64,000 bases of DNA. Origin: Halalkalibacter suaedae. GTDB taxonomy: Bacteria; Bacillota; Bacilli; Bacillales; Bacillaceae_D. Position numbers and translations under genes: made by a program. The notes beneath the pieces are model-generated. The model had not been told where the DNA came from. It did no database searches and saw nothing but the letters and a program-made list of their open reading frames with translations. Shown piece by piece: positions 1 to 64,000 of the stretch; the stretch's first letter is position 1; the number at the start of each line of letters is the position of its first letter. Where the stretch lies: positions 1-64,000 of the forward strand of contig NZ_JAGKSQ010000005.1 of NCBI RefSeq assembly GCF_017939705.1, given 5' to 3'.

Positions 1-80
1 CTCCCATTAGTCCGCTCGACTTGCATGTATTAGGCACGCCGCCAGCGTTCGTCCTGAGCCAGGATCAAACTCTCCATAAA
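1..80 (-). rRNA. 16S ribosomal RNA, 5' end only (partial)
   Basis: The reverse complement begins TTTATGGAGAGTTTGATCC and continues with the universally conserved 5' region of bacterial 16S rRNA, including the 27F primer site and the GCGGCGTGCCTAATACATGC block. The mature 5' end is placed at base 80 by analogy with B. subtilis. The gene runs leftward out of the window, so only about the first 80 nucleotides are present. Tandem promoters and a boxA-like leader lie upstream, so this is the start of an rRNA operon. Confidence 0.97.
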
Positions 81-170
81 ATTGTTGAGTTTAAATAGCT
101 CAATACTTGTTGCTGACTTTTAATAAAGTCTAAATTGACGAGATATCATGTATCTCTATTTCGCTTGGCT

Positions 171-192
171 TTTGTTCAGTTTTCAAAGAACT
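171..192 (-). promoter_or_regulatory. rRNA leader boxA-like antitermination element
   Basis: The minus strand reads GTTCTTTGAAAACTGAAC about 90 nucleotides before the mature 16S end. This TCTTTGAAAACT core is the usual boxA-like element of Bacillus rRNA leaders, to which the NusB/NusE antitermination complex binds. The assignment rests on motif and position. Confidence 0.7.
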
Positions 193-224
193 CGTTCGCC
201 GCATCTCTCAACGGCTAGATTATT

Positions 225-253
225 ATCTTAACATAATATTTTATACTATGCAA
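225..253 (-). promoter_or_regulatory. rRNA operon promoter P2 (sigma-A)
   Basis: On the minus strand, -35 TTGCAT (248-253) and -10 TAAGAT (225-230) are separated by exactly 17 bases, with TGT just before the -10. Transcription would begin near base 218 and enter the boxA leader. It lies 85 bp downstream of a second promoter, the tandem P1/P2 layout usual for Bacillus rRNA operons. Confidence 0.85.
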
Positions 254-309
254 GACTTTTTTAAAAGTATTTATTTGTTCAATATCGCTTTGTTTTGGCG
301 ACAGAGAAT

Positions 310-338
310 AATATATCATTTTGAGATAAATAATACAA
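310..338 (-). promoter_or_regulatory. rRNA operon promoter P1 (sigma-A, extended -10)
   Basis: On the minus strand, -35 TTGTAT (333-338) and -10 TATATT (310-315) are separated by 17 bases, and TGA precedes the -10, giving an extended -10. It lies 85 bp upstream of P2. The surrounding DNA is very AT-rich, as expected for rRNA promoter upstream sequence. Confidence 0.75.
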
Positions 339-403
339 CTAGTATTCTTTAAAAGTATAATTCCAATTATATCCTTACTTAGTTTGCTAGGGTTATTTTA
401 AGA

Positions 404-442
404 AATGATAGTTAGCTTTGAAAACATCTGGTCACTATCATT
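404..442. repeat. 9-bp inverted repeat upstream of the rRNA promoters
   Basis: AATGATAGT (404-412) and its exact complement ACTATCATT (434-442) flank a 21-base spacer. Neither strand carries a T-run after it, so it is not an obvious terminator. It lies about 70 bp upstream of P1 and could be a protein binding site, or chance in AT-rich DNA. Apart from this repeat, the promoters and the terminator at 528-564, I see no gene in 81-564. Confidence 0.3.
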
Positions 443-527
443 CAAAACAGGTATTAATTTCGCATATAACTTTATAAACTTCTTTCTCTCTTAATAAACT
501 ACAGCCTATCTTTTTTCACTAGACTTA

Positions 528-564
528 ATCAAATAAACCCCTCATTCTAAATCAGAACAAGGAG
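528..564 (-). terminator. Intrinsic terminator of the EamA transporter gene
   Basis: Directly after the TAG stop, the minus strand can fold an 11-bp stem (554-564 with 538-548, three G-U pairs, 5-base loop) ending in GGGG and followed by TTTATTT. This separates the transporter from the downstream rRNA promoters. Confidence 0.65.
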
Positions 565-1425
565 CTAGATAATTAATAAAATCGTTCCTGCAGTTATAAT
601 GATTCCACCAATTACCGTTTCTTTTTTCACCTTCTCTTTTAGAAAGATAATTCCTAAAACCATCGTGAGAACTACACTGAACTTATCAATTGGGGCAACA
701 ATGGATACTTTCCCTATAGCAAGTGCGGCAAAATAGCATAACCACGATAATCCTGTTGCGACACCTGATAAAATCAAAAACAAATATCCCTTTTGGGTAA
801 TCTGTTTTAAATCCTTAAATGTGCCTTGAAACCAAACAATAACCCAGGCAAAGACAAGAATGACGATCGTTCGTATAAACGTAGCAAGGTTTGAATCGAC
901 TTCTTCGATTCCTATTTTAGCTAAAATAGAGGTTAACGCTGCAAACACTGCCCCAAGTATCGCATAGATAACAAATCCCTGAGACCCAGTAAATCGTTTC
1001 TTTTCATCATTTTTCCCGATTAACACAAAGGTCCCGATTGTAATTAAGGCTCCTCCTAGTATAACCAAAGGAGCTGCTGGTTCCCCTAGTACGAGAAATG
1101 AGAGGAGAATCGTTAACACGACACTAGATTTATCAATTGGGACCACCTTCGAAACATCCCCTATTGCTAAAGCCTTAAAGAAAAATAGCCACGAGATCCC
1201 AGTGGCAAAACCTGATAAAACGATAAATAAAAAGGCCTTGCCTGTTATCGTTTCAATTCCACCAAGTTGTTTCGTTACTATAACAACGATAAAGGCCATT
1301 ACTAGCACAACAATTGTCCGGACGGCTGTCGCCAAATTTGAATTAACATTTTCGATTCCCACTTTCGCTAGAATCCCTGTTAACGCCGCAAATAAAGCTG
1401 CAAGCAATGCAAGTACAATACTCAT
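565..1425 (-). CDS. EamA/DMT-family transporter with two closely related halves
   Basis: This is a 286-residue, very hydrophobic membrane protein with about ten predicted transmembrane segments, fitting the drug/metabolite transporter (EamA) superfamily. The substrate cannot be deduced. The two halves (about 1-140 and 150-286) are strikingly alike: one 41-residue block near each N-terminus matches at 28 positions, and both halves carry LSG-ATG-SWL and PIDK-SVVLT blocks. This is closer than usual for the two EamA repeats and suggests duplication of a half-size (about 140-residue) ancestor. AGAAGG precedes the ATG. It is monocistronic, divergent from the recombinase-like gene, with its own terminator. 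Family assignment is confident, function unknown. Confidence 0.85.
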   Translation of the reverse strand: MSIVLALLAALFAALTGILAKVGIENVNSNLATAVRTIVVLVMAFIVVIVTKQLGGIETITGKAFLFIVLSGFATGISWLFFFKALAIGDVSKVVPIDKSSVVLTILLSFLVLGEPAAPLVILGGALITIGTFVLIGKNDEKKRFTGSQGFVIYAILGAVFAALTSILAKIGIEEVDSNLATFIRTIVILVFAWVIVWFQGTFKDLKQITQKGYLFLILSGVATGLSWLCYFAALAIGKVSIVAPIDKFSVVLTMVLGIIFLKEKVKKETVIGGIIITAGTILLII

Positions 1426-1580
1426 TACGTATAACCTTCTTTAATTAATTTTTTCATTCATCCTCTTTCAAAACCAAGAGAAGAGTAAACACTCATTTTA
1501 GTCGGATTATGGAATTTAATACTATTCATTCCTCATTATAATCACTATAATTTAATTAGAATCTTCTCTCACAATATACA

Positions 1581-1623
1581 AGGCCATTAAAAAAGGTGAA
1601 AACCTTACCTTTTTCAGCGGCCT
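1581..1623. repeat. Hairpin in the divergent intergenic region
   Basis: Outer arms AGGCC (1581-1585) and GGCCT (1619-1623) enclose inner arms AAAAAGGT (1590-1597) and ACCTTTTT (1607-1614). It lies between the divergent EamA and recombinase-like genes, about 80 bp before the latter's start. It may be a leader hairpin of the plus-strand gene or a relic terminator; neither strand has a clean T-run outside the stem. No convincing promoter was found in 1426-1701, although TATAAT-like sequences occur near 1540-1555. Confidence 0.35.
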
Positions 1624-1701
1624 CTAATATACATGAGAGGAATGTACCTATTACCCTATAGTTACAAGATAGATTATTGATACGATAAGGAAGGTGATAC
1701 G

Positions 1702-2694
1702 ATGATATTTTCATTCCCAGACTTTGTAGAAGACTATCTTAATCATCTTGCCTCAAAGGGAAGAAAAGACTCAACTATTAAACGCTATATGTATGACATA
1801 CACGATTTTCAAGCTTGGCTCAAGCAACAAAAGATTGATAGTTGGCAAGTGAGCGAGGAAGACTTAGAACGTTTCTTCTCCCATCTTAGTAATGAAAGAA
1901 ATTATCATATTCGTACGACCAGGCGGATACATAGCGTACTTAAACAGCTCGCAAGATTTCAGAAATCCTATGGCAAAAGTGAACTGAGAACTATTTTGAC
2001 TTTAGAGCCACCCATTCTCAAACCCAGACCGCTACTTTCTTCAGAGTGGATCACCCTAGCTGAAGAACAAAAGCTCTTAATGACAATGAATTCCTTAAAG
2101 GGTTTCTCAGATCAACAAATTGAAACCTTCCCTTTTTATAGGGAGCGTAATCAGTTGATTGTTCGGTTATGTCTAAGTTATGGTTTAACATTGCAGGAAG
2201 TTCAACAGCTATCAATGAATCAGGTGAAGTTTGAACATAATCAGCTCGTTCTTCTTGATACGATAGAGCAAGTCAGAATCATTCATTTAACAGAAGATGA
2301 TAAGGATCTTGCATATACGTACTATCAAAGGATCCCAGCACCTGTCCGACCACGCTATCATAGTAGTGAGCCATTTCTAATTGCTTTTGATTTTCAACGT
2401 AAAACCTTCCATTGGTCATATGAAGATGATGCCCCAAAGCGGATGTCGATCATCGCTATTCAAAAAATGATAAGACTTGAAGTCAAAAGGGCGGAACTGA
2501 GGAAAGGGATTTCTGCTCAAAACTTTAGGAATACTTTTGTACTCCGAAGATTACTCGCGGGAGACTCAATTGACGACTTAATCGTCCAAATCGGCTATAC
2601 CTCCCCACTATCAATAAAGCGTTATTTACAAACAATTGAATTCCTAACTAAGCAAGAAAAAGAACAGCTTCACCCTACAAAAAAAACGCTATGA
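1702..2694 (+). CDS. Tyrosine-recombinase-like protein, catalytically degenerate
   Basis: This 330-residue protein has the two-domain layout of XerC/XerD-type tyrosine recombinases: an N-terminal SAM-like core-binding domain (about 5-95) and a C-terminal catalytic-type fold (about 115-325). The active-site pattern R-H-R-H/W-Y is mostly lost. The first Arg (normally in GLRxxEL) is Thr163 in GLTLQEV, the His of HxLRHTF is Gln273, and the GHxS His is Tyr299. Arg276 and the Tyr308 nucleophile remain. It is therefore probably a DNA-binding or architectural protein, or an exapted integrase. GGAAGGTGAT lies just before the ATG. It is the only plus-strand gene here and converges on hfq through a shared terminator. 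No att sites or phage genes adjoin it. Confidence 0.75.
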   Translation: MIFSFPDFVEDYLNHLASKGRKDSTIKRYMYDIHDFQAWLKQQKIDSWQVSEEDLERFFSHLSNERNYHIRTTRRIHSVLKQLARFQKSYGKSELRTILTLEPPILKPRPLLSSEWITLAEEQKLLMTMNSLKGFSDQQIETFPFYRERNQLIVRLCLSYGLTLQEVQQLSMNQVKFEHNQLVLLDTIEQVRIIHLTEDDKDLAYTYYQRIPAPVRPRYHSSEPFLIAFDFQRKTFHWSYEDDAPKRMSIIAIQKMIRLEVKRAELRKGISAQNFRNTFVLRRLLAGDSIDDLIVQIGYTSPLSIKRYLQTIEFLTKQEKEQLHPTKKTL

Positions 2695-2713
2695 CTGTCC
2701 ATAGCGTTTTCTT
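2681..2713. terminator. Bidirectional terminator between recombinase-like gene and hfq
   Basis: Perfect 11-bp arms (2683-2693 and 2700-2710) with loop ACTGTC begin with A-runs and end with T-runs, so both strands have a stem followed by U's. The plus-strand stop codon lies inside the stem and the hfq stop is at 2718, so one hairpin serves both converging genes. Confidence 0.85.
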
Positions 2714-2717
2714 CATA

Positions 2718-2954
2718 TTATTCCTCTGTTTCAGATTTCAGCTGAACATTTTTCTGTGGAGCAAAAGTTGAAATTGCATGTTTGAATACAAGTTGTTGCT
2801 TTCCTTCAGTTTCTAAAATAACGGTGAAATTATCAAACCCTTTAATATAGCCTCGAATTTGAAATCCATTCGTTAAGAATACAGTTACAGAAATGTTGTC
2901 TTTACGTAATTGATTTAGAAATTGATCTTGGATATTGATCGGCTGTTGTTTCAT
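2718..2954 (-). CDS. hfq: RNA chaperone Hfq
   Basis: This 78-residue Sm-like protein forms a hexameric ring that binds small RNAs and mRNAs. The N-terminal [12 protein letters not shown] helix, the Sm1 segment (about 20-45) and the Sm2 motif FKHAIS (57-62) are all present. There is a short acidic tail (SETEE) instead of the long tail of enterobacterial Hfq. It is the last gene of the mutS-mutL-methyltransferase-miaA-hfq run, 30 bp after miaA, matching the conserved Bacillus miaA-hfq neighbourhood. It ends at the bidirectional terminator. Confidence 0.97.
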
Positions 2955-2984
2955 TCAGTATTCCTCCTCTAATTGACTATCTCT

Positions 2985-3929
2985 TTAATTCGCGATTGAA
3001 GTGATTTCTCCTTCAATAAAACTACAGATTTCTGTAAAAAGATGTGAATCTAGACCTTTAGATGTGTCGAACCATGCTGCATCGGTTTTATTTCGGAACC
3101 ATGTAAGCTGGCGCTTAGCGTATCGTCTGGAATTTTGTTTTAGTGAATCAATTGCTTCTTCCAGAGAGACAGAGCCATCAAAATACCCATACAGCTCTTT
3201 ATATCCAATCGCTTGGACGGATTGGCAGTCCCGAACTTCTCGCTCATAGAGAGCTCGTACCTCGTCTAAAAGTCCTTGTTTCACCATAAGATCAACACGT
3301 AAATTAATTCGCTCATAGAGCTGTTCACGAGACATCGTTAACCCAACAAAAGCAAGATCATAAGGGCTTTGTGTCTCTTCTTGTTTAGGTTGTTTCGAAA
3401 AAGCAATTCCTGTTGCACGTGTTACTTCAAGGGCACGGATCACACGCCTAATATTGTTAGGGTGAATCTTATCAGCTGACTCGGGATCAACAAGTTTGAG
3501 TTGATTATGTACTTCGATTTTTCCTTTTGTTTCGACGAGCTGTTCTAGCTCACTACGATATGTTTCGTCTGTCGGTAATGCCTCTAGCTGATACTGCTTC
3601 GTAATCGCATTAACATAAAGCCCTGTTCCACCTACTAGGATGGGAACCTTTCCTTCCTCATTAAGCTTCGTGATTAAAGGGAGAACTAGTTCCTGGAATT
3701 CAGCGACGGAAAATGCTTCAGTTGGGTCTTTAATATCGATTAGGTGATGTGTTATACCCTGTTGCTCAGCTTCAGTTACTTTAGCCGTGCCGATATCCAT
3801 TCCTTTATACACTTGCATAGAGTCTCCACTAATAATTTCGCCAGCATACCTTTTTGCGAGCTCAATGCTTAGTGCTGTCTTACCTACTGCTGTTGGTCCA
3901 ACAATCACGATTAGTTTTTCTTTCATCAT
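2985..3929 (-). CDS. miaA: tRNA dimethylallyltransferase MiaA
   Basis: MiaA transfers a dimethylallyl group to N6 of A37 in tRNAs that read codons starting with U, making i6A. The 314-residue length is normal. The P-loop GPTAVGKT (11-18), the DSMQVYKGMDIGTAK block and GGTGLY are all family hallmarks. The next enzyme of the same pathway, MiaB, is encoded about 7 kb upstream at 10606-12228. The ATG follows GGGAGAAG; a second in-frame ATG comes immediately after. It lies 13 bp after the methyltransferase gene and 30 bp before hfq. Confidence 0.97.
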   Translation of the reverse strand: MMKEKLIVIVGPTAVGKTALSIELAKRYAGEIISGDSMQVYKGMDIGTAKVTEAEQQGITHHLIDIKDPTEAFSVAEFQELVLPLITKLNEEGKVPILVGGTGLYVNAITKQYQLEALPTDETYRSELEQLVETKGKIEVHNQLKLVDPESADKIHPNNIRRVIRALEVTRATGIAFSKQPKQEETQSPYDLAFVGLTMSREQLYERINLRVDLMVKQGLLDEVRALYEREVRDCQSVQAIGYKELYGYFDGSVSLEEAIDSLKQNSRRYAKRQLTWFRNKTDAAWFDTSKGLDSHLFTEICSFIEGEITSIAN

Positions 3930-3942
3930 CTTCTCCCGATTA

Positions 3943-4731
3943 TTAATTATTCAAACCTATCTGTTCAATAAATCCATAATGAAACGCAGAATGCTGACGT
4001 GAAATGACAGTAAATCCAAATCGTTTAAACCGAGTACTTTGATAATGATCCTTGATCACAACTCGATTTCTCGCTACTCGTTTTGCATGGGAAATGACTT
4101 CCTCTGTCAAATCATCATGTGCAGCAAAATTTTTTAATCCACTTATCCCTTTAGAGGAAGAGAGATGGAATTCAAACATCGGATCAAAATAAACGACATC
4201 ATAGCTGTCCTTTGCTGCATTTTGTAAATATTCTAAATGATTTTGGTGGAGGACGTTAATTTCTTTCATAGCTTGAAGCATTTGTGTATCTCCATCGGAC
4301 CATGATTGTAACCCATTCGAAACAAGTAAAGCTAGGGTCGGACTCGCCTCAAGTCCTGTTACTAATCCCGAGCTTCCAACCGCTATCTTAGCAACAAGAG
4401 CATCTGAGGCAAGACCTAAGGTGCAATCGAGAAAACTCATCCCCTGTCTTAATCCAGCTGTTTCTATTAAGGGATCATAACCAGTCTTTAAAAATTGTTT
4501 AACCCGAAACATCGCTGAGTTAGGATGGTAAAAGAATGGTGCGCCTCCACCTAATGGATACAGAGTAACCTTCCCCTTACCAACAACAAGCAGGTCCTCT
4601 TGAAAAAAGGTAATCATTTCTTCAATTGACATCTCACTTCTTACAACTAACTTTGCATTAAGAAGGGTACTAAATTTCGTCGCTTTCTCTAAAAGGACCT
4701 CAGCATGTTTTCTTGCTGTTGTAACAATCAT
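3943..4731 (-). CDS. RsmJ-like class I SAM-dependent methyltransferase
   Basis: This 262-residue protein has a Rossmann methyltransferase core: SAM-binding motif I FLDCTLGLASDA (100-111), an acidic motif LEAS (127-130), and a DPMFE motif (183-187) like the DPMxP of RsmJ, the 16S rRNA G1516 N2-methyltransferase. The 90-residue N-terminal region precedes the core. An rRNA guanine methyltransferase role is therefore likely but unproven. It lies in the mut operon, 18 bp after mutL and 13 bp before miaA; B. subtilis lacks a gene at this point. Placement beside miaA is consistent with RNA modification. Confidence 0.72.
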   Translation of the reverse strand: MIVTTARKHAEVLLEKATKFSTLLNAKLVVRSEMSIEEMITFFQEDLLVVGKGKVTLYPLGGGAPFFYHPNSAMFRVKQFLKTGYDPLIETAGLRQGMSFLDCTLGLASDALVAKIAVGSSGLVTGLEASPTLALLVSNGLQSWSDGDTQMLQAMKEINVLHQNHLEYLQNAAKDSYDVVYFDPMFEFHLSSSKGISGLKNFAAHDDLTEEVISHAKRVARNRVVIKDHYQSTRFKRFGFTVISRQHSAFHYGFIEQIGLNN

Positions 4732-4749
4732 CCGTATTATCTCCCCTGT

Positions 4750-6585
4750 TTACATGACTCGTTTAAACATTTTTTCTAATGAATACGTTGAGAAGTGGAC
4801 AATGATTGGTCTTCCATGTGGACATGTAAAAGGATCACTACTTTGGCGTAACGATTCCAATAGAGCAAACATTTCATCCTGACGCAGATGTCGATTCGCT
4901 TTGATAGATGCTTTACATGACATCATAATTGCAGCCTCTTCCCTAAGCTTAGCTAAATCAATTCTGCGATGTGCAAGCAAATAATAAATAATTTCTTGAA
5001 TGGTTTCTTCCTCATGTCCCTTTGGAAGCCAATTAGGATGGGACCTAACAATAAACGCTTGGTGTCCAAAGGGTTCCAAAAAGACCCCAACTGCTTCTAA
5101 TTGATCAATATGCTCGCTGATAATACCCATTTCCTGAGAAGTAAATTCAAACGTAATCGGGACTAGAAGCTCCTGCACATGAGGTTGAACCTCAGCTACT
5201 TTTTCTCGAAAGAACTCATATTTAATTCGTTCCTGAGCAGCATGCTGGTCAATAATATACATCCCTGTTTCATTGTGGGCCACAATATAAGTTCCGTGCA
5301 TTTGGCCAATTGGATAGAGGGTTGGTACTCTTTCTGTTTCGTTAGGCTGTTCGACATGTTCAGATTGTTCAATCGTTTCCTCAAGTGGACTCTGTTTTTC
5401 TCCTGTCTTTTTAGCCTCTGGTTGTTCTTGAACCGGAGTAAAATCAATGAGTGATTCAACAGATTCCTGCTCGAATTCTCTATGCTCCTTAACCTGAAAA
5501 GCAGCGTGCTTTTTCGGTTCTTCAAAGCTAAAGCTAATTTGTTCATCTCTTTTTGAGTTGAACAGCGTCTGTTTTTTCGGGTCTGCTTCAGGAATTAACG
5601 TTTCTTTTTTGAAAGCCTGTTTGATTGAACTTGTAATTAACTGTGCCAACTCTTCTTCTTTACTTAATCTCACCTCTAATTTCGCTGGGTGAACATTGAC
5701 ATCTATTAGCTGAGGATCCATTGTAATCGACATGACCCCAATAGGGTAACGACCGATTGGTAATAAGGTATGAAATCCTTCTTGAACTGCCCTTGCTAAT
5801 GAATAATTACGGATATATCTGCCATTTACAAACAAAGACATATATTGTCGTGAGGCTCGGGTAATCTCAGGCTTTGCCATCAATCCACTAATTTGATAAT
5901 CAAGAGATGTTCCCTCAATCTCGACCATATGCTTTGCAACATTCCGCCCATAAATAGATGCAACCACTTGTGCTAGGTCGCCGTTGCCTGCTGTTTTTAA
6001 GACCTCTTTGCTATCATGATAGTATTCAAACGAAACCTCAGGATGTGCCATTGCCAGGCGATTAATAATATCACTTATATTACCAGCTTCAGTATGGACG
6101 GTTTTGACATACTTTAAGCGAGCTGGAGTATTGTAAAAAAGGTTAGTAACAACAATTTCTGTTCCTTTACGAGCATGTGCGGCCTTTTTTTCGATTACTT
6201 TGCCACCATGGATAACAATCTCTGTGCCTTTGCCATCACCTGTTGCCGTAGTCAATGTCACATAGGAAACGGATGCGATACTCGGAAGGGCTTCCCCTCG
6301 AAACCCTAACGTTGAGATATGGAACAGGTCGCGATCAGATTTGATCTTACTTGTCGCATGCCGAAAAAAAGCTGTTTCAACATCTTCTTCAACCATTCCT
6401 TCTCCATTATCTACCACACGGATCTGGGATAACCCACCTTCTTCTATCTCAACTAAAATGGTCGTGCTTCCGGCATCAATTGCATTCTCTACTAGCTCTT
6501 TTACGATCGAGGCAGGCCGTTCGACAACTTCTCCGGCTGCAATCTTATTCGATAGGGCATCATCTAGCTTAATAATCTTTGTCAT
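4750..6585 (-). CDS. mutL: DNA mismatch repair protein MutL (endonuclease type)
   Basis: MutL couples mismatch recognition by MutS to strand incision. The 611-residue protein has an N-terminal GHKL ATPase (about 1-330, with [25 protein letters not shown]-type motif I, DNGEGM, and GFRGEAL), an acidic linker (about 330-420) and a C-terminal dimerization/endonuclease domain. The nicking-endonuclease motif [12 protein letters not shown] begins at residue 446, and the ACKASIKA and CPHGRP metal-site motifs follow, so this is a nicking MutL as expected in an organism without MutH. It starts 12 bp after the mutS stop. A polar run in the linker is the only low-complexity part. Confidence 0.98.
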
Positions 6586-6597
6586 CGAACCCCTCCT

Positions 6598-9192
6598 CTA
6601 CTTTAATAAACGCTGAAGCTCATTCACAAACTGAATGGCTTCAATTGGTGTCATATGAAGGACATCCTTTTCTAGCAGCTTATCCGCAATCTTGTCTGCA
6701 GCAGCATGTCCCTTCTTCTCTTTCTTTTTCAATTGTGGCTGCTCTTCTTCAAACAATGTCAGCTGTAAGCCAGGAGCTGGTTCCTCTTTGACTTGTGTCT
6801 TAGTTGAGAAACTTGATGACTCTAATTCCTTAAGAAGGGCATCAGCTCTCTTTGTCACTGCTTCTGGAAGTTCAGCAAGTTCGGCAACATAAATACCATA
6901 GCTACGATCAGCTTGTCCATCAACAACCTTGTGCAAAAACACTACCTTGCCATTCTCCTCAACAGCTGAGACATGAACATTTTGTAAATCAACTAGGCTT
7001 TGATCAAGCTGTGTCAATTCATGATAGTGAGTTGAAAATAATGTCTTCGCTCGAATCGTATCATGAATATATTCAATAATTGCCTGAGCGAGTGCCATCC
7101 CATCATAGGTTGATGTTCCTCGACCAATCTCATCAAGTAAAATCAGACTATTTTCCGTTGCTTTCGTTAATGCATAACGGGTTTCTAGCATTTCTACCAT
7201 GAACGTGCTTTGCCCACTTGCAAGGTCATCCGCTGCTCCTATCCTTGTAAACACTTGGTCAAATATCGGGAGTTCAACCTCACTTGCCGGCACATAGCAG
7301 CCAACCTGAGCCATTACTGCAATTAGAGCCAGTTGTCGCATGTATGTGCTCTTACCTGCCATGTTCGGTCCAGTAATTAGCAGCATATCTCTGCCTTGTT
7401 TCATTAACACATCATTTGCAACATATTGTCCCTTTTTAATAACGGTCTCAACAACTGGGTGCCGTCCTTCTTTTATATGAATCGTCCGATCGTTTGAAAA
7501 GGTTGGACGCACATAGCGCTGGTCTTCACTAACTTTCGCAAAACCAGCAAGAACATCGATTTCACTTATTGAATGTGCAAGCCCCTGAATATATGTTAAA
7601 TAGCGTTTCGCTTCCTCTCTTACTTCAACAAAGAGCTCGTATTCTAGTAGCTCCATTTTTTCTTCAGCTTCTAAAATAAGTGATTCTTTTTCTTTTAATT
7701 CTTCTGTTATATATCGTTCAGCATTTGTTAATGTTTGTTTTCGCTCATATCGTCCTTCAGGTAATAGATGTACATTAGCTCTTGTTACTTCAATGTAATA
7801 GCCAAATACGCGGTTATAGCCAATTTTCAGCGTTTTAATCCCTGTTTCAAGCTTCTCCTTTTGTTCAAGCTCTGCTATCCACTTTTTCCCGTTTCGACTA
7901 GCATCACGAAACGTATCGAGTTCCGCATTGTAGCCTTCCTTAATCATCCCACCATCCGTCACGGAAATAGGCGGATCGTCTACTAGGCTTCGCTCAAGAA
8001 GATCGAGAAACTCTTCCATTCTTTCCTCTTCCTTAAACCAGCTGTCGGTCTTCATTGGAACGATTTCCTGACAACGTGCTTGAATGGAAGGAATTTGCTG
8101 CAACGATCGCTTTAGCTGCACGAGTTCTCTTGCATTGACACTTCCGTAGGCAATTCGACCAGCCAAGCGCTCCAAATCGTAGACATGTCTAAGCTCATCT
8201 CTTAATTCTTCTCGCCCAAAAAAGTTTTCTGTAAATGAAGTGACAACTGACAGTCTATCTTCAATTAATGACTGGTCTAACAATGGACGATCAATCCATT
8301 TTTTCACTAAGCGTCCACCCATTGCTGTTACTGTTTGATCAATAACAGCTAGAAGAGAACCCGCTTTTTTCTTTTCCCTTAATGACTCAGTTAACTCAAG
8401 GTTTCGCTTTGTATGTGAGTCCATTTTCAAGAAAGAATCACTAGAATAATAGGTAACCTTCTGTAAATGGGTTAATGATCTCTTTTGTGAGCGAACAAGA
8501 TAATTTACTAATCTCGCAAAGCTTTGTACTAGTTGATCAGATTGCAAGCTTTCACATAGATGAGCATAATTAGTATCAACCGTTGTTTCATCCTCATATG
8601 AAATCGTCACAAGCTGTCTCTGTTCAATTTGCTCTAGGCAAGTCTTATCGAGTGTAGAAGCGACAACAAGTTCTTTCGCTCCTGAGTTAGCGATCTCGTG
8701 AATAACTTCTTCAATTTCACCAATGAGTAGCGTTACTGCACACTCACCTGTAGTTAAATCCGTGCGTGCAAGACCATATGAACGATCATCAAACATCGTC
8801 AAAGCAAGAAGATAATTGTTCTCTTTTTCCTTGATGATATTCCCGTCCATAACGGTTCCTGGTGTGAGAAGTTTAACGACCTCTCGTTTTACAACACCTT
8901 TCGCATGCTTGGGGTTCTCAACTTGTTCGCATAATGCAATCTTGTAGCCTTTTTCGATCAATCTAGACATATACGTATCTGCCGAATGGTAAGGGACCCC
9001 ACACATCGGAATTCGATCTTCCCCTTGTCCCCTGCCAGTTAACGTAATTTCTAATTCTTGTGCTGCTAATTTTGCATCGTCAAAGAACATCTCATAAAAG
9101 TCTCCGAGACGAAAAAATAAAAAGGCATCTGTATACTGTGCCTTAATTTCTAAGTATTGTTTCATCATTGGGGTTTGTGTTTGCTGTGTCAT
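6598..9192 (-). CDS. mutS: DNA mismatch recognition protein MutS
   Basis: MutS binds mispaired bases and signals to MutL. The 864-residue protein has the N-terminal mismatch-binding domain with the GDFYEMF motif (Phe-x-Glu wedge), connector, core, clamp and C-terminal ATPase with Walker A GPNMAGKST (608-616), LLDEIGRGTST Walker B and STHYHEL. The C-terminal tail ends in a short helical dimer/tetramer-type segment. The start chosen is the ATG at 9192, with GGAGG 6-7 bases upstream. A longer ORF begins at 9228, but that ATG lies within the -10 box of the promoter at 9227-9235 and cannot be in the transcript. Confidence 0.98.
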   Translation of the reverse strand: MTQQTQTPMMKQYLEIKAQYTDAFLFFRLGDFYEMFFDDAKLAAQELEITLTGRGQGEDRIPMCGVPYHSADTYMSRLIEKGYKIALCEQVENPKHAKGVVKREVVKLLTPGTVMDGNIIKEKENNYLLALTMFDDRSYGLARTDLTTGECAVTLLIGEIEEVIHEIANSGAKELVVASTLDKTCLEQIEQRQLVTISYEDETTVDTNYAHLCESLQSDQLVQSFARLVNYLVRSQKRSLTHLQKVTYYSSDSFLKMDSHTKRNLELTESLREKKKAGSLLAVIDQTVTAMGGRLVKKWIDRPLLDQSLIEDRLSVVTSFTENFFGREELRDELRHVYDLERLAGRIAYGSVNARELVQLKRSLQQIPSIQARCQEIVPMKTDSWFKEEERMEEFLDLLERSLVDDPPISVTDGGMIKEGYNAELDTFRDASRNGKKWIAELEQKEKLETGIKTLKIGYNRVFGYYIEVTRANVHLLPEGRYERKQTLTNAERYITEELKEKESLILEAEEKMELLEYELFVEVREEAKRYLTYIQGLAHSISEIDVLAGFAKVSEDQRYVRPTFSNDRTIHIKEGRHPVVETVIKKGQYVANDVLMKQGRDMLLITGPNMAGKSTYMRQLALIAVMAQVGCYVPASEVELPIFDQVFTRIGAADDLASGQSTFMVEMLETRYALTKATENSLILLDEIGRGTSTYDGMALAQAIIEYIHDTIRAKTLFSTHYHELTQLDQSLVDLQNVHVSAVEENGKVVFLHKVVDGQADRSYGIYVAELAELPEAVTKRADALLKELESSSFSTKTQVKEEPAPGLQLTLFEEEQPQLKKKEKKGHAAADKIADKLLEKDVLHMTPIEAIQFVNELQRLLK

Positions 9193-9226
9193 CTTTATCC
9201 TCCACCGTACGTTAATCACTTTGTTC

Positions 9227-9235
9227 ATTATAGCA
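9227..9235 (-). promoter_or_regulatory. Extended -10 promoter of the mutS operon
   Basis: The minus strand reads TGCTATAAT, a perfect -10 with the TGn extension; the -35 region is weak. Transcription would start near 9220, about 28 nt before the mutS ATG. It lies downstream of the cotE terminator, so mutS-mutL-methyltransferase-miaA-hfq form one unit. Confidence 0.65.
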
Positions 9236-9329
9236 TAATGAGGACAGTACTCGCATTAGCAGACTCTGACAAATGAGTTGGATTACATCAATAATGATTA
9301 GGTCAACTTAACAAACACTGTATGCCAAG

Positions 9330-9363
9330 ATAAAAAAAGAGCAGGCCTTTTTTCCAGGCCTGC
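9330..9363 (-). terminator. Intrinsic terminator after cotE
   Basis: GCAGGCCT (9341-9348) pairs with AGGCCTGC (9356-9363) around a short loop, and on the minus strand the stem is followed by TCTTTTTTTATC. It begins 11 bases after the cotE stop. Confidence 0.93.
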
Positions 9364-9374
9364 ACTTACGTCTC

Positions 9375-9944
9375 TTACTTGTCAAACTCTCCATGTAGGA
9401 AGTTTGGGTCAAGACGCTCATATTCATCGTCCGAAACCTCATCAGTGTAATCATTTGTTGGATAGTCATCCACAATTCCGTCTGGATTTACAGCGACTGC
9501 CACCTTTGTTTCACCGATGCAATCAACAACAAATTCACGTTCAACTTGAACTTCAACATTTGCTCCGTTTTCAGAGATTGTTGCTTCAAGCGTGTTTGGC
9601 TGTTGCACTGCTCGTGCTATAACATCCATTTGATCTGATAGCACATTGTCATCTCTCATCGTTAAAGGGATTGCATCTGTGTAAGTAACGGTTTGAGTAG
9701 CAACGTCGGTTTTTGTATTTTTATTAAATGAGAACCAGACGTTAATATCGTAGCTACCTTGGACAATGACATTGTCACCCTTCTTCTCAGCACTGTACTT
9801 GTGATTAATAATCCAGCAGCCAAGAATACTTGACGGTCTGTGTGAAGGGCTAATCGTATGAACTGCTTCGGAAAACTTACGACCTTTTCCACATACCGCT
9901 TTTGTAATAATTTCACGATAGTTACCATTTTCTTTGTGAGACAT
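9375..9944 (-). CDS. cotE: Spore coat morphogenetic protein CotE
   Basis: CotE directs assembly of the outer spore coat in the mother cell. The 189-residue length is close to B. subtilis CotE (about 181). Recognisable CotE features are the N-terminal [17 protein letters not shown] block, the central SYDINVWFS segment, and an acidic C-terminal tail rich in Asp/Glu that ends FLHGEFDK. A good GAGGAGGG site precedes the ATG. It stands alone between the ymcA terminator and its own terminator. The 200-bp upstream region contains CATAGGATG preceded at 17 bases by AC, a weak match to a sigma-K promoter, fitting late mother-cell expression, but I would not rely on it. Confidence 0.95.
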
Positions 9945-10144
9945 GAAACTAAACCCTCCTCTTTCTCATATCATATCGAGTTGTCGGTCGCTCGTGTCGG
10001 CTTCTGCCTAATTCGCTCCGCCAAATTGCTTCACTTTCATCCTATGCAGGGCGAATGACCAATGTGCGAAAGAAATTTAAGATGATAGCAAAGCTTTATC
10101 TGTACAACGATATGTTGAAATCGAGTAGTTTAGTACACGAAACG

Positions 10145-10184
10145 ATGAAAAAAAACGTTTCGCATTTAATGCGAAACGTTTTTT
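10145..10184 (-). terminator. Intrinsic terminator after ymcA
   Basis: Two perfect 17-bp arms (10150-10166 and 10168-10184) meet at a single central base. On the minus strand the stem is followed by a run of T's and starts two bases after the ymcA stop. Both outer ends are A/T-runs, so it could also work on the other strand. Confidence 0.92.
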
Positions 10185-10186
10185 GA

Positions 10187-10606
10187 TTAACAACCACCGT
10201 CAAAATAAGGGTTTTTAGTTGTCGTTCCTTTTAACAAATCTCCACCCATTGATGTAATGATTTGCTCTGTTACCGCTCTTGAAATCGTATTAGAGACCAT
10301 TTGCAGTAACTCATTTACCTCAACTTGACTTCTCTTAAATTCCTGTACAAGTGGAATTTGATCAATTTCCTGATGAAGTTCATCAATTTTTGCATCGATT
10401 TCTTTTAGTGCTTCTGATTTTCCATAATGTTGAGGATTAACAGCTTCTTTTTGCAGTTTCTTAATTTGAGCGATTAATTCCTGCACTTTAAGATGTTCAT
10501 TAATTTGCTTTTCGGCACGCTTGAAGAAATCAACCTCTTCTGTTTCCGCGATCATTTTTGCTAAATCCTTTGCTTTTTCACGAATATCTTCACGTGTATA
10601 TGTCAT
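10187..10606 (-). CDS. ymcA: YmcA/RicA, subunit of the RicAFT (YmcA-YlbF-YaaT) complex
   Basis: This 139-residue helical protein belongs to the YlbF/YmcA family. In B. subtilis YmcA (RicA) works with YlbF and YaaT to affect RNase Y-dependent mRNA maturation and, through it, biofilm formation, competence and sporulation. The sequence is mostly amphipathic helix and ends in a Gly-Gly-Cys; C-terminal cysteines in this complex are reported to contribute to Fe-S binding. Its start overlaps the miaB stop by one base (TAATG). The RNase Y gene, its functional partner, is nearby at 13843-15417. Confidence 0.93.
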   Translation of the reverse strand: MTYTREDIREKAKDLAKMIAETEEVDFFKRAEKQINEHLKVQELIAQIKKLQKEAVNPQHYGKSEALKEIDAKIDELHQEIDQIPLVQEFKRSQVEVNELLQMVSNTISRAVTEQIITSMGGDLLKGTTTKNPYFDGGC

Positions 10607-12228
10607 TATTTTACCTCCGCCATTTCAACCATTTCACCATTTAGTGACCATGTTTTCGCTTCTGTTACTTTTACATAGACAATCGTACCAATTACCGACT
10701 TAGGTGCTTTAAAGTTAACCATGCGGTTTGTTCTAGTACGACCAGCTAGTACTTCTGGATTTTTCTTACTTTCACCTTCAACTAATACCTCGACGACCTG
10801 ATCTTGATAGTCTAAATTTTTCTTTGCTGAGATTTCATTAACAAGGGCGTTCAATCTAGATAAACGTTCTTTCTTCACTTCTAGAGGAACATTGTCTTCC
10901 ATCTTCGCAGCAGGAGTTCCCTCTCTCGGTGAATAAAGATACGTATAGGCACTATCAAATTCTATTTCACGCATAAGCGAAAGTGTTTCTTCAAATTGTT
11001 CTTCCGTTTCATTAGGGAAGCCGACAATGATATCCGTTGTAAATGATGCATTTGGGATTGCCATTTTGATCTTATGGGCAAGCTCAATATATGATTCTCT
11101 TGTGTATTTACGTGCCATTAATTTAAGAATCTCTGAACTACCATGTTGAACAGGTAAATGGATATGCTCAACAAGATTTCCGCCTTTTGATAGAACGGAA
11201 ATAAGGTGATCGTCAAAGTCACGTGGGTGACTCGTAGTGAATCGGACTCTTGGAATATCAATCTTATGGATCTCATCCATCAATTGGCCCAGTCCATAGT
11301 CAAGATCAGTAAAGTCCTTTCCATATGCATTCACATTTTGTCCAAGTAGCGTAATCTCTTTGTAGCCTTGTCGAGCCAAATCTCTCACTTCAGCAATAAT
11401 ATCCTCTGGACGTCTGCTTCGCTCTTTCCCACGTGTATAAGGAACGATACAGTACGTACAGAACTTATCACAGCCATACATAATATTTACCCATGCTAAT
11501 GTTTTACCTTGACGTGAACGGGGCATATTCTCAACAATATCGCCTTCTTTAGACCAAACCTCAATCACCATTTCTTTCCCTAATATCGCGTCATTTAAAA
11601 GCTCTGGAAGACGGTGGATATTATGAGTACCAAAAATAAGGTCAATATGATTATGTTTTTGCATAATGCGGTTAACGACATTTTCCTCTTGGGACATGCA
11701 TCCACATACACCAATAATCAATTCAGGCTTTTCGAGCTTCAATGGTTTAAGATGACCAATTTCACCAAATACTTTATTTTCAGCATTTTCACGAATCGCA
11801 CATGTATTTAACAAAATGACATCGGCATCATTCGTTTCTTCTGTTGTCTCAAAACCCATTTCAAGTAAAAGACCAGCCATATTCTCAGAATCATGGGTAT
11901 TCATTTGACACCCATATGTCCGGATAAGAAACTTTTTTCCTGCTCCAATCGTTCTCATAGAATCAGGGACGATGCTATCAGGTCTGATAACTTGTACATC
12001 TTCTTTTCCACGACGCTTACCCTGCTTATAATCAGGCTGCTCTAATATCGAAATATCGCGACCTTCAACTCGAATGACTTTTTTATTTCCTTCTTCAGAA
12101 ATAACTTTGACATTTGAGAAATCAAAGTATTTGCTATAGTCTTTTTTAGCCTTTTTATCTTTAGATGAAGGTTCATCAATGTTTTCGTTTGTATTTCCTA
12201 CACGTCCAAGACGTTGATCTTCATTCAT
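10606..12228 (-). CDS. miaB: tRNA-2-methylthio-N6-dimethylallyladenosine synthase MiaB
   Basis: MiaB is a radical-SAM methylthiotransferase that converts i6A37, made by MiaA, to ms2i6A37. The 540-residue protein has an N-terminal extension of about 85 charged residues, then the UPF0004 domain starting at [13 protein letters not shown], the radical-SAM cluster motif CDKFCTYC (Cys253, Cys257, Cys260), and a C-terminal TRAM domain. The long lysine-rich N-terminal extension is also seen in Bacillus YmcB but not in E. coli MiaB. It is co-transcribed with ymcA from a sigma-A promoter at 12281-12309. Confidence 0.96.
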
Positions 12229-12280
12229 GTTAAAGCTCCTTCCAATCCTTTTAAACCTATCAATAAAACAATCCTAATCC

Positions 12281-12309
12281 ATTATACGTGGTATTTGGCT
12301 TAAACTCAA
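12281..12309 (-). promoter_or_regulatory. Sigma-A promoter of miaB-ymcA
   Basis: On the minus strand, TTGAGT (12304-12309) and TATAAT (12281-12286) are separated by 17 bases. Transcription would start near 12274, about 45 nt before the miaB ATG. The rest of the 283-bp gap between miaB and spoVS holds the spoVS palindrome (12422-12454) and no gene. Confidence 0.82.
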
Positions 12310-12421
12310 TGAAACTTGTTTGCCAATCATGTGGACAAGAAGGAAGGGCATTCCTGTAAATCGCTATTACACTTTTTTTATCTACTAATTTTCTTTCAAA
12401 TGAGAACTCAGTTCAACATAA

Positions 12422-12454
12422 ATCAACCCCGTTATCAATGATAACGGGGTTGAT
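12422..12454 (-). terminator. Perfect 16-bp palindrome, probable spoVS terminator
   Basis: Arms 12422-12437 and 12439-12454 are exact complements around one base, with a CCCC/GGGG core. It lies 57 bp after the spoVS stop. On the minus strand only TT then ATGTTG follows, so the U-tract is poor. It is a strong hairpin that may stop transcription inefficiently or protect the 3' end of the spoVS mRNA. Confidence 0.6.
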
Positions 12455-12511
12455 GAAATCGGAATAACATTAAGATAAAGTACCTTTGCTACAATTAATT
12501 TTTAAAAGCTC

Positions 12512-12772
12512 TTATCTTGGTTCGACAATCAACTTCATCGCTGTGCGTTCTTCCCCATCGATGACGATGTCTGTAAAGGCAGGAATACAAACCAATTCAA
12601 TTCCACTTGGGGCTACAAAACCTCGAGCAATTGCAATCGCTTTGATTGATTGATTGAGGGCTCCTGCACCAATTGCTTGAATTTCTGCAGCTCCTCGTTC
12701 GCGGATGACTCCCGCAAGTGCACCGGCAACAGAGTTTGGGGTGGATTTTGCTGAAACTTTTAAGACTTCCAT
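12512..12772 (-). CDS. spoVS: Stage V sporulation protein S
   Basis: SpoVS is a small Alba-like protein needed for late sporulation in B. subtilis. The 86-residue product starting MEVLKVSAKSTPNSVAGALAG is nearly identical in length and content to B. subtilis SpoVS. The ATG at 12772 is preceded by GAGGAGG at ideal distance. An in-frame ATG at 12841 would add 23 unrelated residues and has no ribosome binding site, so it was rejected. A possible sigma-H promoter lies at 12883-12910. Confidence 0.96.
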   Translation of the reverse strand: MEVLKVSAKSTPNSVAGALAGVIRERGAAEIQAIGAGALNQSIKAIAIARGFVAPSGIELVCIPAFTDIVIDGEERTAMKLIVEPR

Positions 12773-12882
12773 TTCTTGTACCTCCTCTATTAACGAAGTG
12801 TGTAGGTTGTCCATGATTACAATTGTCCTCATGCAATGCAACAGTCCAATTGGTCCCTTACCAATCGTACAAGATGTGATTC

Positions 12883-12910
12883 TATTTCATCTTATTTCAG
12901 CAAATCCACC
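12883..12910 (-). promoter_or_regulatory. Possible sigma-H promoter of spoVS
   Basis: The minus strand has GGTGGATTT (12902-12910) and GATGAAATA (12883-12891) with a 10-bp spacer. Each box has one mismatch to sigma-H consensus (RnAGGAwWW / RnnGAATwW) and the spacer is about one base short. spoVS is known to be sigma-H dependent in B. subtilis, which is the main reason to list it. Confidence 0.35.
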
Positions 12911-12923
12911 TATATGCCTAATT

Positions 12924-12950
12924 TTTTAAATAAAAATGATAAATATCATT
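12924..12950 (-). terminator. Weak terminator-like hairpin after ymdB
   Basis: AATGATA (12935-12941) and TATCATT (12944-12950) form a short AT-rich stem, followed on the minus strand by TTTATTTAA. It lies 9 bp after the ymdB stop. The stem has one G-C pair, so termination would be weak. Confidence 0.35.
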
Positions 12951-12958
12951 GAAACAAC

Positions 12959-13753
12959 TTATTCATAAAATGGATGATCATCATTTATTAGAATCCGCTT
13001 AATTGTTTTGGCTTTCCCTGTTTTTGAGTCAAGCTCTACTAAAACTGCACTTAATTGTTCACGACCCTCAGCAACTTCAAACCGAACTGGTAGGTTCGTT
13101 AGAAATTTATGAAGTACAGCTTCCTTTTCAACCCCAAGAATACCATCATATGGTCCAGTCATTCCTACATCTGTTAAATATGCCGTACCTTTTGGTAGAA
13201 TTCGTTCATCCGACGTTTGTACATGCGTATGTGTTCCAACAACTGCACTGACGCGACCATCAAGATACCAGCCCATTGCTTGCTTCTCACTTGTTGCTTC
13301 TGCATGAAAATCAACGAAAATAAATGGCGTCCGTTCCGAAACGATATCAATAAGTTCATCAGCCTTTTGAAACGGGCAATCCATTGCAGGTAAAAATGTT
13401 CTTCCCATCAAATTAATCACAGCAACCTCAATATCATTATATTTAACAAAGGTGTATCCCTGACCAGGAACACCTGGAGGATAATTAGCTGGCCTTACTA
13501 AATTTTTTGCACCTTCAATGAATTCAAAGATTTCACGATTATCCCATGTATGATTACCTAACGTAACCGCTTGAGCCCCTGCATCAAGAAATCCCTTATA
13601 AATCTTTTCAGTTATTCCTTTGCCTGATGCTGCATTTTCACCATTAATAATCGTGATGGCTGGTTTATATTGTTTCTTCAGCTTAGCTGTATAATTTTTG
13701 ATCATATTTCTTCCAGGAGAACCGACAACATCTCCAATAAATAAAATTTTCAT
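12959..13753 (-). CDS. ymdB: YmdB metallophosphoesterase (2',3'-cyclic nucleotide phosphodiesterase)
   Basis: YmdB is a calcineurin-like phosphodiesterase that affects biofilm versus motility choice and interacts functionally with RNase Y in B. subtilis. The 264-residue product starts MKILFIGDVVGSPGR, with the metal-binding motifs GDVVG, NGENAASGKG, GNHTWDN and GTHTHVQTSD all present. The ATG at 13753 follows AAGGGG; the ORF extends 29 codons further upstream, but that part overlaps the rny terminator region and lacks family similarity. It lies between rny and spoVS exactly as in B. subtilis. Confidence 0.95.
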   Translation of the reverse strand: MKILFIGDVVGSPGRNMIKNYTAKLKKQYKPAITIINGENAASGKGITEKIYKGFLDAGAQAVTLGNHTWDNREIFEFIEGAKNLVRPANYPPGVPGQGYTFVKYNDIEVAVINLMGRTFLPAMDCPFQKADELIDIVSERTPFIFVDFHAEATSEKQAMGWYLDGRVSAVVGTHTHVQTSDERILPKGTAYLTDVGMTGPYDGILGVEKEAVLHKFLTNLPVRFEVAEGREQLSAVLVELDSKTGKAKTIKRILINDDHPFYE

Positions 13754-13812
13754 AATAACCCCTTTTCGTCTTTTACTACATGTTAATTCTATTTTAGACG
13801 AATACGCTTTAT

Positions 13813-13844
13813 AAAAAAATAAAAGTGGCGAAAACGCCACTTTT
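13813..13844 (-). terminator. Intrinsic terminator after rny
   Basis: AAAAGTGGCG (13821-13830) pairs with CGCCACTTTT (13835-13844) around a TTTT loop; on the minus strand the stem is followed by ATTTTTTTAT. The start of the stem overlaps the rny stop codon. Confidence 0.93.
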
Positions 13845-15417
13845 ATTTTGCATATTCAACTGCTCTTGTTTCACGAATAACGGTTACCCGAATATGACCA
13901 GGGTAATCCAGTTCTTCTTCAATTCTCTTCGTAATGTCACGTGCCAATTTATGGGCAAGTGCATCGTCAACAACATCTGGTCTAACTAAAATACGTACTT
14001 CGCGACCTGCTTGAATCGCATAAGTCTTTTCAACACCTTCGAATGACTCTGAAATTTCTTCAAGCTTTTCAAGGCGACGAATATATGTTTCAAGCGTTTC
14101 TCTACGTGCACCTGGACGTGCTGCAGATAATGCATCTGCTGCTGCAACAAGTGATGAGATAATTGAGGTAGATTCAGTATCTCCATGATGTGAAGCAATC
14201 GAATTGATGACAACAGGGTGTTCCTTGTATTTCGTTGCAAGTTCTACCCCAATTTCAACATGACTTCCTTCAACCTCATGGTCAATTGCCTTACCAATAT
14301 CATGCAGTAAGCCCGCACGTTTTGCGAGTTTAATGTCTTCACCAAGTTCAGCGGCCATCAAACCAGCTAAATGTGCTACCTCCATAGAGTGCTTCAACAC
14401 ATTTTGTCCATAGCTTGTGCGGAATTTTAATCGTCCAAGGATCTTGATTAAATCAGGGTGTAGACCATGAATACCCATTTCAAAAGTCGTCTGTTCCCCA
14501 TATTCTCTAATTGACTCGTCAACTTCACGACGAGATTTATCAACCATTTCTTCAATTCGAGCTGGATGAATTCGACCGTCCTGGACAAGCTTTTCAAGAG
14601 CGGTACGAGCAATCTCTCTTCGAATTGGATCAAATCCTGATAAAATAACCGCTTCTGGCGTATCATCAATAATTAAATCAATCCCGGTTAATGTCTCTAG
14701 TGCCCGAATATTTCGACCTTCACGACCGATGATACGACCCTTCATCTCGTCATTAGGAAGAGTGACAACGGAAACCGTTGTTTCTGCAACATGGTCAGCC
14801 GAACAACGTTGAATCGCAAGAGACAACACTTCTTTCGCCTTTTTATCGGCTTCCTCTTTCGCTTGTGCCATTCGTTCTTTAATAAGTAGAGCTGTTTCAT
14901 GTGCAATATCCTGCTCTACTTCCGCTCGAATAGATTCACGTGCTTGTTCGCGGGTTAATCCAGAAATACGTTCAAGTTCAACTTGCTGTTGATTTCTGAT
15001 TTCCTCCACTTTGTGTTCCATCTCTTCAATTTGGCGTTGTTTTTTGGTGAGAGATTCCTCCCTTTTTTCCAAGGATTCCTCTTTCTTATCTAAGGTTTCA
15101 CTTTTACGGTCAAGAATCTCTTCTTTCTGTACCAAACGATTCTCTTGTTTTTGAATCTCATTTCTCCGTTCACGAACTTCACGTTCTGCTTCCGTACGTA
15201 ATTTATGAGCTTCGTCCTTCATTTCAAGGATCGATTCCTTTTTACTAGCTTCAGCATCACGTTTCGCATCTTCCACAATTTGTTTGGCTGCATGTTCCGC
15301 ACTGGAAATTTTAGCTTCAGCAATGGATTTTCGAACAAGATATCCAACAACTGCAAAAATGATTGCAGAGACAACAAGCAAAGCGGAGAAGAGGATAACA
15401 TTAATCTCAATACTCAC
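13843..15417 (-). CDS. rny: Ribonuclease Y
   Basis: RNase Y is the membrane-anchored endoribonuclease that initiates mRNA decay in Bacillus. The 524-residue protein has an N-terminal transmembrane helix (about 4-24), a long charged coiled coil (about 30-200), a KH RNA-binding domain (about 210-275, containing [15 protein letters not shown]) and an HD domain with [13 protein letters not shown]. subtilis RNase Y is 520 residues. GAGGAGG precedes the ATG. It has its own consensus promoter (15541-15569) overlapping the end of the upstream ATPase gene, and its own terminator. Confidence 0.98.
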
Positions 15418-15540
15418 TCTTTCACCTCCTCTTGCTATCTAATTGTTGGGTGTCAATTTGTCATACTTCATCATTATAAAACATGTTATATGATCGCGGA
15501 AAAAAATAAATATGACATAGTATTTACCGCATTCTACTTA

Positions 15541-15569
15541 ATTTTAAATGCCGTTACAGATAATGTCAA
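15541..15569 (-). promoter_or_regulatory. Strong sigma-A promoter of rny
   Basis: On the minus strand, a perfect -35 TTGACA (15564-15569) and -10 TAAAAT (15541-15546) are separated by 17 bases. The -35 box overlaps the stop codon of the ATPase C-half gene, so rny can be expressed independently of the module upstream. Transcription would start near 15534, giving a leader of about 115 nt. Confidence 0.85.
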
Positions 15570-16237
15570 GCGCTGTCAATTTTAGTAACCTCACTTACTC
15601 CATCTCTAATAGATACCTCATAGGCCAGATCACCAGATTGGGCTAAGTGATAGTTATGGGTAATCATGATTATTTGTCTATTAAACATCGTACTTAATGA
15701 CTTTAAAAATTCGTATAATGAGTACACATAATCACCTGAAACATGCTTTCCTGGCTCATCTAATAGCAAAGGACCCGTTTTTCTTGGATGAATTGTTTCG
15801 ATGATCGCGACTCTAAGAGCAAGTGTAACAATGTCAACAACTCCCCCACCTCTTGAATCTTGTGGTCTAGTTTTGACTTTTATTCCTTCATATTCGGAAA
15901 CGACATAAAATTCAGCGATTGGTTTATTGCCATGTTCATCTAATTCAATCTGAAATGAAAATAACGGACCAAAGACATACTGCAGGGCATTTGTGACGAG
16001 TGTCTCAATTTGTTGCTTTGCCTGTTCACGTGCAAATTCAGCTGACTGCTGCAACAATACTCTAGCTTTTTCATACGTATCAACTGTCTCGAAATAGGAA
16101 TCTAACTCTGCTATTTTTTGTGAGAGCTGTTCTTCTAGTAAGTTCTTCTTAGCGTCAAGGCGATTCCATTTCGTAAGGGCATTTTGATAGCGAGCCTGTA
16201 AGTTGCGAAGTTGTTCGTCAACATTACCATTATTCAT
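15566..16237 (-). CDS. Split SbcC/Rad50-type ATPase, C-terminal half
   Basis: This 223-residue protein has a charged coiled coil at residues 1-75 and then the C-terminal lobe of an SMC/Rad50-type ATPase. Visible motifs are a signature-like SRGGGVVDIVTLALR (128-142), Walker B GPLLLDEP (145-152) and an H-loop ITHN (192-195). There is no Walker A; that motif is in the separate protein encoded at 16492-17916. The ATG overlaps the stop of the 82-residue coiled-coil gene by 8 bases (ATGAATAA), which suggests translational coupling. I infer that the two halves assemble into one composite ATP site, as the lobes of Rad50 do. The signature is GGG rather than the usual SGGE/SGGQ. I know of no named family for it. 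Confidence 0.8.
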   Translation of the reverse strand: MNNGNVDEQLRNLQARYQNALTKWNRLDAKKNLLEEQLSQKIAELDSYFETVDTYEKARVLLQQSAEFAREQAKQQIETLVTNALQYVFGPLFSFQIELDEHGNKPIAEFYVVSEYEGIKVKTRPQDSRGGGVVDIVTLALRVAIIETIHPRKTGPLLLDEPGKHVSGDYVYSLYEFLKSLSTMFNRQIIMITHNYHLAQSGDLAYEVSIRDGVSEVTKIDSA

Positions 16238-16478
16238 TTTCGATCAGTTCCTTTGGTATAAGTGCCCATGTTTCTTTTAATGCTTGCTCAATGTCTTGCT
16301 CAAGCTTTTCGATTTCATTGTCAAGTTCTTCTGGTTTCACACCAAGTTCCTGCAGCTCTAGTAATAGCCTACTTTTTTGATTTTCGAGCTCTTCTAATTT
16401 AGCCTCTGCTCGGTAACGCATGTCACGTGCCTTATCAATTGCTTTTTTTATTTGTGCTATTTGCTGTTCTACAGTCAT
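16230..16478 (-). CDS. Small coiled-coil protein of the split SbcC/Rad50 module
   Basis: This 82-residue, highly charged protein is almost entirely alpha-helical heptad sequence, with a GVKPEEL turn near residue 46 that may mark a hairpin between two helices. The ATG at 16478 has AGGGGAGG seven bases upstream; earlier in-frame ATGs at 16484 and 16505 are too close to or upstream of that site. It begins 13 bp after the stop of the N-terminal ATPase half and overlaps the C-terminal half by 8 bp. I infer that it provides part of the returning coiled-coil arm or bridges the two halves. No catalytic motif is visible, and I do not recognise the family. Confidence 0.72.
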   Translation of the reverse strand: MTVEQQIAQIKKAIDKARDMRYRAEAKLEELENQKSRLLLELQELGVKPEELDNEIEKLEQDIEQALKETWALIPKELIENE

Positions 16479-16491
16479 CGTCATTCCTCCC

Positions 16492-17916
16492 CTATTTTGG
16501 GTCATGCTTGCAGATCGATTGACCACAAGTTGGACAAGACCCTTGTTCAATTAAATATTGTTGGAGCCGCTGTTCCTCTTCTTCTTGTTCATTTATTTGC
16601 AATTGAATATACCTTTTGCCATTTTCCATTCGCTTTTCATAATCACGTAGTTCGAGAAGCTTTGTTTGGAGCTCCAAATGTTTCTGGACCTTATTACTCA
16701 AACGCTCTTCATTTTTCATGACTACTTCAATTGAGGGTAGTTTCTCTGTTAAACGATCTATTTGACTACGTTGATTGACAATTTGTTGTAATTGACTTTT
16801 CACATTTGAAAGTTGCTTTAGTCTTTGGCGTTGAACGTTAATTGCCTCAATCGTCTCTTGATCTATTTCCTTTAAAAATAATGTTACTGCATTTTGATCA
16901 TGAGATTTCCTCTCTTCTTCATTGATTTCTTTCGATTGGGAATGTTTTAGTTTCAACGTTTTCATGAGACTTACTTGCTGTTGCAGCCATTCAAACTGTT
17001 GATTAGCTGTACTGATTTGGTCGGTTTTTTTGATCCATTGCATACAGACATTACTATTTTTTGTTAAATCCTTTTTTTGCTGAGCTTTTGAATCTAACAT
17101 TTTAAATCTAACAATCTTATTTTCCAATGAAAGCAGTTGTCGCTCCCATTGATCGACATTTTGGACGAGTTGTCTTCTTTTGGTGGTAAACTCTTCTTCT
17201 GTCTTTAATTCTAGTTTTTTAACTCTTAGTTGCTCTAGTGTTTTTTTTCGATCAACTAATTGAGTGATTGTCTTAATGTTTTCTTCTGTTAAGTTAAGTT
17301 TTTCTTTCATTTCAGGAACACTAGCATATGGTTGGAGTTCTTCTTTCAAAGAATCGACTGCTTCTTGTTCACGTTTCATTCGCTGATTTAATTGTGAAAC
17401 ATCCTTAGTCGTTTCACGAATAGCCATATCTAAAAAATGAGCACCACTTATTCGACCAAGTGTCTTTGCTCGAACCGAACTTGTTTGTTCAAGCAAAAAT
17501 GGTCCATCAAGCTGCTGTGATAAATGAATCGAGAGCTCATGATCTGTATCGATTCGCATATGCCCCATTCCATGTGCTTCTAATACCTCAATCGGTACAT
17601 GAATCCCAAATCCTTCAAGAATGAGGTCCTCCTTCTCAGGCTGTCTAATTGTATAACGATTCTTTGATGACGTACGCTCCCTACTTATTTCGGTTCCGTT
17701 ATCAAATGTCACTGTCACTCGAACAAAATCACCAGACACCCGGATAAAGTCCGTTCCTCTCGGCTGATTATATAAAGCCCAGCGAATCCCTCTTAAAACA
17801 GCTGTTTTACCACTGTCAGATTGACCGACCAACACATTTAACCCTTTGTCAAATTCAATATAGCTATCTAAATGTGATTGAAAGTTCTCTAATCTAACTG
17901 AATGGATATTAGTCAT
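16492..17916 (-). CDS. Split SbcC/Rad50-type ATPase, N-terminal half with terminal zinc hook
   Basis: This 474-residue protein opens with an SMC/Rad50-type N-lobe: VRLENFQSH, a Walker A P-loop GQSDSGKT (31-38) and RWALYNQPRGTDFI. A coiled coil spans roughly residues 165-458, and the protein ends ten residues after a zinc-hook-like CPTC (461-464). In ordinary SbcC/Rad50 the hook is central and the chain returns to a C-terminal lobe; here the chain stops at the hook and the C-lobe is a separate gene. The ATG at 17916 (ATGACTAA) overlaps the phosphoesterase stop by 8 bp and has GGAAGG/GGAG upstream; an ATG three codons earlier lies on the ribosome binding site itself. The ATP-binding role is confident; the split assembly is inference. 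Confidence 0.82.
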   Translation of the reverse strand: MTNIHSVRLENFQSHLDSYIEFDKGLNVLVGQSDSGKTAVLRGIRWALYNQPRGTDFIRVSGDFVRVTVTFDNGTEISRERTSSKNRYTIRQPEKEDLILEGFGIHVPIEVLEAHGMGHMRIDTDHELSIHLSQQLDGPFLLEQTSSVRAKTLGRISGAHFLDMAIRETTKDVSQLNQRMKREQEAVDSLKEELQPYASVPEMKEKLNLTEENIKTITQLVDRKKTLEQLRVKKLELKTEEEFTTKRRQLVQNVDQWERQLLSLENKIVRFKMLDSKAQQKKDLTKNSNVCMQWIKKTDQISTANQQFEWLQQQVSLMKTLKLKHSQSKEINEEERKSHDQNAVTLFLKEIDQETIEAINVQRQRLKQLSNVKSQLQQIVNQRSQIDRLTEKLPSIEVVMKNEERLSNKVQKHLELQTKLLELRDYEKRMENGKRYIQLQINEQEEEEQRLQQYLIEQGSCPTCGQSICKHDPK

Positions 17917-18895
17917 AATCTCCATCCTTCCATTGCTCCTGGATCACGGTCATCCTTCTAAGAGCTTCTTGTTTCACTTTCTCTTCTACCTCTTTAAGCG
18001 AAGCAATCTCTTGAATAATATCAGCCATTTGTAATGTTTGAAACTGTGATGATGCTTTAATTTGTTGAACAAAGCTATGCAATTTCTCTTCCTGATGAAC
18101 AGCCTTTTCTAAAAATGTACGGTCGAGGACATCATCCCCTTTTTTAGCACATTTGATGTATCTCTCTTCTAACGAAATTCCTGCCTTCGTTACATTCCCT
18201 ATGATTACCTTTGGCATTCTACTAATCTCAGACCAGTGATTATTTACTCTGCTTAAAGCCCCAGGATTACAGATAAACTTTCCATTACGCTCTTTAATCC
18301 CAAATCCACCATGATAATGTCCAGTTAGGATAATATCTGCAGGGGTTCCCCAAATATGATCAATTATTGTATGGGCAACACCTTCTGGCAATGCTTTCTC
18401 TACAAGCATACTATGAACAATATGAATGAGTACATCTGCATTGGTCTCATTACTAGGGTAATAGTCTAGCTTAGGGTCTCTTTGGTCTAAATCATAATGG
18501 TAGGGCTGTCCACTAATTTGAACTCTTACCTCATCTTCAAACAATAGTGGGTTATGCGGCCCAATTACATTCATCACACCAAATGAATCCATTAACCCTA
18601 GCATTGTTCTAGAAATGGTTTCTGGATTATGTCCAAACGTATCATGATTTCCGGCTACGACGTATATAGGCATTTGTGCTTTTTTAAAGATTTTTGCAAA
18701 CTGTCCCACAACATTCGGAGATAGATCTGGTCGATCAAACACATCCCCTCCATGTAATAGTAGGTCAACTCTTTCTTCATTCGCTATGTCAACGACCTCA
18801 TTAATTTTTTCTTTTAATGTATCAACATAGACATCTAAGCGATTCTTAGGGGTTGTTCCTCTTATATGGGTGTCAGTAACATATAAAAATTTCAT
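17909..18895 (-). CDS. SbcD/Mre11-type DNA repair phosphoesterase
   Basis: This 328-residue calcineurin-like phosphoesterase resembles SbcD/Mre11/T4 gp47 nucleases. All metal-ligand motifs are present: DTH (8-10), GGD (49-51), GNHD (82-85), HS (161-162) and GHYHG (192-196). The C-terminal 90 residues are helical and could be the ATPase-binding tail. It is the first of four coupled genes that make a nuclease plus three-part ATPase. The ATG at 18895 was preferred over a GTG four codons upstream because GAGAGGTGG lies eight bases before the ATG and MKFLYVTDTH is the family-like N-terminus. It follows recA, with only a hairpin between. Confidence 0.85.
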   Translation of the reverse strand: MKFLYVTDTHIRGTTPKNRLDVYVDTLKEKINEVVDIANEERVDLLLHGGDVFDRPDLSPNVVGQFAKIFKKAQMPIYVVAGNHDTFGHNPETISRTMLGLMDSFGVMNVIGPHNPLLFEDEVRVQISGQPYHYDLDQRDPKLDYYPSNETNADVLIHIVHSMLVEKALPEGVAHTIIDHIWGTPADIILTGHYHGGFGIKERNGKFICNPGALSRVNNHWSEISRMPKVIIGNVTKAGISLEERYIKCAKKGDDVLDRTFLEKAVHQEEKLHSFVQQIKASSQFQTLQMADIIQEIASLKEVEEKVKQEALRRMTVIQEQWKDGDYD

Positions 18896-18917
18896 TTTGC
18901 CTACCACCTCTCAAACC

Positions 18918-18948
18918 TGAAAAGAATAAGCACCTAAGGTGCTTATTC
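18918..18948 (-). terminator. Terminator/attenuator hairpin between recA and the SbcCD-like module
   Basis: Arms 18924-18935 and 18937-18948 are perfect 12-bp complements around one base. On the minus strand the stem is followed by TTTT then CAGG, a short U-tract. I find no promoter between this hairpin and the phosphoesterase start, so some read-through from recA would be needed to express the module. Confidence 0.7.
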
Positions 18949-18965
18949 TCTCATTGAAGATCTAT

Positions 18966-20015
18966 TTATTTTAAGTCGAATGGAATATCTTCTATTTCTT
19001 CTTCCGTTGCAGCAGCCACTTGAATCTCACCATTTAAGCCATGGTGATCACGAATTAACGTCTCAATTTGCTCTGTTAATTCTTTATTCTCTTTTAGGAA
19101 CTGCTTAGAATTCTCACGACCTTGACCAAGTCTTTCTTCGTTAAAGGAATACCATGCTCCACTTTTTTGTACGATATCAAGTTCAGAAGCAATATCTAAA
19201 ATAGACCCTTCTCGAGAAATCCCTTCTCCGTACATAATATCTACTTCGGCAACTTTAAAAGGAGGAGCAACTTTATTTTTAACGACCTTAATTTTGGTTT
19301 TGTTACCAACCATGTCATTTCCTTGCTTCAATGTCTCTGCACGGCGAACTTCTAATCTAACAGAAGAATAGAACTTTAATGCACGACCACCAGGCGTTGT
19401 TTCAGGGTTACCAAACATAACTCCAACTTTTTCACGAATTTGGTTAATGAAAATAGCAATAGTCTTAGATTTATTTATCGCACCAGAAAGCTTACGAAGA
19501 GCTTGTGACATTAGACGCGCTTGTAAACCAACATGACTGTCACCCATATCTCCTTCAATCTCAGCTTTAGGAACAAGGGCCGCGACACTATCAATAACAA
19601 TCATATCAACAGCACCACTACGTACTAATGCTTCAGCAATCTCTAAAGCTTGTTCACCCGTATCTGGCTGTGAAAGAAGTAATTCATCAATATTAACTCC
19701 AAGCTTTTGTGCATAAACGGGATCAAGTGCATGCTCTGCATCAATAAATGCGGCTTGTCCACCTTGACGTTGAATTTCTGCAATCGCATGAAGAGTTACT
19801 GTTGTTTTACCAGAAGATTCTGGACCATAAACCTCAATAACACGTCCTTTTGGATACCCACCCACACCAAGAGCGATGTCTAGAGCAAGTGCACCTGTAG
19901 AAACAGTCGAAACTCGTTGATCTGTTTGTTCACCTAGCTTCATAATTGAACCTTTACCAAATTGCTTTTCGATTTGACGCAGGGCCATCTCAAGGGCTGC
20001 CTTACGATCACTCAT
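18966..20015 (-). CDS. recA: Recombinase RecA
   Basis: RecA catalyses homologous strand exchange and triggers LexA self-cleavage in the SOS response. The 349-residue product starts [14 protein letters not shown], with Walker A GPESSGKT (64-71), the [22 protein letters not shown] loop-2 region and a short acidic tail. The ATG at 20015 follows GAGGAGAG; the ORF could extend 21 codons upstream, but that segment lies in the leader just after the promoter and has no RecA similarity. It has a sigma-A promoter at 20092-20120 and a LexA box at 20130-20143, so it is separately regulated from the upstream helicase and cinA. Confidence 0.99.
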
Positions 20016-20091
20016 ATTAAATCTCTCCTCTATAATTACATAATCTTGTTTATATAAATTGGATAAAAAGCGAATCATTTATTTCTTCTCT

Positions 20092-20120
20092 ATCATACCT
20101 TGTTTCATCGCTTTTGCCAA
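20092..20120 (-). promoter_or_regulatory. Sigma-A promoter of recA
   Basis: On the minus strand, TTGGCA (20115-20120) and TATGAT (20092-20097) are separated by 17 bases. Transcription would start near 20085, giving a leader of about 70 nt. The LexA box lies 9 bp upstream of the -35. Confidence 0.88.
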
Positions 20121-20129
20121 TAGTTTTTA

Positions 20130-20143
20130 CGAACATTTATTCG
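20130..20143 (-). promoter_or_regulatory. LexA (DinR) operator upstream of recA
   Basis: The minus strand reads CGAATAAATGTTCG, which matches the Bacillus SOS box CGAACnnnnGTTCG at 9 of 10 fixed bases. It sits immediately upstream of the recA -35 box. LexA bound here would repress recA and possibly the downstream split ATPase module. Confidence 0.85.
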
Positions 20144-20182
20144 CTATTTTATTTTCATTAGAGAGAAACGGACAATGATGAG

Positions 20183-20222
20183 TTTAAAAAGGTCTCAAAA
20201 GGCTTATAATAGCCTTTTGAGA
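20183..20222 (-). terminator. Intrinsic terminator after the DEAD-box helicase gene
   Basis: Perfect 12-bp arms (20193-20204 and 20211-20222) flank a 6-base loop; the minus strand continues CCTTTTTAAA. It ends the pgsA-cinA-helicase unit before the recA promoter. Confidence 0.8.
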
Positions 20223-20252
20223 AATTAAATGATAGGTGTAGAGTGGAAGGAT

Positions 20253-21881
20253 TTATTTAGTCGTAGGACGGGAAGGACGAGCAGGAGATGCACTTCGATC
20301 ACGTTTCGGTCGTGGTTTTGCAGGTTCTAAATTCACTCGTGCTCCATTTAACCTTGAATAACGTAGTGCCTCATAGACAAAAGGAGCAGCTTCTTCAGGA
20401 ACCTCAATAAAAGTAAAATTTTCAAATATATCAATTTTGCCAATTGAATTCGCTGGAATTCCTACCATTTCAGATATTTCATCAATCATAATTTTTGGTG
20501 TGAGGTTAACATTTCTTCCGACATTAATAAAGAAACGAACCATCCCTTTTGCTGCACCAGTTTCACCGAATTGATAACCCGCTTCTTCTGATGAGGTATC
20601 CGTCGAAAAATTCATCTTTAACAATGCTGCAACAACCTCTTCTGGGGAGTGTTCCTTAAGAACTTCTTCCACAAGTGGTGCAAATAATTCTTTTTCCTTG
20701 TCATCACTTGCAATCTGATCGGAAATCAGTTTCTTCCAAGCACTCTGCTGCTTTTCAACTACTTCCTCGATTGTTGGAACTTCTTGTGAAGGAATGCTCA
20801 TTTTGATTTCATTTTCTATTGAACGAAGATGCTTCATTTCACGCGGTGTCACAAGCGTTAATGCTAAGCCCTTCCGTCCTGCTCGACCAGTACGACCAAT
20901 TCTGTGAACATAGCTTTCTGGGTCTTGCGGAATGTCGTAGTTAATAACATGGGAGACATTCTCAACATCAATTCCACGAGCAGCTACATCAGTTGCAATT
21001 AAAAATTCAATCGATGAATCTCGGAACTTCTTCATCACTGAGTCTCTTTGTGATTGAGTTAAATCACCATGTAGCCCGTCTGCTAAATAGCCCCGTGCCT
21101 GTAATGCCTCAGTAAGCTCTGCAACACCTTTTTTAGTTCGACAAAATAATATCCCAAGATCGATGTCCTCACTGTCAATAATCCGGCAAAGAGAATCTAC
21201 CTTATTACGTTCTAACACTTTGAAGTACATTTGATTAATTAATGGTGCTGTTACTTCACCTTTGTTGATTGTGACCATTTTCGGTGAAGACATGTAGCGA
21301 TTAGACAGTTTCTTAATTGCTGGTGGCATTGTTGCCGAAAAAAGTAATGTTTGACGATCTTTATTAACTTGACGAAGAATCATCTCAATATCATCAACAA
21401 AACCCATATCAAGCATTTCATCTGCTTCATCAAGGACGATTGTATGAACTTGGTCGAGTTGTAATGTTTTCCTACGTAAATGATCAAGAATTCGACCCGG
21501 TGTTCCAATTACAACTTGAACCCCTTGCTTTAATGCTTTTATTTGGTGGCCAATTGACTGTCCACCGTAAATCGGTAGAGAACGGATACTTTTATGAACA
21601 GAAAGCTTTTGAAGCTCTCCAGATACTTGAATAGCCAGCTCTCTCGTCGGAGTAAGAATAAGAGCTTGAACGAAGCGTTCTGAAGTAACTTTATCAACGA
21701 CAGGGATTCCAAATGCAGCCGTTTTACCTGTACCTGTTTGCGCCTGTCCAATAACGTCTCCCCCTTCAAGTATGACAGGAATAGCTTTTTCTTGAATCGG
21801 AGAGGGTTCTTCAAATCCCATGTCTTTAATTGCACGTTTAATTGGTTCTGATATTTGAAAATCATTAAAATACATTGTCAT
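20253..21881 (-). CDS. DEAD-box RNA helicase with DbpA-type RNA-binding domain
   Basis: This 542-residue ATP-dependent RNA helicase has the Q motif (F-x-x-x-x-PSPIQ), Walker A AQTGTGKT (47-54), VLDEADEML, LFSATMPP and HRIGRTGRAG, then a linker and a C-terminal DbpA/CsdA-type RNA-binding domain (about 445-520, MVRFFINVGRNVNLTP...). It ends in a basic Arg/Pro/Ser tail. The family acts in ribosome assembly, RNA decay and cold adaptation. The ATG overlaps the cinA stop (ATGA), so it is translationally coupled. In B. subtilis cinA lies next to recA, so this gene is an insertion in the conserved order. Which of the cshA/deaD/dbpA paralogues it represents is unclear. Confidence 0.9.
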   Translation of the reverse strand: MTMYFNDFQISEPIKRAIKDMGFEEPSPIQEKAIPVILEGGDVIGQAQTGTGKTAAFGIPVVDKVTSERFVQALILTPTRELAIQVSGELQKLSVHKSIRSLPIYGGQSIGHQIKALKQGVQVVIGTPGRILDHLRRKTLQLDQVHTIVLDEADEMLDMGFVDDIEMILRQVNKDRQTLLFSATMPPAIKKLSNRYMSSPKMVTINKGEVTAPLINQMYFKVLERNKVDSLCRIIDSEDIDLGILFCRTKKGVAELTEALQARGYLADGLHGDLTQSQRDSVMKKFRDSSIEFLIATDVAARGIDVENVSHVINYDIPQDPESYVHRIGRTGRAGRKGLALTLVTPREMKHLRSIENEIKMSIPSQEVPTIEEVVEKQQSAWKKLISDQIASDDKEKELFAPLVEEVLKEHSPEEVVAALLKMNFSTDTSSEEAGYQFGETGAAKGMVRFFINVGRNVNLTPKIMIDEISEMVGIPANSIGKIDIFENFTFIEVPEEAAPFVYEALRYSRLNGARVNLEPAKPRPKRDRSASPARPSRPTTK

Positions 21882-23128
21882 TCTGTTTTATTCCACCTTT
21901 TCAATTCGTTCAACAAATAAAAACAACCATATTTCACAGCTCTTTCAGTTATTGCTTTACGATTCCCAGGTAATGATAATTTGAAAGATATAGGCTCATG
22001 ACCAATTCCAGCAATTCCAATATATATATCGCCAACTGGTTGATTTTCCTGTTGTGTTGGACCAGCAACACCTGTAAAGCTAATACCAAGAGATGTCCCA
22101 CATTGAGCTCTGACACAGCTTGCCATTTCTTTTGCACATTGGTGACTAATCACACCAAACTGATCAATCGTTTCTTTTGAAACCCCTAATACTTTTCGTT
22201 TTAATTCACTTGAATAAGAAACGATCGCACCTGAAAACACTGTTGATGCTCCAGGAAAGAGACTCAATTGATGTGAAAAAAGACCACCAGTAAAACTTTC
22301 TGCTGATGATATCGTACAGCCTTTTTCCTCTAATTGCAAAAATACTTGCTCAAACAACGTCGTCTCGCCATATCCATAAAAATATTGACCAACCCTTGCT
22401 TGAATCTGTTTTTCTGTTTCGTCTAAAAGACGCAATTGCTCTACCTTATTCGAGTGCTTAGCGGTTAAACGTAACGTCACTTCGCCATCCCCAGCTAATG
22501 GAGCTATTGTTGGGTTTGTCTGAAGGTCAATCAAATCAATAATATCTGTTTCAAGTTGAGATTCACCAATACCAAAAAAGCGTAAAACCCTTGAGTTAAT
22601 AGAAGTTTGGTCATCAACTTTCGAAAGTAATGGAAGTAGTTCATGTCTACACATTGGCTCCATTTCTTTAGGTGGACCAGGAAGTAAGACAATTGTTTTT
22701 GAACCAAATGTTACTAGCATACCTGGTGCCATTCCAAAATGATTTGGAAGCACGCGACTCCCTTCAATAACAAGAGCTTGTTTCTTATTATTTTCCGACA
22801 TTACTTTGTTACGCTTACGAAAATAGTCTTCAATAAAGTGAAGAGATGGTTCATCATAGATTAATTTCTCTCCAATTATTGAAGCAATTGTTTCTTTTGT
22901 TAAATCGTCTTTTGTTGGACCCAATCCGCCTGTAAAAATTAATAAATCAGATCGTTCAAACGCTTGATGCACTATATCAGTTAATCTTTCTTTATTATCT
23001 CCTACAGAGGTTTGATAGAATACATTTACACCAATTGTTGCCAATTCCTTTGAAATAAAAGCTGCATTGGAATTAACAATTTGTCCGAGTAAAAGCTCAG
23101 ATCCAACAGAAATGATTTCTGCATTCAT
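21878..23128 (-). CDS. cinA: CinA family protein (competence/damage-inducible, nicotinamide-nucleotide amidase type)
   Basis: The 416-residue protein has an N-terminal MoCF/COG1058 domain (about 1-170; SVGSELLLGQIVNSNAAFISKELA, FTGGLGPTKDD) and a C-terminal CinA amidase domain (about 255-410; SAESFTGGLFSHQLS, GVAGPTQQENQPVG). Related CinA/PncC proteins deamidate NMN in pyridine-nucleotide salvage, while the N-terminal domain resembles ADP-ribose/FAD pyrophosphatases. It starts 15 bp after pgsA and overlaps the helicase by 4 bp, so it is in the pgsA operon. Bacillus cinA is linked to recA and competence; here the helicase separates them. Confidence 0.95.
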   Translation of the reverse strand: MNAEIISVGSELLLGQIVNSNAAFISKELATIGVNVFYQTSVGDNKERLTDIVHQAFERSDLLIFTGGLGPTKDDLTKETIASIIGEKLIYDEPSLHFIEDYFRKRNKVMSENNKKQALVIEGSRVLPNHFGMAPGMLVTFGSKTIVLLPGPPKEMEPMCRHELLPLLSKVDDQTSINSRVLRFFGIGESQLETDIIDLIDLQTNPTIAPLAGDGEVTLRLTAKHSNKVEQLRLLDETEKQIQARVGQYFYGYGETTLFEQVFLQLEEKGCTISSAESFTGGLFSHQLSLFPGASTVFSGAIVSYSSELKRKVLGVSKETIDQFGVISHQCAKEMASCVRAQCGTSLGISFTGVAGPTQQENQPVGDIYIGIAGIGHEPISFKLSLPGNRKAITERAVKYGCFYLLNELKRWNKTE

Positions 23129-23143
23129 CTGATCAACCGCCTA

Positions 23144-23722
23144 TTATTTTGATTTTAACAGAATATGTTTGTTTTTTTGAAAATAATCAACACCAGATAA
23201 TACTGTTAAGATTGTCGCAATCCAAATTGTGATCATATCAAATGGTAAAGAAATTGCTTGAAATGGCCAATTATGTAACAAAAGTGCTGAGATAGCAACA
23301 ATTTGTGCCACCGTTTTTAATTTTCCTAACTGACTTGCCGCAATTACTTCACCGTCACCTGCTGCAATAAGTCGAATACCAGTTACTGCAAACTCTCGAC
23401 TAATAATGATAATGGCAATCCAAGCAGGTAATAATTGTAATTGAACAAGAGCGATTAACGCAGCTGTGATTAACAATTTATCTGCAAGTGGATCTAGAAA
23501 TTTCCCGAAATTAGTAATAAGATTTAACTTTCTTGCATAATACCCATCGAGCCAATCAGTCGCAGCAGCAAAAATAAAAATTAGTGCCCCAATCAGATGA
23601 GCTAAGGGTAATGTTGTTCCAAGGAAGTTAATGTCACCAAAAGGAAAAGGTACTAGCATGAAGATCATAAATAATGGAATAAGAAAAATACGTGAAATGG
23701 TAATTTTGTTAGGTAAATTCAA
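23144..23722 (-). CDS. pgsA: CDP-diacylglycerol-glycerol-3-phosphate phosphatidyltransferase PgsA
   Basis: PgsA makes phosphatidylglycerol phosphate, the committed step to phosphatidylglycerol and cardiolipin, in the membrane. The protein has several transmembrane segments and the CDP-alcohol phosphotransferase signature in DGYYARKLNLITNFGKFLDP, continuing LAD (pattern DG-AR-G-D-D). I chose the TTG at 23722, giving MNLPNKITISRIFL and 192 residues (B. subtilis 193), because GAGAGGG lies six bases upstream. The longer ORF begins with another TTG six codons earlier that would place the ribosome binding site inside the gene. It is the first gene of pgsA-cinA-helicase. Confidence 0.95.
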   Translation of the reverse strand: MNLPNKITISRIFLIPLFMIFMLVPFPFGDINFLGTTLPLAHLIGALIFIFAAATDWLDGYYARKLNLITNFGKFLDPLADKLLITAALIALVQLQLLPAWIAIIIISREFAVTGIRLIAAGDGEVIAASQLGKLKTVAQIVAISALLLHNWPFQAISLPFDMITIWIATILTVLSGVDYFQKNKHILLKSK

Positions 23723-23770
23723 GTGAGTCCCTCTCTTCAAAACGAATTAATTACATGAAGCATTATACTC

Positions 23771-23779
23771 ATTGTATCA
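23771..23779 (-). promoter_or_regulatory. Possible extended -10 promoter of pgsA
   Basis: The minus strand reads TGATACAAT about 50 bp before the pgsA start; a second TATAAT lies ten bases further on. No good -35 accompanies either. It lies after the rodZ terminator, where a promoter is expected. Confidence 0.4.
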
Positions 23780-23863
23780 TATTTATAAGTTGATTAATAA
23801 ATATCAAAGCTAACTTAATAATAACAGAACCGTATCTCTTTTCTATTTATAATGCCTATACCC

Positions 23864-23911
23864 GAAATAAAAGGCTGCTAAGCAAGGAATTATACCTTTC
23901 TCAACAGCCTA
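23864..23911 (-). terminator. Intrinsic terminator after rodZ
   Basis: Two 16-base arms (23872-23887 and 23895-23910) pair with two G-U pairs and one mismatch around a 7-base loop; the minus strand continues TTTATTTC. It lies 17 bp after the rodZ stop. Confidence 0.82.
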
Positions 23912-23927
23912 GAACTTGAAATATTAA

Positions 23928-24800
23928 TTACTCTTCGTTCACTACAGTAATATTAATTTTTTGGTGTGGAATATCAAGTGGAAATTCGACTTCCGTTTCG
24001 CCAATGAATAAATTAACATTTGTTGATGCACCGAAGTTTAGAAGAATTTCTTCTTCACTAGAGAAGTCGAGTGTCGTGTTCTCTCCTTTATTTGAAAGAT
24101 ATAGCGTTTTGCCTAGAGCATTCTTCACATCGATGTAAGAAGTACCTGAAACCTCAATTCTGATCGCCTCAAGAGTTCCGCCTACTAATTCATAATAGGA
24201 AACATTGCCTTGGCTTTCAATAAAATTCAACGAAATCGAATCAGGTTCCGGTTCTGGTTCAACATCCGCTTGCTCGTCTTCATCAGCTACAGGTTCCTCT
24301 TCTTCATCAGCTACAGGTTCCTCTTCTTCTGGAAGTGTTTCACTAAATTCACCTTCAACATTCTCACTCGTATCAGGTTGCTCAACAACTTCTGGATCTA
24401 TGTTCCCTTGATTAAATAGGTAAATCACTATAACAATAATTGCTATAAAAACGATCGCTAGCAATGTCGAGACGAACGGACTCCCCTTTGGACGTTTTCT
24501 CGGAGCTTTTGGTGCTACCCTTGCTCTTTCTGTCCTAGAAGGTAATTGAACTGACTCTCGTTGAGGATTAGGTAATTCACCACGAAATTGGTCAAAGAGC
24601 GGCTCAGGATCCAAACCGATTGCCTCAGCATATGTCTTAATAAATGCCCTTGCGTAGAAAAGACCTGGTAAACTGTCAAAACGACCTTCTTCAATCGCTA
24701 TTAAGTATCTTTTTTGAATTTTCGTAGTTTGCTGTAAATCATCTAACGAAATATCTTTTTGCTCACGTGCTTCTTTTAAATGCTGACCTAATTCTGACAA
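23928..24800 (-). CDS. rodZ: RodZ-like cytoskeletal/cell-shape protein (YmfM)
   Basis: RodZ is a bitopic membrane protein that links MreB filaments to cell-wall synthesis. This 290-residue protein has an N-terminal Xre-type HTH_25 domain (about 1-70), a basic stretch, one transmembrane helix (about 115-140), a highly acidic Glu/Pro linker (about 150-190) and a C-terminal DUF4115 beta domain. The TTG at 24800 (MSELGQHLKEARE...) was chosen over a GTG three codons upstream because AGGTG lies six bases before it and the resulting N-terminus matches other Bacillus RodZ. The linker contains a perfect tandem DNA repeat. It lies 17 bp after ymfK and ends at its own terminator. Confidence 0.9.
   Translation of the reverse strand: MSELGQHLKEAREQKDISLDDLQQTTKIQKRYLIAIEEGRFDSLPGLFYARAFIKTYAEAIGLDPEPLFDQFRGELPNPQRESVQLPSRTERARVAPKAPRKRPKGSPFVSTLLAIVFIAIIVIVIYLFNQGNIDPEVVEQPDTSENVEGEFSETLPEEEEPVADEEEEPVADEDEQADVEPEPEPDSISLNFIESQGNVSYYELVGGTLEAIRIEVSGTSYIDVKNALGKTLYLSNKGENTTLDFSSEEEILLNFGASTNVNLFIGETEVEFPLDIPHQKINITVVNEE
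24281..24328. repeat. Perfect 24-bp tandem duplication inside rodZ
   Basis: Two identical 24-bp units (24281-24304, 24305-24328) encode an eight-residue acidic block twice (EEEEPVAD-like) in the extracytoplasmic linker of RodZ. The copies are identical at DNA level, so the duplication is recent and could vary in copy number between strains without breaking the frame. Confidence 0.9.
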
Positions 24801-24817
24801 TGAAAACACCTACCCAC

Positions 24818-25591
24818 TTAACTTATATCGAAAGAGGAAAAACCAGATTCCACAACATCATACGTTATTTCCTCCGAATCATCATTCCGAAGTTCAATTA
24901 TACAATCGAAGTCTTCAAGTTCATATTCTGACTCTCTGACAAAAATATCAGGATGTTCAACTACTTTTACTGCTGGTAGTCTCATGATATCACGAACAAG
25001 CATCCTATGCTTCTCTGTCGATCTCATTGTTGTAACAATCCCATCAATAATAAAAATATGATCTTCACTATATTCATCTTCCGCTAACTGATTTCTAACC
25101 GTTTGCCTTAAAAGTGTTGAAGATATAAATGACCATCTCTTATTTGCACAAACACTAGCTGCAACGATCGATTCCGTTTTACCAACTCGCGGCATTCCCC
25201 GAACACCAACTAAGTAATGACCTTCACGCTTGTAAAGCTCAGCCATGAAATCAACGAGCAGACCTAGCTCATTTCTAACAAACCTGAATGTTTTTTTATC
25301 ATCGGCATCCCGTTCAATATAGCGACCATGTCTAATTGCCAACCGATCACGTAGTCTTGGTTCTCGAATCTTAGTTAATGTTATATCTTCCATCGTATGT
25401 AATATTGCTTGAAAGCGCAGTACTTGATCATCATGGGTGCTTCGAATAAGCATGCCACGTCTCATGTTTTCAACACCATTAATTGTAACAATATTAATAG
25501 CTAACATACCAAGTAAAGAGGAAATATCACCAAGCAAACCCGGTCTATTTTTATGTATTTGATATTCAATATACCATTCTTTTACTGTCAT
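24818..25591 (-). CDS. ymfK: YmfK family protein (DUF3388), ACT-like domain plus P-loop
   Basis: This 257-residue protein is conserved in this position in Bacilli and its function is unknown. The N-terminus (about 5-80) resembles an ACT regulatory domain (RPGLLGDISSLLGMLAINIVTING). The central part has a P-loop-like GMPRVGKTE (about 130-138) and a hydrophobic HIFIIDGIV strand that could serve as Walker B. The C-terminus is acidic. It is followed closely by rodZ. The ACT-ATPase combination suggests ligand-controlled nucleotide binding, but this is inference. Confidence 0.85.
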   Translation of the reverse strand: MTVKEWYIEYQIHKNRPGLLGDISSLLGMLAINIVTINGVENMRRGMLIRSTHDDQVLRFQAILHTMEDITLTKIREPRLRDRLAIRHGRYIERDADDKKTFRFVRNELGLLVDFMAELYKREGHYLVGVRGMPRVGKTESIVAASVCANKRWSFISSTLLRQTVRNQLAEDEYSEDHIFIIDGIVTTMRSTEKHRMLVRDIMRLPAVKVVEHPDIFVRESEYELEDFDCIIELRNDDSEEITYDVVESGFSSFDIS

Positions 25592-25708
25592 CTATCTCAT
25601 CCTTTACTTGAAATGGTAACACTTCACTCTCATGATAATGGATTTTCATGACAATTGAAAGAACTTTGTCGGATTTCTAAGCATATATCTAAATCTTATC
25701 TTGCTTTG

Positions 25709-25737
25709 CAGAAAAAACGCCGCAAGAGCGGCGTTTT
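25709..25737 (-). terminator. Intrinsic terminator after ymfJ
   Basis: AAAACGCCGC (25714-25723) pairs with GCGGCGTTTT (25728-25737) around a 4-base loop, with TTTTTTC following on the minus strand. It begins 12 bp after the ymfJ stop and ends the spoIIIE-ymfJ unit. Confidence 0.93.
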
Positions 25738-25748
25738 GTTTCTACTAT

Positions 25749-26000
25749 TTAGCCTTCGTTCTTAACAAGTTTCACCATCATATTAGCAATAGCATGCTGT
25801 TCTTGTTCATCAGCAACACGCCATAACTCTGCTAAGACACGTTCTTGCTCGTTTTTAGGCTCAACTTGTTGCGCCAAATATTCACCAACTTGATAAGCAA
25901 CATCAGAGACAACATTTTGATCCATTCCTTCACTTTGTGCTTGATTTAAACGATCACCCAAGAAATCTTTCCATTGATCCCAATTGTCGAGTACAGACAT
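25749..26000 (-). CDS. ymfJ: YmfJ family protein (DUF3243)
   Basis: This small acidic, helical protein of 83 residues (MSVLDNWDQWKDFLGDRLNQA...) belongs to the DUF3243 family, found in this position in Bacilli. Its function is unknown. The ATG at 26000 has AGGAGGGG five bases upstream. The ORF is open for 39 more codons, but these overlap the 3' end of ymfI and show no family similarity. Confidence 0.9.
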   Translation of the reverse strand: MSVLDNWDQWKDFLGDRLNQAQSEGMDQNVVSDVAYQVGEYLAQQVEPKNEQERVLAELWRVADEQEQHAIANMMVKLVKNEG

Positions 26001-26076
26001 GAAAACCCCTCCTTGATTTTGTACTTCGATCTTATTTTTCGTTTTTTCAATCAAAATATGCATCGAACTATAATTT

Positions 26077-26805
26077 TTAACAATACCAAGCACCGTTAAT
26101 CGACAAAATTTGTCCATTTATGTATGATGCACGATCTGATTGAAGAAAGGAGACCAATTGACTGACCTCTTCTGGTTTCCCTAATCTATTTGCAGGTATT
26201 TCCGTTTTCAACTCATCAAGAATGTCATCCGTTTGTTGTCTGAGCATCTCTGTTTCGATTGCTCCTGGAGCGACGCCATTAACTTGGATATTGCTCGGTG
26301 CAATCTCTTTAGCCAATGCTTTCACAAAGCCATTTAGGCCCGCTTTAGCTGTTGAGTATAACACTTCACAAGAAGCACCCGTTACCCCCCAAATCGACGA
26401 GATCACAATTATTTTTCCTTGTTTTTGACTAAGCATTCCAGGTAGAAGGGTGCGCGTTATTTTCATTGGATTCATCAAATGGATATTCATCATTTCTTCA
26501 AGTTCCATATTTGTCATATCTGTAAATAATCCAAAATGACTTGTACCCGCATTATGTATAATTGTATTAAAAGGTAATTGCTCCGGTATACAGGCCAATA
26601 ATTCTTGATCACCATTGTCAGCAAGAAGATTCGCTTTAACGAGATACACAACAGCCCCCAGTTCCTCACACTCTCTTTTAATCTTTTGTATTTGCTGTTC
26701 ACCTTGATAATAATGTAAAAAAAGAGAGCAGCCTGGAGAAGCCAGCTCTGTTGCTATCGCTGAACCAATTCCTCCGGATGCCCCTGTAATTAAAATATTT
26801 TTCAT
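26077..26805 (-). CDS. ymfI: SDR-family EF-P 5-aminopentanone reductase (YmfI)
   Basis: This 242-residue short-chain dehydrogenase has the NAD(P)-binding TGASGGIG (7-14), the NAG motif and the catalytic Ser and Tyr-x-x-x-Lys (YSTAK). In B. subtilis, YmfI reduces the 5-aminopentanone group on elongation factor P to 5-aminopentanol, the last step of EF-P maturation; the older annotation is 3-oxoacyl-ACP reductase. The orthologous position directly after ymfH supports the specific assignment. The gene starts one base after the ymfH stop. Confidence 0.88.
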   Translation of the reverse strand: MKNILITGASGGIGSAIATELASPGCSLFLHYYQGEQQIQKIKRECEELGAVVYLVKANLLADNGDQELLACIPEQLPFNTIIHNAGTSHFGLFTDMTNMELEEMMNIHLMNPMKITRTLLPGMLSQKQGKIIVISSIWGVTGASCEVLYSTAKAGLNGFVKALAKEIAPSNIQVNGVAPGAIETEMLRQQTDDILDELKTEIPANRLGKPEEVSQLVSFLQSDRASYINGQILSINGAWYC

Positions 26806-28101
26806 CTATTCCTTATACCCCTCTGGCTTCACTTGAAAGACGGTAAAGCGTTGAAATTGAAAATGATCTTCTAAAATTTCAGTTAGATCAGCTGTAGCAA
26901 TACTTTCTAACATCGGTACAACTTCGAATAGGTTCATATCATTAAACTGGTATCTAGTGAATTGATTGGCAATATATTCAGGCGAATTTAGTGATCTCAT
27001 AAAAGAACCAATTTTCTTTTTTATTGCTCTGTTTACCGACTCTTCATCAAGAGGCTGGTTTTTAAACTCTTCAATCATTTCTTTTATACGTGCAGCAAAT
27101 TTATCTGGATATTTTGTATCTCCACCTAAAATGGTAAAACCAAAGCCTTCTTCCGCTGAATGGTCAAACGAAAAGGAATCGTCTATTAATCCTTCTTCAA
27201 ACAGTGTCTGGTAATTTAAAGAACTCTGACCAAACATCAAATCGAGCAAAATCGCTACCGATAATTCTCTTTTTAACAAGTCATTCCCTTGACGATTCGC
27301 ATCTTTTTCTTTGAAGCCGACCATACATTTCGGTGTTTGAACAGACATCGTGAGTATGTCCTTTGCTTTTGCCACTTCGTCAGATTCCGATTCAAAGAAA
27401 CGTTCAATTGGTTCGGGTTGAGCAAATTCTTTCTTACTTTGGTTTTCCTTTACTTGATTAATGATTTCTTCTGGATTGACTGGCCCAACAACGAAAAGCA
27501 CCATGTTGTTCGGGTGATAAAAGGTTTCATAACATGTATATAATAAATCCTTCGTTATCGTAGAGATCGATTCAATCGTTCCGGCGATATCAATTTTAAC
27601 CGGGTGCGTCTGAAACATATTCGCAATTAATCCAAAATAAGCACGCCAGTCAGGGTTATCGTCGTACATAGTAATTTCTTGATTAATAATCCCTTTTTCC
27701 TTTTCAACAGATTCCTCTGTAAAATAGGGATGTTGGACAAAATCGATCAGTGTCTCTAGATTTTTCTCTACGTTTGATGTACTTGAAAATAAATAAGCCG
27801 TTCGTGTAAAGCTCGTAAATGCATTAGCAGAAGCCCCTTGCTTACTGAAATCCTGAAACACATCTCCTTCTTCATCTTCAAACATTTTATGTTCTAGAAA
27901 GTGAGCGATCCCATCAGGAACTTTGACCGCTTCTTTTTGACCTAGTGGTGTAAAGTGCTGATCAACGGAACCATACTTTGTAGTAAATGTCGCATACGTT
28001 TTGTTAAACTCCGCTTTTGGGAGAACGTAGACATTTAAACCATTGTTAAGCTTTTCATGATAAAGTGTTTCTTCTACTTGGGAGAATTGAACTGGTTTCA
28101 T
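26806..28101 (-). CDS. ymfH: M16 family zinc metallopeptidase YmfH (catalytic-type subunit)
   Basis: The 431-residue pitrilysin-family protein has the inverted zinc motif HFLEH (67-71) and the downstream glutamate in EKGIINQEI, so it should bind zinc. Two M16 domains (about 15-200 and 210-420) form the usual half-clam. It overlaps its partner ymfF by 4 bp (ATGA). Together they probably form a heterodimer in which YmfH supplies the metal site. The substrate is unknown; related M16 pairs process peptides. Confidence 0.93.
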   Translation of the reverse strand: MKPVQFSQVEETLYHEKLNNGLNVYVLPKAEFNKTYATFTTKYGSVDQHFTPLGQKEAVKVPDGIAHFLEHKMFEDEEGDVFQDFSKQGASANAFTSFTRTAYLFSSTSNVEKNLETLIDFVQHPYFTEESVEKEKGIINQEITMYDDNPDWRAYFGLIANMFQTHPVKIDIAGTIESISTITKDLLYTCYETFYHPNNMVLFVVGPVNPEEIINQVKENQSKKEFAQPEPIERFFESESDEVAKAKDILTMSVQTPKCMVGFKEKDANRQGNDLLKRELSVAILLDLMFGQSSLNYQTLFEEGLIDDSFSFDHSAEEGFGFTILGGDTKYPDKFAARIKEMIEEFKNQPLDEESVNRAIKKKIGSFMRSLNSPEYIANQFTRYQFNDMNLFEVVPMLESIATADLTEILEDHFQFQRFTVFQVKPEGYKE

Positions 28102-29378
28102 TTGTTCTCCTCCTTCCCTGTAAGAAAGTAAATGGTGTCTAGCTTAATTTTCTTTGCAGCTTGAACGACATCTTCTTTCGAAACCGAGTCAACTAGTTTG
28201 ATCCAATCTGAAAGAGTTCGATTCTTGCCACTCACTACTTGATGATATGAAAGCTCTACAAGACCTCTTGCAACATCTGATGTTTCTAAAATTTGATTTT
28301 TAATCATTGCCTTTGTCTGTTCGACTTCCGCTTCAGTGAAATCCCCTTGCTTCATCGCATCTAATTGTTCTTTGATAATTTCAACTGCTCGGTCATACTT
28401 AGAGAACTCAATCCCTGACATAACCATCATGATTCCTTTATGACTCTCAAGTCTTGAAGCAGCATAATAGGCAAGACTTTCCTTTTCACGGACATTGATA
28501 AACAATTTAGAATGTGAAAAACCGCCAAATAACCCGTTACAAATCTGCATCGCTACATAATCATCGTCACCATACGCAGTGTACGTACGGAAGCCCATAT
28601 GTAGTTTTCCCTGCTTCACATCTTGTTCCTCATGAACAATTTTAACTTCTTTAATATCAGGGCTGACAGGCTTTGTGCTTTGGCTTGCTGATGTCTCCCC
28701 TATTGTAAATGCTTCCTTGACCATTGTAACGGCCTTTGCTTCATCAATGGCTCCGACAATGTACAAATCAAATGCATTTGTTTGCAGCCAAGTTTTGTAA
28801 TAGTCGTGGAGATTGGTTGGAGTAATTTTCTCAACCTCTTCGACCGTACCAAATGCTGTTAGGGCAAATGGTTCTCCTTTACACATTTCTTCAGTTACCC
28901 TTACGTTTGCATACCGCATTTTATCATCATAAACAGATTGAATTCTTTGGATTAATGATCGTTTTTCATTTTCGACAACCGTTTCAGAAAACGAATCATC
29001 TTTAACAAATGGATTTAATAGCACTTCAGCCAATAGCTTCAATCCTTGTTCAAAAAGTGGAGTCGGGTCCGATAAGAATCGCTCATTTGCAACATCCATA
29101 CTAAAAGTTATGACATGTTCTTCACCTTTTTTTTGAACATCTGTTGATAACGTTGCCCCGTACATCTCGTCCAAACGTTCTCTAATTTCTTTTCTGGACG
29201 GACTAGTCATTGTTCCATTTTGAAGGACATGCGGAAGTAGTGCCCTTTTCGCAACAGTTTCTGCTTCAAGTGGAGCTCTCACCATTAGGATTAACGTATT
29301 TGTTTTATATTTATCAGTCTTCATCGTATGAATAGTTAATCCGTTATGCTGTTCGATTTGTTCAGATAGTTGTTTCAA
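28098..29378 (-). CDS. ymfF: M16 family peptidase-like protein YmfF (non-catalytic partner)
   Basis: This 426-residue M16-fold protein lacks the zinc motif: where HxxEH is expected it has HVLQN (50-54), so it is probably not catalytic on its own. It is translationally coupled to ymfH, which has the intact motif, suggesting a heterodimer like other M16B alpha/beta pairs. It begins 32 bp after the GntR-family gene ymfC, in the same unit as spoIIIE. Confidence 0.92.
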   Translation of the reverse strand: MKQLSEQIEQHNGLTIHTMKTDKYKTNTLILMVRAPLEAETVAKRALLPHVLQNGTMTSPSRKEIRERLDEMYGATLSTDVQKKGEEHVITFSMDVANERFLSDPTPLFEQGLKLLAEVLLNPFVKDDSFSETVVENEKRSLIQRIQSVYDDKMRYANVRVTEEMCKGEPFALTAFGTVEEVEKITPTNLHDYYKTWLQTNAFDLYIVGAIDEAKAVTMVKEAFTIGETSASQSTKPVSPDIKEVKIVHEEQDVKQGKLHMGFRTYTAYGDDDYVAMQICNGLFGGFSHSKLFINVREKESLAYYAASRLESHKGIMMVMSGIEFSKYDRAVEIIKEQLDAMKQGDFTEAEVEQTKAMIKNQILETSDVARGLVELSYHQVVSGKNRTLSDWIKLVDSVSKEDVVQAAKKIKLDTIYFLTGKEENK

Positions 29379-29410
29379 ATAATCATCTCCTTTATACCAT
29401 CAGGCTTAGG

Positions 29411-30136
29411 TTATGCTTTCACTCTTCTTCTTACTACGTGAAATTTAAATTTATCTGCTCGAAAATAATTTAATGAATACAGTAGAGGAGTTTCGTGTTG
29501 GTCATAATGCATTTGTTTTAACAAAAGCAATGAAGTCTCTGGGTCACATTCTAAAATTTCAGAAATCTTCTCGTCATAGCCTACAGGTTCTATATACGTA
29601 ACGGCATATGTAATTGTCCGACCAATTTCTTCTAAAAATCGAAAAATTGATTTAGTTTCGTGAATAGAATGATTCACAAATAATTCGTTAGGGATTCGAT
29701 CTAGACAGTAAACAACTGGTGCATCATCAGCTGTTCTTACTCTTTCGATCTCCATCACTTCTGTTAAATCATCCTTATTAAATTTCCGCTTATCTTCTTC
29801 AGTAGCATCCTGTACTGAAGAAGATAAGAAAATTGTACCTGGCTTCATATTCGCCTTTACGATCATATCGGTTACACTTTGCATTTCTTCAATACCCGCC
29901 GAAAATAATGGTTTCGAATGAACAAATGTTCCAACTCCATGCCTTCGAATCACAACACCATCTTCTTCTAGTAATCGTAAAGCCTCTCGTAACGTCGCTC
30001 GACTTACTCCTAATATTTTTGACAATTCAAACTCTGAAGGGAGCTTTTGGCCCTCTTCATACACTTTTTTGTCAATATCCTCCTTCATTCTATCAATGAC
30101 TTGCAGGTACAACGGTCTTTGATCAGCCTTAATCAT
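29411..30136 (-). CDS. ymfC: GntR-family transcriptional regulator (HutC/UTRA subfamily), YmfC
   Basis: The 241-residue protein has an N-terminal winged-helix DNA-binding domain (about 5-72; [30 protein letters not shown]) and a C-terminal UTRA ligand-binding domain (about 95-235). The ligand and targets are unknown. The ATG at 30136 ([12 protein letters not shown]) has GGGG six bases upstream and gives the same length as B. subtilis YmfC; the ORF extends eight codons further. It lies 24 bp after spoIIIE. Confidence 0.92.
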
Positions 30137-30160
30137 GAACAACCCCACTCCTTCTCCCAC

Positions 30161-32518
30161 TTACGATAATGACGCCTCATCTTCTTTTGGTTTAGAGATA
30201 AGTACTTCTCTAGGTTTACTTCCTTCATATGGACCAACAATGCCTCTAACTTCCATTTCATCAATTAGTCTTGCAGCACGAGTATAACCAATTCTAAAAC
30301 GCCTTTGTAGCATTGATACAGAAGCCGTATTCATCTCAAGAATAAGCTCAACGGCGGAATCATAAAGTTCATCTTCTGCTTTCTCAGTAACCGTTGGCTC
30401 CTCTGTTGGTGTCATTTCTTCCTGATACTGTGCCTTCTGTTGCGAAATGACAAATTCAACGACATCCTCCACTTCTTGATCGGAAAGATAGGCACCTTGA
30501 ATTCTTGTCGGCTTGTTCGCTCCAACAGGCATGTATAACATATCACCACGCCCTAAGAGTTTTTCGGCTCCACCAGAATCGAGAATGGTTCGAGAATCAA
30601 TCTGAGAAGAGACACCAAAAGCAATGCGCGAAGGAATATTCGCCTTAATTACACCTGTTATAACATCTACTGAAGGACGCTGTGTTGCGATAATCATATG
30701 AATACCAGCAGCCCTTGCCATTTGTGCAAGCCTTGCGATCGAATCTTCAACATCGCCTGATGCGACCATCATCAAGTCTGCCAGCTCATCAACAATAACG
30801 ATAATATAAGGTAATGTTGGCTGCTTAGCGTCCCCCTCTTCATTTTGGCGATTTACAAGTTCATTATACCCCTCGATATTTCTTGTACCACTATGTGAAA
30901 ACAGATCATAACGCCGTTCCATTTCGGCCACGACCTTTTTTAATGCTTGCGATGCTTTTTTCGGTTCTGTTACAACAGGGGTTAGTAAATGCGGGATTCC
31001 ATTATAAACATTTAACTCAACCATTTTCGGATCGATCATCATCAATTTAACTTCATGGGGCTTAGCCTTTAAAAGAATACTTACAATAATGCCATTGATA
31101 CAAACACTTTTCCCACTCCCTGTTGCCCCAGCAACGAGTAGATGTGGCATTTTATTTAAATGTGCGAGCACCGGTTCACCTGAAATATCACGACCTAATC
31201 CAGCTGCGAGTACATTTTTTTCATCCTTTGATTGAGGTGAATCAAGTACTTCACGCAGCGTAACAATCGCAACCTCATGGTTTGGCACCTCGATTCCAAT
31301 TGCTGATTTACCGGGAATTGGAGCTTCCATTCTAATATCTTTAGCTGCTAGAGCTAGAGCTAAATCATCAGCCAAATTGACGATCTTACTTACCTTGACC
31401 CCCACACTTGGATTCACTTCGTACTTAGTGACTGCTGGACCAAGATGAACTTTAGAGACTCTTGCTTTCACACCGAAGCTTTCTAGTGTTTGTTCTAATT
31501 TTTTTGCATTGGCAGTTAATAACTTTTTTTCATTTAACTGACTTGGGTTATTAGGTAGTTTAAGAAGCTCTAAATCTGGCAACTTATATGATTTGTTTGT
31601 TTCGGCAGCCGTTACGAGCGGCTCTGTTATATCAATTTCAATTGTTTCTTCTTGACTTTCTTCTTCCTTAGATTCTGCAACCTTTTTTGAAGCTTCTTTT
31701 TTCGCTTCCTGTTTGTATGCTTTTTGAGTGAAGTCTACGATCTCAGGCTCTAATAACTCTAGCTGCTCTTCCATTTTGTTTGGACTGTCCTCGAATTTCT
31801 CTTGCAAATTCCGATCATCAGACTTCTCTTTCATAGCTTTCTTCTCTTTATAGGCTTTCTTTTCTTCTTTTAAACGCTCTTTTGTTCTTTCACGTAGTTG
31901 CTTAAATTCAGTTCCTAAGCTACTAAATGTATCAAAAACGAATGTATATGCTTTTCTAAAAATCTTACTTAACAATTCGGATAGTGATTTACCAGTTAAT
32001 AAAATGACTCCGATTAGCAGGAGAATAAAACCAACGAAATATGTGCCTTCTTCAGCAAATAAAAAATGGCTGACAGCAAAGGCAAAAGCTCCAATCATTC
32101 CTCCACCTAAATCTTCAATAGGGGCTTGTCCTCTCATCTCCATCCAAAACAAACGCCAGGTATTTCTAATCACCGATTGATCTTCAAATCCATCTCTGCC
32201 ACTTAATTGATGGAATAGACTGATGTGTGCAAGTAACCCCATTGCTAAAATAATGACGTAGACTCCTGCCATTTTCCTAGACCAATAGGTCGGTTTTTTA
32301 CGCTTGATCATTATATATAATGCCGTAACTAAAAGCCCAATTGCGAGAACGATAAACCATTCACCTAGAAAAAAACGAAACAGTCTGACAAACGTTTCAC
32401 CAACGCTACCTAATCGTGCTAATGTGACGAAGGCAATAACTAGTAAGCCGAGACCGATGAGTTCATATGTAAGTTGAGATTTCCACTCGGTTTTTCTTTT
32501 TTTCTTTCGCCTTGCCAT
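30161..32518 (-). CDS. spoIIIE: DNA translocase SpoIIIE (FtsK/SpoIIIE family)
   Basis: SpoIIIE pumps the chromosome into the forespore through the septum. The 785-residue protein (B. subtilis 787) has a basic N-terminus, four transmembrane segments (about 20-180), a charged linker (about 190-300), and a RecA-like motor with Walker A GATGSGKS (464-471) and [11 protein letters not shown]. It ends in a gamma winged-helix domain (about 715-775; [21 protein letters not shown]) that recognises SRS/KOPS sequences. AGGGTG precedes the ATG. It heads a unit with ymfC-ymfF-ymfH-ymfI-ymfJ and has an extended -10 promoter at 32607-32615, with a hairpin between promoter and start. Confidence 0.96.
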
Positions 32519-32561
32519 ACTGCTTTCACCCTTTACTACTAAAAATAGGAACCATACTTAA

Positions 32562-32585
32562 GAAGCAGCCAAAATTGGCTGCTTC
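32562..32585 (-). terminator. Hairpin between ylzJ and spoIIIE (terminator or leader structure)
   Basis: Perfect 11-bp arms (32562-32572 and 32575-32585) form a GC-containing stem. It lies 54 bp after the ylzJ stop, but the minus strand continues TTAAGTATGG, so the U-tract is poor. It is downstream of the putative spoIIIE promoter, so it would be in the spoIIIE leader. Confidence 0.55.
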
Positions 32586-32606
32586 GACCATGCTTGGATG
32601 AAGTTA

Positions 32607-32615
32607 ATTATAGCA
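32607..32615 (-). promoter_or_regulatory. Extended -10 promoter of spoIIIE
   Basis: The minus strand reads TGCTATAAT, with no strong -35. Transcription would start near 32600, about 80 nt before the spoIIIE ATG. Confidence 0.6.
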
Positions 32616-32638
32616 TAAGACAATATACGACTAAACAA

Positions 32639-32860
32639 CTAAAGTTGAGGTGCTGCTTGAATTATTGATCCTGGAGTATATTTGTCATCCAAATAATCCA
32701 TCGCATTACTACTCATTAGTCTGACAATACGATATTGTGTCGAATTAATCTGTTCAACAATAAGATGACCTGCATCACATGAAATAACCTTTTGTGATTG
32801 AAAGGACGAATCATCCTCTGGAAAAATATATTCTTGCGGCATCATCGTATAGAGAATCAT
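32639..32860 (-). CDS. ylzJ: YlzJ-like small protein
   Basis: This 73-residue conserved small protein, beginning [16 protein letters not shown], belongs to the YlzJ family, which is confined to Bacilli and has unknown function. It overlaps the tepA stop by 4 bp (ATGA), with GGAGGAG just upstream inside tepA, and so is translationally coupled to the ClpP-like protease, as in B. subtilis. Confidence 0.92.
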
Positions 32861-33600
32861 TGGATCACTTCTCCTCCATTATTCGTTTGCTTGTTTTGGT
32901 CGATTAATTCATTTAGCTTCCTAAGGGATTGTCCAATCCCACCAACTTCATTAATTAAGCCATATTCAACAGCATCTGTGCCAACAACATTCGTTCCTAT
33001 ATCCCTCGTAAGGTTACCCTTTGAAAACATCAATTCCTTAAATTTTTCATCTGTAATATTCGAGTGCTTTGTAACAAAATTTATCACGCGTTCCTGCATT
33101 TTGTCTAAGTATTCAAACGTTTGTGGTACCCCAATGACAAGTCCTGTTAATCGCACTGGATGAATGGTCATTGTAGCTGTCTCCGCAATGAGCGAGTAAT
33201 TTGCTGCTACTGCAATTGGAACACCAATCGAATGTCCACCACCTAGAACTAATGTGACTGTTGGTTTGGACATTGATGAAATCATCTCTGAAATGGCAAG
33301 CCCTGCTTCAACATCCCCACCAACTGTATTTAAGACAAGCAAAAGACCTTCAATTTTTGGATTTTGCTCAATCGCAACTAGCTGCGGGATGATATGTTCA
33401 TACTTGGTCGTTTTGTTTTGTGGAGGTAGTTGCATATGTCCTTCAATTTGCCCAACAATTGTCATACAATGAATATTTGAGCCCTCCATGTCAGGAACAT
33501 TCGTTTGACCAAGTTCTTGTATCTTTTCAATGATCCCACTCTTCTGTTCCTTTTGTGGAGTTTCCGGTGCTTGAGGCTGTTCATTTAATCCGTTACCCAT
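32857..33600 (-). CDS. tepA: TepA, ClpP-like serine protease (translocation-enhancing protein)
   Basis: The 247-residue ClpP/crotonase-fold protein has the nucleophile Ser124 in GGGHSIG and a His147 in TMTIHPVR. TepA was linked to secretion of presecretory proteins and spore-protein turnover in B. subtilis. The N-terminal 40 residues are polar and Gln/Pro-rich; there is no signal peptide, so it is cytosolic. GGAGG precedes the ATG. It is separated from the RNase J gene by a terminator and is followed by coupled ylzJ. Confidence 0.93.
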
Positions 33601-33664
33601 TTCAACCTTCCTCCTTTAATTATATCTACCTTCTAGTATGTGTACGTTTTTCCATTTCATCCAA

Positions 33665-33707
33665 AAAAAAGTTTCAAAAGGTCAATAAGACCTTTTGAAA
33701 CTTTTTT
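33665..33707 (-). terminator. Intrinsic terminator after the RNase J gene
   Basis: Arms 33665-33683 and 33689-33707 are perfect 19-bp complements around AATAA; on the minus strand the stem ends in a run of T's. It starts at the RNase J stop codon. Confidence 0.93.
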
Positions 33708-35373
33708 AAACTTCCATAATAATTGGTAAGATCATTGGTCTTCTCTTTGTTTTTTCAAACAAGAAACGACTTAATCCCTCTCTTACATTGCTCTTTAGTG
33801 AAGACCATTCATTTACATTCTCGCTAACACATTTCTTTAAAATTGATTCTACAAGTTCATTGGCATCATCAAGTAGCTTCTCTGACTCACGTACATAAAC
33901 AAACCCTCTAGAAATAATATTAGGTCCCGAGATAAATTCACCGGTCTTTTTATTTAACGTTACGACTACAACAAGGATACCATCTTTAGATAGTAAACGG
34001 CGGTCTCTTAGAACGATATTACCAACGTCCCCTACACCAAGGCCGTCGATAAGCACATTTCCAGATGGAACTTTTCCAGCTAATCTTGCTTGTCCGTTTG
34101 TAAATTCAACAACCTCACCTTTATCAACTAGATAGATATGTTCTAGTTTAATTCCAACGCTTACTGCTAGCGAACGGTGGGCATGCTGCATTCGGAATTC
34201 TCCATGAATAGGTACAAAAAACTTAGGCTGCATTAGATTTAACATTAGCTTCAATTCATCTTGACTACCATGTCCTGATGCATGTACTTTCGCTTGTCCA
34301 TAAACAACGTCTGCACCAATACGATGTAGCTTGTCAATAATTCCTGAAACGGATTTCTCATTACCAGGAATCGCTGAAGCTGCAATAATAACGGTATCAT
34401 TGACATTGATCGTAATTTGACGATGAGCACCTTTGGCCATTCTAGTTAATGCAGACATCGGCTCACCCTGACTACCTGTTGTTAAAATAGCCAAACGCTC
34501 ATCACGATACTTACTAACCTCATCGATGTCAATAAATAGATCCTTTGGTGCATCTAAATAACCTAGTCTGGTTGCAATTGTAATCACACGAATCATACTC
34601 TTCCCGACAACTGCTAATTTTCGGTTCGTCTTTACTGAAGCATGAATGACTTGCTGTATTCTGTGAACATTTGATGCAAAAGTCGTTACAATAATTCGGC
34701 CTTCTGTCTTATCAAAAACATCGGCGATTCCTTGTCCAACCTCTGTTTCTGATTTAGTTGTACCAGGTCTCTCTGCATTTGTACTATCAGAAAGTAAACA
34801 GAGAACACCACGTTCACCAATTGCAGCCATCTTTCCGATTTCTGCTTGCTTGCCATCAACTGGAGTCTGGTCAAATTTAAAATCTCCAGTATGAACGACT
34901 GCACCTTGCGACGTCTCAACACAAACACCAACAGAATCAGGTATGCTGTGATTTGTTCTGAAAAACGATACCTTTGTTGATCCAATTGTTAGCTGTGAAT
35001 TCGAATCAATTAATCTTAATGTTGTATGACGTAACACTCCTGCTTCTTTTAGCTTCTCTTCTACCAATCCAAGTGTAAGCTTTGTTGCATAAACTGGCAC
35101 ATTAATCTTCTTTAGTACATAAGACAAACCACCGATGTGATCTTCATGACCATGAGTTAGGATTATACCCCTTACACGATCTTCATTCTCTACAAGGTAT
35201 GATACATCTGGAATAACAATGTCGACACCTAACATATCATCATCAGGGAACATTAAACCAGCATCAACGACAATGATGTCTTCATCTACTTCAACTACGT
35301 ACATGTTTTTCCCTATTTCACCGACTCCACCTAGGGCAAATACACGTACCTTTTCTATATTTTCTTTTGTCAA
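33706..35373 (-). CDS. rnjB: Ribonuclease J (RNase J2 position, intact active site)
   Basis: RNase J enzymes are metallo-beta-lactamase/beta-CASP ribonucleases with 5'-exo and endo activity. The 555-residue protein has the full metal motif HGHEDH (74-79), HTGDFKFD, the beta-CASP region and HASGHGSQDE, ending RRPMILPIIMEV. Its position between dapA and tepA is that of rnjB (RNase J2) in B. subtilis. As I recall, B. subtilis J2 has a degenerate HGHDEN motif and weak activity; here the motif is J1-like. The start is TTG at 35373, with AGGAGG eight bases upstream. A promoter and a terminator-like leader hairpin lie upstream. Confidence 0.9.
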   Translation of the reverse strand: MTKENIEKVRVFALGGVGEIGKNMYVVEVDEDIIVVDAGLMFPDDDMLGVDIVIPDVSYLVENEDRVRGIILTHGHEDHIGGLSYVLKKINVPVYATKLTLGLVEEKLKEAGVLRHTTLRLIDSNSQLTIGSTKVSFFRTNHSIPDSVGVCVETSQGAVVHTGDFKFDQTPVDGKQAEIGKMAAIGERGVLCLLSDSTNAERPGTTKSETEVGQGIADVFDKTEGRIIVTTFASNVHRIQQVIHASVKTNRKLAVVGKSMIRVITIATRLGYLDAPKDLFIDIDEVSKYRDERLAILTTGSQGEPMSALTRMAKGAHRQITINVNDTVIIAASAIPGNEKSVSGIIDKLHRIGADVVYGQAKVHASGHGSQDELKLMLNLMQPKFFVPIHGEFRMQHAHRSLAVSVGIKLEHIYLVDKGEVVEFTNGQARLAGKVPSGNVLIDGLGVGDVGNIVLRDRRLLSKDGILVVVVTLNKKTGEFISGPNIISRGFVYVRESEKLLDDANELVESILKKCVSENVNEWSSLKSNVREGLSRFLFEKTKRRPMILPIIMEV

Positions 35374-35400
35374 TGGAAGTTCCTCCTACAATTATTTCTA

Positions 35401-35426
35401 TAAAAAAAGCGATGACCGATCGCTTA
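35401..35426 (-). promoter_or_regulatory. Terminator-like hairpin in the RNase J leader (possible attenuator)
   Basis: AAGCGAT (35407-35413) pairs with ATCGCTT (35419-35425) around a 5-base loop, and the minus strand continues with seven T's. It is about 28 nt before the TTG start and about 70 nt downstream of the likely promoter, so it lies inside the RNase J leader rather than at the end of dapA, which has its own terminator at 35574-35624. Confidence 0.6.
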
Positions 35427-35497
35427 ATCCTTGATTATTAATAGCTATTCTGCACTATCATCCTTGGCTCTAAAACCCGAACAAATCATGTATTCCT

Positions 35498-35527
35498 AGT
35501 ATACCTTATTTATGAATTGAAAAACAA
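35498..35527 (-). promoter_or_regulatory. Sigma-A promoter of the RNase J gene
   Basis: On the minus strand, TTGTTT (35522-35527) and TATACT (35498-35503) are separated by 18 bases. Transcription would start near 35491, giving a leader of about 118 nt. Confidence 0.55.
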
Positions 35528-35573
35528 GACTGTCTTTCCTCTATTGCTAGTAACAAACATTAGAGGAAAAAAA

Positions 35574-35624
35574 AGATAAATAAAAAACACCTAGTAAAGA
35601 CTTCATTGTCCTTACAGGTGTTTA
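35574..35624 (-). terminator. Intrinsic terminator after dapA
   Basis: AAACACCT (35585-35592) pairs with AGGTGTTT (35616-35623), with an extended imperfect inner stem; the minus strand continues TTTATTTA. It begins 9 bp after the dapA stop. Confidence 0.88.
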
Positions 35625-35632
35625 TTTTTGGA

Positions 35633-36514
35633 TTAACTATTCATTATTTGATCAAGTTGGGCTGTTACCTTTTTCTTTTGTTCTTCTAACAAAGGCAATA
35701 ATGGTAACCGAACACTTCCAACATCCATTACATAATGATTTAACGCATATTTAACACAGGTTGGGTTAGGTGCTAGGAACATTGACCCCATAATAGGTAA
35801 TAGTCTTTGATGCGATTTGGCTGCTAGTTCAACTTCTCCATTTTTAAAGAGAGTAATCATTTTTTTCATTTCATTACCTAGAAGATGTGAGGAAACAGAA
35901 ATAACTCCATCCGCTCCAATAGCTATTGCCGGTAGGGTCTTTGAATCATCACCAGTATATAATTGAAAGTCATTATCCGTAGAGGCAATAATTTTGGCCA
36001 TCTGTTCTAAATCGCCACTCGCCTCTTTAATCGCCTTAATATTATTTATTTTGGATAAGGCAATAGTCGTTTCCGCTTCAATCTGTACACCCGTTCTTCC
36101 AGGAATATTATACAAAATAATCGGTAAGTGAGTCACTGATGCAATGGCTTTGAAATGCTCATACATTCCTTCTTGTGAAGGTTTGTTATAGTACGGAGCA
36201 ACAAGCATAATACCGTCAACACCCACGTCAGTAGCTGCTTTCGTTAATTCAATCGATGCCTGAGTGTTATTACTTCCAGTTCCTGCAATGACAGGCACCC
36301 GTTTATTTACGTGATCCACAACTACTCGGAACAATTCTACCTTTTCAGCCTTGCTTAGTGTTGGTGATTCACCTGTTGTTCCTGCAATAACTAGCCCATC
36401 ACTGCCATTGGTAATTAAATAATCAATTAATTCTTTTGTTCTCTCAACATTGATCAACCCTTCTGTATTAAAAGGAGTGACCATCGCTGTCAATATATGG
36501 CCAAATTTCATCAT
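35633..36514 (-). CDS. dapA: 4-hydroxy-tetrahydrodipicolinate synthase DapA
   Basis: DapA condenses pyruvate with aspartate semialdehyde in the diaminopimelate/lysine pathway, which also feeds dipicolinate synthesis in sporulation. The 293-residue TIM-barrel protein has the Schiff-base lysine (Lys163 in AIKEASGD), Tyr134 in ILYNIPGR and GTTGESPTL. The ATG at 36514 was chosen because GAGGAG lies seven bases upstream; the longer ORF begins with GTG five codons earlier, just before the ribosome binding site. It follows dapG in the asd-dapG-dapA run and ends at its own terminator. Confidence 0.96.
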   Translation of the reverse strand: MMKFGHILTAMVTPFNTEGLINVERTKELIDYLITNGSDGLVIAGTTGESPTLSKAEKVELFRVVVDHVNKRVPVIAGTGSNNTQASIELTKAATDVGVDGIMLVAPYYNKPSQEGMYEHFKAIASVTHLPIILYNIPGRTGVQIEAETTIALSKINNIKAIKEASGDLEQMAKIIASTDNDFQLYTGDDSKTLPAIAIGADGVISVSSHLLGNEMKKMITLFKNGEVELAAKSHQRLLPIMGSMFLAPNPTCVKYALNHYVMDVGSVRLPLLPLLEEQKKKVTAQLDQIMNS

Positions 36515-36525
36515 CACACAACTCC

Positions 36526-37755
36526 TCACTCTGGGTTACTTGTTGTTATATCCTGATGATTCCCTTGTTGCTCAAGATGGAACATATGGTGAAGGGCATT
36601 GACAGCTTTCTCCATATCTTGTTCTTGCACTAGTACCCAGATTGTTGTATGTGAGTCTGCTGATTGAAGAATTTGAATGTTCTGCTGAGACAAAGCACTA
36701 ACGATTTTTGCTGTAACTCCAGGTACCCCTGTCATCCCAGCCCCAACAGCCGAGACTTTTGCACAATGTCGATTAACTTCTGGTTCATATCCTAGTTGTT
36801 TTAAAATACTGACTGCTCGATCTGCAACATCTTGCATGACTGTATACACAACACCACGAGGATTAATATTTATAAAATCAACACTTATCTCTTCCTTAGC
36901 CATTGCTTTAAAGACTTTCTCCTGTACATCGTATTCTCCATCTTTGGCGAGAACTTTTATTTGAGAGATACCATCTAAGTTAGCAATACCTGTTATGACA
37001 CGGTCAGAAACTGCTTGCTTTGCAGAGACGACCGTTCCTTTTTGATCAGAGTATGTTGAGCGGATATGAATCGGTATCTTTGCCTGCATAGCCACTTCAA
37101 CCGCTCGAGGATGGATAACCTTAGCCCCTTGATGAGCCATATTAGAAATTTCCTCATAGGTCATCAAATCTAGAGGCCTAGCATCCTGAACAATTCTTGG
37201 ATCAGCAGTCATAACACCCTCAACATCGGTAAAGATATCGACCCACTCCGCCTTTAATGCGGCACCAAGTGCGGTCGCAGAGGTATCACTTCCACCTCGA
37301 CCAAGCGTAGTGACATCACCCGACTCAGATAGTCCTTGAAATCCAGCTACAACAACAACGTCTGTTGTTTCTAACTGCTTTACTATAGGTTCACATTTCA
37401 TATCAATGATTTTGGCGTTGCTAAAATCATTATTCGTTCTAAAACCAGCCTTCGGACCATTAAAAGCCGTTGCTGTAAGTCCTAGACTCGTTAATAAATC
37501 AGTGAAAACAACTGAAGAGATCACTTCACCGCACGAAACAAGAAGATCTTGTTCACGTGCGGTAAGACGCTCTTGGTCAATTAAACTGAGGAGCGTATCT
37601 GTTGCGTACGGCTCACCCTTACGACCCATTGCAGAGACAACAACAACTACTTTATAACCATCTTCAACAGCCTTTTTAACATGATTTGCGGCTAGTGAAC
37701 GACTCTGGTGATCACGAACAGAAGTTCCACCAAATTTCTGTACAATAATTTTCAT
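36526..37755 (-). CDS. dapG: Aspartokinase I (diaminopimelate-sensitive type)
   Basis: This enzyme phosphorylates aspartate, the first step of the aspartate-family pathway. The 409-residue protein has the kinase domain with KFGGTSV (7-13), GFQG and TTLGRGGSDTSA, and two C-terminal ACT domains (about 265-400), with the allosteric site. By synteny with B. subtilis asd-dapG-dapA it is the DAP-inhibited isozyme; sequence alone does not fix the effector. It lies 15 bp after asd, and the dapA start codon lies just beyond its end. Confidence 0.95.
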   Translation of the reverse strand: MKIIVQKFGGTSVRDHQSRSLAANHVKKAVEDGYKVVVVVSAMGRKGEPYATDTLLSLIDQERLTAREQDLLVSCGEVISSVVFTDLLTSLGLTATAFNGPKAGFRTNNDFSNAKIIDMKCEPIVKQLETTDVVVVAGFQGLSESGDVTTLGRGGSDTSATALGAALKAEWVDIFTDVEGVMTADPRIVQDARPLDLMTYEEISNMAHQGAKVIHPRAVEVAMQAKIPIHIRSTYSDQKGTVVSAKQAVSDRVITGIANLDGISQIKVLAKDGEYDVQEKVFKAMAKEEISVDFININPRGVVYTVMQDVADRAVSILKQLGYEPEVNRHCAKVSAVGAGMTGVPGVTAKIVSALSQQNIQILQSADSHTTIWVLVQEQDMEKAVNALHHMFHLEQQGNHQDITTSNPE

Positions 37756-37770
37756 AGAGCACCTACTTTT

Positions 37771-38814
37771 TTACTTTAGAAGATTGAGCTTTGCTAAACT
37801 TTCAGCGATTTGCACGGAATTCCAAGCTGCACCTTTCAGTAGGTTATCAGAAACAATCCACATGTGATAGCCGTTATCGCGATCTAAATCTTTTCGAATC
37901 CGACCAACAAATACATCATTTTTGCCAACACATTCAGAAGCTAATGGATATAGTTGATTCGCTGGGTCGTCTTGAAGAGTCACACCTGGTGAGCTTTCCA
38001 TTAAGGTTTTTAGTTCTTGAACGGAAGCTCCTCCTTTTTCTGTTTCAATGTAAACTGATTCAGAGTGTCCTGTCTCAACTGGTAACCTTACACAAGTAGC
38101 AGCTACTTCTAGATCTGCCATATGCATGATTTTCTTTGTTTCGTTCATCATTTTCATTTCTTCAAATGTGTATCCATTATCTTGGAATAAGTCAATTTGT
38201 GGAACGGCATTAAATGCAATTTGATAATGCTTTTTGTCTCCACCTACAGGAAGAATTTCCGGTGTGAATTCATTTCCTTCTAGAATATCCTTTGTTTGTT
38301 GCTTCATTTCTTCAATTGCTTCAAGACCTGCACCAGAAACAGCTTGATATGTTGAAACAATAACCTTTTTTAATCCATACTGTTGGCGGATCGGCTCAAG
38401 TGCCACAACCATTTGAATTGTCGAGCAGTTAGGGTTAGCAATAATCCCATTATGTTCTTTTAGGTCACTTTCATTCACTTCAGGAACAACTAATGGAACA
38501 TTTGGATCCATTCTAAAAGCACTTGTGTTGTCGACAACAATTGCACCGCGTTTGACTGCTTCAGGTGCTAGTGCTTTTGATACAGATCCTCCCGCACTAA
38601 ATAAGGCAATTTGCACTCCTTCAAATGATTCTGGTGTTGCTTCTTCCACTGTATATTCTTTTCCTTTAAAAGTGAGAACTTTCCCTGCAGAACGCTTAGA
38701 TGATAAAAGCTTCAAGCTCGCAATAGGAAAATCTCTTTCCTCTAATGTTTTTAACATTTGTTGACCAACAGCACCTGTTGCACCAACAACCGCTACATGA
38801 AATTGCTTTGACAT
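37771..38814 (-). CDS. asd: Aspartate-semialdehyde dehydrogenase
   Basis: This enzyme reduces aspartyl phosphate to aspartate semialdehyde with NADPH. The 347-residue product starts [19 protein letters not shown], with the NADP-binding GATGAVG (11-17) and catalytic Cys130 in NPNCST. The ATG at 38814 has GAGGGGAG upstream; the ORF continues 29 codons further upstream through the promoter, which was rejected. It follows dpaB but has its own extended -10 promoter, so lysine-pathway expression can be vegetative while dpaAB is sporulation-specific. Confidence 0.96.
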
Positions 38815-38869
38815 AATTGTATTCTCCCCTCGGTTATCACAGTTTAATAGGTAACGAATAGATGGAATG

Positions 38870-38878
38870 ATTATAGCA
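38870..38878 (-). promoter_or_regulatory. Extended -10 promoter of asd-dapG-dapA
   Basis: The minus strand reads TGCTATAAT, about 55 nt before the asd ATG. The -35 region is weak. The longest ORF for asd would begin upstream of it, supporting the shorter start. Confidence 0.6.
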
Positions 38879-38959
38879 TATCCACGTCTGTTTCGTTTCA
38901 CTTTTTTCCTCTATTAAACTTTACGGGAAATATTACAATTGTGCAATGTCGCTATTCGC

Positions 38960-39553
38960 CTAATCTCTGAACTTTTCGATTAGGACAGGTTGATATTGCT
39001 TACCAGCTATAGCAGACTCAACCGTATCCACTAATGCTTCCATTCTTGCTACAAGTGAGTTTGGTTTTTTTACAGGATCATCTTGCCCAAACGGGATAAA
39101 ATAAATATTTTTGGTTGCCATCAACCTCATAATATTGACACCATTTAAACCTAAGGCATCGTTTGTTGAAATTCCTAGCACGACCGGATTTCCACTTCGT
39201 AATGTTGCTTTTGCACCCATAAGTACAGGAGTATCTGTCATTGCGTTTGCGAATTTGCTCGTTGTATTCCCTGTAATTGGGGCAAGCACCATGCAATCCA
39301 AGGGTGTTTTCGGTCCAAATGGTTCTGCCTTTACGATTGAATCAACGATCGGTTCTTGTGTGATTTCTTCAATTTTATTTAACCAGTATGCACTAGTTCC
39401 AAATTTTGTATCTGTTGTTCGAACATTATTCGATACAAATGGAGATACTTTTGCACCCAATTCAATAAGCTTTTCGATTTGCGGAACAACCTCTTCATAC
39501 GTACAGTGAGATGCTGAAATTCCAAATCCAATATGTTTTCCTTTTAAAGACAT
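38960..39553 (-). CDS. dpaB: Dipicolinate synthase subunit B (SpoVFB)
   Basis: DpaB is a flavoprotein-like subunit that with DpaA converts 4-hydroxy-tetrahydrodipicolinate to dipicolinic acid, the main spore-core solute. The 197-residue protein begins MSLKGKHIGFGISASHCTYEEV and has the PITGNTTSKFANAMTD block typical of flavoprotein decarboxylase-like folds. It lies 18 bp after dpaA and is presumably made in the mother cell from the sigma-K promoter. Confidence 0.96.
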   Translation of the reverse strand: MSLKGKHIGFGISASHCTYEEVVPQIEKLIELGAKVSPFVSNNVRTTDTKFGTSAYWLNKIEEITQEPIVDSIVKAEPFGPKTPLDCMVLAPITGNTTSKFANAMTDTPVLMGAKATLRSGNPVVLGISTNDALGLNGVNIMRLMATKNIYFIPFGQDDPVKKPNSLVARMEALVDTVESAIAGKQYQPVLIEKFRD

Positions 39554-39571
39554 GATAATTCCTCCTTTAAC

Positions 39572-40447
39572 TTAGTCAGTCGATAGTAATTCAGCTAACA
39601 CATCAGCTAAAATTTGACCTGCTGTTTTTGGAGCTACAATTCCAGGTAGCCCTGGTGCAAGTAAAGCTTTCATTCCACGTTTTTCTGCATAGCGAAAATC
39701 TGTCCCCCCAGGCTTTGATGCTAAATCAATAATTAAAGCATGAAGAGGCATTTCAGTTAAGACTTTCGCAGTCAGAACTAGCGCTGGAATCGTGTTAATA
39801 ACTAGGTCTACATCCCGTAGTTCCTCTTTCAAATTGTCAGTATGGAAAGGTTGAAGTCCCATTTCAGTAATTCGAGCTAACTGTGGACTTTCATTTGCTC
39901 CAACCTTTACGTTTGCTCCTAAAGCACTAAAGGTTCTAGCAACAGTCATTCCGATACGACCAAGGCCAAGTACCGCTACTTTGGCATGATGTATGGTAAT
40001 ATCCGTATGTTGGATCGCCATCATCACCGCACCCTCAGCTGTCGGAATCGAATTATAAATAGCCACATCATCACGTTCCATTAACTTGATTAATGTTCGA
40101 TCACTTTCCTTCGTGCAAGCATCTAATTCCTTGTTACTAATACCAGAATAGACTGTGCAATGAGATGGTGTTTGCGTTAGGAATTCAGGTTTTAGTTCAA
40201 TTGTTTCGTTAGAGAAAATGGTATCGATCTTGCCATCAGAACTCATTCCACTCACAGGAAGTAAAATGGCATCGACCGTTTCCCACTCAACCGCATCGAT
40301 CGTCTCTTTGCAAGCTCCAATAAATCCATCATTTAATTGATCAAATCCGATCATCGTAATCCTAGCATCAAGTGTTGAGAGTTTTCGAATAATCTCCAAC
40401 TGCCTTGCATCGCCGCCAATAATGACTATATGTTTGTTTGTTAACAT
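39572..40447 (-). CDS. dpaA: Dipicolinate synthase subunit A (SpoVFA)
   Basis: DpaA is the NAD(P)-binding subunit of dipicolinate synthase. The 291-residue protein has an N-terminal domain beginning MLTNKHIVIIGGDARQLEII and a Rossmann motif VLGLGRIGMTVA (about 155-166) in the C-terminal half. It is made in the mother cell late in sporulation; a near-perfect sigma-K promoter lies at 40537-40564. The start has GGAG about 12 bases upstream, slightly long but the N-terminus matches B. subtilis DpaA. Confidence 0.97.
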   Translation of the reverse strand: MLTNKHIVIIGGDARQLEIIRKLSTLDARITMIGFDQLNDGFIGACKETIDAVEWETVDAILLPVSGMSSDGKIDTIFSNETIELKPEFLTQTPSHCTVYSGISNKELDACTKESDRTLIKLMERDDVAIYNSIPTAEGAVMMAIQHTDITIHHAKVAVLGLGRIGMTVARTFSALGANVKVGANESPQLARITEMGLQPFHTDNLKEELRDVDLVINTIPALVLTAKVLTEMPLHALIIDLASKPGGTDFRYAEKRGMKALLAPGLPGIVAPKTAGQILADVLAELLSTD

Positions 40448-40526
40448 GTGCTATTTGTTCTCCTTTCTATAAGGCAACTTTTGGACGTAATCATCACAAA
40501 GCGTAAAGCAAAGGATGAACAGCAAC

Positions 40527-40569
40527 GATTCACCCCTAGCATATGTGTAGTTTTATAAATGGGTGAATC
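40527..40569 (-). promoter_or_regulatory. Sigma-K promoter of dpaA-dpaB with flanking inverted repeat
   Basis: The minus strand has AC (40563-40564), 17 bases, then CATATGCTA (40537-40545), matching the sigma-K consensus AC-(16/17)-CATAnnnTA. The 9-bp arms GATTCACCC (40527-40535) and GGGTGAATC (40561-40569) flank the -10 and overlap the -35, so a dimeric regulator could bind here. The leader to dpaA is about 85 nt. Confidence 0.75.
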
Positions 40570-40578
40570 ACAGAGAAC

Positions 40579-40626
40579 AAAAAAAAGCTAGAAGCCTCTT
40601 TTCACGAAAGAGAGACTCTAGCTTTT
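40579..40626 (-). terminator. Intrinsic terminator after ymxH
   Basis: AAAAGCTAGA (40583-40592) pairs with TCTAGCTTTT (40617-40626), with further pairing inside; the minus strand continues with a run of T's. The stem overlaps the end of ymxH by a few bases. Confidence 0.88.
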
Positions 40627-40628
40627 AG

Positions 40629-40871
40629 CTATTCTACATACTCAAGTTCAATAATGATCATATCTTCACCAATTTTTTTTATTTGATCCCAATGAACAGT
40701 ATATTCTCTATCCTTTTTCCCAAATCCAAACCACTTCATTGTAGGAATAATAAATGCTTCAATATCCCCGGTTTCTTCGTTCACTAATAAATCTGTCTGT
40801 CCTAGTATCCCTAATCGTTCTCCTTTTTGATAATCAATGATTTCCTTACTACTTATTTCACTTAGTCTCAT
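40629..40871 (-). CDS. ymxH: YmxH/YlmC family PRC-barrel sporulation protein
   Basis: This 80-residue PRC-barrel protein (MRLSEISSKEIIDYQKGERLG...) belongs to the YlmC/YmxH family, expressed in sporulation and of unknown biochemical function. GGGGGAGG immediately precedes the ATG at 40871; the longer ORF adds 15 basic residues that include this site and was rejected. It lies between mlpA and dpaA as in B. subtilis. Confidence 0.92.
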   Translation of the reverse strand: MRLSEISSKEIIDYQKGERLGILGQTDLLVNEETGDIEAFIIPTMKWFGFGKKDREYTVHWDQIKKIGEDMIIIELEYVE

Positions 40872-40917
40872 CCTTCCTCCCCCTTTACCTCTTCTTTTTA
40901 CAAGGGTATGTAACAAA

Positions 40918-40950
40918 ACAAAAAAAAGACCAGCCTATTTAAGGCTGATC
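40918..40950 (-). terminator. Intrinsic terminator after mlpA
   Basis: A 9-bp stem (40928-40936 with 40942-40950, one G-U pair) is followed on the minus strand by eight T's. It starts 7 bp after the mlpA stop. Confidence 0.92.
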
Positions 40951-40956
40951 CACTCC

Positions 40957-42198
40957 TTACGACTGAAGGGCTTGAGGAAGTGTACCAGTCGTATTTATTA
41001 ATGATATAGATGGTTTAGACTTTAGAATCGATACAGCTAATTTATTTACGTCAGAAATTGAAACTTGATCAATTTCCTCGATAATTTCATCTAGTGTACG
41101 ATGTTTTTTAAGTAATAATTCATTCTTCCCATTTCGATTCATTCGACTATTCGTGCTCTCTAAGCTCAACATTAAACTTCCCTTTAATTGTTCTTTCCCA
41201 TTTGTTAGTTCCTTCTCTGTCATACCTTGATCTGCTAGTTGACTTGCCGTTCCGATAAGTGCAGAAGCTAAATCCTCAAGTTGTTGATGACCTGTGCCAG
41301 CATAGATCGTCAACATTCCACTGTCTTGATAAGAAGAATGATAAGAGAATACAGAATAACATAACCCACGCTTTTCTCGGATTTCTTGGAAAAGTCTACT
41401 ACTCATACTACCACCGAGTAAATTATTCAGTAAGACAAGTGCATAAACATCCTTATCACCAATCTCAAGACCGGGATAACCTAAGCATAGGTGGGCCTGT
41501 TCGGTTTCTTTTGTTCTAATAATATGATTCGGAGTAAAAATAGGTCTTTCCGTTTCATGCTTATATGTGGTTGGTTTGACCTTTGAAAATATCTCCTTTA
41601 TTTGTTCAATCACATCATCTGTAATATTACCAGCAATGGAAATAACAACATGATCACCAGTATAAAATTTGTCCATATAACCACGTAGCGAATCACCATT
41701 AAAGGTTTCTAATGTTTCCACTGTGCCGAGTATTGGATAACCTAGTGGATGTGAACCGTAGCTTGCCTCGCTCAATAGATCATGAACAATGTCATCAGGT
41801 GTGTCGTCAACCATTTTAATTTCTTCATACACTACATTTTTTTCCTTTACTAATTCTTCTTCATCAAAGATCGAATTAAAAAACATGTCAGATAAAACAT
41901 CTACTGCATAGGCAGCATGATTATCTAATACTTTTGCGTAGTAGCACGTATACTCTTTAGAAGTAAAAGCATTTACTTGACCACCAATTCGGTCAAATGA
42001 TTCAGCTATTTCCGCCGCTGATCTAGTTGTTGTTCCCTTAAAAAACATATGCTCTAAGAAATGGGAGATCCCATTTTCTGAGGCTGTTTCTAAACGAGAG
42101 CCCGTTCCAATCCAAACTCCAACCGCTACTGATCGAACAGATGGAATATGTTCCGCTAATATTCTTACGCCATTATCTAACTCAATTCTCTGTACCAC
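40957..42198 (-). CDS. mlpA: M16 family zinc protease MlpA (YmxG)
   Basis: The 413-residue mitochondrial-processing-peptidase-like protein has the zinc motif HFLEH (46-50) and the third ligand glutamate in YEEIKMVDD. The B. subtilis homologue affects extracellular protease (aprE) expression. The start is GTG at 42198, with AGGGGG seven bases upstream, and it overlaps the ylxY end by 17 bp in another frame. Unlike YmfH/YmfF it stands without an M16 partner. Confidence 0.95.
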   Translation of the reverse strand: MVQRIELDNGVRILAEHIPSVRSVAVGVWIGTGSRLETASENGISHFLEHMFFKGTTTRSAAEIAESFDRIGGQVNAFTSKEYTCYYAKVLDNHAAYAVDVLSDMFFNSIFDEEELVKEKNVVYEEIKMVDDTPDDIVHDLLSEASYGSHPLGYPILGTVETLETFNGDSLRGYMDKFYTGDHVVISIAGNITDDVIEQIKEIFSKVKPTTYKHETERPIFTPNHIIRTKETEQAHLCLGYPGLEIGDKDVYALVLLNNLLGGSMSSRLFQEIREKRGLCYSVFSYHSSYQDSGMLTIYAGTGHQQLEDLASALIGTASQLADQGMTEKELTNGKEQLKGSLMLSLESTNSRMNRNGKNELLLKKHRTLDEIIEEIDQVSISDVNKLAVSILKSKPSISLINTTGTLPQALQS

Positions 42199-43180
42199 TT
42201 GTTGTCCCCCTATTGTTGCCTGTAGTGACCGTTACACGATCTTCAGATAATAAATCAGAAACTGTCCCAATTTTATAACCCTTTTCTTTAATACCAATAA
42301 TCATTTGCTCAAGACCTTCAGAAGACGGTGCGGTTGGATGCATGAGTATCATTGCTCCAGGATGTACTTTGGATAAAACACGCTCAACCATCGATGATGT
42401 GTCAGGTTTTCTCCAGTCAACCGTATCAACAGACCACATAATTGTCTTCATACCTAATTCGCTAGCACGATCTACTACAGATTGATTATAACTTCCACTA
42501 GGTGGAGCGAACCATTTTGGAGTAATTTCAACTGCCGCCTTAATAGCTGCGTTCGTTCGCGTTAACTCTTCATCAATTCGTTCCTTCGTCAATGTGTTCA
42601 TATCTGGATGTGAATAAGCATGATTTCCAATTTCATGTCCTTCTTCAACGAGCATCGTTGTTAAATTAGGATTGTCTTTTACCCATGACCCGTCTAAGAA
42701 AAAGGTTGTATGTAATCCATGTTTCTTTAATGTCTTTAACATATTAGGCAAATATTCATTTCCCCATGCAACATTTATTAAAAAAGTAACCATTGGCTTT
42801 TCTTCATTACCTCTATAAATGGCTGTTGGTGGTAAATCGTCAAGATGAACTGTTGGCGCCATTTCTTTAAAAACCAAACGATCTTCATCAAATTCATTCG
42901 TTTTTTCCATCTTTTCATAAGAGGCTTCAACATCGACTTCTAATCCATTATAACCAGGCACTGCCTTCCATACTTTATCAACTCTTGCGTCTATCGCTGG
43001 TTCATTATAGGAATCTGCTTTATCCATTATTTCTTTATATAAAGAGTTATGCTCATTGAAGACAGGCTTATCCTGTTTAAGCGTTTCAATATATTTCATC
43101 GAAAAAGGATTTTGCACTGCACTAATAGAGAAAAAAACGATAAAGCCAAACGTAAAAAGATGTACAATCTTGTTTTTCAT
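42182..43180 (-). CDS. ylxY: YlxY, polysaccharide-deacetylase-like sporulation protein
   Basis: The 332-residue protein starts with a hydrophobic signal anchor (about 4-22) and has a NodB-type deacetylase domain (about 125-320). The catalytic Asp-Asp of TFDDG is replaced by INVAWGNE, while the metal-ligand H-x-x-x-H of GNHAYSHPDM remains, so activity is doubtful; B. subtilis YlxY has, as I recall, the same change. The ATG at 43180 has GAGGAGGG seven bases upstream; the ORF extends 11 codons further. It lies between pnp and mlpA and overlaps mlpA. Confidence 0.92.
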   Translation of the reverse strand: MKNKIVHLFTFGFIVFFSISAVQNPFSMKYIETLKQDKPVFNEHNSLYKEIMDKADSYNEPAIDARVDKVWKAVPGYNGLEVDVEASYEKMEKTNEFDEDRLVFKEMAPTVHLDDLPPTAIYRGNEEKPMVTFLINVAWGNEYLPNMLKTLKKHGLHTTFFLDGSWVKDNPNLTTMLVEEGHEIGNHAYSHPDMNTLTKERIDEELTRTNAAIKAAVEITPKWFAPPSGSYNQSVVDRASELGMKTIMWSVDTVDWRKPDTSSMVERVLSKVHPGAMILMHPTAPSSEGLEQMIIGIKEKGYKIGTVSDLLSEDRVTVTTGNNRGTTSGTEN

Positions 43181-43194
43181 TTTGATACCCTCCT

Positions 43195-43216
43195 CTAGTG
43201 CGATTGTATGCACTAG
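43195..43216 (-). promoter_or_regulatory. Hairpin and possible sigma-E -10 element before ylxY
   Basis: CTAGTGC (43195-43201) and GCACTAG (43210-43216) form an inverted repeat adjoining the ylxY ribosome binding site. Inside it the minus strand reads CATACAAT (43203-43210), a perfect sigma-E -10, but I see no matching sigma-E -35. A transcript starting here would have a leader of about 20 nt. Confidence 0.35.
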
Positions 43217-43239
43217 ATGGACAGGTTAGAACGCAAAGC

Positions 43240-43273
43240 AAAAGGAGACTAGGTCAACACACTCCCAGTCCCC
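43240..43273 (-). terminator. Weak terminator-like hairpin after pnp
   Basis: GGAGACT (43244-43250) can pair with AGTCCCC (43267-43273) with one G-U pair around a 16-base loop; the minus strand then reads TTTTGCTTTG. The long loop makes it uncertain. Confidence 0.4.
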
Positions 43274-43281
43274 CCACTTCC

Positions 43282-45396
43282 TTATTTCTGAGCTTGGCCT
43301 TCTCTTTCTTTTTGTTCTTTCAGGATAACCTTTCTAGAAAGATTTACCCTTCCTTGGTTGTCAACCTCTGTAACACGAACGAGAATTTCATCTCCAAGCT
43401 TCAGAACATCCTCGACCTTCTCGATTCTTTCCTCAGCTAATTGAGAAATGTGAACAAGACCGTCTTTGCCTTTAAATAATTCAACAAATGCACCAAACTT
43501 TTCAATACGCTTGACCTTACCCAGATAAGTTTGACCAATTTCTACTTCACGTACTAAATCTTCAATAATTGACTTGGCCTTTTCGTTCATTGCCATATCT
43601 ACTGAAGCAATGTAAACTTTACCATCCTGCTCAATATCAATCTTCACACCAGTTTCTTCAATGATTTTGTTGATCATTTTTCCACTTGGACCAATTACAT
43701 CACGAATCTTGTCTGGCTTAATGCTCATTGTTAAAATTTTTGGAGCATAATTAGATAATTCTTTTCTAGATTCAGCAATCGCTGATAACATATTATCTAA
43801 GATAACCATTCTGCCTCTTTTTGCTTGTCCAAGTGCTTCCTCAAGAATTTCTCTATTGATCCCTGAGATTTTAATGTCCATTTGAAGTGCAGTTACACCT
43901 TCTCTTGTTCCTGCTACTTTAAAGTCCATGTCTCCGAGAGCATCTTCCATTCCTTGAATGTCTGTTAACACTGAAACATGTTCCCCTTGCTTAACTAGGC
44001 CCATCGCAATACCAGCAACAGGTGCTTTAATTGGAACCCCAGCATCCATCATAGCAAGTGTACTTGCACAAATACTTGCCTGTGAAGTGGAACCATTTGA
44101 TTCCAACACTTCAGAAACTAAGCGTACAGTATATGGAAAGTCATTCTCATTTGGAATAACAGGTTCAAGAGCACGTTCTCCTAATGCACCATGTCCAATT
44201 TCTCTACGTCCAGGTCCACGAATAGGTCCTGTTTCTCCAACACTAAATTGCGGGAAATTATAGTGATGCATAAAACGTTTAGACTCTTCAATTCCAAGAC
44301 CATCTAGAATTTGTACATCCCCTAGTGCACCCAATGTACAAATGCTTAACGCCTGTGTTTGACCACGTGTGAAAAGTCCCGAACCATGTGTACGTGGCAA
44401 TAGATCAACTTGAGATGATAAAGGACGAATCTCGTCAACCTTACGTCCATCTGGTCTTACTTTATCAATTGTAATTAAACGTCTAACTTCTTCTTTTACA
44501 ATTTTATGTAGGACCTCACTAACGTCACCTAACTTAATCTCTTCACGCTCTTCAAATACTTCAATTGTTTTAGCCTTAACTGCATCGATTGCTTCAGCAC
44601 GAGCATGCTTTTCTTGAACTTGTACAGCTGTCTTTAGTTCAGTTTCAGCCATTGAACGAATTTCATTCTCAAGATCAGCATCAACTTGTTTCAGCTTCAC
44701 TTCACTTTTTTCTTTGCCGACTACTGCAACAATTTCTTCTTGAAATGCAATTAATTTCTTGATTTGGTCATGACCGAACATAATTGCCTCAAGCATAACT
44801 TCTTCAGTTACTTCATCAGCACCTGCTTCAACCATGTTAATCGCATCTTTTGTTCCTGCAACAACGAGATCGATATCACTTTTCTCAAGTTGTTCTGCTG
44901 TTGGATTAATAATAAACTCCCCGTCTAAGCGACCAATTGTAACGCCAGCGATCGGTCCATCAAAGGGAATATCAGAAACAGATAATGCAAGTGATGATCC
45001 AATCATTGCTGCCATCTCTGAAGAGGCATTTTGATCAGAACTCATAACAATACTTATCACTTGAACCTCATTACGAAATCCATCAGGGAAAAGTGGTCGA
45101 ATCGGACGGTCAATCAAACGGCTTGTTAAGATTGCACGTTCACTAGGACGACCTTCTCTCTTAATAAATCCACCCGGGATTTTCCCAGCTGCATAGAGAC
45201 GCTCTTCATAGTTTACTGTCAAAGGAAAAAAGTTTAAATCCTTTGGTTCTTTTGAAGCTGTCGCAGTTGAAAGTACAGCCGTATCACCATATCTAACAAG
45301 TACAGCACCATTGGCTTGCTTTGCTAATTGGCCTGTCTCAACGATTAATTCTCGTCCAGCCCAGTCCATCTTAAATTCATGTTTTGTTTGTTCCAT
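43282..45396 (-). CDS. pnp: Polyribonucleotide nucleotidyltransferase (PNPase)
   Basis: PNPase is the phosphorolytic 3'-5' exoribonuclease of mRNA decay. The 704-residue protein (B. subtilis 705) has two RNase PH domains (about 10-230 and 310-545), the intervening helical domain, and C-terminal KH (about 555-615, with [11 protein letters not shown]) and S1 domains (about 620-690). The ATG at 45396 (MEQTKHEF) has GAGAGGAG upstream; eight extra codons in the longer ORF include that site. It lies downstream of rpsO, the arrangement usual in bacteria, with a leader hairpin at 45443-45472. Confidence 0.98.
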
Positions 45397-45442
45397 TACG
45401 CGTACTCCTCTCGTACACAAGTATCAGTACCATTTATTATGA

Positions 45443-45472
45443 CCTTCTTATTTAAAATTATAAACAAGAAGG
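45443..45472 (-). promoter_or_regulatory. 12-bp hairpin in the pnp leader
   Basis: CCTTCTTATTTA (45443-45454) and TAAACAAGAAGG (45461-45472) pair over 12 positions with one G-U around a 6-base loop. It lies about 45 bp before the pnp ATG. A leader stem processed by endonuclease is how E. coli pnp autoregulates; a similar role here is inference. No clear sigma-A promoter was found in 45397-45530. Confidence 0.45.
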
Positions 45473-45530
45473 AGATATAATCATTTATTAACTAACATAT
45501 ATTGGGTTAATTACCAATGCTATGAGATCA

Positions 45531-45558
45531 AGAAAAAAGCGGGAAGATTCCCGCTTTT
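45531..45558 (-). terminator. Intrinsic terminator after rpsO
   Basis: AAAAGCGGGAA (45535-45545) pairs with TTCCCGCTTTT (45548-45558); on the minus strand the stem is followed by TTC and flanked by T's. It begins 7 bp after the rpsO stop and separates rpsO from pnp. Confidence 0.9.
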
Positions 45559-45565
45559 AGCAAAA

Positions 45566-45835
45566 TTATCGACGTAAACCAAGCTTGTCAACAAGATTAC
45601 GGTAACGTGTTACATCTTTGTTACGTAGGTACGTTAACAAGTTACGACGTTGACCAACCATCTTTAAAAGACCACGACGTGAATGGTGATCCTTCTTATG
45701 AGTACGTAAATGCTCATTTAATGTGTTGATTTGCTCAGTTAGGATAGCGACTTGAACTTCTGGAGAACCAGTGTCCGTGTCGTGCGTTTTGAACTCAGCG
45801 ATAAGCTCGTTCTTGCGCTCTTGTGCTAATGCCAT
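45566..45835 (-). CDS. rpsO: 30S ribosomal protein S15
   Basis: S15 binds the central domain of 16S rRNA early in 30S assembly. The 89-residue protein starts [16 protein letters not shown] and contains the invariant [15 protein letters not shown] and [14 protein letters not shown] segments. AGGAGGTG precedes the ATG at 45835; three codons of the longer ORF were dropped. It has its own strong promoter and a structured leader. Confidence 0.99.
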
Positions 45836-45925
45836 CCTATCCACCTCCTTCTTTTTTATCTCCTATCTCCTAGCAAACGTCGGTGATTCGATTTGCCAAG
45901 AAACGGAGTGTACAATGCGTACAAA
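45836..45925 (-). promoter_or_regulatory. Structured rpsO leader, possible S15 autoregulatory element
   Basis: The roughly 90-nt leader can form a stem with arms GCAAATCG and CGA-CG-TTTGC just before the ribosome binding site, plus a GTACGCATTGTAC hairpin. S15 represses its own translation by binding leader RNA in Geobacillus and other bacteria. The structure has not been matched to a known S15 leader class. Confidence 0.35.
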
Positions 45926-45929
45926 GCTT

Positions 45930-45958
45930 ATTGTAACTTGTTATTCATTAATTTGCAA
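45930..45958 (-). promoter_or_regulatory. Sigma-A promoter of rpsO
   Basis: On the minus strand, TTGCAA (45953-45958) and TACAAT (45930-45935) are separated by 17 bases. It lies directly after the ribF stop, and no terminator separates it from ribF. Confidence 0.8.
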
Positions 45959-45962
45959 GTTA

Positions 45963-46901
45963 CTATTTGTTGAAATGCCTTAACGCTGCATCCTTATCTG
46001 CCTTGATTTGTTCAACAAGTTCGTCTATTCCATTGAATTTCATTTCACTTCTTAGCCTAATTATCCATTCAACTTCAATTGATTGACCATATATCTCTTC
46101 ATTAAAGTTAAACAAATGAACCTCAATGGTAGGTTCGGTTACAGCATCATGGAAAGTAGGTTTAAAACCAATATTACAAACTCCGTGATGCTGTTGGTTA
46201 TGGATTAGAGCATTAACTGCATAAACTCCTGTGCTCGGGATGAGATAATGATCAGTTAGTGAAATATTAGCAGTTGGAAAGCCGATCGTTCTACCTCTCT
46301 TTTCTCCATCCACAACCTTTCCAGTAATCGAATATGGACGATTAAGTAACTGTGAAACCTGCTCTACTTCTCCTTTGTCGAGCAAATTGCGAATCCGGGT
46401 CGAACTGACCTTCTCATCATTCTCTTCATATTTCGTTACAGTTGTAATCTTGAGACGATCCCTGGCATGCAAAGGAAGGGTCTCCATGGTGCCCTTCCCA
46501 AGTGCCCCATATGTGAAATCATAGCCCGCAACAACATGAACAACTCCCAAAGTAATTAGATAATCATCAACAAATTGCTGTGGTGTTAACTTGGCAAATT
46601 CAAGTGAGAATTCAATCACATATAATGTTTCAATGCCAAGTTCTTCTATTTTTTTTATTTTTTCTTTTAAAGGCGTTATGTATTTCATTTGTGAATTAGA
46701 AGGCCTTAATACTTCTTTAGGATGTGGGTGAAAGGTCATTGCAGCAGCGTGATAATTGCCTTGATTTGCTAAATCTCTTGCTGTATTGAAAACAGCTTGA
46801 TGACCTTTATGCACTCCGTCAAAAAAACCTAAGGCCATCACGGTTGGTTTATGCTGTAAATTATTTGTATCAATTGGATGGTGTAAATAAATGGTATCCA
46901 T
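45963..46901 (-). CDS. ribF: Bifunctional riboflavin kinase/FAD synthetase
   Basis: This enzyme phosphorylates riboflavin to FMN and adenylates FMN to FAD. The 312-residue protein has the N-terminal nucleotidyl-transferase domain (about 15-180) with GFFDGVHKGHQ and SSTRIRNLL, and the C-terminal flavokinase domain (about 185-310) with GRTIGFPTANI. AAGGGG lies seven bases before the ATG. It follows truB by 21 bp in the nusA operon; the B. subtilis homologue is named ribC. Confidence 0.97.
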   Translation of the reverse strand: MDTIYLHHPIDTNNLQHKPTVMALGFFDGVHKGHQAVFNTARDLANQGNYHAAAMTFHPHPKEVLRPSNSQMKYITPLKEKIKKIEELGIETLYVIEFSLEFAKLTPQQFVDDYLITLGVVHVVAGYDFTYGALGKGTMETLPLHARDRLKITTVTKYEENDEKVSSTRIRNLLDKGEVEQVSQLLNRPYSITGKVVDGEKRGRTIGFPTANISLTDHYLIPSTGVYAVNALIHNQQHHGVCNIGFKPTFHDAVTEPTIEVHLFNFNEEIYGQSIEVEWIIRLRSEMKFNGIDELVEQIKADKDAALRHFNK

Positions 46902-46922
46902 TAAGAATCCCCTTTTCGCGGA

Positions 46923-47831
46923 CTAATTTCCAGTCCAAAACATTTTTTCTGGCTTAATATACCCTTCTTTAGTTGGGTGTTGCTTATAAATGGCTAAGCA
47001 CTCACCATCTTCATTATATACGGTAAAACGTTTTTGATCTATGTTTGAGCTGATAACTGCTCCGTTCTTAATGAACTGTTCTGTTTCTCTATCAACAATT
47101 TGTTTAGGTATCATAGATATGGCCGTATCAAACGGGCGAAGAACAGATAGTAATGTTCCCTCTTGCTTGAGTTCCTCCAATTGAGAAAAATGATAACTTT
47201 CATTTAATGTATATGGACCTGATGTAAGCCTAATGAGATCTGACATATGCGCCGGATAACCAAGTCGTTTGCCAATGTCAACAGCAAGGGTGCGTATATA
47301 CGTTCCTTTACTACACAAAACGTTAAAGCGAAAACTCGCTGTATTCTCACGATAAGCAACTTCCGAACATAAATCAATTGAATGAATGGTTACCTCGCGA
47401 CTAGGACGTTCAATCACTTTTCCTTCTCTTGCATATTCGTATAGGCGCTTGCCCTTTACTTTTACAGCTGAATACATTGGAGGAGTTTGAACAACTTTGC
47501 CAAGAAACTCATTTAAAACGCTTTGTAGCTGCTCACTCGTCCATTTGTCTTCAATCTTTTTCGTCTGTACTACATCACCACTTCTATCTTCTGTTGTCGT
47601 TGAATAACCTATGGTTACTTCACCTTCATACATCTTATCATGCCCCGACATATACTCTACGACCTTGGTTGCTTTTCCAACACAGATAGGAAGGACACCG
47701 TTTACGTCTGGGTCGAGTGTACCAGTATGCCCTACTTTTTTTGTTTGAAACAATCGTCTTACTTTATAAACACAGTCATGAGATGTCATCCCTCTAGGTT
47801 TGTGTAGGATTAAAATTCCATTAGGTTGCAT
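46923..47831 (-). CDS. truB: tRNA pseudouridine(55) synthase TruB
   Basis: TruB makes pseudouridine 55 in the T-loop of tRNAs. The 302-residue protein has the catalytic Asp40 in GTLDPDVNGVLP, KPRGMTSHD, and a C-terminal PUA-like domain. GGAGGG precedes the ATG. A long perfect hairpin lies between rbfA and truB. Confidence 0.97.
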   Translation of the reverse strand: MQPNGILILHKPRGMTSHDCVYKVRRLFQTKKVGHTGTLDPDVNGVLPICVGKATKVVEYMSGHDKMYEGEVTIGYSTTTEDRSGDVVQTKKIEDKWTSEQLQSVLNEFLGKVVQTPPMYSAVKVKGKRLYEYAREGKVIERPSREVTIHSIDLCSEVAYRENTASFRFNVLCSKGTYIRTLAVDIGKRLGYPAHMSDLIRLTSGPYTLNESYHFSQLEELKQEGTLLSVLRPFDTAISMIPKQIVDRETEQFIKNGAVISSNIDQKRFTVYNEDGECLAIYKQHPTKEGYIKPEKMFWTGN

Positions 47832-47849
47832 AGTCTACCCTCCATTAAT

Positions 47850-47889
47850 ATAAAGGAGGATAGAAGAGCATATGCTCTTCTATCCTCCT
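47850..47889 (-). terminator. Perfect 36-bp palindrome between rbfA and truB
   Basis: Arms AGGAGGATAGAAGAGCAT (47854-47871) and its exact complement (47872-47889) meet without spacer. On the minus strand TTTATATT follows, so it resembles an intrinsic terminator with a mediocre U-tract. Its arms contain AGGAGG and CCTCCT, an SD-like and an anti-SD-like sequence, 15-20 nt before the truB ribosome binding site. Confidence 0.55.
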
Positions 47890-47900
47890 GGTTTTCATTC

Positions 47901-48254
47901 TTATGGACGTTCATTTCGATTTAAGTCCTGTAAAAGCGTTTCAATACGATTCCCATATTCAATCGATTGATCAAATTCAAAGAAAATATCAGGTGTCTTC
48001 CGTAGACGAATTCTCTTGCCCACTTCTGAACGAATAAATCCTTTGGCCTTTGACAACGCTTGAATCGTCGCTTCTTTTTGCTCTTCATTACCCAAAACGG
48101 TTATAAATACTTTTGCTTGTTGTAGATCCCCTGTTACATCAACCCCTGTTACTGTAACAAAGTTGACTCTAGGGTCTTTAATTTCACGCATGATGATATC
48201 ACTAAGTTCTTTCTTCATTTGTTCACCAACACGGTGTGCACGAACGTTGCTCAT
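47901..48254 (-). CDS. rbfA: Ribosome-binding factor A
   Basis: RbfA is a KH-fold 30S maturation factor important for 16S processing and cold growth. The 117-residue product starts [21 protein letters not shown] and has the [15 protein letters not shown] strand and [15 protein letters not shown] segment. The ATG at 48254 has GGGGTG six bases upstream; an in-frame GTG three codons earlier lies on that site. Confidence 0.97.
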
Positions 48255-48274
48255 GTTATTCACCCCTTATATGC

Positions 48275-48553
48275 TTACAACCATTCATATTCTGTTACAG
48301 TACGTTCTGCCTCAGGCTGACCATCAATTAATGCAAGTGCCCGCTGTAGCTCACGATCACATACGGCACGATCATTAGAAACAGTCACTAAGGTTAACTC
48401 AGCACGTTGCCAAACATCATGATGTGCTGTTTCTGCAACTGAAATATTAAATCGTTGTTTGATCCTAGTTTGAAGGCTTTTGAGAACAGAACGCTTTTCT
48501 TTTAGTGATTGAACATCGTAAATCATAAGTTCCAAGCGCACAGATCCGATCAT
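48275..48553 (-). CDS. ylxP: YlxP (DUF503) family protein
   Basis: This 92-residue protein ([24 protein letters not shown]) belongs to the DUF503/YlxP family, conserved in the nusA operon between infB and rbfA. Its role is probably linked to 30S assembly or translation but is not proven. Its ATG overlaps the infB stop by one base (TAATG), with only a weak ribosome binding site, implying coupling. Confidence 0.93.
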   Translation of the reverse strand: MIGSVRLELMIYDVQSLKEKRSVLKSLQTRIKQRFNISVAETAHHDVWQRAELTLVTVSNDRAVCDRELQRALALIDGQPEAERTVTEYEWL

Positions 48554-50658
48554 TATTTACGCTCAATTTCTTCCATTACATAAGCTTCAATAATGTCGCC
48601 TTCTTTAAGATCATTAAAGTTCTCAAGAGTTATCCCGCACTCATATCCTGCTGCTACTTCTTTAGCATCATCCTTGAATCGCTTGAGGGCGTTAATGGAG
48701 CCTTCATAAATAACGATTCCTTCACGAATAAGACGAACAGTAGAATCTCTTGTCACTTTTCCTTCAGTTATATAAGAACCAGCAATTGTTCCTACTTTTG
48801 AAACTTTGAATGTTGTCCTAACTTCAGCTTGACCAATTACTTTTTCTTCAAATTCAGGGTCAAGCATACCTTTCATTGCTGCTTCAATCTCATCGATCGC
48901 ATTGTAAATAATACGATGTAGACGGATATCAACCTTTTCAGCTTCTGCTGTACGTTTAGCATTCACATCTGGACGTACATTAAAACCAATGACAATTCCG
49001 TTGGATGCCGATGCAAGCATGACATCATATTCTGTAATTGCACCAACACCAGTGTGAATAATGTTGATCTTTGCCCCTTCAACTTCAATCTTCTCAAGTG
49101 AACCGCGCATTGCTTCAACAGAACCTTGTACATCAGCTTTAATAATGATATTAATTTCTTTAACGTCACCTTGCTGAATTTGATTAAACAAGTCATCAAG
49201 ACTAACTCTCGAGCTAGCCGCAAGATTCGCCTCACGTTGACGCGACATTCTTACTTCACCAATTTGACGAGCTTTCTTCTCGTCTGGGAATGCTTGGAAC
49301 TGATCTCCAGCAAGAGGAACTTCATTTAATCCAGTAATCTCAACTGGTGTAGATGGACCTACCTCTTTTACTCGTCTTCCCAAATCATTTACCATCGCAC
49401 GTACTTTACCAAAGCTTGATCCAACAACGATAGGATCCCCAACTTTTAATGTACCCGATTGAACGAGAAGTGTCGCAACAGCTCCACGTCCTTTGTCAAG
49501 CTCTGCTTCAATAACAGACCCACGCGCTAACTTATCAGGGTTAGCTTTAAGCTCTGCTACCTCAGCTACTAGTAGAATCATTTCAAGAAGCTCGTCAATA
49601 CCCGTTCCAGCAAGTGCAGAAACATTAACGAAAATCGTTTCCCCACCCCATGCTTCAGGAACTAATTCAAACTCAGTTAACTCCTGCATCACTCGGTCAG
49701 GATTAGCTGCTTCTTTATCAATTTTGTTGACAGCAACAATAATTGGTACTCCTGCTGCCTTCGCATGACTAATCGCTTCTTTTGTTTGAGGCATGACACC
49801 ATCATCTGCAGCTACAACAAGGATTGTAATATCAGTCACTTGTGCACCACGTGCTCGCATCGTTGTAAAGGCCGCATGTCCCGGTGTATCAAGGAAAGTG
49901 ATTTTCTTTCCACTAGTTTCTACTTGATAAGCACCGATATGTTGAGTAATTCCTCCAGCTTCACCTTCTGTTACTTTTGTTTTTCTGATCGAATCAAGTA
50001 ACGTTGTTTTACCGTGGTCAACATGCCCCATAATTGTAACAACAGGAGGTCTCTCTTTTAAGTCTTCCTCTTTATCCTCATCAGCATAATTCTCAAACTC
50101 AGTTTCATCGATAACAATTTCTTCCTCAACTTCAACACCATAGTCGGTAGCAATTAATTCAATCGAATCTTTGTCGAGTTCTTGATTAATTGTGGCCATT
50201 ACACCTAGGAACATTAATTTCTTAATAAGTTCAGATGGTTCCTTATGTAGTTTAGAAGCTAATTCACCAACTGTTAAAGATTCAACAAAAGTAATCTTCT
50301 CTGGAAGTGGCTTTGGCTTTGGCGGCTCAGGTTTTTGTTGCTGTTGTGGAGGTCTTTGCTGTTGCTTACCTTTGTTGTTTCTGTTTTGATTTTGACCGGG
50401 TCTTTGTGGACCTTTTTTGTTGTTCCCTTGACCTTGTCGGTTTCCTTGTGGACGAGCGTCATTTTTCGGTTTCGCCGTTTCCTGTCCCTTGCTCTCAGGT
50501 GCAGAAGCATTATCACCTTCGATCACCTTCATCATTTTCTCATCAATTACAGACATATGATTTGATACATTAATCCCGGCACCTGCTAATTTATCAATAA
50601 TTGATTTACTTGGTACATCTTTTTCTTTGGCATATTCATATATTCTCATTTTCTTCAT
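48553..50658 (-). CDS. infB: Translation initiation factor IF-2
   Basis: IF-2 is the GTPase that brings initiator tRNA to the 30S subunit. The 701-residue protein has an N-terminal IF2_N domain (about 1-50), a Gln/Pro/Asn/Lys-rich linker (about 55-120), a second IF2_N domain (about 125-180) and the GTPase with GHVDHGKTT (about 210), DTPGH and NKID, then domains II, III and the C-terminal fMet-tRNA-binding domain. GGAGGG lies six bases before the ATG. It sits between ylxQ and ylxP in the nusA operon. Confidence 0.98.
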
Positions 50659-50674
50659 GTACTTCCCTCCAGAA

Positions 50675-50980
50675 TCATTGGTCTATTAAGGTAATCATTT
50701 TTTTGGCAAATCCAACGTCCATGACACCAATAACGACTCTCTCCACTTTTCCGATCGCCTGTCCTAGCTCTTGTCGGTCTGAGACAATACGTACCGGTAT
50801 ATTGTAATGGCTACATTTGTCCAATACTTTTTTCTTTGTCTGTTCAGCTGCGTCTGCTGAAAGAATCACGACGTTCACAGATTGTCTACGGACTTCCTTC
50901 AATACAAGTTCTTCCCCTGTAACGAGCTTCCTTGCTCTAGCTGCAAGACCAAGTAATGAAAGCCACTTTGACTGAGCCAT
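50675..50980 (-). CDS. ylxQ: YlxQ, L7Ae-family RNA-binding protein
   Basis: The 101-residue L7Ae/L30e/S12e-family protein ([16 protein letters not shown]... [15 protein letters not shown]) has the expected kink-turn-binding fold. Its cellular target is uncertain. Its start overlaps the ylxR stop by one base. It is conserved between ylxR and infB in Firmicutes. Confidence 0.95.
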
Positions 50981-51252
50981 TATGTTCTTCCTTTCTTGCT
51001 TGCTTCCTTTAACTGGTCATAAATCTCGGGCTCAACCTTTACTTGTAAGTGCCTAGATAAAATATCCTTTTTCTTGGCGATATCGAAGCTTTCTTCATTA
51101 TTACTAATGTAAGCCCCACGACCATTTTTCTTTCCAGTTGGATCAACAGAAACCTCACCCTCTGGTGAACGAACAATTCGGATCAGTTCCTTTTTAGGTT
51201 TCATTTCATTTGTAACAAGACATTTTCGAAGAGGAACTTTACGTTGATTCAT
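50980..51252 (-). CDS. ylxR: YlxR/RnpM, RNase P-modulating protein
   Basis: This 90-residue basic protein ([32 protein letters not shown]) belongs to the YlxR family, recently reported to bind RNase P RNA and modulate its activity (RnpM). The GRGAYI motif is present. The ATG at 51252 has AGGGG nine bases upstream; the longer ORF begins with an ATG that directly abuts that site. It is coupled to ylxQ. Confidence 0.94.
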
Positions 51253-51266
51253 TGGCCCCATCCCCT

Positions 51267-52376
51267 TTACTGTTGCTCTGTTACGTATCCGTCTACATCA
51301 GACTCAACTGTCACAAAATCTTCTGAATCCATTAATCCAAGTTCCCTTGCATCACTTTCACTTTTAATATCAATCTTCCAACCAGTTAGTTTGGCAGCTA
51401 AGCGTGCATTTTGTCCTCTCTTACCGATGGCTAATGATAATTGATAATCTGGGACAATAACTTGAGTCATTTTATCTTCTTCATTTACTTTTACTTTTAA
51501 TACCTTCGAAGGACTTAGGGCATTCGCTACATATTCAACTGGATCTTCTGACCAGCGAACAATATCAATCTTTTCACCCTTAAGCTCATTTACGATTGTT
51601 TGTACACGTTGTCCTCTTGGTCCAACACAAGAGCCAACTGGATCAACTTCAGCATTATCAGCATGTACAGCAATCTTAGAACGATCCCCAGCTTCTCTAG
51701 AAACAGATTTAATCTCAACTGTACCGTCGTATATTTCAGGTACTTCAAGCTCAAATAATCGCTTAAGTAATCCGGGATGGGTTCTAGAAATAAGGATTTG
51801 AGGTCCTTTTGTTGTCTTTTCAACCTTTGTTATATATGCTTTTATTCGATCATTATGTTTATATGATTCATTTGGCATCTGCTCATTTAAAGGTAACAAA
51901 GCTTCGACCTTACCAAGATCAACATAAATAAAGCGGTGATCCTGTCTTTGAACAATCCCTGTCATAATGTCTTCTTCACGATCAATGAAATCTGCATAAA
52001 TGATGCCACGCTCTGCTTCACGAACTCGTTGTGTTACTACTTGCTTAGCCGTTTGTGCAGCAATTCGTCCGAAATCCTTAGGAGTTACTTCGATTTCGAC
52101 AATATCGTCAACTTCATAACTAGGATTCATTCTTTGTGCCTCAGGTAAAGAAATTTCCAGTCGTGCATCAAAAACCTCTTCAACCACTGTTTTTCTAGCA
52201 AAGACACGAATACTTCCATTGTCTCTGTTAACATCAACACGTACATTTTGAACTTGATTAAAGTTTCTTTTGTAGCCTGAGATGAGGGCGGCTTCAATTG
52301 CCTCAATAATAACATCCTTTTGAATCCCTTTTTCTCTTTCTAACGTTGCTAATGCATCCATAAATTCACTATTCAT
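51267..52376 (-). CDS. nusA: Transcription termination/antitermination factor NusA
   Basis: NusA binds RNA polymerase and nascent RNA, affecting pausing, termination and rRNA antitermination. The 369-residue protein has the N-terminal polymerase-binding domain (about 1-125), S1 (about 135-200) and two KH domains (about 205-345; [26 protein letters not shown]). It lacks the C-terminal acidic repeats of E. coli NusA, as usual in Bacillus. It follows rimP by 32 bp. Confidence 0.98.
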
Positions 52377-52408
52377 GGAACTATTTTCCCCCTTTCAATG
52401 TTAAAGCA

Positions 52409-52879
52409 TTAAAACACAATTGCTAATCTTGCACTAGCTACTTTCTCGTATGGCACAGTATATAACTTGGAACGCGTTTTTATTTTGATTTCAATTTCAA
52501 GGTTTTCTCCATCAAAATCTTTTAAAAGTCCTTCAAACGCTTTTTCTCCATCAATCGGTTCATATGTCGTTACATAAACATGCTTCCCAATTGATTTTTG
52601 GATATCTTTTTCCTTTTTTAAAGGACGTTCTGCACCAGGCGATGACACTTCTAAGAAATAAGCCTGTTCAATTGGATCGGTTTCATCTAGTTTTTCGCTA
52701 AGCTTTTCACTAACTTGACTGCAGTCTTCTAGATCGACACCTTTGTCCTTGTCAATAAATACGCGTAAAAACCAGTTCGGTCCTTCTTTTTTAAATTCAA
52801 CATCAACTAGCTCTAGGTTCAATTCTTCAAGAATCGGCGTAACTAAAGCAGTGACTATATCTGTTGCTTTGTTGCCCAT
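52409..52879 (-). CDS. rimP: Ribosome maturation factor RimP
   Basis: RimP assists 30S assembly, in particular S12 binding. The 156-residue protein has the N-terminal domain ([22 protein letters not shown]), [20 protein letters not shown] and a C-terminal Sm-like domain. It is the first gene of the nusA operon; the start follows an AAGGAGG site. The upstream region 52880-52970 is AT-rich, but I could not settle on one promoter. Confidence 0.96.
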
Positions 52880-52969
52880 CTGTAGCCTCCTTGCTCTATT
52901 TAATTGTTCATTTATACATATAGTTTATCCGTTTTTACTTATCTCATTTCAATTGAAAAAAGGGCTACG

Positions 52970-53002
52970 AACAAACGAAAGAGTGGGTTCCCCCACTCTT
53001 TC
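52970..53002 (-). terminator. Intrinsic terminator after polC
   Basis: GAAAGAGTGGG (52977-52987) pairs with CCCACTCTTTC (52992-53002) around a 4-base loop. The minus strand continues GTTTGTTCG, so the U-tract is moderate. It lies about 90 bp after the polC stop and ahead of rimP; 53003-53088 holds nothing else I can identify. Confidence 0.75.
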
Positions 53003-53088
53003 TCGTGAACGTATTCTAAGTATTACCATAATTACAATACCATACTCTGCAAGGCAATGCAATCACCTGAGGGGTTATATCACTTCTT

Positions 53089-56000
53089 TTAAAAGAGTGA
53101 AAGCTGATTGGAATCAGGCATATCCCCTAAGCATCCATGATCATCAAGATGCTCTAATACTGTTTTAGTTAATTTACTACGTTGTTGTAGATCCTCTTTA
53201 GACAGGAATTCCCCGTCTTGGCGAGCTTTGACAATATTCAGTGCTGCATTTGTACCAACGCCTGTCATTGCATTGAATGGTGGTAAAAGTGACATCCCCT
53301 CAACTTGAAATTCAGTAGCACTAGAGCGGTACAAGTCAACCTTCTGAAAAGAAAAACCTCTCTCGCACATTTCAAGTGCAAGCTCAAGTACGGTTAGTAC
53401 TGCTTTTTCCTTAGGTGCCGCATCAAGACCCTTTAAATTAATTTCTTCTATTTTAGCCTTAATCGCCGTAGAACCTTTAATCATTGTGTCCAAATCGAAA
53501 TCATCTGCACGCACTGTAAAGTAAGAAGCATAATATAGAATTGGGTGATGAACCTTGAAATAAGCAATCCTTACTGCCATTAATACATATGCGGCAGCAT
53601 GGGCTTTAGGGAACATGTATTTAATTTTCTGACATGAACCGATATACCAATCAGGAACACTATGTTTTTTCATTTCTTCAATCCACTCAGGCTGAAGACC
53701 TTTCCCTTTTCGCACAAATTCCATGATATTAAAAGCAAGTGATGGTTCGAGACCTTTGTAAATTAGATAGACCATAATATCATCACGACAGCCGATCACG
53801 TCCTTCAGTTCACAAGTACCATCATAGATGAGTTCATTCGCATTATTCAACCAAACGTCAGTTCCATGAGATAATCCCGAGATTTGGACAAGTTCAGAAA
53901 ACGTACTTGGTTTCGTTTCTTCAAGCATTTGGCGAACAAAGCGAGTTCCAAATTCAGGTATTCCGAGTGTTCCTGTTTTACACATAATTTGATCGACTGT
54001 GACACCTAATACTTCTGGACTAGCAAATATTTTCATTACTTCTGGATCATCTGTTGGTATTGTTTTAGGATCAATACCACTTAGATCCTGAAGCATACGG
54101 ATCACAGTCGGGTCATCATGCCCAAGAATATCAAGCTTTAAAAGATTATCGTGAATCGAATGGAAGTCAAAGTGAGTCGTTTTCCATTCTGAATTTTTGT
54201 CATCAGCAGGAAATTGGATTGGTGAAAAATCATGGATATCCATATAATCTGGAACTACAATAATCCCCCCAGGATGCTGACCCGTAGTTCGTTTGACACC
54301 AGTACACCCCGAAACGAGACGATCAATTTCTGCACCCCGCATCATTAGATTATGATCATTTTGGTAGCCTTTTACATAGCCGTAAGCTGTTTTCTCAGCT
54401 ACCGTTCCAATTGTTCCAGCACGGTATACATATTCTTCTCCAAATAACTCTTTCGTGTACCCATGTGCTCGAGGCTGATACTCACCAGAGAAATTCAAAT
54501 CAATATCAGGTACCTTATCTCCCTTAAAGCCTAAGAAGGTTTCGAATGGAATATCCTGGCCATCCTTAACATAGGCAGCACCACACTCAGGACAATCTTT
54601 GTCAGGCAAATCATAACCTGATCCTACTGAACCGTCATTGAAAAAGTAGGAATGATGACAGTCAGGACAGACATAATGAGGTGGAAGCGGATTGACCTCT
54701 GTTATTTCAGTCATTGTCGCAACGAAAGATGATCCAACTGAACCCCGGGAACCAACAAGATAACCATCAATTAATGATTTCTTTACAAGCTTGTGTGAAA
54801 TCAAGTAAATTACAGCAAATCCGTGACCAATAATACTTTTTAATTCCTTCTCTAATCTAGCTTCGACTATTTCAGGAAGATTTTCACCATAAATACTTCT
54901 CGCTCTTCCATAACTCATTTGACGAATCTCATCGTCGGCCCCTTCAATTTTCGGTGTATATAATTGATCGGGAATTGGATGAATCTCTTCGATTCGGTTT
55001 GCCATTTTTTGAGTGTTATCTACTACGATTTCTTTTGCCTTTTCTTCGCCAAGGAATGCGAAAGCTGCTAGCATTTCGTCAGTCGTACGTAAATGAACTT
55101 TCGGAAGTGTTTGCTTGTTTAAAGGATTAGCTCCACCTTGAGATGCAATGAGGATTTTCCGATAAACATAATCCTCTTCATCAAGATAATGAACATTTCC
55201 AGTAGCAACAACAGGCTTGTCCATCTTGTCAGCTAGCTTAATAATGTTCCCGATGATTTCTTTCAGTGCACCGTCATGCTTCACCAATTCTTTTTCAATG
55301 AGATGTGCATAATTATCTAATGGTTGAACTTCAAAGTAATCATAGAAAGCTGCAATCTCCTCTACTTCATCAGGAGATTTTTGCATCATTCCTTCGAACA
55401 CTTCTCCCTTGTCGCAAGCAGAACCAATTAACAACCCTTTTCTAAGCTTTTGCAATTGTGAACGAGGGATTCGAGGCGTTCTAAAGAAATAATCGACATG
55501 TGACATCGTAACTAGACGATATAAGTTCTTTAATCCTTCTTGCGTTTCAGCAAGAATTGTACAATGAGACGGACGCTGGCGGGTGAAATTTCCTTGTCCC
55601 ATATGATTATTCAGTTCATCATGATAATGAATATCACGTTCAACTGCATCCTTAACCATTTTCCAAAGTAAATATCCTGTCGCCTCAGCATCATAAATCG
55701 CTCTATGATGACTAACAAGCTCTATGTCAAACTTTTTACAGAGAGTATTTAAACGATGATTTTTAAACTCTGGATATAGAAAACGTCCAAGTTCAAGTGT
55801 ATCTATTACAGGATTACTAGCTTCTGGTTGACCTATCTTTTGATAGCCTACATTTAAAAAGCCCATATCAAAGCTTGCGTTATGGGCAACCAAAACGGCA
55901 TCCCCTACAAATTCTCTAAATTTATTTAAAACAGTCTCTATCTCAGGCTGTCCTTTAACCATATCGTCAGTAATACCTGTTAACTCAATAATTGTGTTGG

Positions 56001-57387
56001 TCAAAGGTTCATGCGGATCTGCGAAAGATTCAAAACGATCAATAATCTCCCCGTTTCTCACCTTCACTGCAGCTAGTTCAATAATCGTATTGTACACGGC
56101 AGATAAACCGGTTGTTTCCACGTCAAAAACGACGAACTCTTCTTCAAGCAACAACCGATGAGCTTCGTTGTAAACGATTGGTACACCGTCATCAACTAAG
56201 TTGGCCTCGAGTCCAAATAAAACTTTAATGCCATGTTTTTTTCCAGCAGAATAAGCCTCCGGAAATGACTGCACTACACCATGGTCGGTAATTGCTATGG
56301 CAGGGTGTCCCCATTTGGCTGCTTGTTCAACATATCTACCCGCTGAAACAATACCATCCATTTGGCTCATGGTTGTATGAAGATGTAATTCCACTCTTTT
56401 TTCATCTACAGGAGCTGTGTCTTGCTTTTCAGTTGCTGAAATTTGATTCACATCGTTTCCAATCATAACAAGATCACGAACAAAGGTGTCATTTTGGATT
56501 CCACCGCGAACTTTGACCCACATACCCTTTTTGATTGCCTGTAGGAGCGGAACATCCTCTTTATCCTTTGAAAACATTTTCACTAAGATTGAATCAGTAT
56601 AGTCCGTAATTTTAAAGGTTAAGAGTGTACGTCCACTTCTCAACTCACGTGTTTCAGCATTAAATACGTAACCTTGAACGGTGATTCTCCGCTCTTCATC
56701 TTGAATTGAATCAAGTGTGACGGGCTCATCTTTGATTGGATAACCAATCACTAACGCCTTTTGACTCACTTGTTTGTCTGTTTGTTGTTCAAGCTTTCTC
56801 TTCTCTAGGATTGCTTCAACAACCTTAGAGTGATCTTCTTTTTCTCTTTTTTCTATAAACTCTTCAAATTCCTTCTTTGATTCTTGTATATGTGTATCAA
56901 GTTTAATAGAAGGTAAACCTAGACTTAACAATGTTTCAGCAAAAGGCTCAATTAATTTTCTTTTGAGAGCAACTGCCTCTGTCTCATTCCTTACTTGTAT
57001 GACAAGACGTTTCCCATCAAAACTCGGAGCTTGGTTTAATAGCATCTGTCTAATTCCATCAGAAATTACCGTTAATCGATTAATAATCATTGGCCAGTAG
57101 TCGACCCACTCATTTTCTGAAAGATCAGTCTGTCCGTAATGAAATGTAAATTGAACAGTTGCAATATGTTCAAATGTTTGACTGATCTTTGCAGAGAATA
57201 ATTCATAGACATCGGCAGATACAATTGTTGGTAATTCAATATGAAAATGCCATGAACGTTTCTCTTTTGAAATTTGAAGCTTTCTAATTAAGCCAGCTTG
57301 GAAATATTGCTGAATGACTTGATCTGGGATTTGTAACTGTTGAAGCAATAACTGCAATCGTTCTCTACGAAGTTGTTCGTCTGACAT
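53089..57387 (-). CDS. polC: DNA polymerase III subunit alpha, Gram-positive type PolC
   Basis: PolC is the main replicative polymerase of low-GC Gram-positives. The 1432-residue protein has an N-terminal OB domain (about 230-330), a PHP domain (about 335-420) interrupted by the 3'-5' proofreading exonuclease (begins near residue 415; FDVETTG with Asp422 and Glu424), the remaining PHP, a four-cysteine zinc site (CPDC...CPEC), and the polymerase palm with [11 protein letters not shown]. The ATG at 57387 has GGAGG seven bases upstream; an ATG two codons earlier abuts it. It follows proS, as in B. subtilis. Confidence 0.99.
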
Positions 57388-57420
57388 ATTCATCCCTCCC
57401 TTGCATCTATCAATAGAGAA

Positions 57421-57446
57421 GGTATCTCACACGAGTATGAGATACC
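57421..57446 (-). terminator. Hairpin between proS and polC
   Basis: GGTATCTCA (57421-57429) and TGAGATACC (57438-57446) are perfect 9-bp arms with an 8-base loop, 10 bp after the proS stop. The minus strand continues TTCTCTATTG, so it is a weak terminator at best or an mRNA-stability/processing hairpin. Confidence 0.45.
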
Positions 57447-57455
57447 AACATATTT

Positions 57456-59162
57456 TTATAATTGTTTAAACAAGGTTGTAAGCGTTTCTTCTAAATCATC
57501 CAACGCCACTTCAAGCATTTCACCTGTTTTTCGGACTTTGACTTCAACGATACCTTCTGATGCTTTCTTCCCAACACCTATTCGAATTGGCAGACCAATC
57601 AAATCAGAATCTTTGAACTTGACTCCAGCGCGTTCCGGACGATCATCAAACAATACATCATATTTTAGCCCCTTTAAAGAAGCATATAATTCTTCTCCAA
57701 CTCGTTTTTGGTCTTCATCCTTAACGTTAATTGTCACTAGGTGAAGGTCAAATGGTGCGACAGAGGTTGGCCAAACCATTCCATTCTCGTCATGATGTTG
57801 CTCGACAATTGCAGCAACTGTTCTTGAAACACCAATTCCATAACAACCCATAATCATTGGTTCTGACTTTCCTAGCTCATTTAGGAATGTTGCCCCAAGT
57901 GCTTCGCTGTATTTCGTTCCAAGTTTAAAGACATGCCCAACTTCAATTCCCATTGCAAATTGAATTGTCCCCTTTCCATCTGGAGATGGATCGCCTTCTT
58001 GAATCATACGAAGATCAGTATACTTACTAACCGAAAAGTCTCGGTCTACATTTACATTTACAAAATGATAATCTTTCACATTTGCCCCGCACACACCATT
58101 GACAATGGCTTCAACCGCATGATCAGCAATAACGGTTATGTCATCCGAGAGCTTAACAGGACCAACATATCCTGGCTGACACCCTAAAAATCTTTCGGTT
58201 TCTTCAGGTGTTGCTAACTGAACGATGGCTTTATCGAATGCATTGGAGACTTTTATCTCATTTACGTCATGATCTCCTCTAACTAGAACTAGAACTGGCT
58301 GTTCATCGACAATATAAAGAAGAGATTTTATCGTTTTCTCCGCATTGATATTTAGAAACGAAGTTACCTCTGAGATGGTCTTTGTATTTGGTGTCTCGAG
58401 TCGTTCTAATTCTGCTTTCGCTTCATTAGAGGCAGTATATTTGACAATAACTGGTGCAATTTCAATATTAGCTGCGAAATCTGATTCGTTCGAATAGGCA
58501 ATTGTATCTTCACCAATCTCACTTAATACCATAAATTCATGAGTATCCGTCCCACCAATAGCACCTGAATCTGCTTCCACTGCTCTAAAGTCTAGTTGGA
58601 ATCTTGTAAAAATACTCTGATATGCATCATACATCGATTGATAGCTTTCATCAAGTCCTTCTCGAGTTGTATCAAAAGAATAGGCATCCTTCATGATAAA
58701 TTCACGCGAACGTAAAACACCAAACCTAGGCCTGCGTTCATCTCGATATTTCGTCTGGATTTGATAGACATTTAAAGGTAGCTTTTTATATGACTTGACA
58801 TCATCTCGTACGAGTGACGTAATCACTTCCTCATGAGTCGCACCAAGAACAAAATCACGGTCATGACGGTCTTTTAGTCTCATTAATTCAGGGCCATAAG
58901 CCCCAAGTCTTCCTGATTCTTGCCATAATTCCGCAGGCTGAATGGCTGGCATTAGAACCTCCTGCCCGCCCGCTAGGTCCATTTCTTCACGGATCACTTC
59001 TTCCACTTTACGAAGAACCTTTTTTCCAAGTGGTAGATAAGAATATATCCCTGAAGCTGTTTGACGAATAAAACCCGCTCTTAACATTAATTGGTGACTT
59101 TTAACTTCTGCGTCTGCTGGTACGTCACGTAATGTCGGTGATAAGTATGTTCGTTGTCTCAT
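57456..59162 (-). CDS. proS: Prolyl-tRNA synthetase (bacterial type)
   Basis: ProS charges tRNA-Pro. The 568-residue class II synthetase has motif 1 and 2 regions ([21 protein letters not shown]), the inserted editing domain (about 225-405) that clears Ala-tRNA-Pro, motif 3 (GCYGIGVSR), and the anticodon-binding domain (about 465-565). It lies 32 bp after rseP, with no room for a T-box leader, so it is transcribed with the upstream envelope genes. Confidence 0.98.
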
Positions 59163-59194
59163 CTTTTAAGATCCCTTCTACGTTCATATTCACT

Positions 59195-60451
59195 TTACAT
59201 AAAAAAATTATTTATATCATTCCAAGTAACAACAATCATTAATAGCATTAATAAAGCAAAACCAATAAAATGGATAATTCCTTCTTTTTGAGGATCAATC
59301 GGCTTCCCTCTTAATGCCTCTAAACCAATGAAGATCAAGCGACCGCCATCCATTGCAGGAAGTGGCAATAAATTAATAATTCCTAAATTAACACTCAGTG
59401 CTGCAGCCCATTGCATTAGAACAAAGATACCCATTGCGGCTGCTTCTCCCGTGTAATTATAAATACCAACTGGGCCTGAAACGTAATCTAATGAAAAATC
59501 CCCAGTGACGATCATGCCAAGTACCTCAAAAATCATAGAAGCAAAAGTATATGTTTGTGTAAATCCAAATACAACGGACCCTACCAATGAAAACTCCGTT
59601 GGTTGAGCAATACCTACAAAGCCCTCTGGGTCTCCCAATTGTCCTGGACGTTCTGCTGGTGTTACTGGAATAGCCAGTTCTTGTCCATTACGGTCGATTT
59701 CAAACATGATTTCTTCATTAGGATGTTTTTGAATGACTTCAGTCATGCTTTCCCATGTGTCAAGAGGTGTGCCATCAATCGCTAACACATCATCATTTTT
59801 TTGTAATCCAGCTTCAAGTGCTGGACTGTCTGGGGAAACATCACCAATACGTGCTTCATCGACAGGCATCCCTTGAAATAGGGCAAAGGCGGTTAAAATC
59901 ACAATGGCAAGAATGAAATTCATTAGTGGTCCAGCAAAAATAGCTAGAGCTCTTTGTCCAACACTCTTAGAACCAAACTGACGATTCCATGGTGCAATTT
60001 GTGTTGCTTGCTCATCTTGAACAAGCTCAGCTTTTTCATCGACTTGATATTGGATTCTTTCTCCGTCCTCATTGTAGGCTTCAATAATAAGCTGTTTTTC
60101 TAAATCAATTTTTTCAACTTGAACAACAAGGGCATCGGGATGCTTTGATTTGTTGTTAATAATGATTTGCTTGACTTTTCCACTAGTATTAAAGACAAGG
60201 CCAATTTCATACCCCGGCTTAATATCAATCATCTCGGGGTCCTCCCCGGCCATTCTTACAAAGCCCCCGAGTGGAAGTAGACGAATGGTATAGACAGTTT
60301 CATTACGTTTAAAAGCGTAGATTTTCGGACCAAAACCAATTGCAAATTCACGACATAGAATGCCAGCCCGTTTGGCAAAATATAGATGTCCCCACTCATG
60401 AATAAAGACAAGAAGTCCAAAAATGATAATGACTGAAAGTAATGTTTCCAT
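59195..60451 (-). CDS. rseP: Site-2 intramembrane zinc metalloprotease RseP (RasP)
   Basis: RasP cleaves transmembrane anti-sigma factors and remnant signal peptides in the membrane. The 418-residue protein has the zinc motif HEWGH (18-22) in the first transmembrane segment, a PDZ domain (about 190-270), and the [11 protein letters not shown] motif near the third ligand in a C-terminal membrane segment. It lies 18 bp after dxr. Confidence 0.96.
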
Positions 60452-60469
60452 CTTGATTGTCCACCCTTC

Positions 60470-61627
60470 TTATTTAATCAATGAATGCATCAATGTGCGT
60501 GTTTCCAAATCTGTTGCGATAATTTCTTCAAGTGAAGGTCTAGAAATAACGTTGTGTTTCTCTAAAGCTTTCTCAATCATTGTTTCAATCCCTAAAAATG
60601 AAAGACGTTTCTCTAAAAAATAGGCAACAGCTATTTCATTTGCAGCATTTAATACAGTTGGTAATGTTCCCCCAATTCGTCCTGCTTCATAAGCAAGCTC
60701 AACACAACGATATCGCTCAAAATCTAGCTGAGAGAAATGGAGCTTGCCGATTTCCCACAATTTCAATCGATCATTCCCCTTGTTCTTGATGCGATTAGGG
60801 TATGTAAGTGCATATTGAATTGGTACCTTCATATCTGGTGTACCTAATTGTGCAAGGACACTTCCGTCAATGTATTCTACCATCGAGTGAATTATGCTTT
60901 CTTTATGTAAAACAACCTCTATTTTCTCATAAGAAATATCAAAAAGCCAATGAGCTTCAATCACTTCTAGTCCCTTATTCATCATCGTAGCTGAATCAAT
61001 CGTGATTTTAGCCCCCATTGACCAGTTAGGATGATTAAGTGCTTGATCAACGGTAACCTCCGTTAATTCAGATCGCTTAAGGTCACGAAAACTCCCACCA
61101 GAAGCAGTAAGAATTAGCTTCTCAACATCATTAATATCCTCACCATTCAACGCTTGAAAAATAGCAGAATGCTCACTATCAACCGGTAGCAGTTGAACCT
61201 CGTATTTTTTTGCATACTCAGTTATGATATGACCAGCTGTTACTAATGTCTCTTTATTGGCAATAGCAATTGTTTTTCTCTCTTTTATTGCTGCAAGAGT
61301 CGGTGCTAAGCCAACACTCCCTAAGACCGCATTGACCACAATAGTTGCTTTAGCGGATGTCGCGACCTCGATTAAACCTTCTTCTCCCCAAACAAGTTTG
61401 GTTTGAACTGGCACTAAATCTTTCATTTTGTCTAGATCGAACTTCGATTGGACAGAAACCAAGGACGGCTTAAACTCCAAAATTTGTTTAAGAGCAAGGT
61501 CTATATTTTTACCTACTGACATAGCAACAAGCTCAAAATGCTCAGGGTGCTGGCGGATCACTTCAAGTGTTTGTGTGCCAATTGAACCAGTTGCCCCTAA
61601 TAAACTAATTTGTTTCACCTTACTCAC
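60470..61627 (-). CDS. dxr: 1-deoxy-D-xylulose 5-phosphate reductoisomerase
   Basis: Dxr makes 2-C-methyl-D-erythritol 4-phosphate, the committed step of the non-mevalonate isoprenoid pathway. The 385-residue protein has the NADPH-binding GATGSIGTQ, the metal/substrate motif [19 protein letters not shown] and the [24 protein letters not shown] region. It feeds the undecaprenyl pathway whose enzyme UppS is two genes upstream. Confidence 0.98.
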
Positions 61628-61678
61628 CTACTATCAATTTTATCAGAACATTGTTCTTCCGCCTTATTCTCAATCATG

Positions 61679-62476
61679 TCAAATTAATTGTAACAAGTGA
61701 AGAATGGGCATAACATAAATTAGACTATCAAAACGATCTAAAATACCCCCATGACCTGGCAGCATTGTACCCGAATCTTTAACAGCATAATGACGCTTTA
61801 ATGCTGATTCAACCAAGTCACCAAGCTGTCCAAAGATCGAGGCAATTAAAATGACAAACACTGCAATGAAAAAGCTAGGGAATATCGGAAAAACGATTTG
61901 GAATATCGTACCGACAATAAGTGCTGCAACAATTCCTCCAACAGATCCTTCAATCGTCTTCTTTGGACTAATATCAGGCCATAGTTTGTTCTTACCCCAT
62001 TTCCGGCCAACGAAATATGCACCTGAATCGGTTGTCCATATAATAAACAATACAAAGAAAACCAAAAATATTCCTTGTTCAGCAATTTCTCGCGTCATAA
62101 TGAGATAATGAAAACCAAATCCAACATAAACAGAAGATAGGATAACAAAGCCCACTTCATCAAACGTAAATGTATTCTTTGTTACTACTGTAAACATTAA
62201 TAAAACTAAAATCATAAAAATAAATATTTCTACTTTCGTAAAATGGGACGGCAATAGTTGATCAAACCAGCTAGCAGGTACAAGTAGTAACCACATAGAT
62301 ACTAAACTAACAATCCCCATAAGTGAGATAGGTGCAATTTTCTTCATTCTAAGTAATTCAATCATAGCTACCGAAGCAACAATCGTTATAAATAAGGTAA
62401 AAAGCCACCCACCAACAATGACTAAACTTATAAATAAAGCACCGCCAAGGATACCTGTAATAATACGCTGTTTCAA
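61679..62476 (-). CDS. cdsA: Phosphatidate cytidylyltransferase CdsA
   Basis: CdsA makes CDP-diacylglycerol for all phospholipid synthesis, including the PgsA reaction encoded at 23144-23722. The 265-residue integral membrane protein has about eight transmembrane segments and the C-terminal signature SALKRHYAVKDSG followed by PGHGGILDRFDS. It lies 14 bp after uppS. Confidence 0.97.
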   Translation of the reverse strand: MKQRIITGILGGALFISLVIVGGWLFTLFITIVASVAMIELLRMKKIAPISLMGIVSLVSMWLLLVPASWFDQLLPSHFTKVEIFIFMILVLLMFTVVTKNTFTFDEVGFVILSSVYVGFGFHYLIMTREIAEQGIFLVFFVLFIIWTTDSGAYFVGRKWGKNKLWPDISPKKTIEGSVGGIVAALIVGTIFQIVFPIFPSFFIAVFVILIASIFGQLGDLVESALKRHYAVKDSGTMLPGHGGILDRFDSLIYVMPILHLLQLI

Positions 62477-62490
62477 AATCTCGCCCCTCT

Positions 62491-63255
62491 CTAAACTCCG
62501 CCGTACCTTCGAGCTCTTTTTTGATAGACGGTAATGGCTTCATCTAAATGGAGTTCACTAAAATCCGGCCATAGAACATCTGTGAACCAAAACTCACTAT
62601 AGGCAATTTGCCATAACATAAAATTACTTAAACGGATTTCACCACTCGTTCGAATAAGTAAATCTGGATCTCTCAATTCAGAAGTCATCAGGTGTGCCGT
62701 CAGTAGATTCTCATCAACTTCATTTGCAGTTAGTGTACCTTGCTCAATCTGCTCACTAATTCTCTTCATCGCTTCAACGATTTCGAATCTACTTCCATAA
62801 TTCAAGGCGAAATTTAAAATAAGCCCACTATTATTAGCTGTTTCTTTCACTGCTTTATTGACAGCATTTCGCGTATGCTCAGGTAAATTCTCAATACTAC
62901 CCATTAAACGCACTTTCACATTTTCTTCCATTAATTTCGGTAACTCTACACTTAAAAAGCGTTCAGGAAGCTTCATCAAATAATCCACTTCAGTCTTTGG
63001 TCGCTTCCAATTTTCTGTTGAAAATGCGTATAATGTTAGGATTTCTACACCAAGTTCATTCGCTCTGCGGACGACTTTATTAATAACTTTCATTCCCTCA
63101 CGATGACCTGCAATTCTTGGTAACCCTTTTTGCTTAGCCCATCGGCCATTCCCATCCATAATAATGGCGATATGCTTAGGTATATTAACCTCATCAATCT
63201 TTTTTGTTTCCTGTATAGGAAAACTTTTTCTCCATTTTGTTAATTTTTCAAGCAT
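62491..63255 (-). CDS. uppS: Undecaprenyl diphosphate synthase UppS
   Basis: This cis-prenyltransferase makes the C55 lipid carrier for peptidoglycan and teichoic acid. The 254-residue protein has [12 protein letters not shown] (catalytic Asp34), [16 protein letters not shown] and the [20 protein letters not shown]-type end motif. The ATG at 63255 has TGGAGGG upstream; five extra codons in the longer ORF include that site. It follows frr after a terminator. Confidence 0.97.
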   Translation of the reverse strand: [254 protein letters not shown]

Positions 63256-63329
63256 TTTCGCGCCCTCCATTAATTCCAGCAGGTTCGTCTTTTACATTAC
63301 CATACATTAAGTATGAGCAAGTATAAAAG

Positions 63330-63362
63330 TGGAAAAACCCCCTAAAAGAAAGAGGGTCTTTT
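63330..63362 (-). terminator. Intrinsic terminator after frr
   Basis: A 6-bp GC stem (63337-63342 with 63352-63357) with flanking A/T pairing is followed on the minus strand by TTTTTCC. It is about 28 bp after the frr stop. A promoter for uppS would be expected between 63256 and 63330, but none is convincing. Confidence 0.75.
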
Positions 63363-63389
63363 ACAATCTCTATTTTACATGGATCAAGC

Positions 63390-63947
63390 TTACACTTCCA
63401 TGATTTCTTTTTCTTTCTGTTCAGCTACAACGTCTATTTGTGAAATATACTTGTCAGTTTGCTTCTGAACTTCATCTGTTGAACGACGTAATTCATCTTC
63501 AGTCATTTCGCCATCTTTTTGTTCCTTTTTCAATTCATCATTTGCATCTCTTCTAACATTACGAACAGCGACCTTCGCTTCTTCAGCTGATTTCTTTACT
63601 AACTTAACAAGATCTTTACGTCGTTCTTCTGTCAACGCAGGAATAGAGATTCGAATAATTGAGCCATCATTTGAAGGAGTTAATCCTAAATCTGATTTTA
63701 AAATTGCGCGTTCAATATTACCAATTGACGTCTTGTCAAATGGTTGAATCGAAAGCAGTCTAGCTTCTGGCACTGATATTGTTGCTAATTGATTTAATGG
63801 TGTCTCAGCACCGTAATATTCAACCGTTACACGATCTAATATTGACGGATTTGCTCGACCAGCACGTAGCTTTGCTAGTTCACGACCAAGTGCTTCAATC
63901 GCTTTTGTCATCCTTACTTCTGCATCCTTAATAATTGCTGCTGACAT
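63390..63947 (-). CDS. frr: Ribosome recycling factor
   Basis: RRF splits post-termination ribosomes together with EF-G. The 185-residue protein has the N-terminal helix, [20 protein letters not shown] and the C-terminal helix. AAGGGGG eight bases before the ATG lies within the end of pyrH, and the ATG overlaps the pyrH stop by one base (TAATG), so the two are coupled. Confidence 0.98.
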
Positions 63948-64000
63948 TATTGGTTCCCCCTTACTAATGTTCCGATTTCTTCACCAAGAACAGCTCTTTT
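63947..64000 (-). CDS. pyrH: UMP kinase PyrH, C-terminal end (partial)
   Basis: The minus strand at the right edge is open and encodes the final 17 residues [17 protein letters not shown] followed by TAA, which is the conserved C-terminus of bacterial UMP kinase. The position immediately upstream of frr is the universal pyrH-frr order. The rest of the gene lies beyond the window. Confidence 0.85.

Follow-up and report, generated by a model that had tools for sequence, protein, structure and literature searches.

A Mre11–Rad50-type module of Halalkalibacter suaedae with its predicted Rad50 encoded by three genes

Four adjacent genes between recA and rny of Halalkalibacter suaedae very probably encode a Mre11–Rad50 (SbcDC-type) DNA-end-processing complex in which the Rad50 part is built from three chains; we place the probability of this reading at about 0.86, with assembly and activities as predictions. 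The genes lie in a window of 64,000 nucleotides, positions 1 to 64,000 of contig NZ_JAGKSQ010000005.1. A preliminary description of the window had read them as a Rad50-like ATPase of three polypeptides accompanied by its nuclease, and this reading is supported by the motifs, by profile and fold comparison, by a fixed gene order, by a split point kept in 122 of 122 proteins and by natural fusions.

The four genes, A to D, are intact minus-strand open reading frames at 15566–18895. Gene A (17909–18895) encodes a Mre11/SbcD-type phosphoesterase of 328 aa with the motifs DTHI, GGDVFD, GNHD and TGHYH. Gene B (16492–17916; 474 aa) encodes a Rad50 N-lobe, with Walker A GQSDSGKT and a Q-loop, continued by a long helical arm. 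Gene C (16230–16478) encodes a helical protein of 82 aa with a conserved LGVxPEEL turn and adjoins gene D (15566–16237; 223 aa), a Rad50 C-lobe with signature SRGGG, Walker B LLLDEP and H-loop ITHN. Genes A and B overlap by 8 bp, as do C and D, and 13 bp separate B from C. The preliminary description of the gene set was accurate: the phosphoesterase gene is intact, matches Pfam Metallophos and conserves its metal ligands, the N-lobe chain carries Walker A and stops just past CPTC, the 82-residue and C-lobe frames follow, and the spacing is as tight as claimed. Against relatives, dN is 0.11–0.45 and dS is mostly saturated; the dN of gene C, 0.12–0.15, indicates a real gene under purifying selection. 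Every piece of the module has its own start and is under purifying selection.

All Mre11 phosphoesterase motifs (D-x-H, GD, GNHD, H and GHxH) are present in gene A and conserved in its family. In a 29-row alignment D8, H10, D51, H84, H161 and H195 are invariant, and N83, D85 and H193 are conserved in at least 90% of rows. The profile searches proposed in the preliminary description assigned gene A to Metallophos, with 54 bits, and gene B to AAA_23. Against the NCBIfam SbcD model TIGR00619 gene A scored 39.5 bits, under the curated cut-off of 77.65 bits. Its profile matches the Mre11 structures 4hd0 and 1ii7, and its C-terminal helices occupy the position of the Rad50-binding domain.

Genes B and D correspond to the two halves of a Rad50 head. 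Gene B maps to the start, and gene D to the end, of the archaeal Rad50 models of NCBIfam. Rad50 chain 3aux_A is matched by the gene B profile over the N-lobe (residues 3–222) and by the gene D profile over the C-lobe (residues 172–368); the gene D profile also matches 1ii8_B. In a separate profile match, the last 60 residues of gene B align with the Rad50 zinc-hook constructs 6zff and 1l8d. Foldseek paired gene B with 9a9j_A and 1ii8_A, and gene D with 9a9j_B, 1ii8_B and 1f2u_B. In these crystals (9a9j, 1ii8 and 1f2u) the head is built of separate N and C chains, and genes B and D fall on complementary chains of the same structures, which suggests that the two proteins would form a composite ATP site. 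AlphaFold2 predicts gene D (pLDDT 90.7) as a helix at 3–89 followed by the C-lobe, leaving about 80 residues of helix ahead of the lobe, and gene B (pLDDT 81) as a head plus helices from 159 to 458. In family alignments G31, G36, K37, Q135, C461, P462 and C464 of gene B, and G130–G132, D160, E161 and H194 of gene D, are invariant. Two features count against the Rad50 assignment: the signature of gene D is SRGGG rather than LSGGE, and its D-loop reads GKHVS. Mre11–Rad50 complexes have their two lobes joined by an antiparallel coiled coil in a single chain, and at every family locus of the module each lobe has a gene of its own.

The break in Rad50 lies at a constant place. The CPTC of gene B sits 10 residues from the C-terminus, the chain ending CPTCGQSICKHDPK, and in 122 of 122 N-lobe proteins of bacteria and viruses the chain terminates 2–32 residues past CxxC (CPxC in 121), indicating that the break is fixed just behind the hook. 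Judged by sequence, the motif is of the zinc-hook type and is predicted to bind zinc. The arm leading to it is modular: across the family its hydrophobic positions recur at exactly 47 residues (z 32), with harmonics at 94 and 141, and the spacing between Q-loop and CPxC falls into clusters near 278, 325 and 371, in steps of 47. Forty-seven residues make 13 turns of α-helix. The period was not found in 19 conventional SbcC arms. It is a property of the family, the gene B coil of the window by itself giving no significant 47-residue signal. We considered that the arm of B might run out and back within B as an internal hairpin. The window's lengths agree with this, but family arm lengths step by single 47-residue units and not by pairs, and the predicted breaks give no constant difference between outward and returning parts. 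The helix of gene D and gene C together supply about 155 residues, which fits the shortest arms but not the arm of gene B in the window (about 290).

Gene C is 23–79% identical to 35 relatives. In 97 loci it shares its strand with gene D, at a distance of no more than 50 bp in 83 of them, and most of the diverged phage loci that lack a profile match to it have a helical frame of 75–106 aa directly upstream of D. It was not detected anywhere in the genomes that encode an armless single-chain enzyme (described below), which indicates that C goes with the arm. A stoichiometry of one gene C protein per 47-residue repeat was rejected, as the hydrophobic-pattern match was 0.38 against a null mean of 0.51 from SbcC coil segments. 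The PDB matches of gene C were designed proteins and generic coiled coils, and carry no meaning.

The gene set is conserved as a unit. A–B–C–D followed by rny is identical in the 20 family loci inspected, from seven genera, with an A/B overlap of 8 or 14 bp, and recA lies upstream in 19 of them, the remaining locus beginning at a contig edge. No close relative has a fused SbcC gene here (0 of 20 loci), and the C-lobe gene, present in 36 of 36 sampled genomes of the window's family, always has an open frame of 221–251 aa. The preliminary description had asked if the four genes form a fixed set; all four were found by profile in 97 of 135 loci, and most of the others have a C-like frame directly upstream of D. 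No split C-lobe gene was found in 24 genomes of the order's other families, one weak match in an SMC-sized frame being disregarded. Further afield, the module occurs in Tissierellia, Halanaerobiales, other Bacillota and many phages. Even sampling of the phylum (398 genomes) gave 60 genomes with a split C-lobe in addition to the present one, called at E 2e-38 or better with an open frame below 300 aa and well separated from RecN-sized matches (1e-13 and weaker). The genome scan found the recA–module–rny arrangement in Halalkalibacter, Shouchella, Natroniella, Tissierella, Anaerosalibacter, Aedoeadaptatus and MAGs; the module adjoins recA in Peptoniphilus and is present without adjacent recA in Tumebacillus and a Syntrophothermus MAG.

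IMG/VR holds 170 relatives, 80 of which were read, and annotated phages with relatives include vB_BboS-125, Microcystis phage Mvi-JY20 and Microbacterium phage Magritte. The order is A–B–C–D in 45 genome loci and mostly B–C–D–A or B–A–(C)–D in viral loci. In a quick, midpoint-rooted tree of A, the B head and D, the 56 cellular A–B–C–D rows group in a single clade with SH-aLRT 96, distinct from the phage clades; five genome loci with the order B–C–D–A group inside the phage clades and are likely to be prophages. In Bacillus phage vB_BboS-125 (NC_048735.1) the interval between gp36 and gp37 holds an unannotated, intact Mre11-type gene (L009:6956–7936) whose 326-aa product is 34% identical to gene A, and an AP2-domain gene separates the N-lobe gene from the small gene.

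The preliminary description also expected a conventional, addAB-linked sbcDC elsewhere in the genome. A conventional sbcDC does exist, at 71–75 kb of contig C2, with SbcD next to an SbcC frame of 1044 aa, but the addAB linkage does not: no frame of addA or addB length lies in the surrounding 18 kb. That the module comes in addition to sbcDC is true of this genome, but most module-bearing genomes have no detected SbcC. With SbcC called by TIGR00618 at E 1e-20, it was found in 2 of 60 genomes of the phylum that carry the module and in 164 of 337 that do not (Fisher p 4e-13), from two scored candidates per genome and among genomes that share ancestry and are thus not independent; counted by family, the figures are 4 of 26 and 67 of 113 (p 5e-5). 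Both SbcC-positive bearers (G150 and G410) have the phage-type gene order, and deeper scoring of 53 module-bearing genomes found SbcC only in the present genome and G410. Genomes of family f48 have either the module or SbcC. In the window's family 29 of 36 genomes lack SbcC and 7, including this one, have both, and SbcC is present in 21 of 24 genomes of the order's other families. This distribution indicates that the module most likely replaces SbcCD, usually though not always. In many of the sampled Bacillota both SbcC and the split module seem to be absent, which may reflect a further form or insensitivity of the search.

The position behind recA bears on expression. A perfect 12-bp hairpin stem with a short T tract (18923–18949, minus strand) lies between recA and gene A. 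The 27 bp from this hairpin to the start codon of gene A leave no space for a separate promoter, so the module is probably expressed by read-through from recA or from a promoter within recA; in several Tissierellia-type loci recA and gene A are only 1–6 bp apart. Upstream of recA is a LexA-type box, CGAATAAATGTTCG (20130–20143, minus strand), which precedes recA in nearly all family members. Of 44 loci, 25 have a LexA-type box with at most one mismatch ahead of recA, against 0.4 expected. These boxes suggest that the module would be induced together with recA in the SOS response.

Fusions tie genes A, B and D together. At L082, L087 and L138/L139 Mre11 and the N-lobe are fused in one chain and the C-lobe is separate. 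In three genomes of family f72 (L197–L199), one of them possibly Desulforudis audaxviator, Mre11, N-lobe and C-lobe form a single chain of 684–700 aa, and coil, hook and small protein are absent. These three are nested inside the split cellular clade, indicating that they are secondary fusions. L082, which may be Bacillus phage 0305phi8-36, has its C-lobe in a frame of its own and looks like a split-type complex; if the identification is right, the P-loop segment that was not observed in the 0305phi8-36 fusion (PMC3175470) would be the separate C-lobe frame at 5953–6663. That phage belongs to the set of Mre11/Rad50 fusions already known (Yoshida et al. 2011, PMC3175470), which resemble the module as another wiring of the same domains but differ in having Mre11 fused to Rad50.

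The module shares its Mre11 metal ligands, N- and C-lobe motifs and CPxC with the SbcDC and Mre11–Rad50 complexes of bacteria and archaea and with T4 gp47/gp46. Unlike these, it has a Rad50 in three genes with a chain that stops just past the hook, a separate helical protein of 77–100 aa and, in contrast to SbcC arms, an arm of 47-residue repeats. The P. furiosus Rad50 crystals 1F2T, 1F2U and 1II8 likewise have one head in two chains, but there the division was engineered, whereas in the module it is natural. PHROGs holds relatives of gene B (phrog_16465, 1e-63), gene C (phrog_18563, 2e-7) and gene D (phrog_15167, 3e-64) as three separate families, labelled exonuclease, unknown function and ATPase and not marked as one Rad50. 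SbcC/SbcD are reported to be near-universal in jumbo phages, and a split is not mentioned in the parts of that source on which we draw (PMC7824862). We found no description of a split, bipartite or fragmented Rad50 or SbcC in the open-access papers searched.

Could the locus instead be a broken allele, an sbcC split by frameshifts or an internal deletion and retained by chance? The intact conventional SbcDC of this genome would allow it, but the same three-way split recurs at all 20 family loci, in other orders and in phages, and it comes with the invariant end past CxxC, the separate starts and the selection on every piece. Conservation of the split across the phylum refutes this explanation, and we give it practically no weight. 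An anti-phage defence system of the Lamassu type, with a LmuB-like SMC ATPase and a nuclease effector in place of housekeeping repair, is suggested by the PADLOC LmuB model, which matches gene B (1.6e-19) and, more weakly, gene D. LmuB, however, is one chain and the lobes of the module are in separate genes, its nuclease is of the Mre11 type with an intact active site, and the single conserved neighbourhood between recA and rny, the exclusion of SbcC and the many phages that carry the module also speak against defence, which we consider improbable.

A specialised accessory complex working beside SbcDC, for example in phage-like recombination or sporulation, and domesticated from prophages, would account for the phage relatives, usually ordered B–C–D–A, and for the family genomes that retain SbcC (7 of 36). 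It is nevertheless unlikely, since the cellular A–B–C–D loci are a supported clade of their own, spanning several classes, and the module is the only Mre11–Rad50 complex detected in most of its bearers. The preferred reading is thus a SbcDC-type complex with a divided Rad50. We are inclined, at somewhat better than even odds, to go further and see in it a distinct class of such complexes, in which Rad50 is permanently broken behind the hook, a dedicated third subunit is added and the arm consists of 47-residue modules; this class would stand in for SbcCD across much of Bacillota and would once have collapsed to a hookless, armless single chain of about 690 aa.

In the complex that we propose, gene B would provide the N-lobe with its Walker A and Q-loop, the arm that leads out and the zinc-hook motif. 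Gene D would provide the C-lobe (signature, Walker B and H-loop) and, ahead of it, the final ~80 residues of the arm on its way back, while the gene C protein may be a helical subunit dedicated to the arm. The B and D lobes would combine into a single ABC head of the Rad50 type. A pair of these heads with two Mre11 subunits is predicted to clamp DNA ends upon ATP binding, and hydrolysis would let the Mre11 nuclease act. Zinc shared by two B chains at their CPxC ends could link one complex to another or join both arms within a complex. Placed directly behind a recA that is presumably under SOS control, the module would stand in for SbcCD in most of its bearers.

The common view is that Rad50 and SMC proteins require a single chain that runs out along the long coiled coil and returns. 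A natural, widespread Rad50 ending at its hook would test the need for the returning strand in signalling between tip and head, and its N-lobe with arm, C-lobe and small subunit would be separately mutable parts. The armless single-chain form would show if the enzyme can do without arm and hook altogether. Finally, genomes scored as SbcCD-negative may carry the split form, annotated as a metallophosphoesterase, an AAA ATPase and a hypothetical protein.
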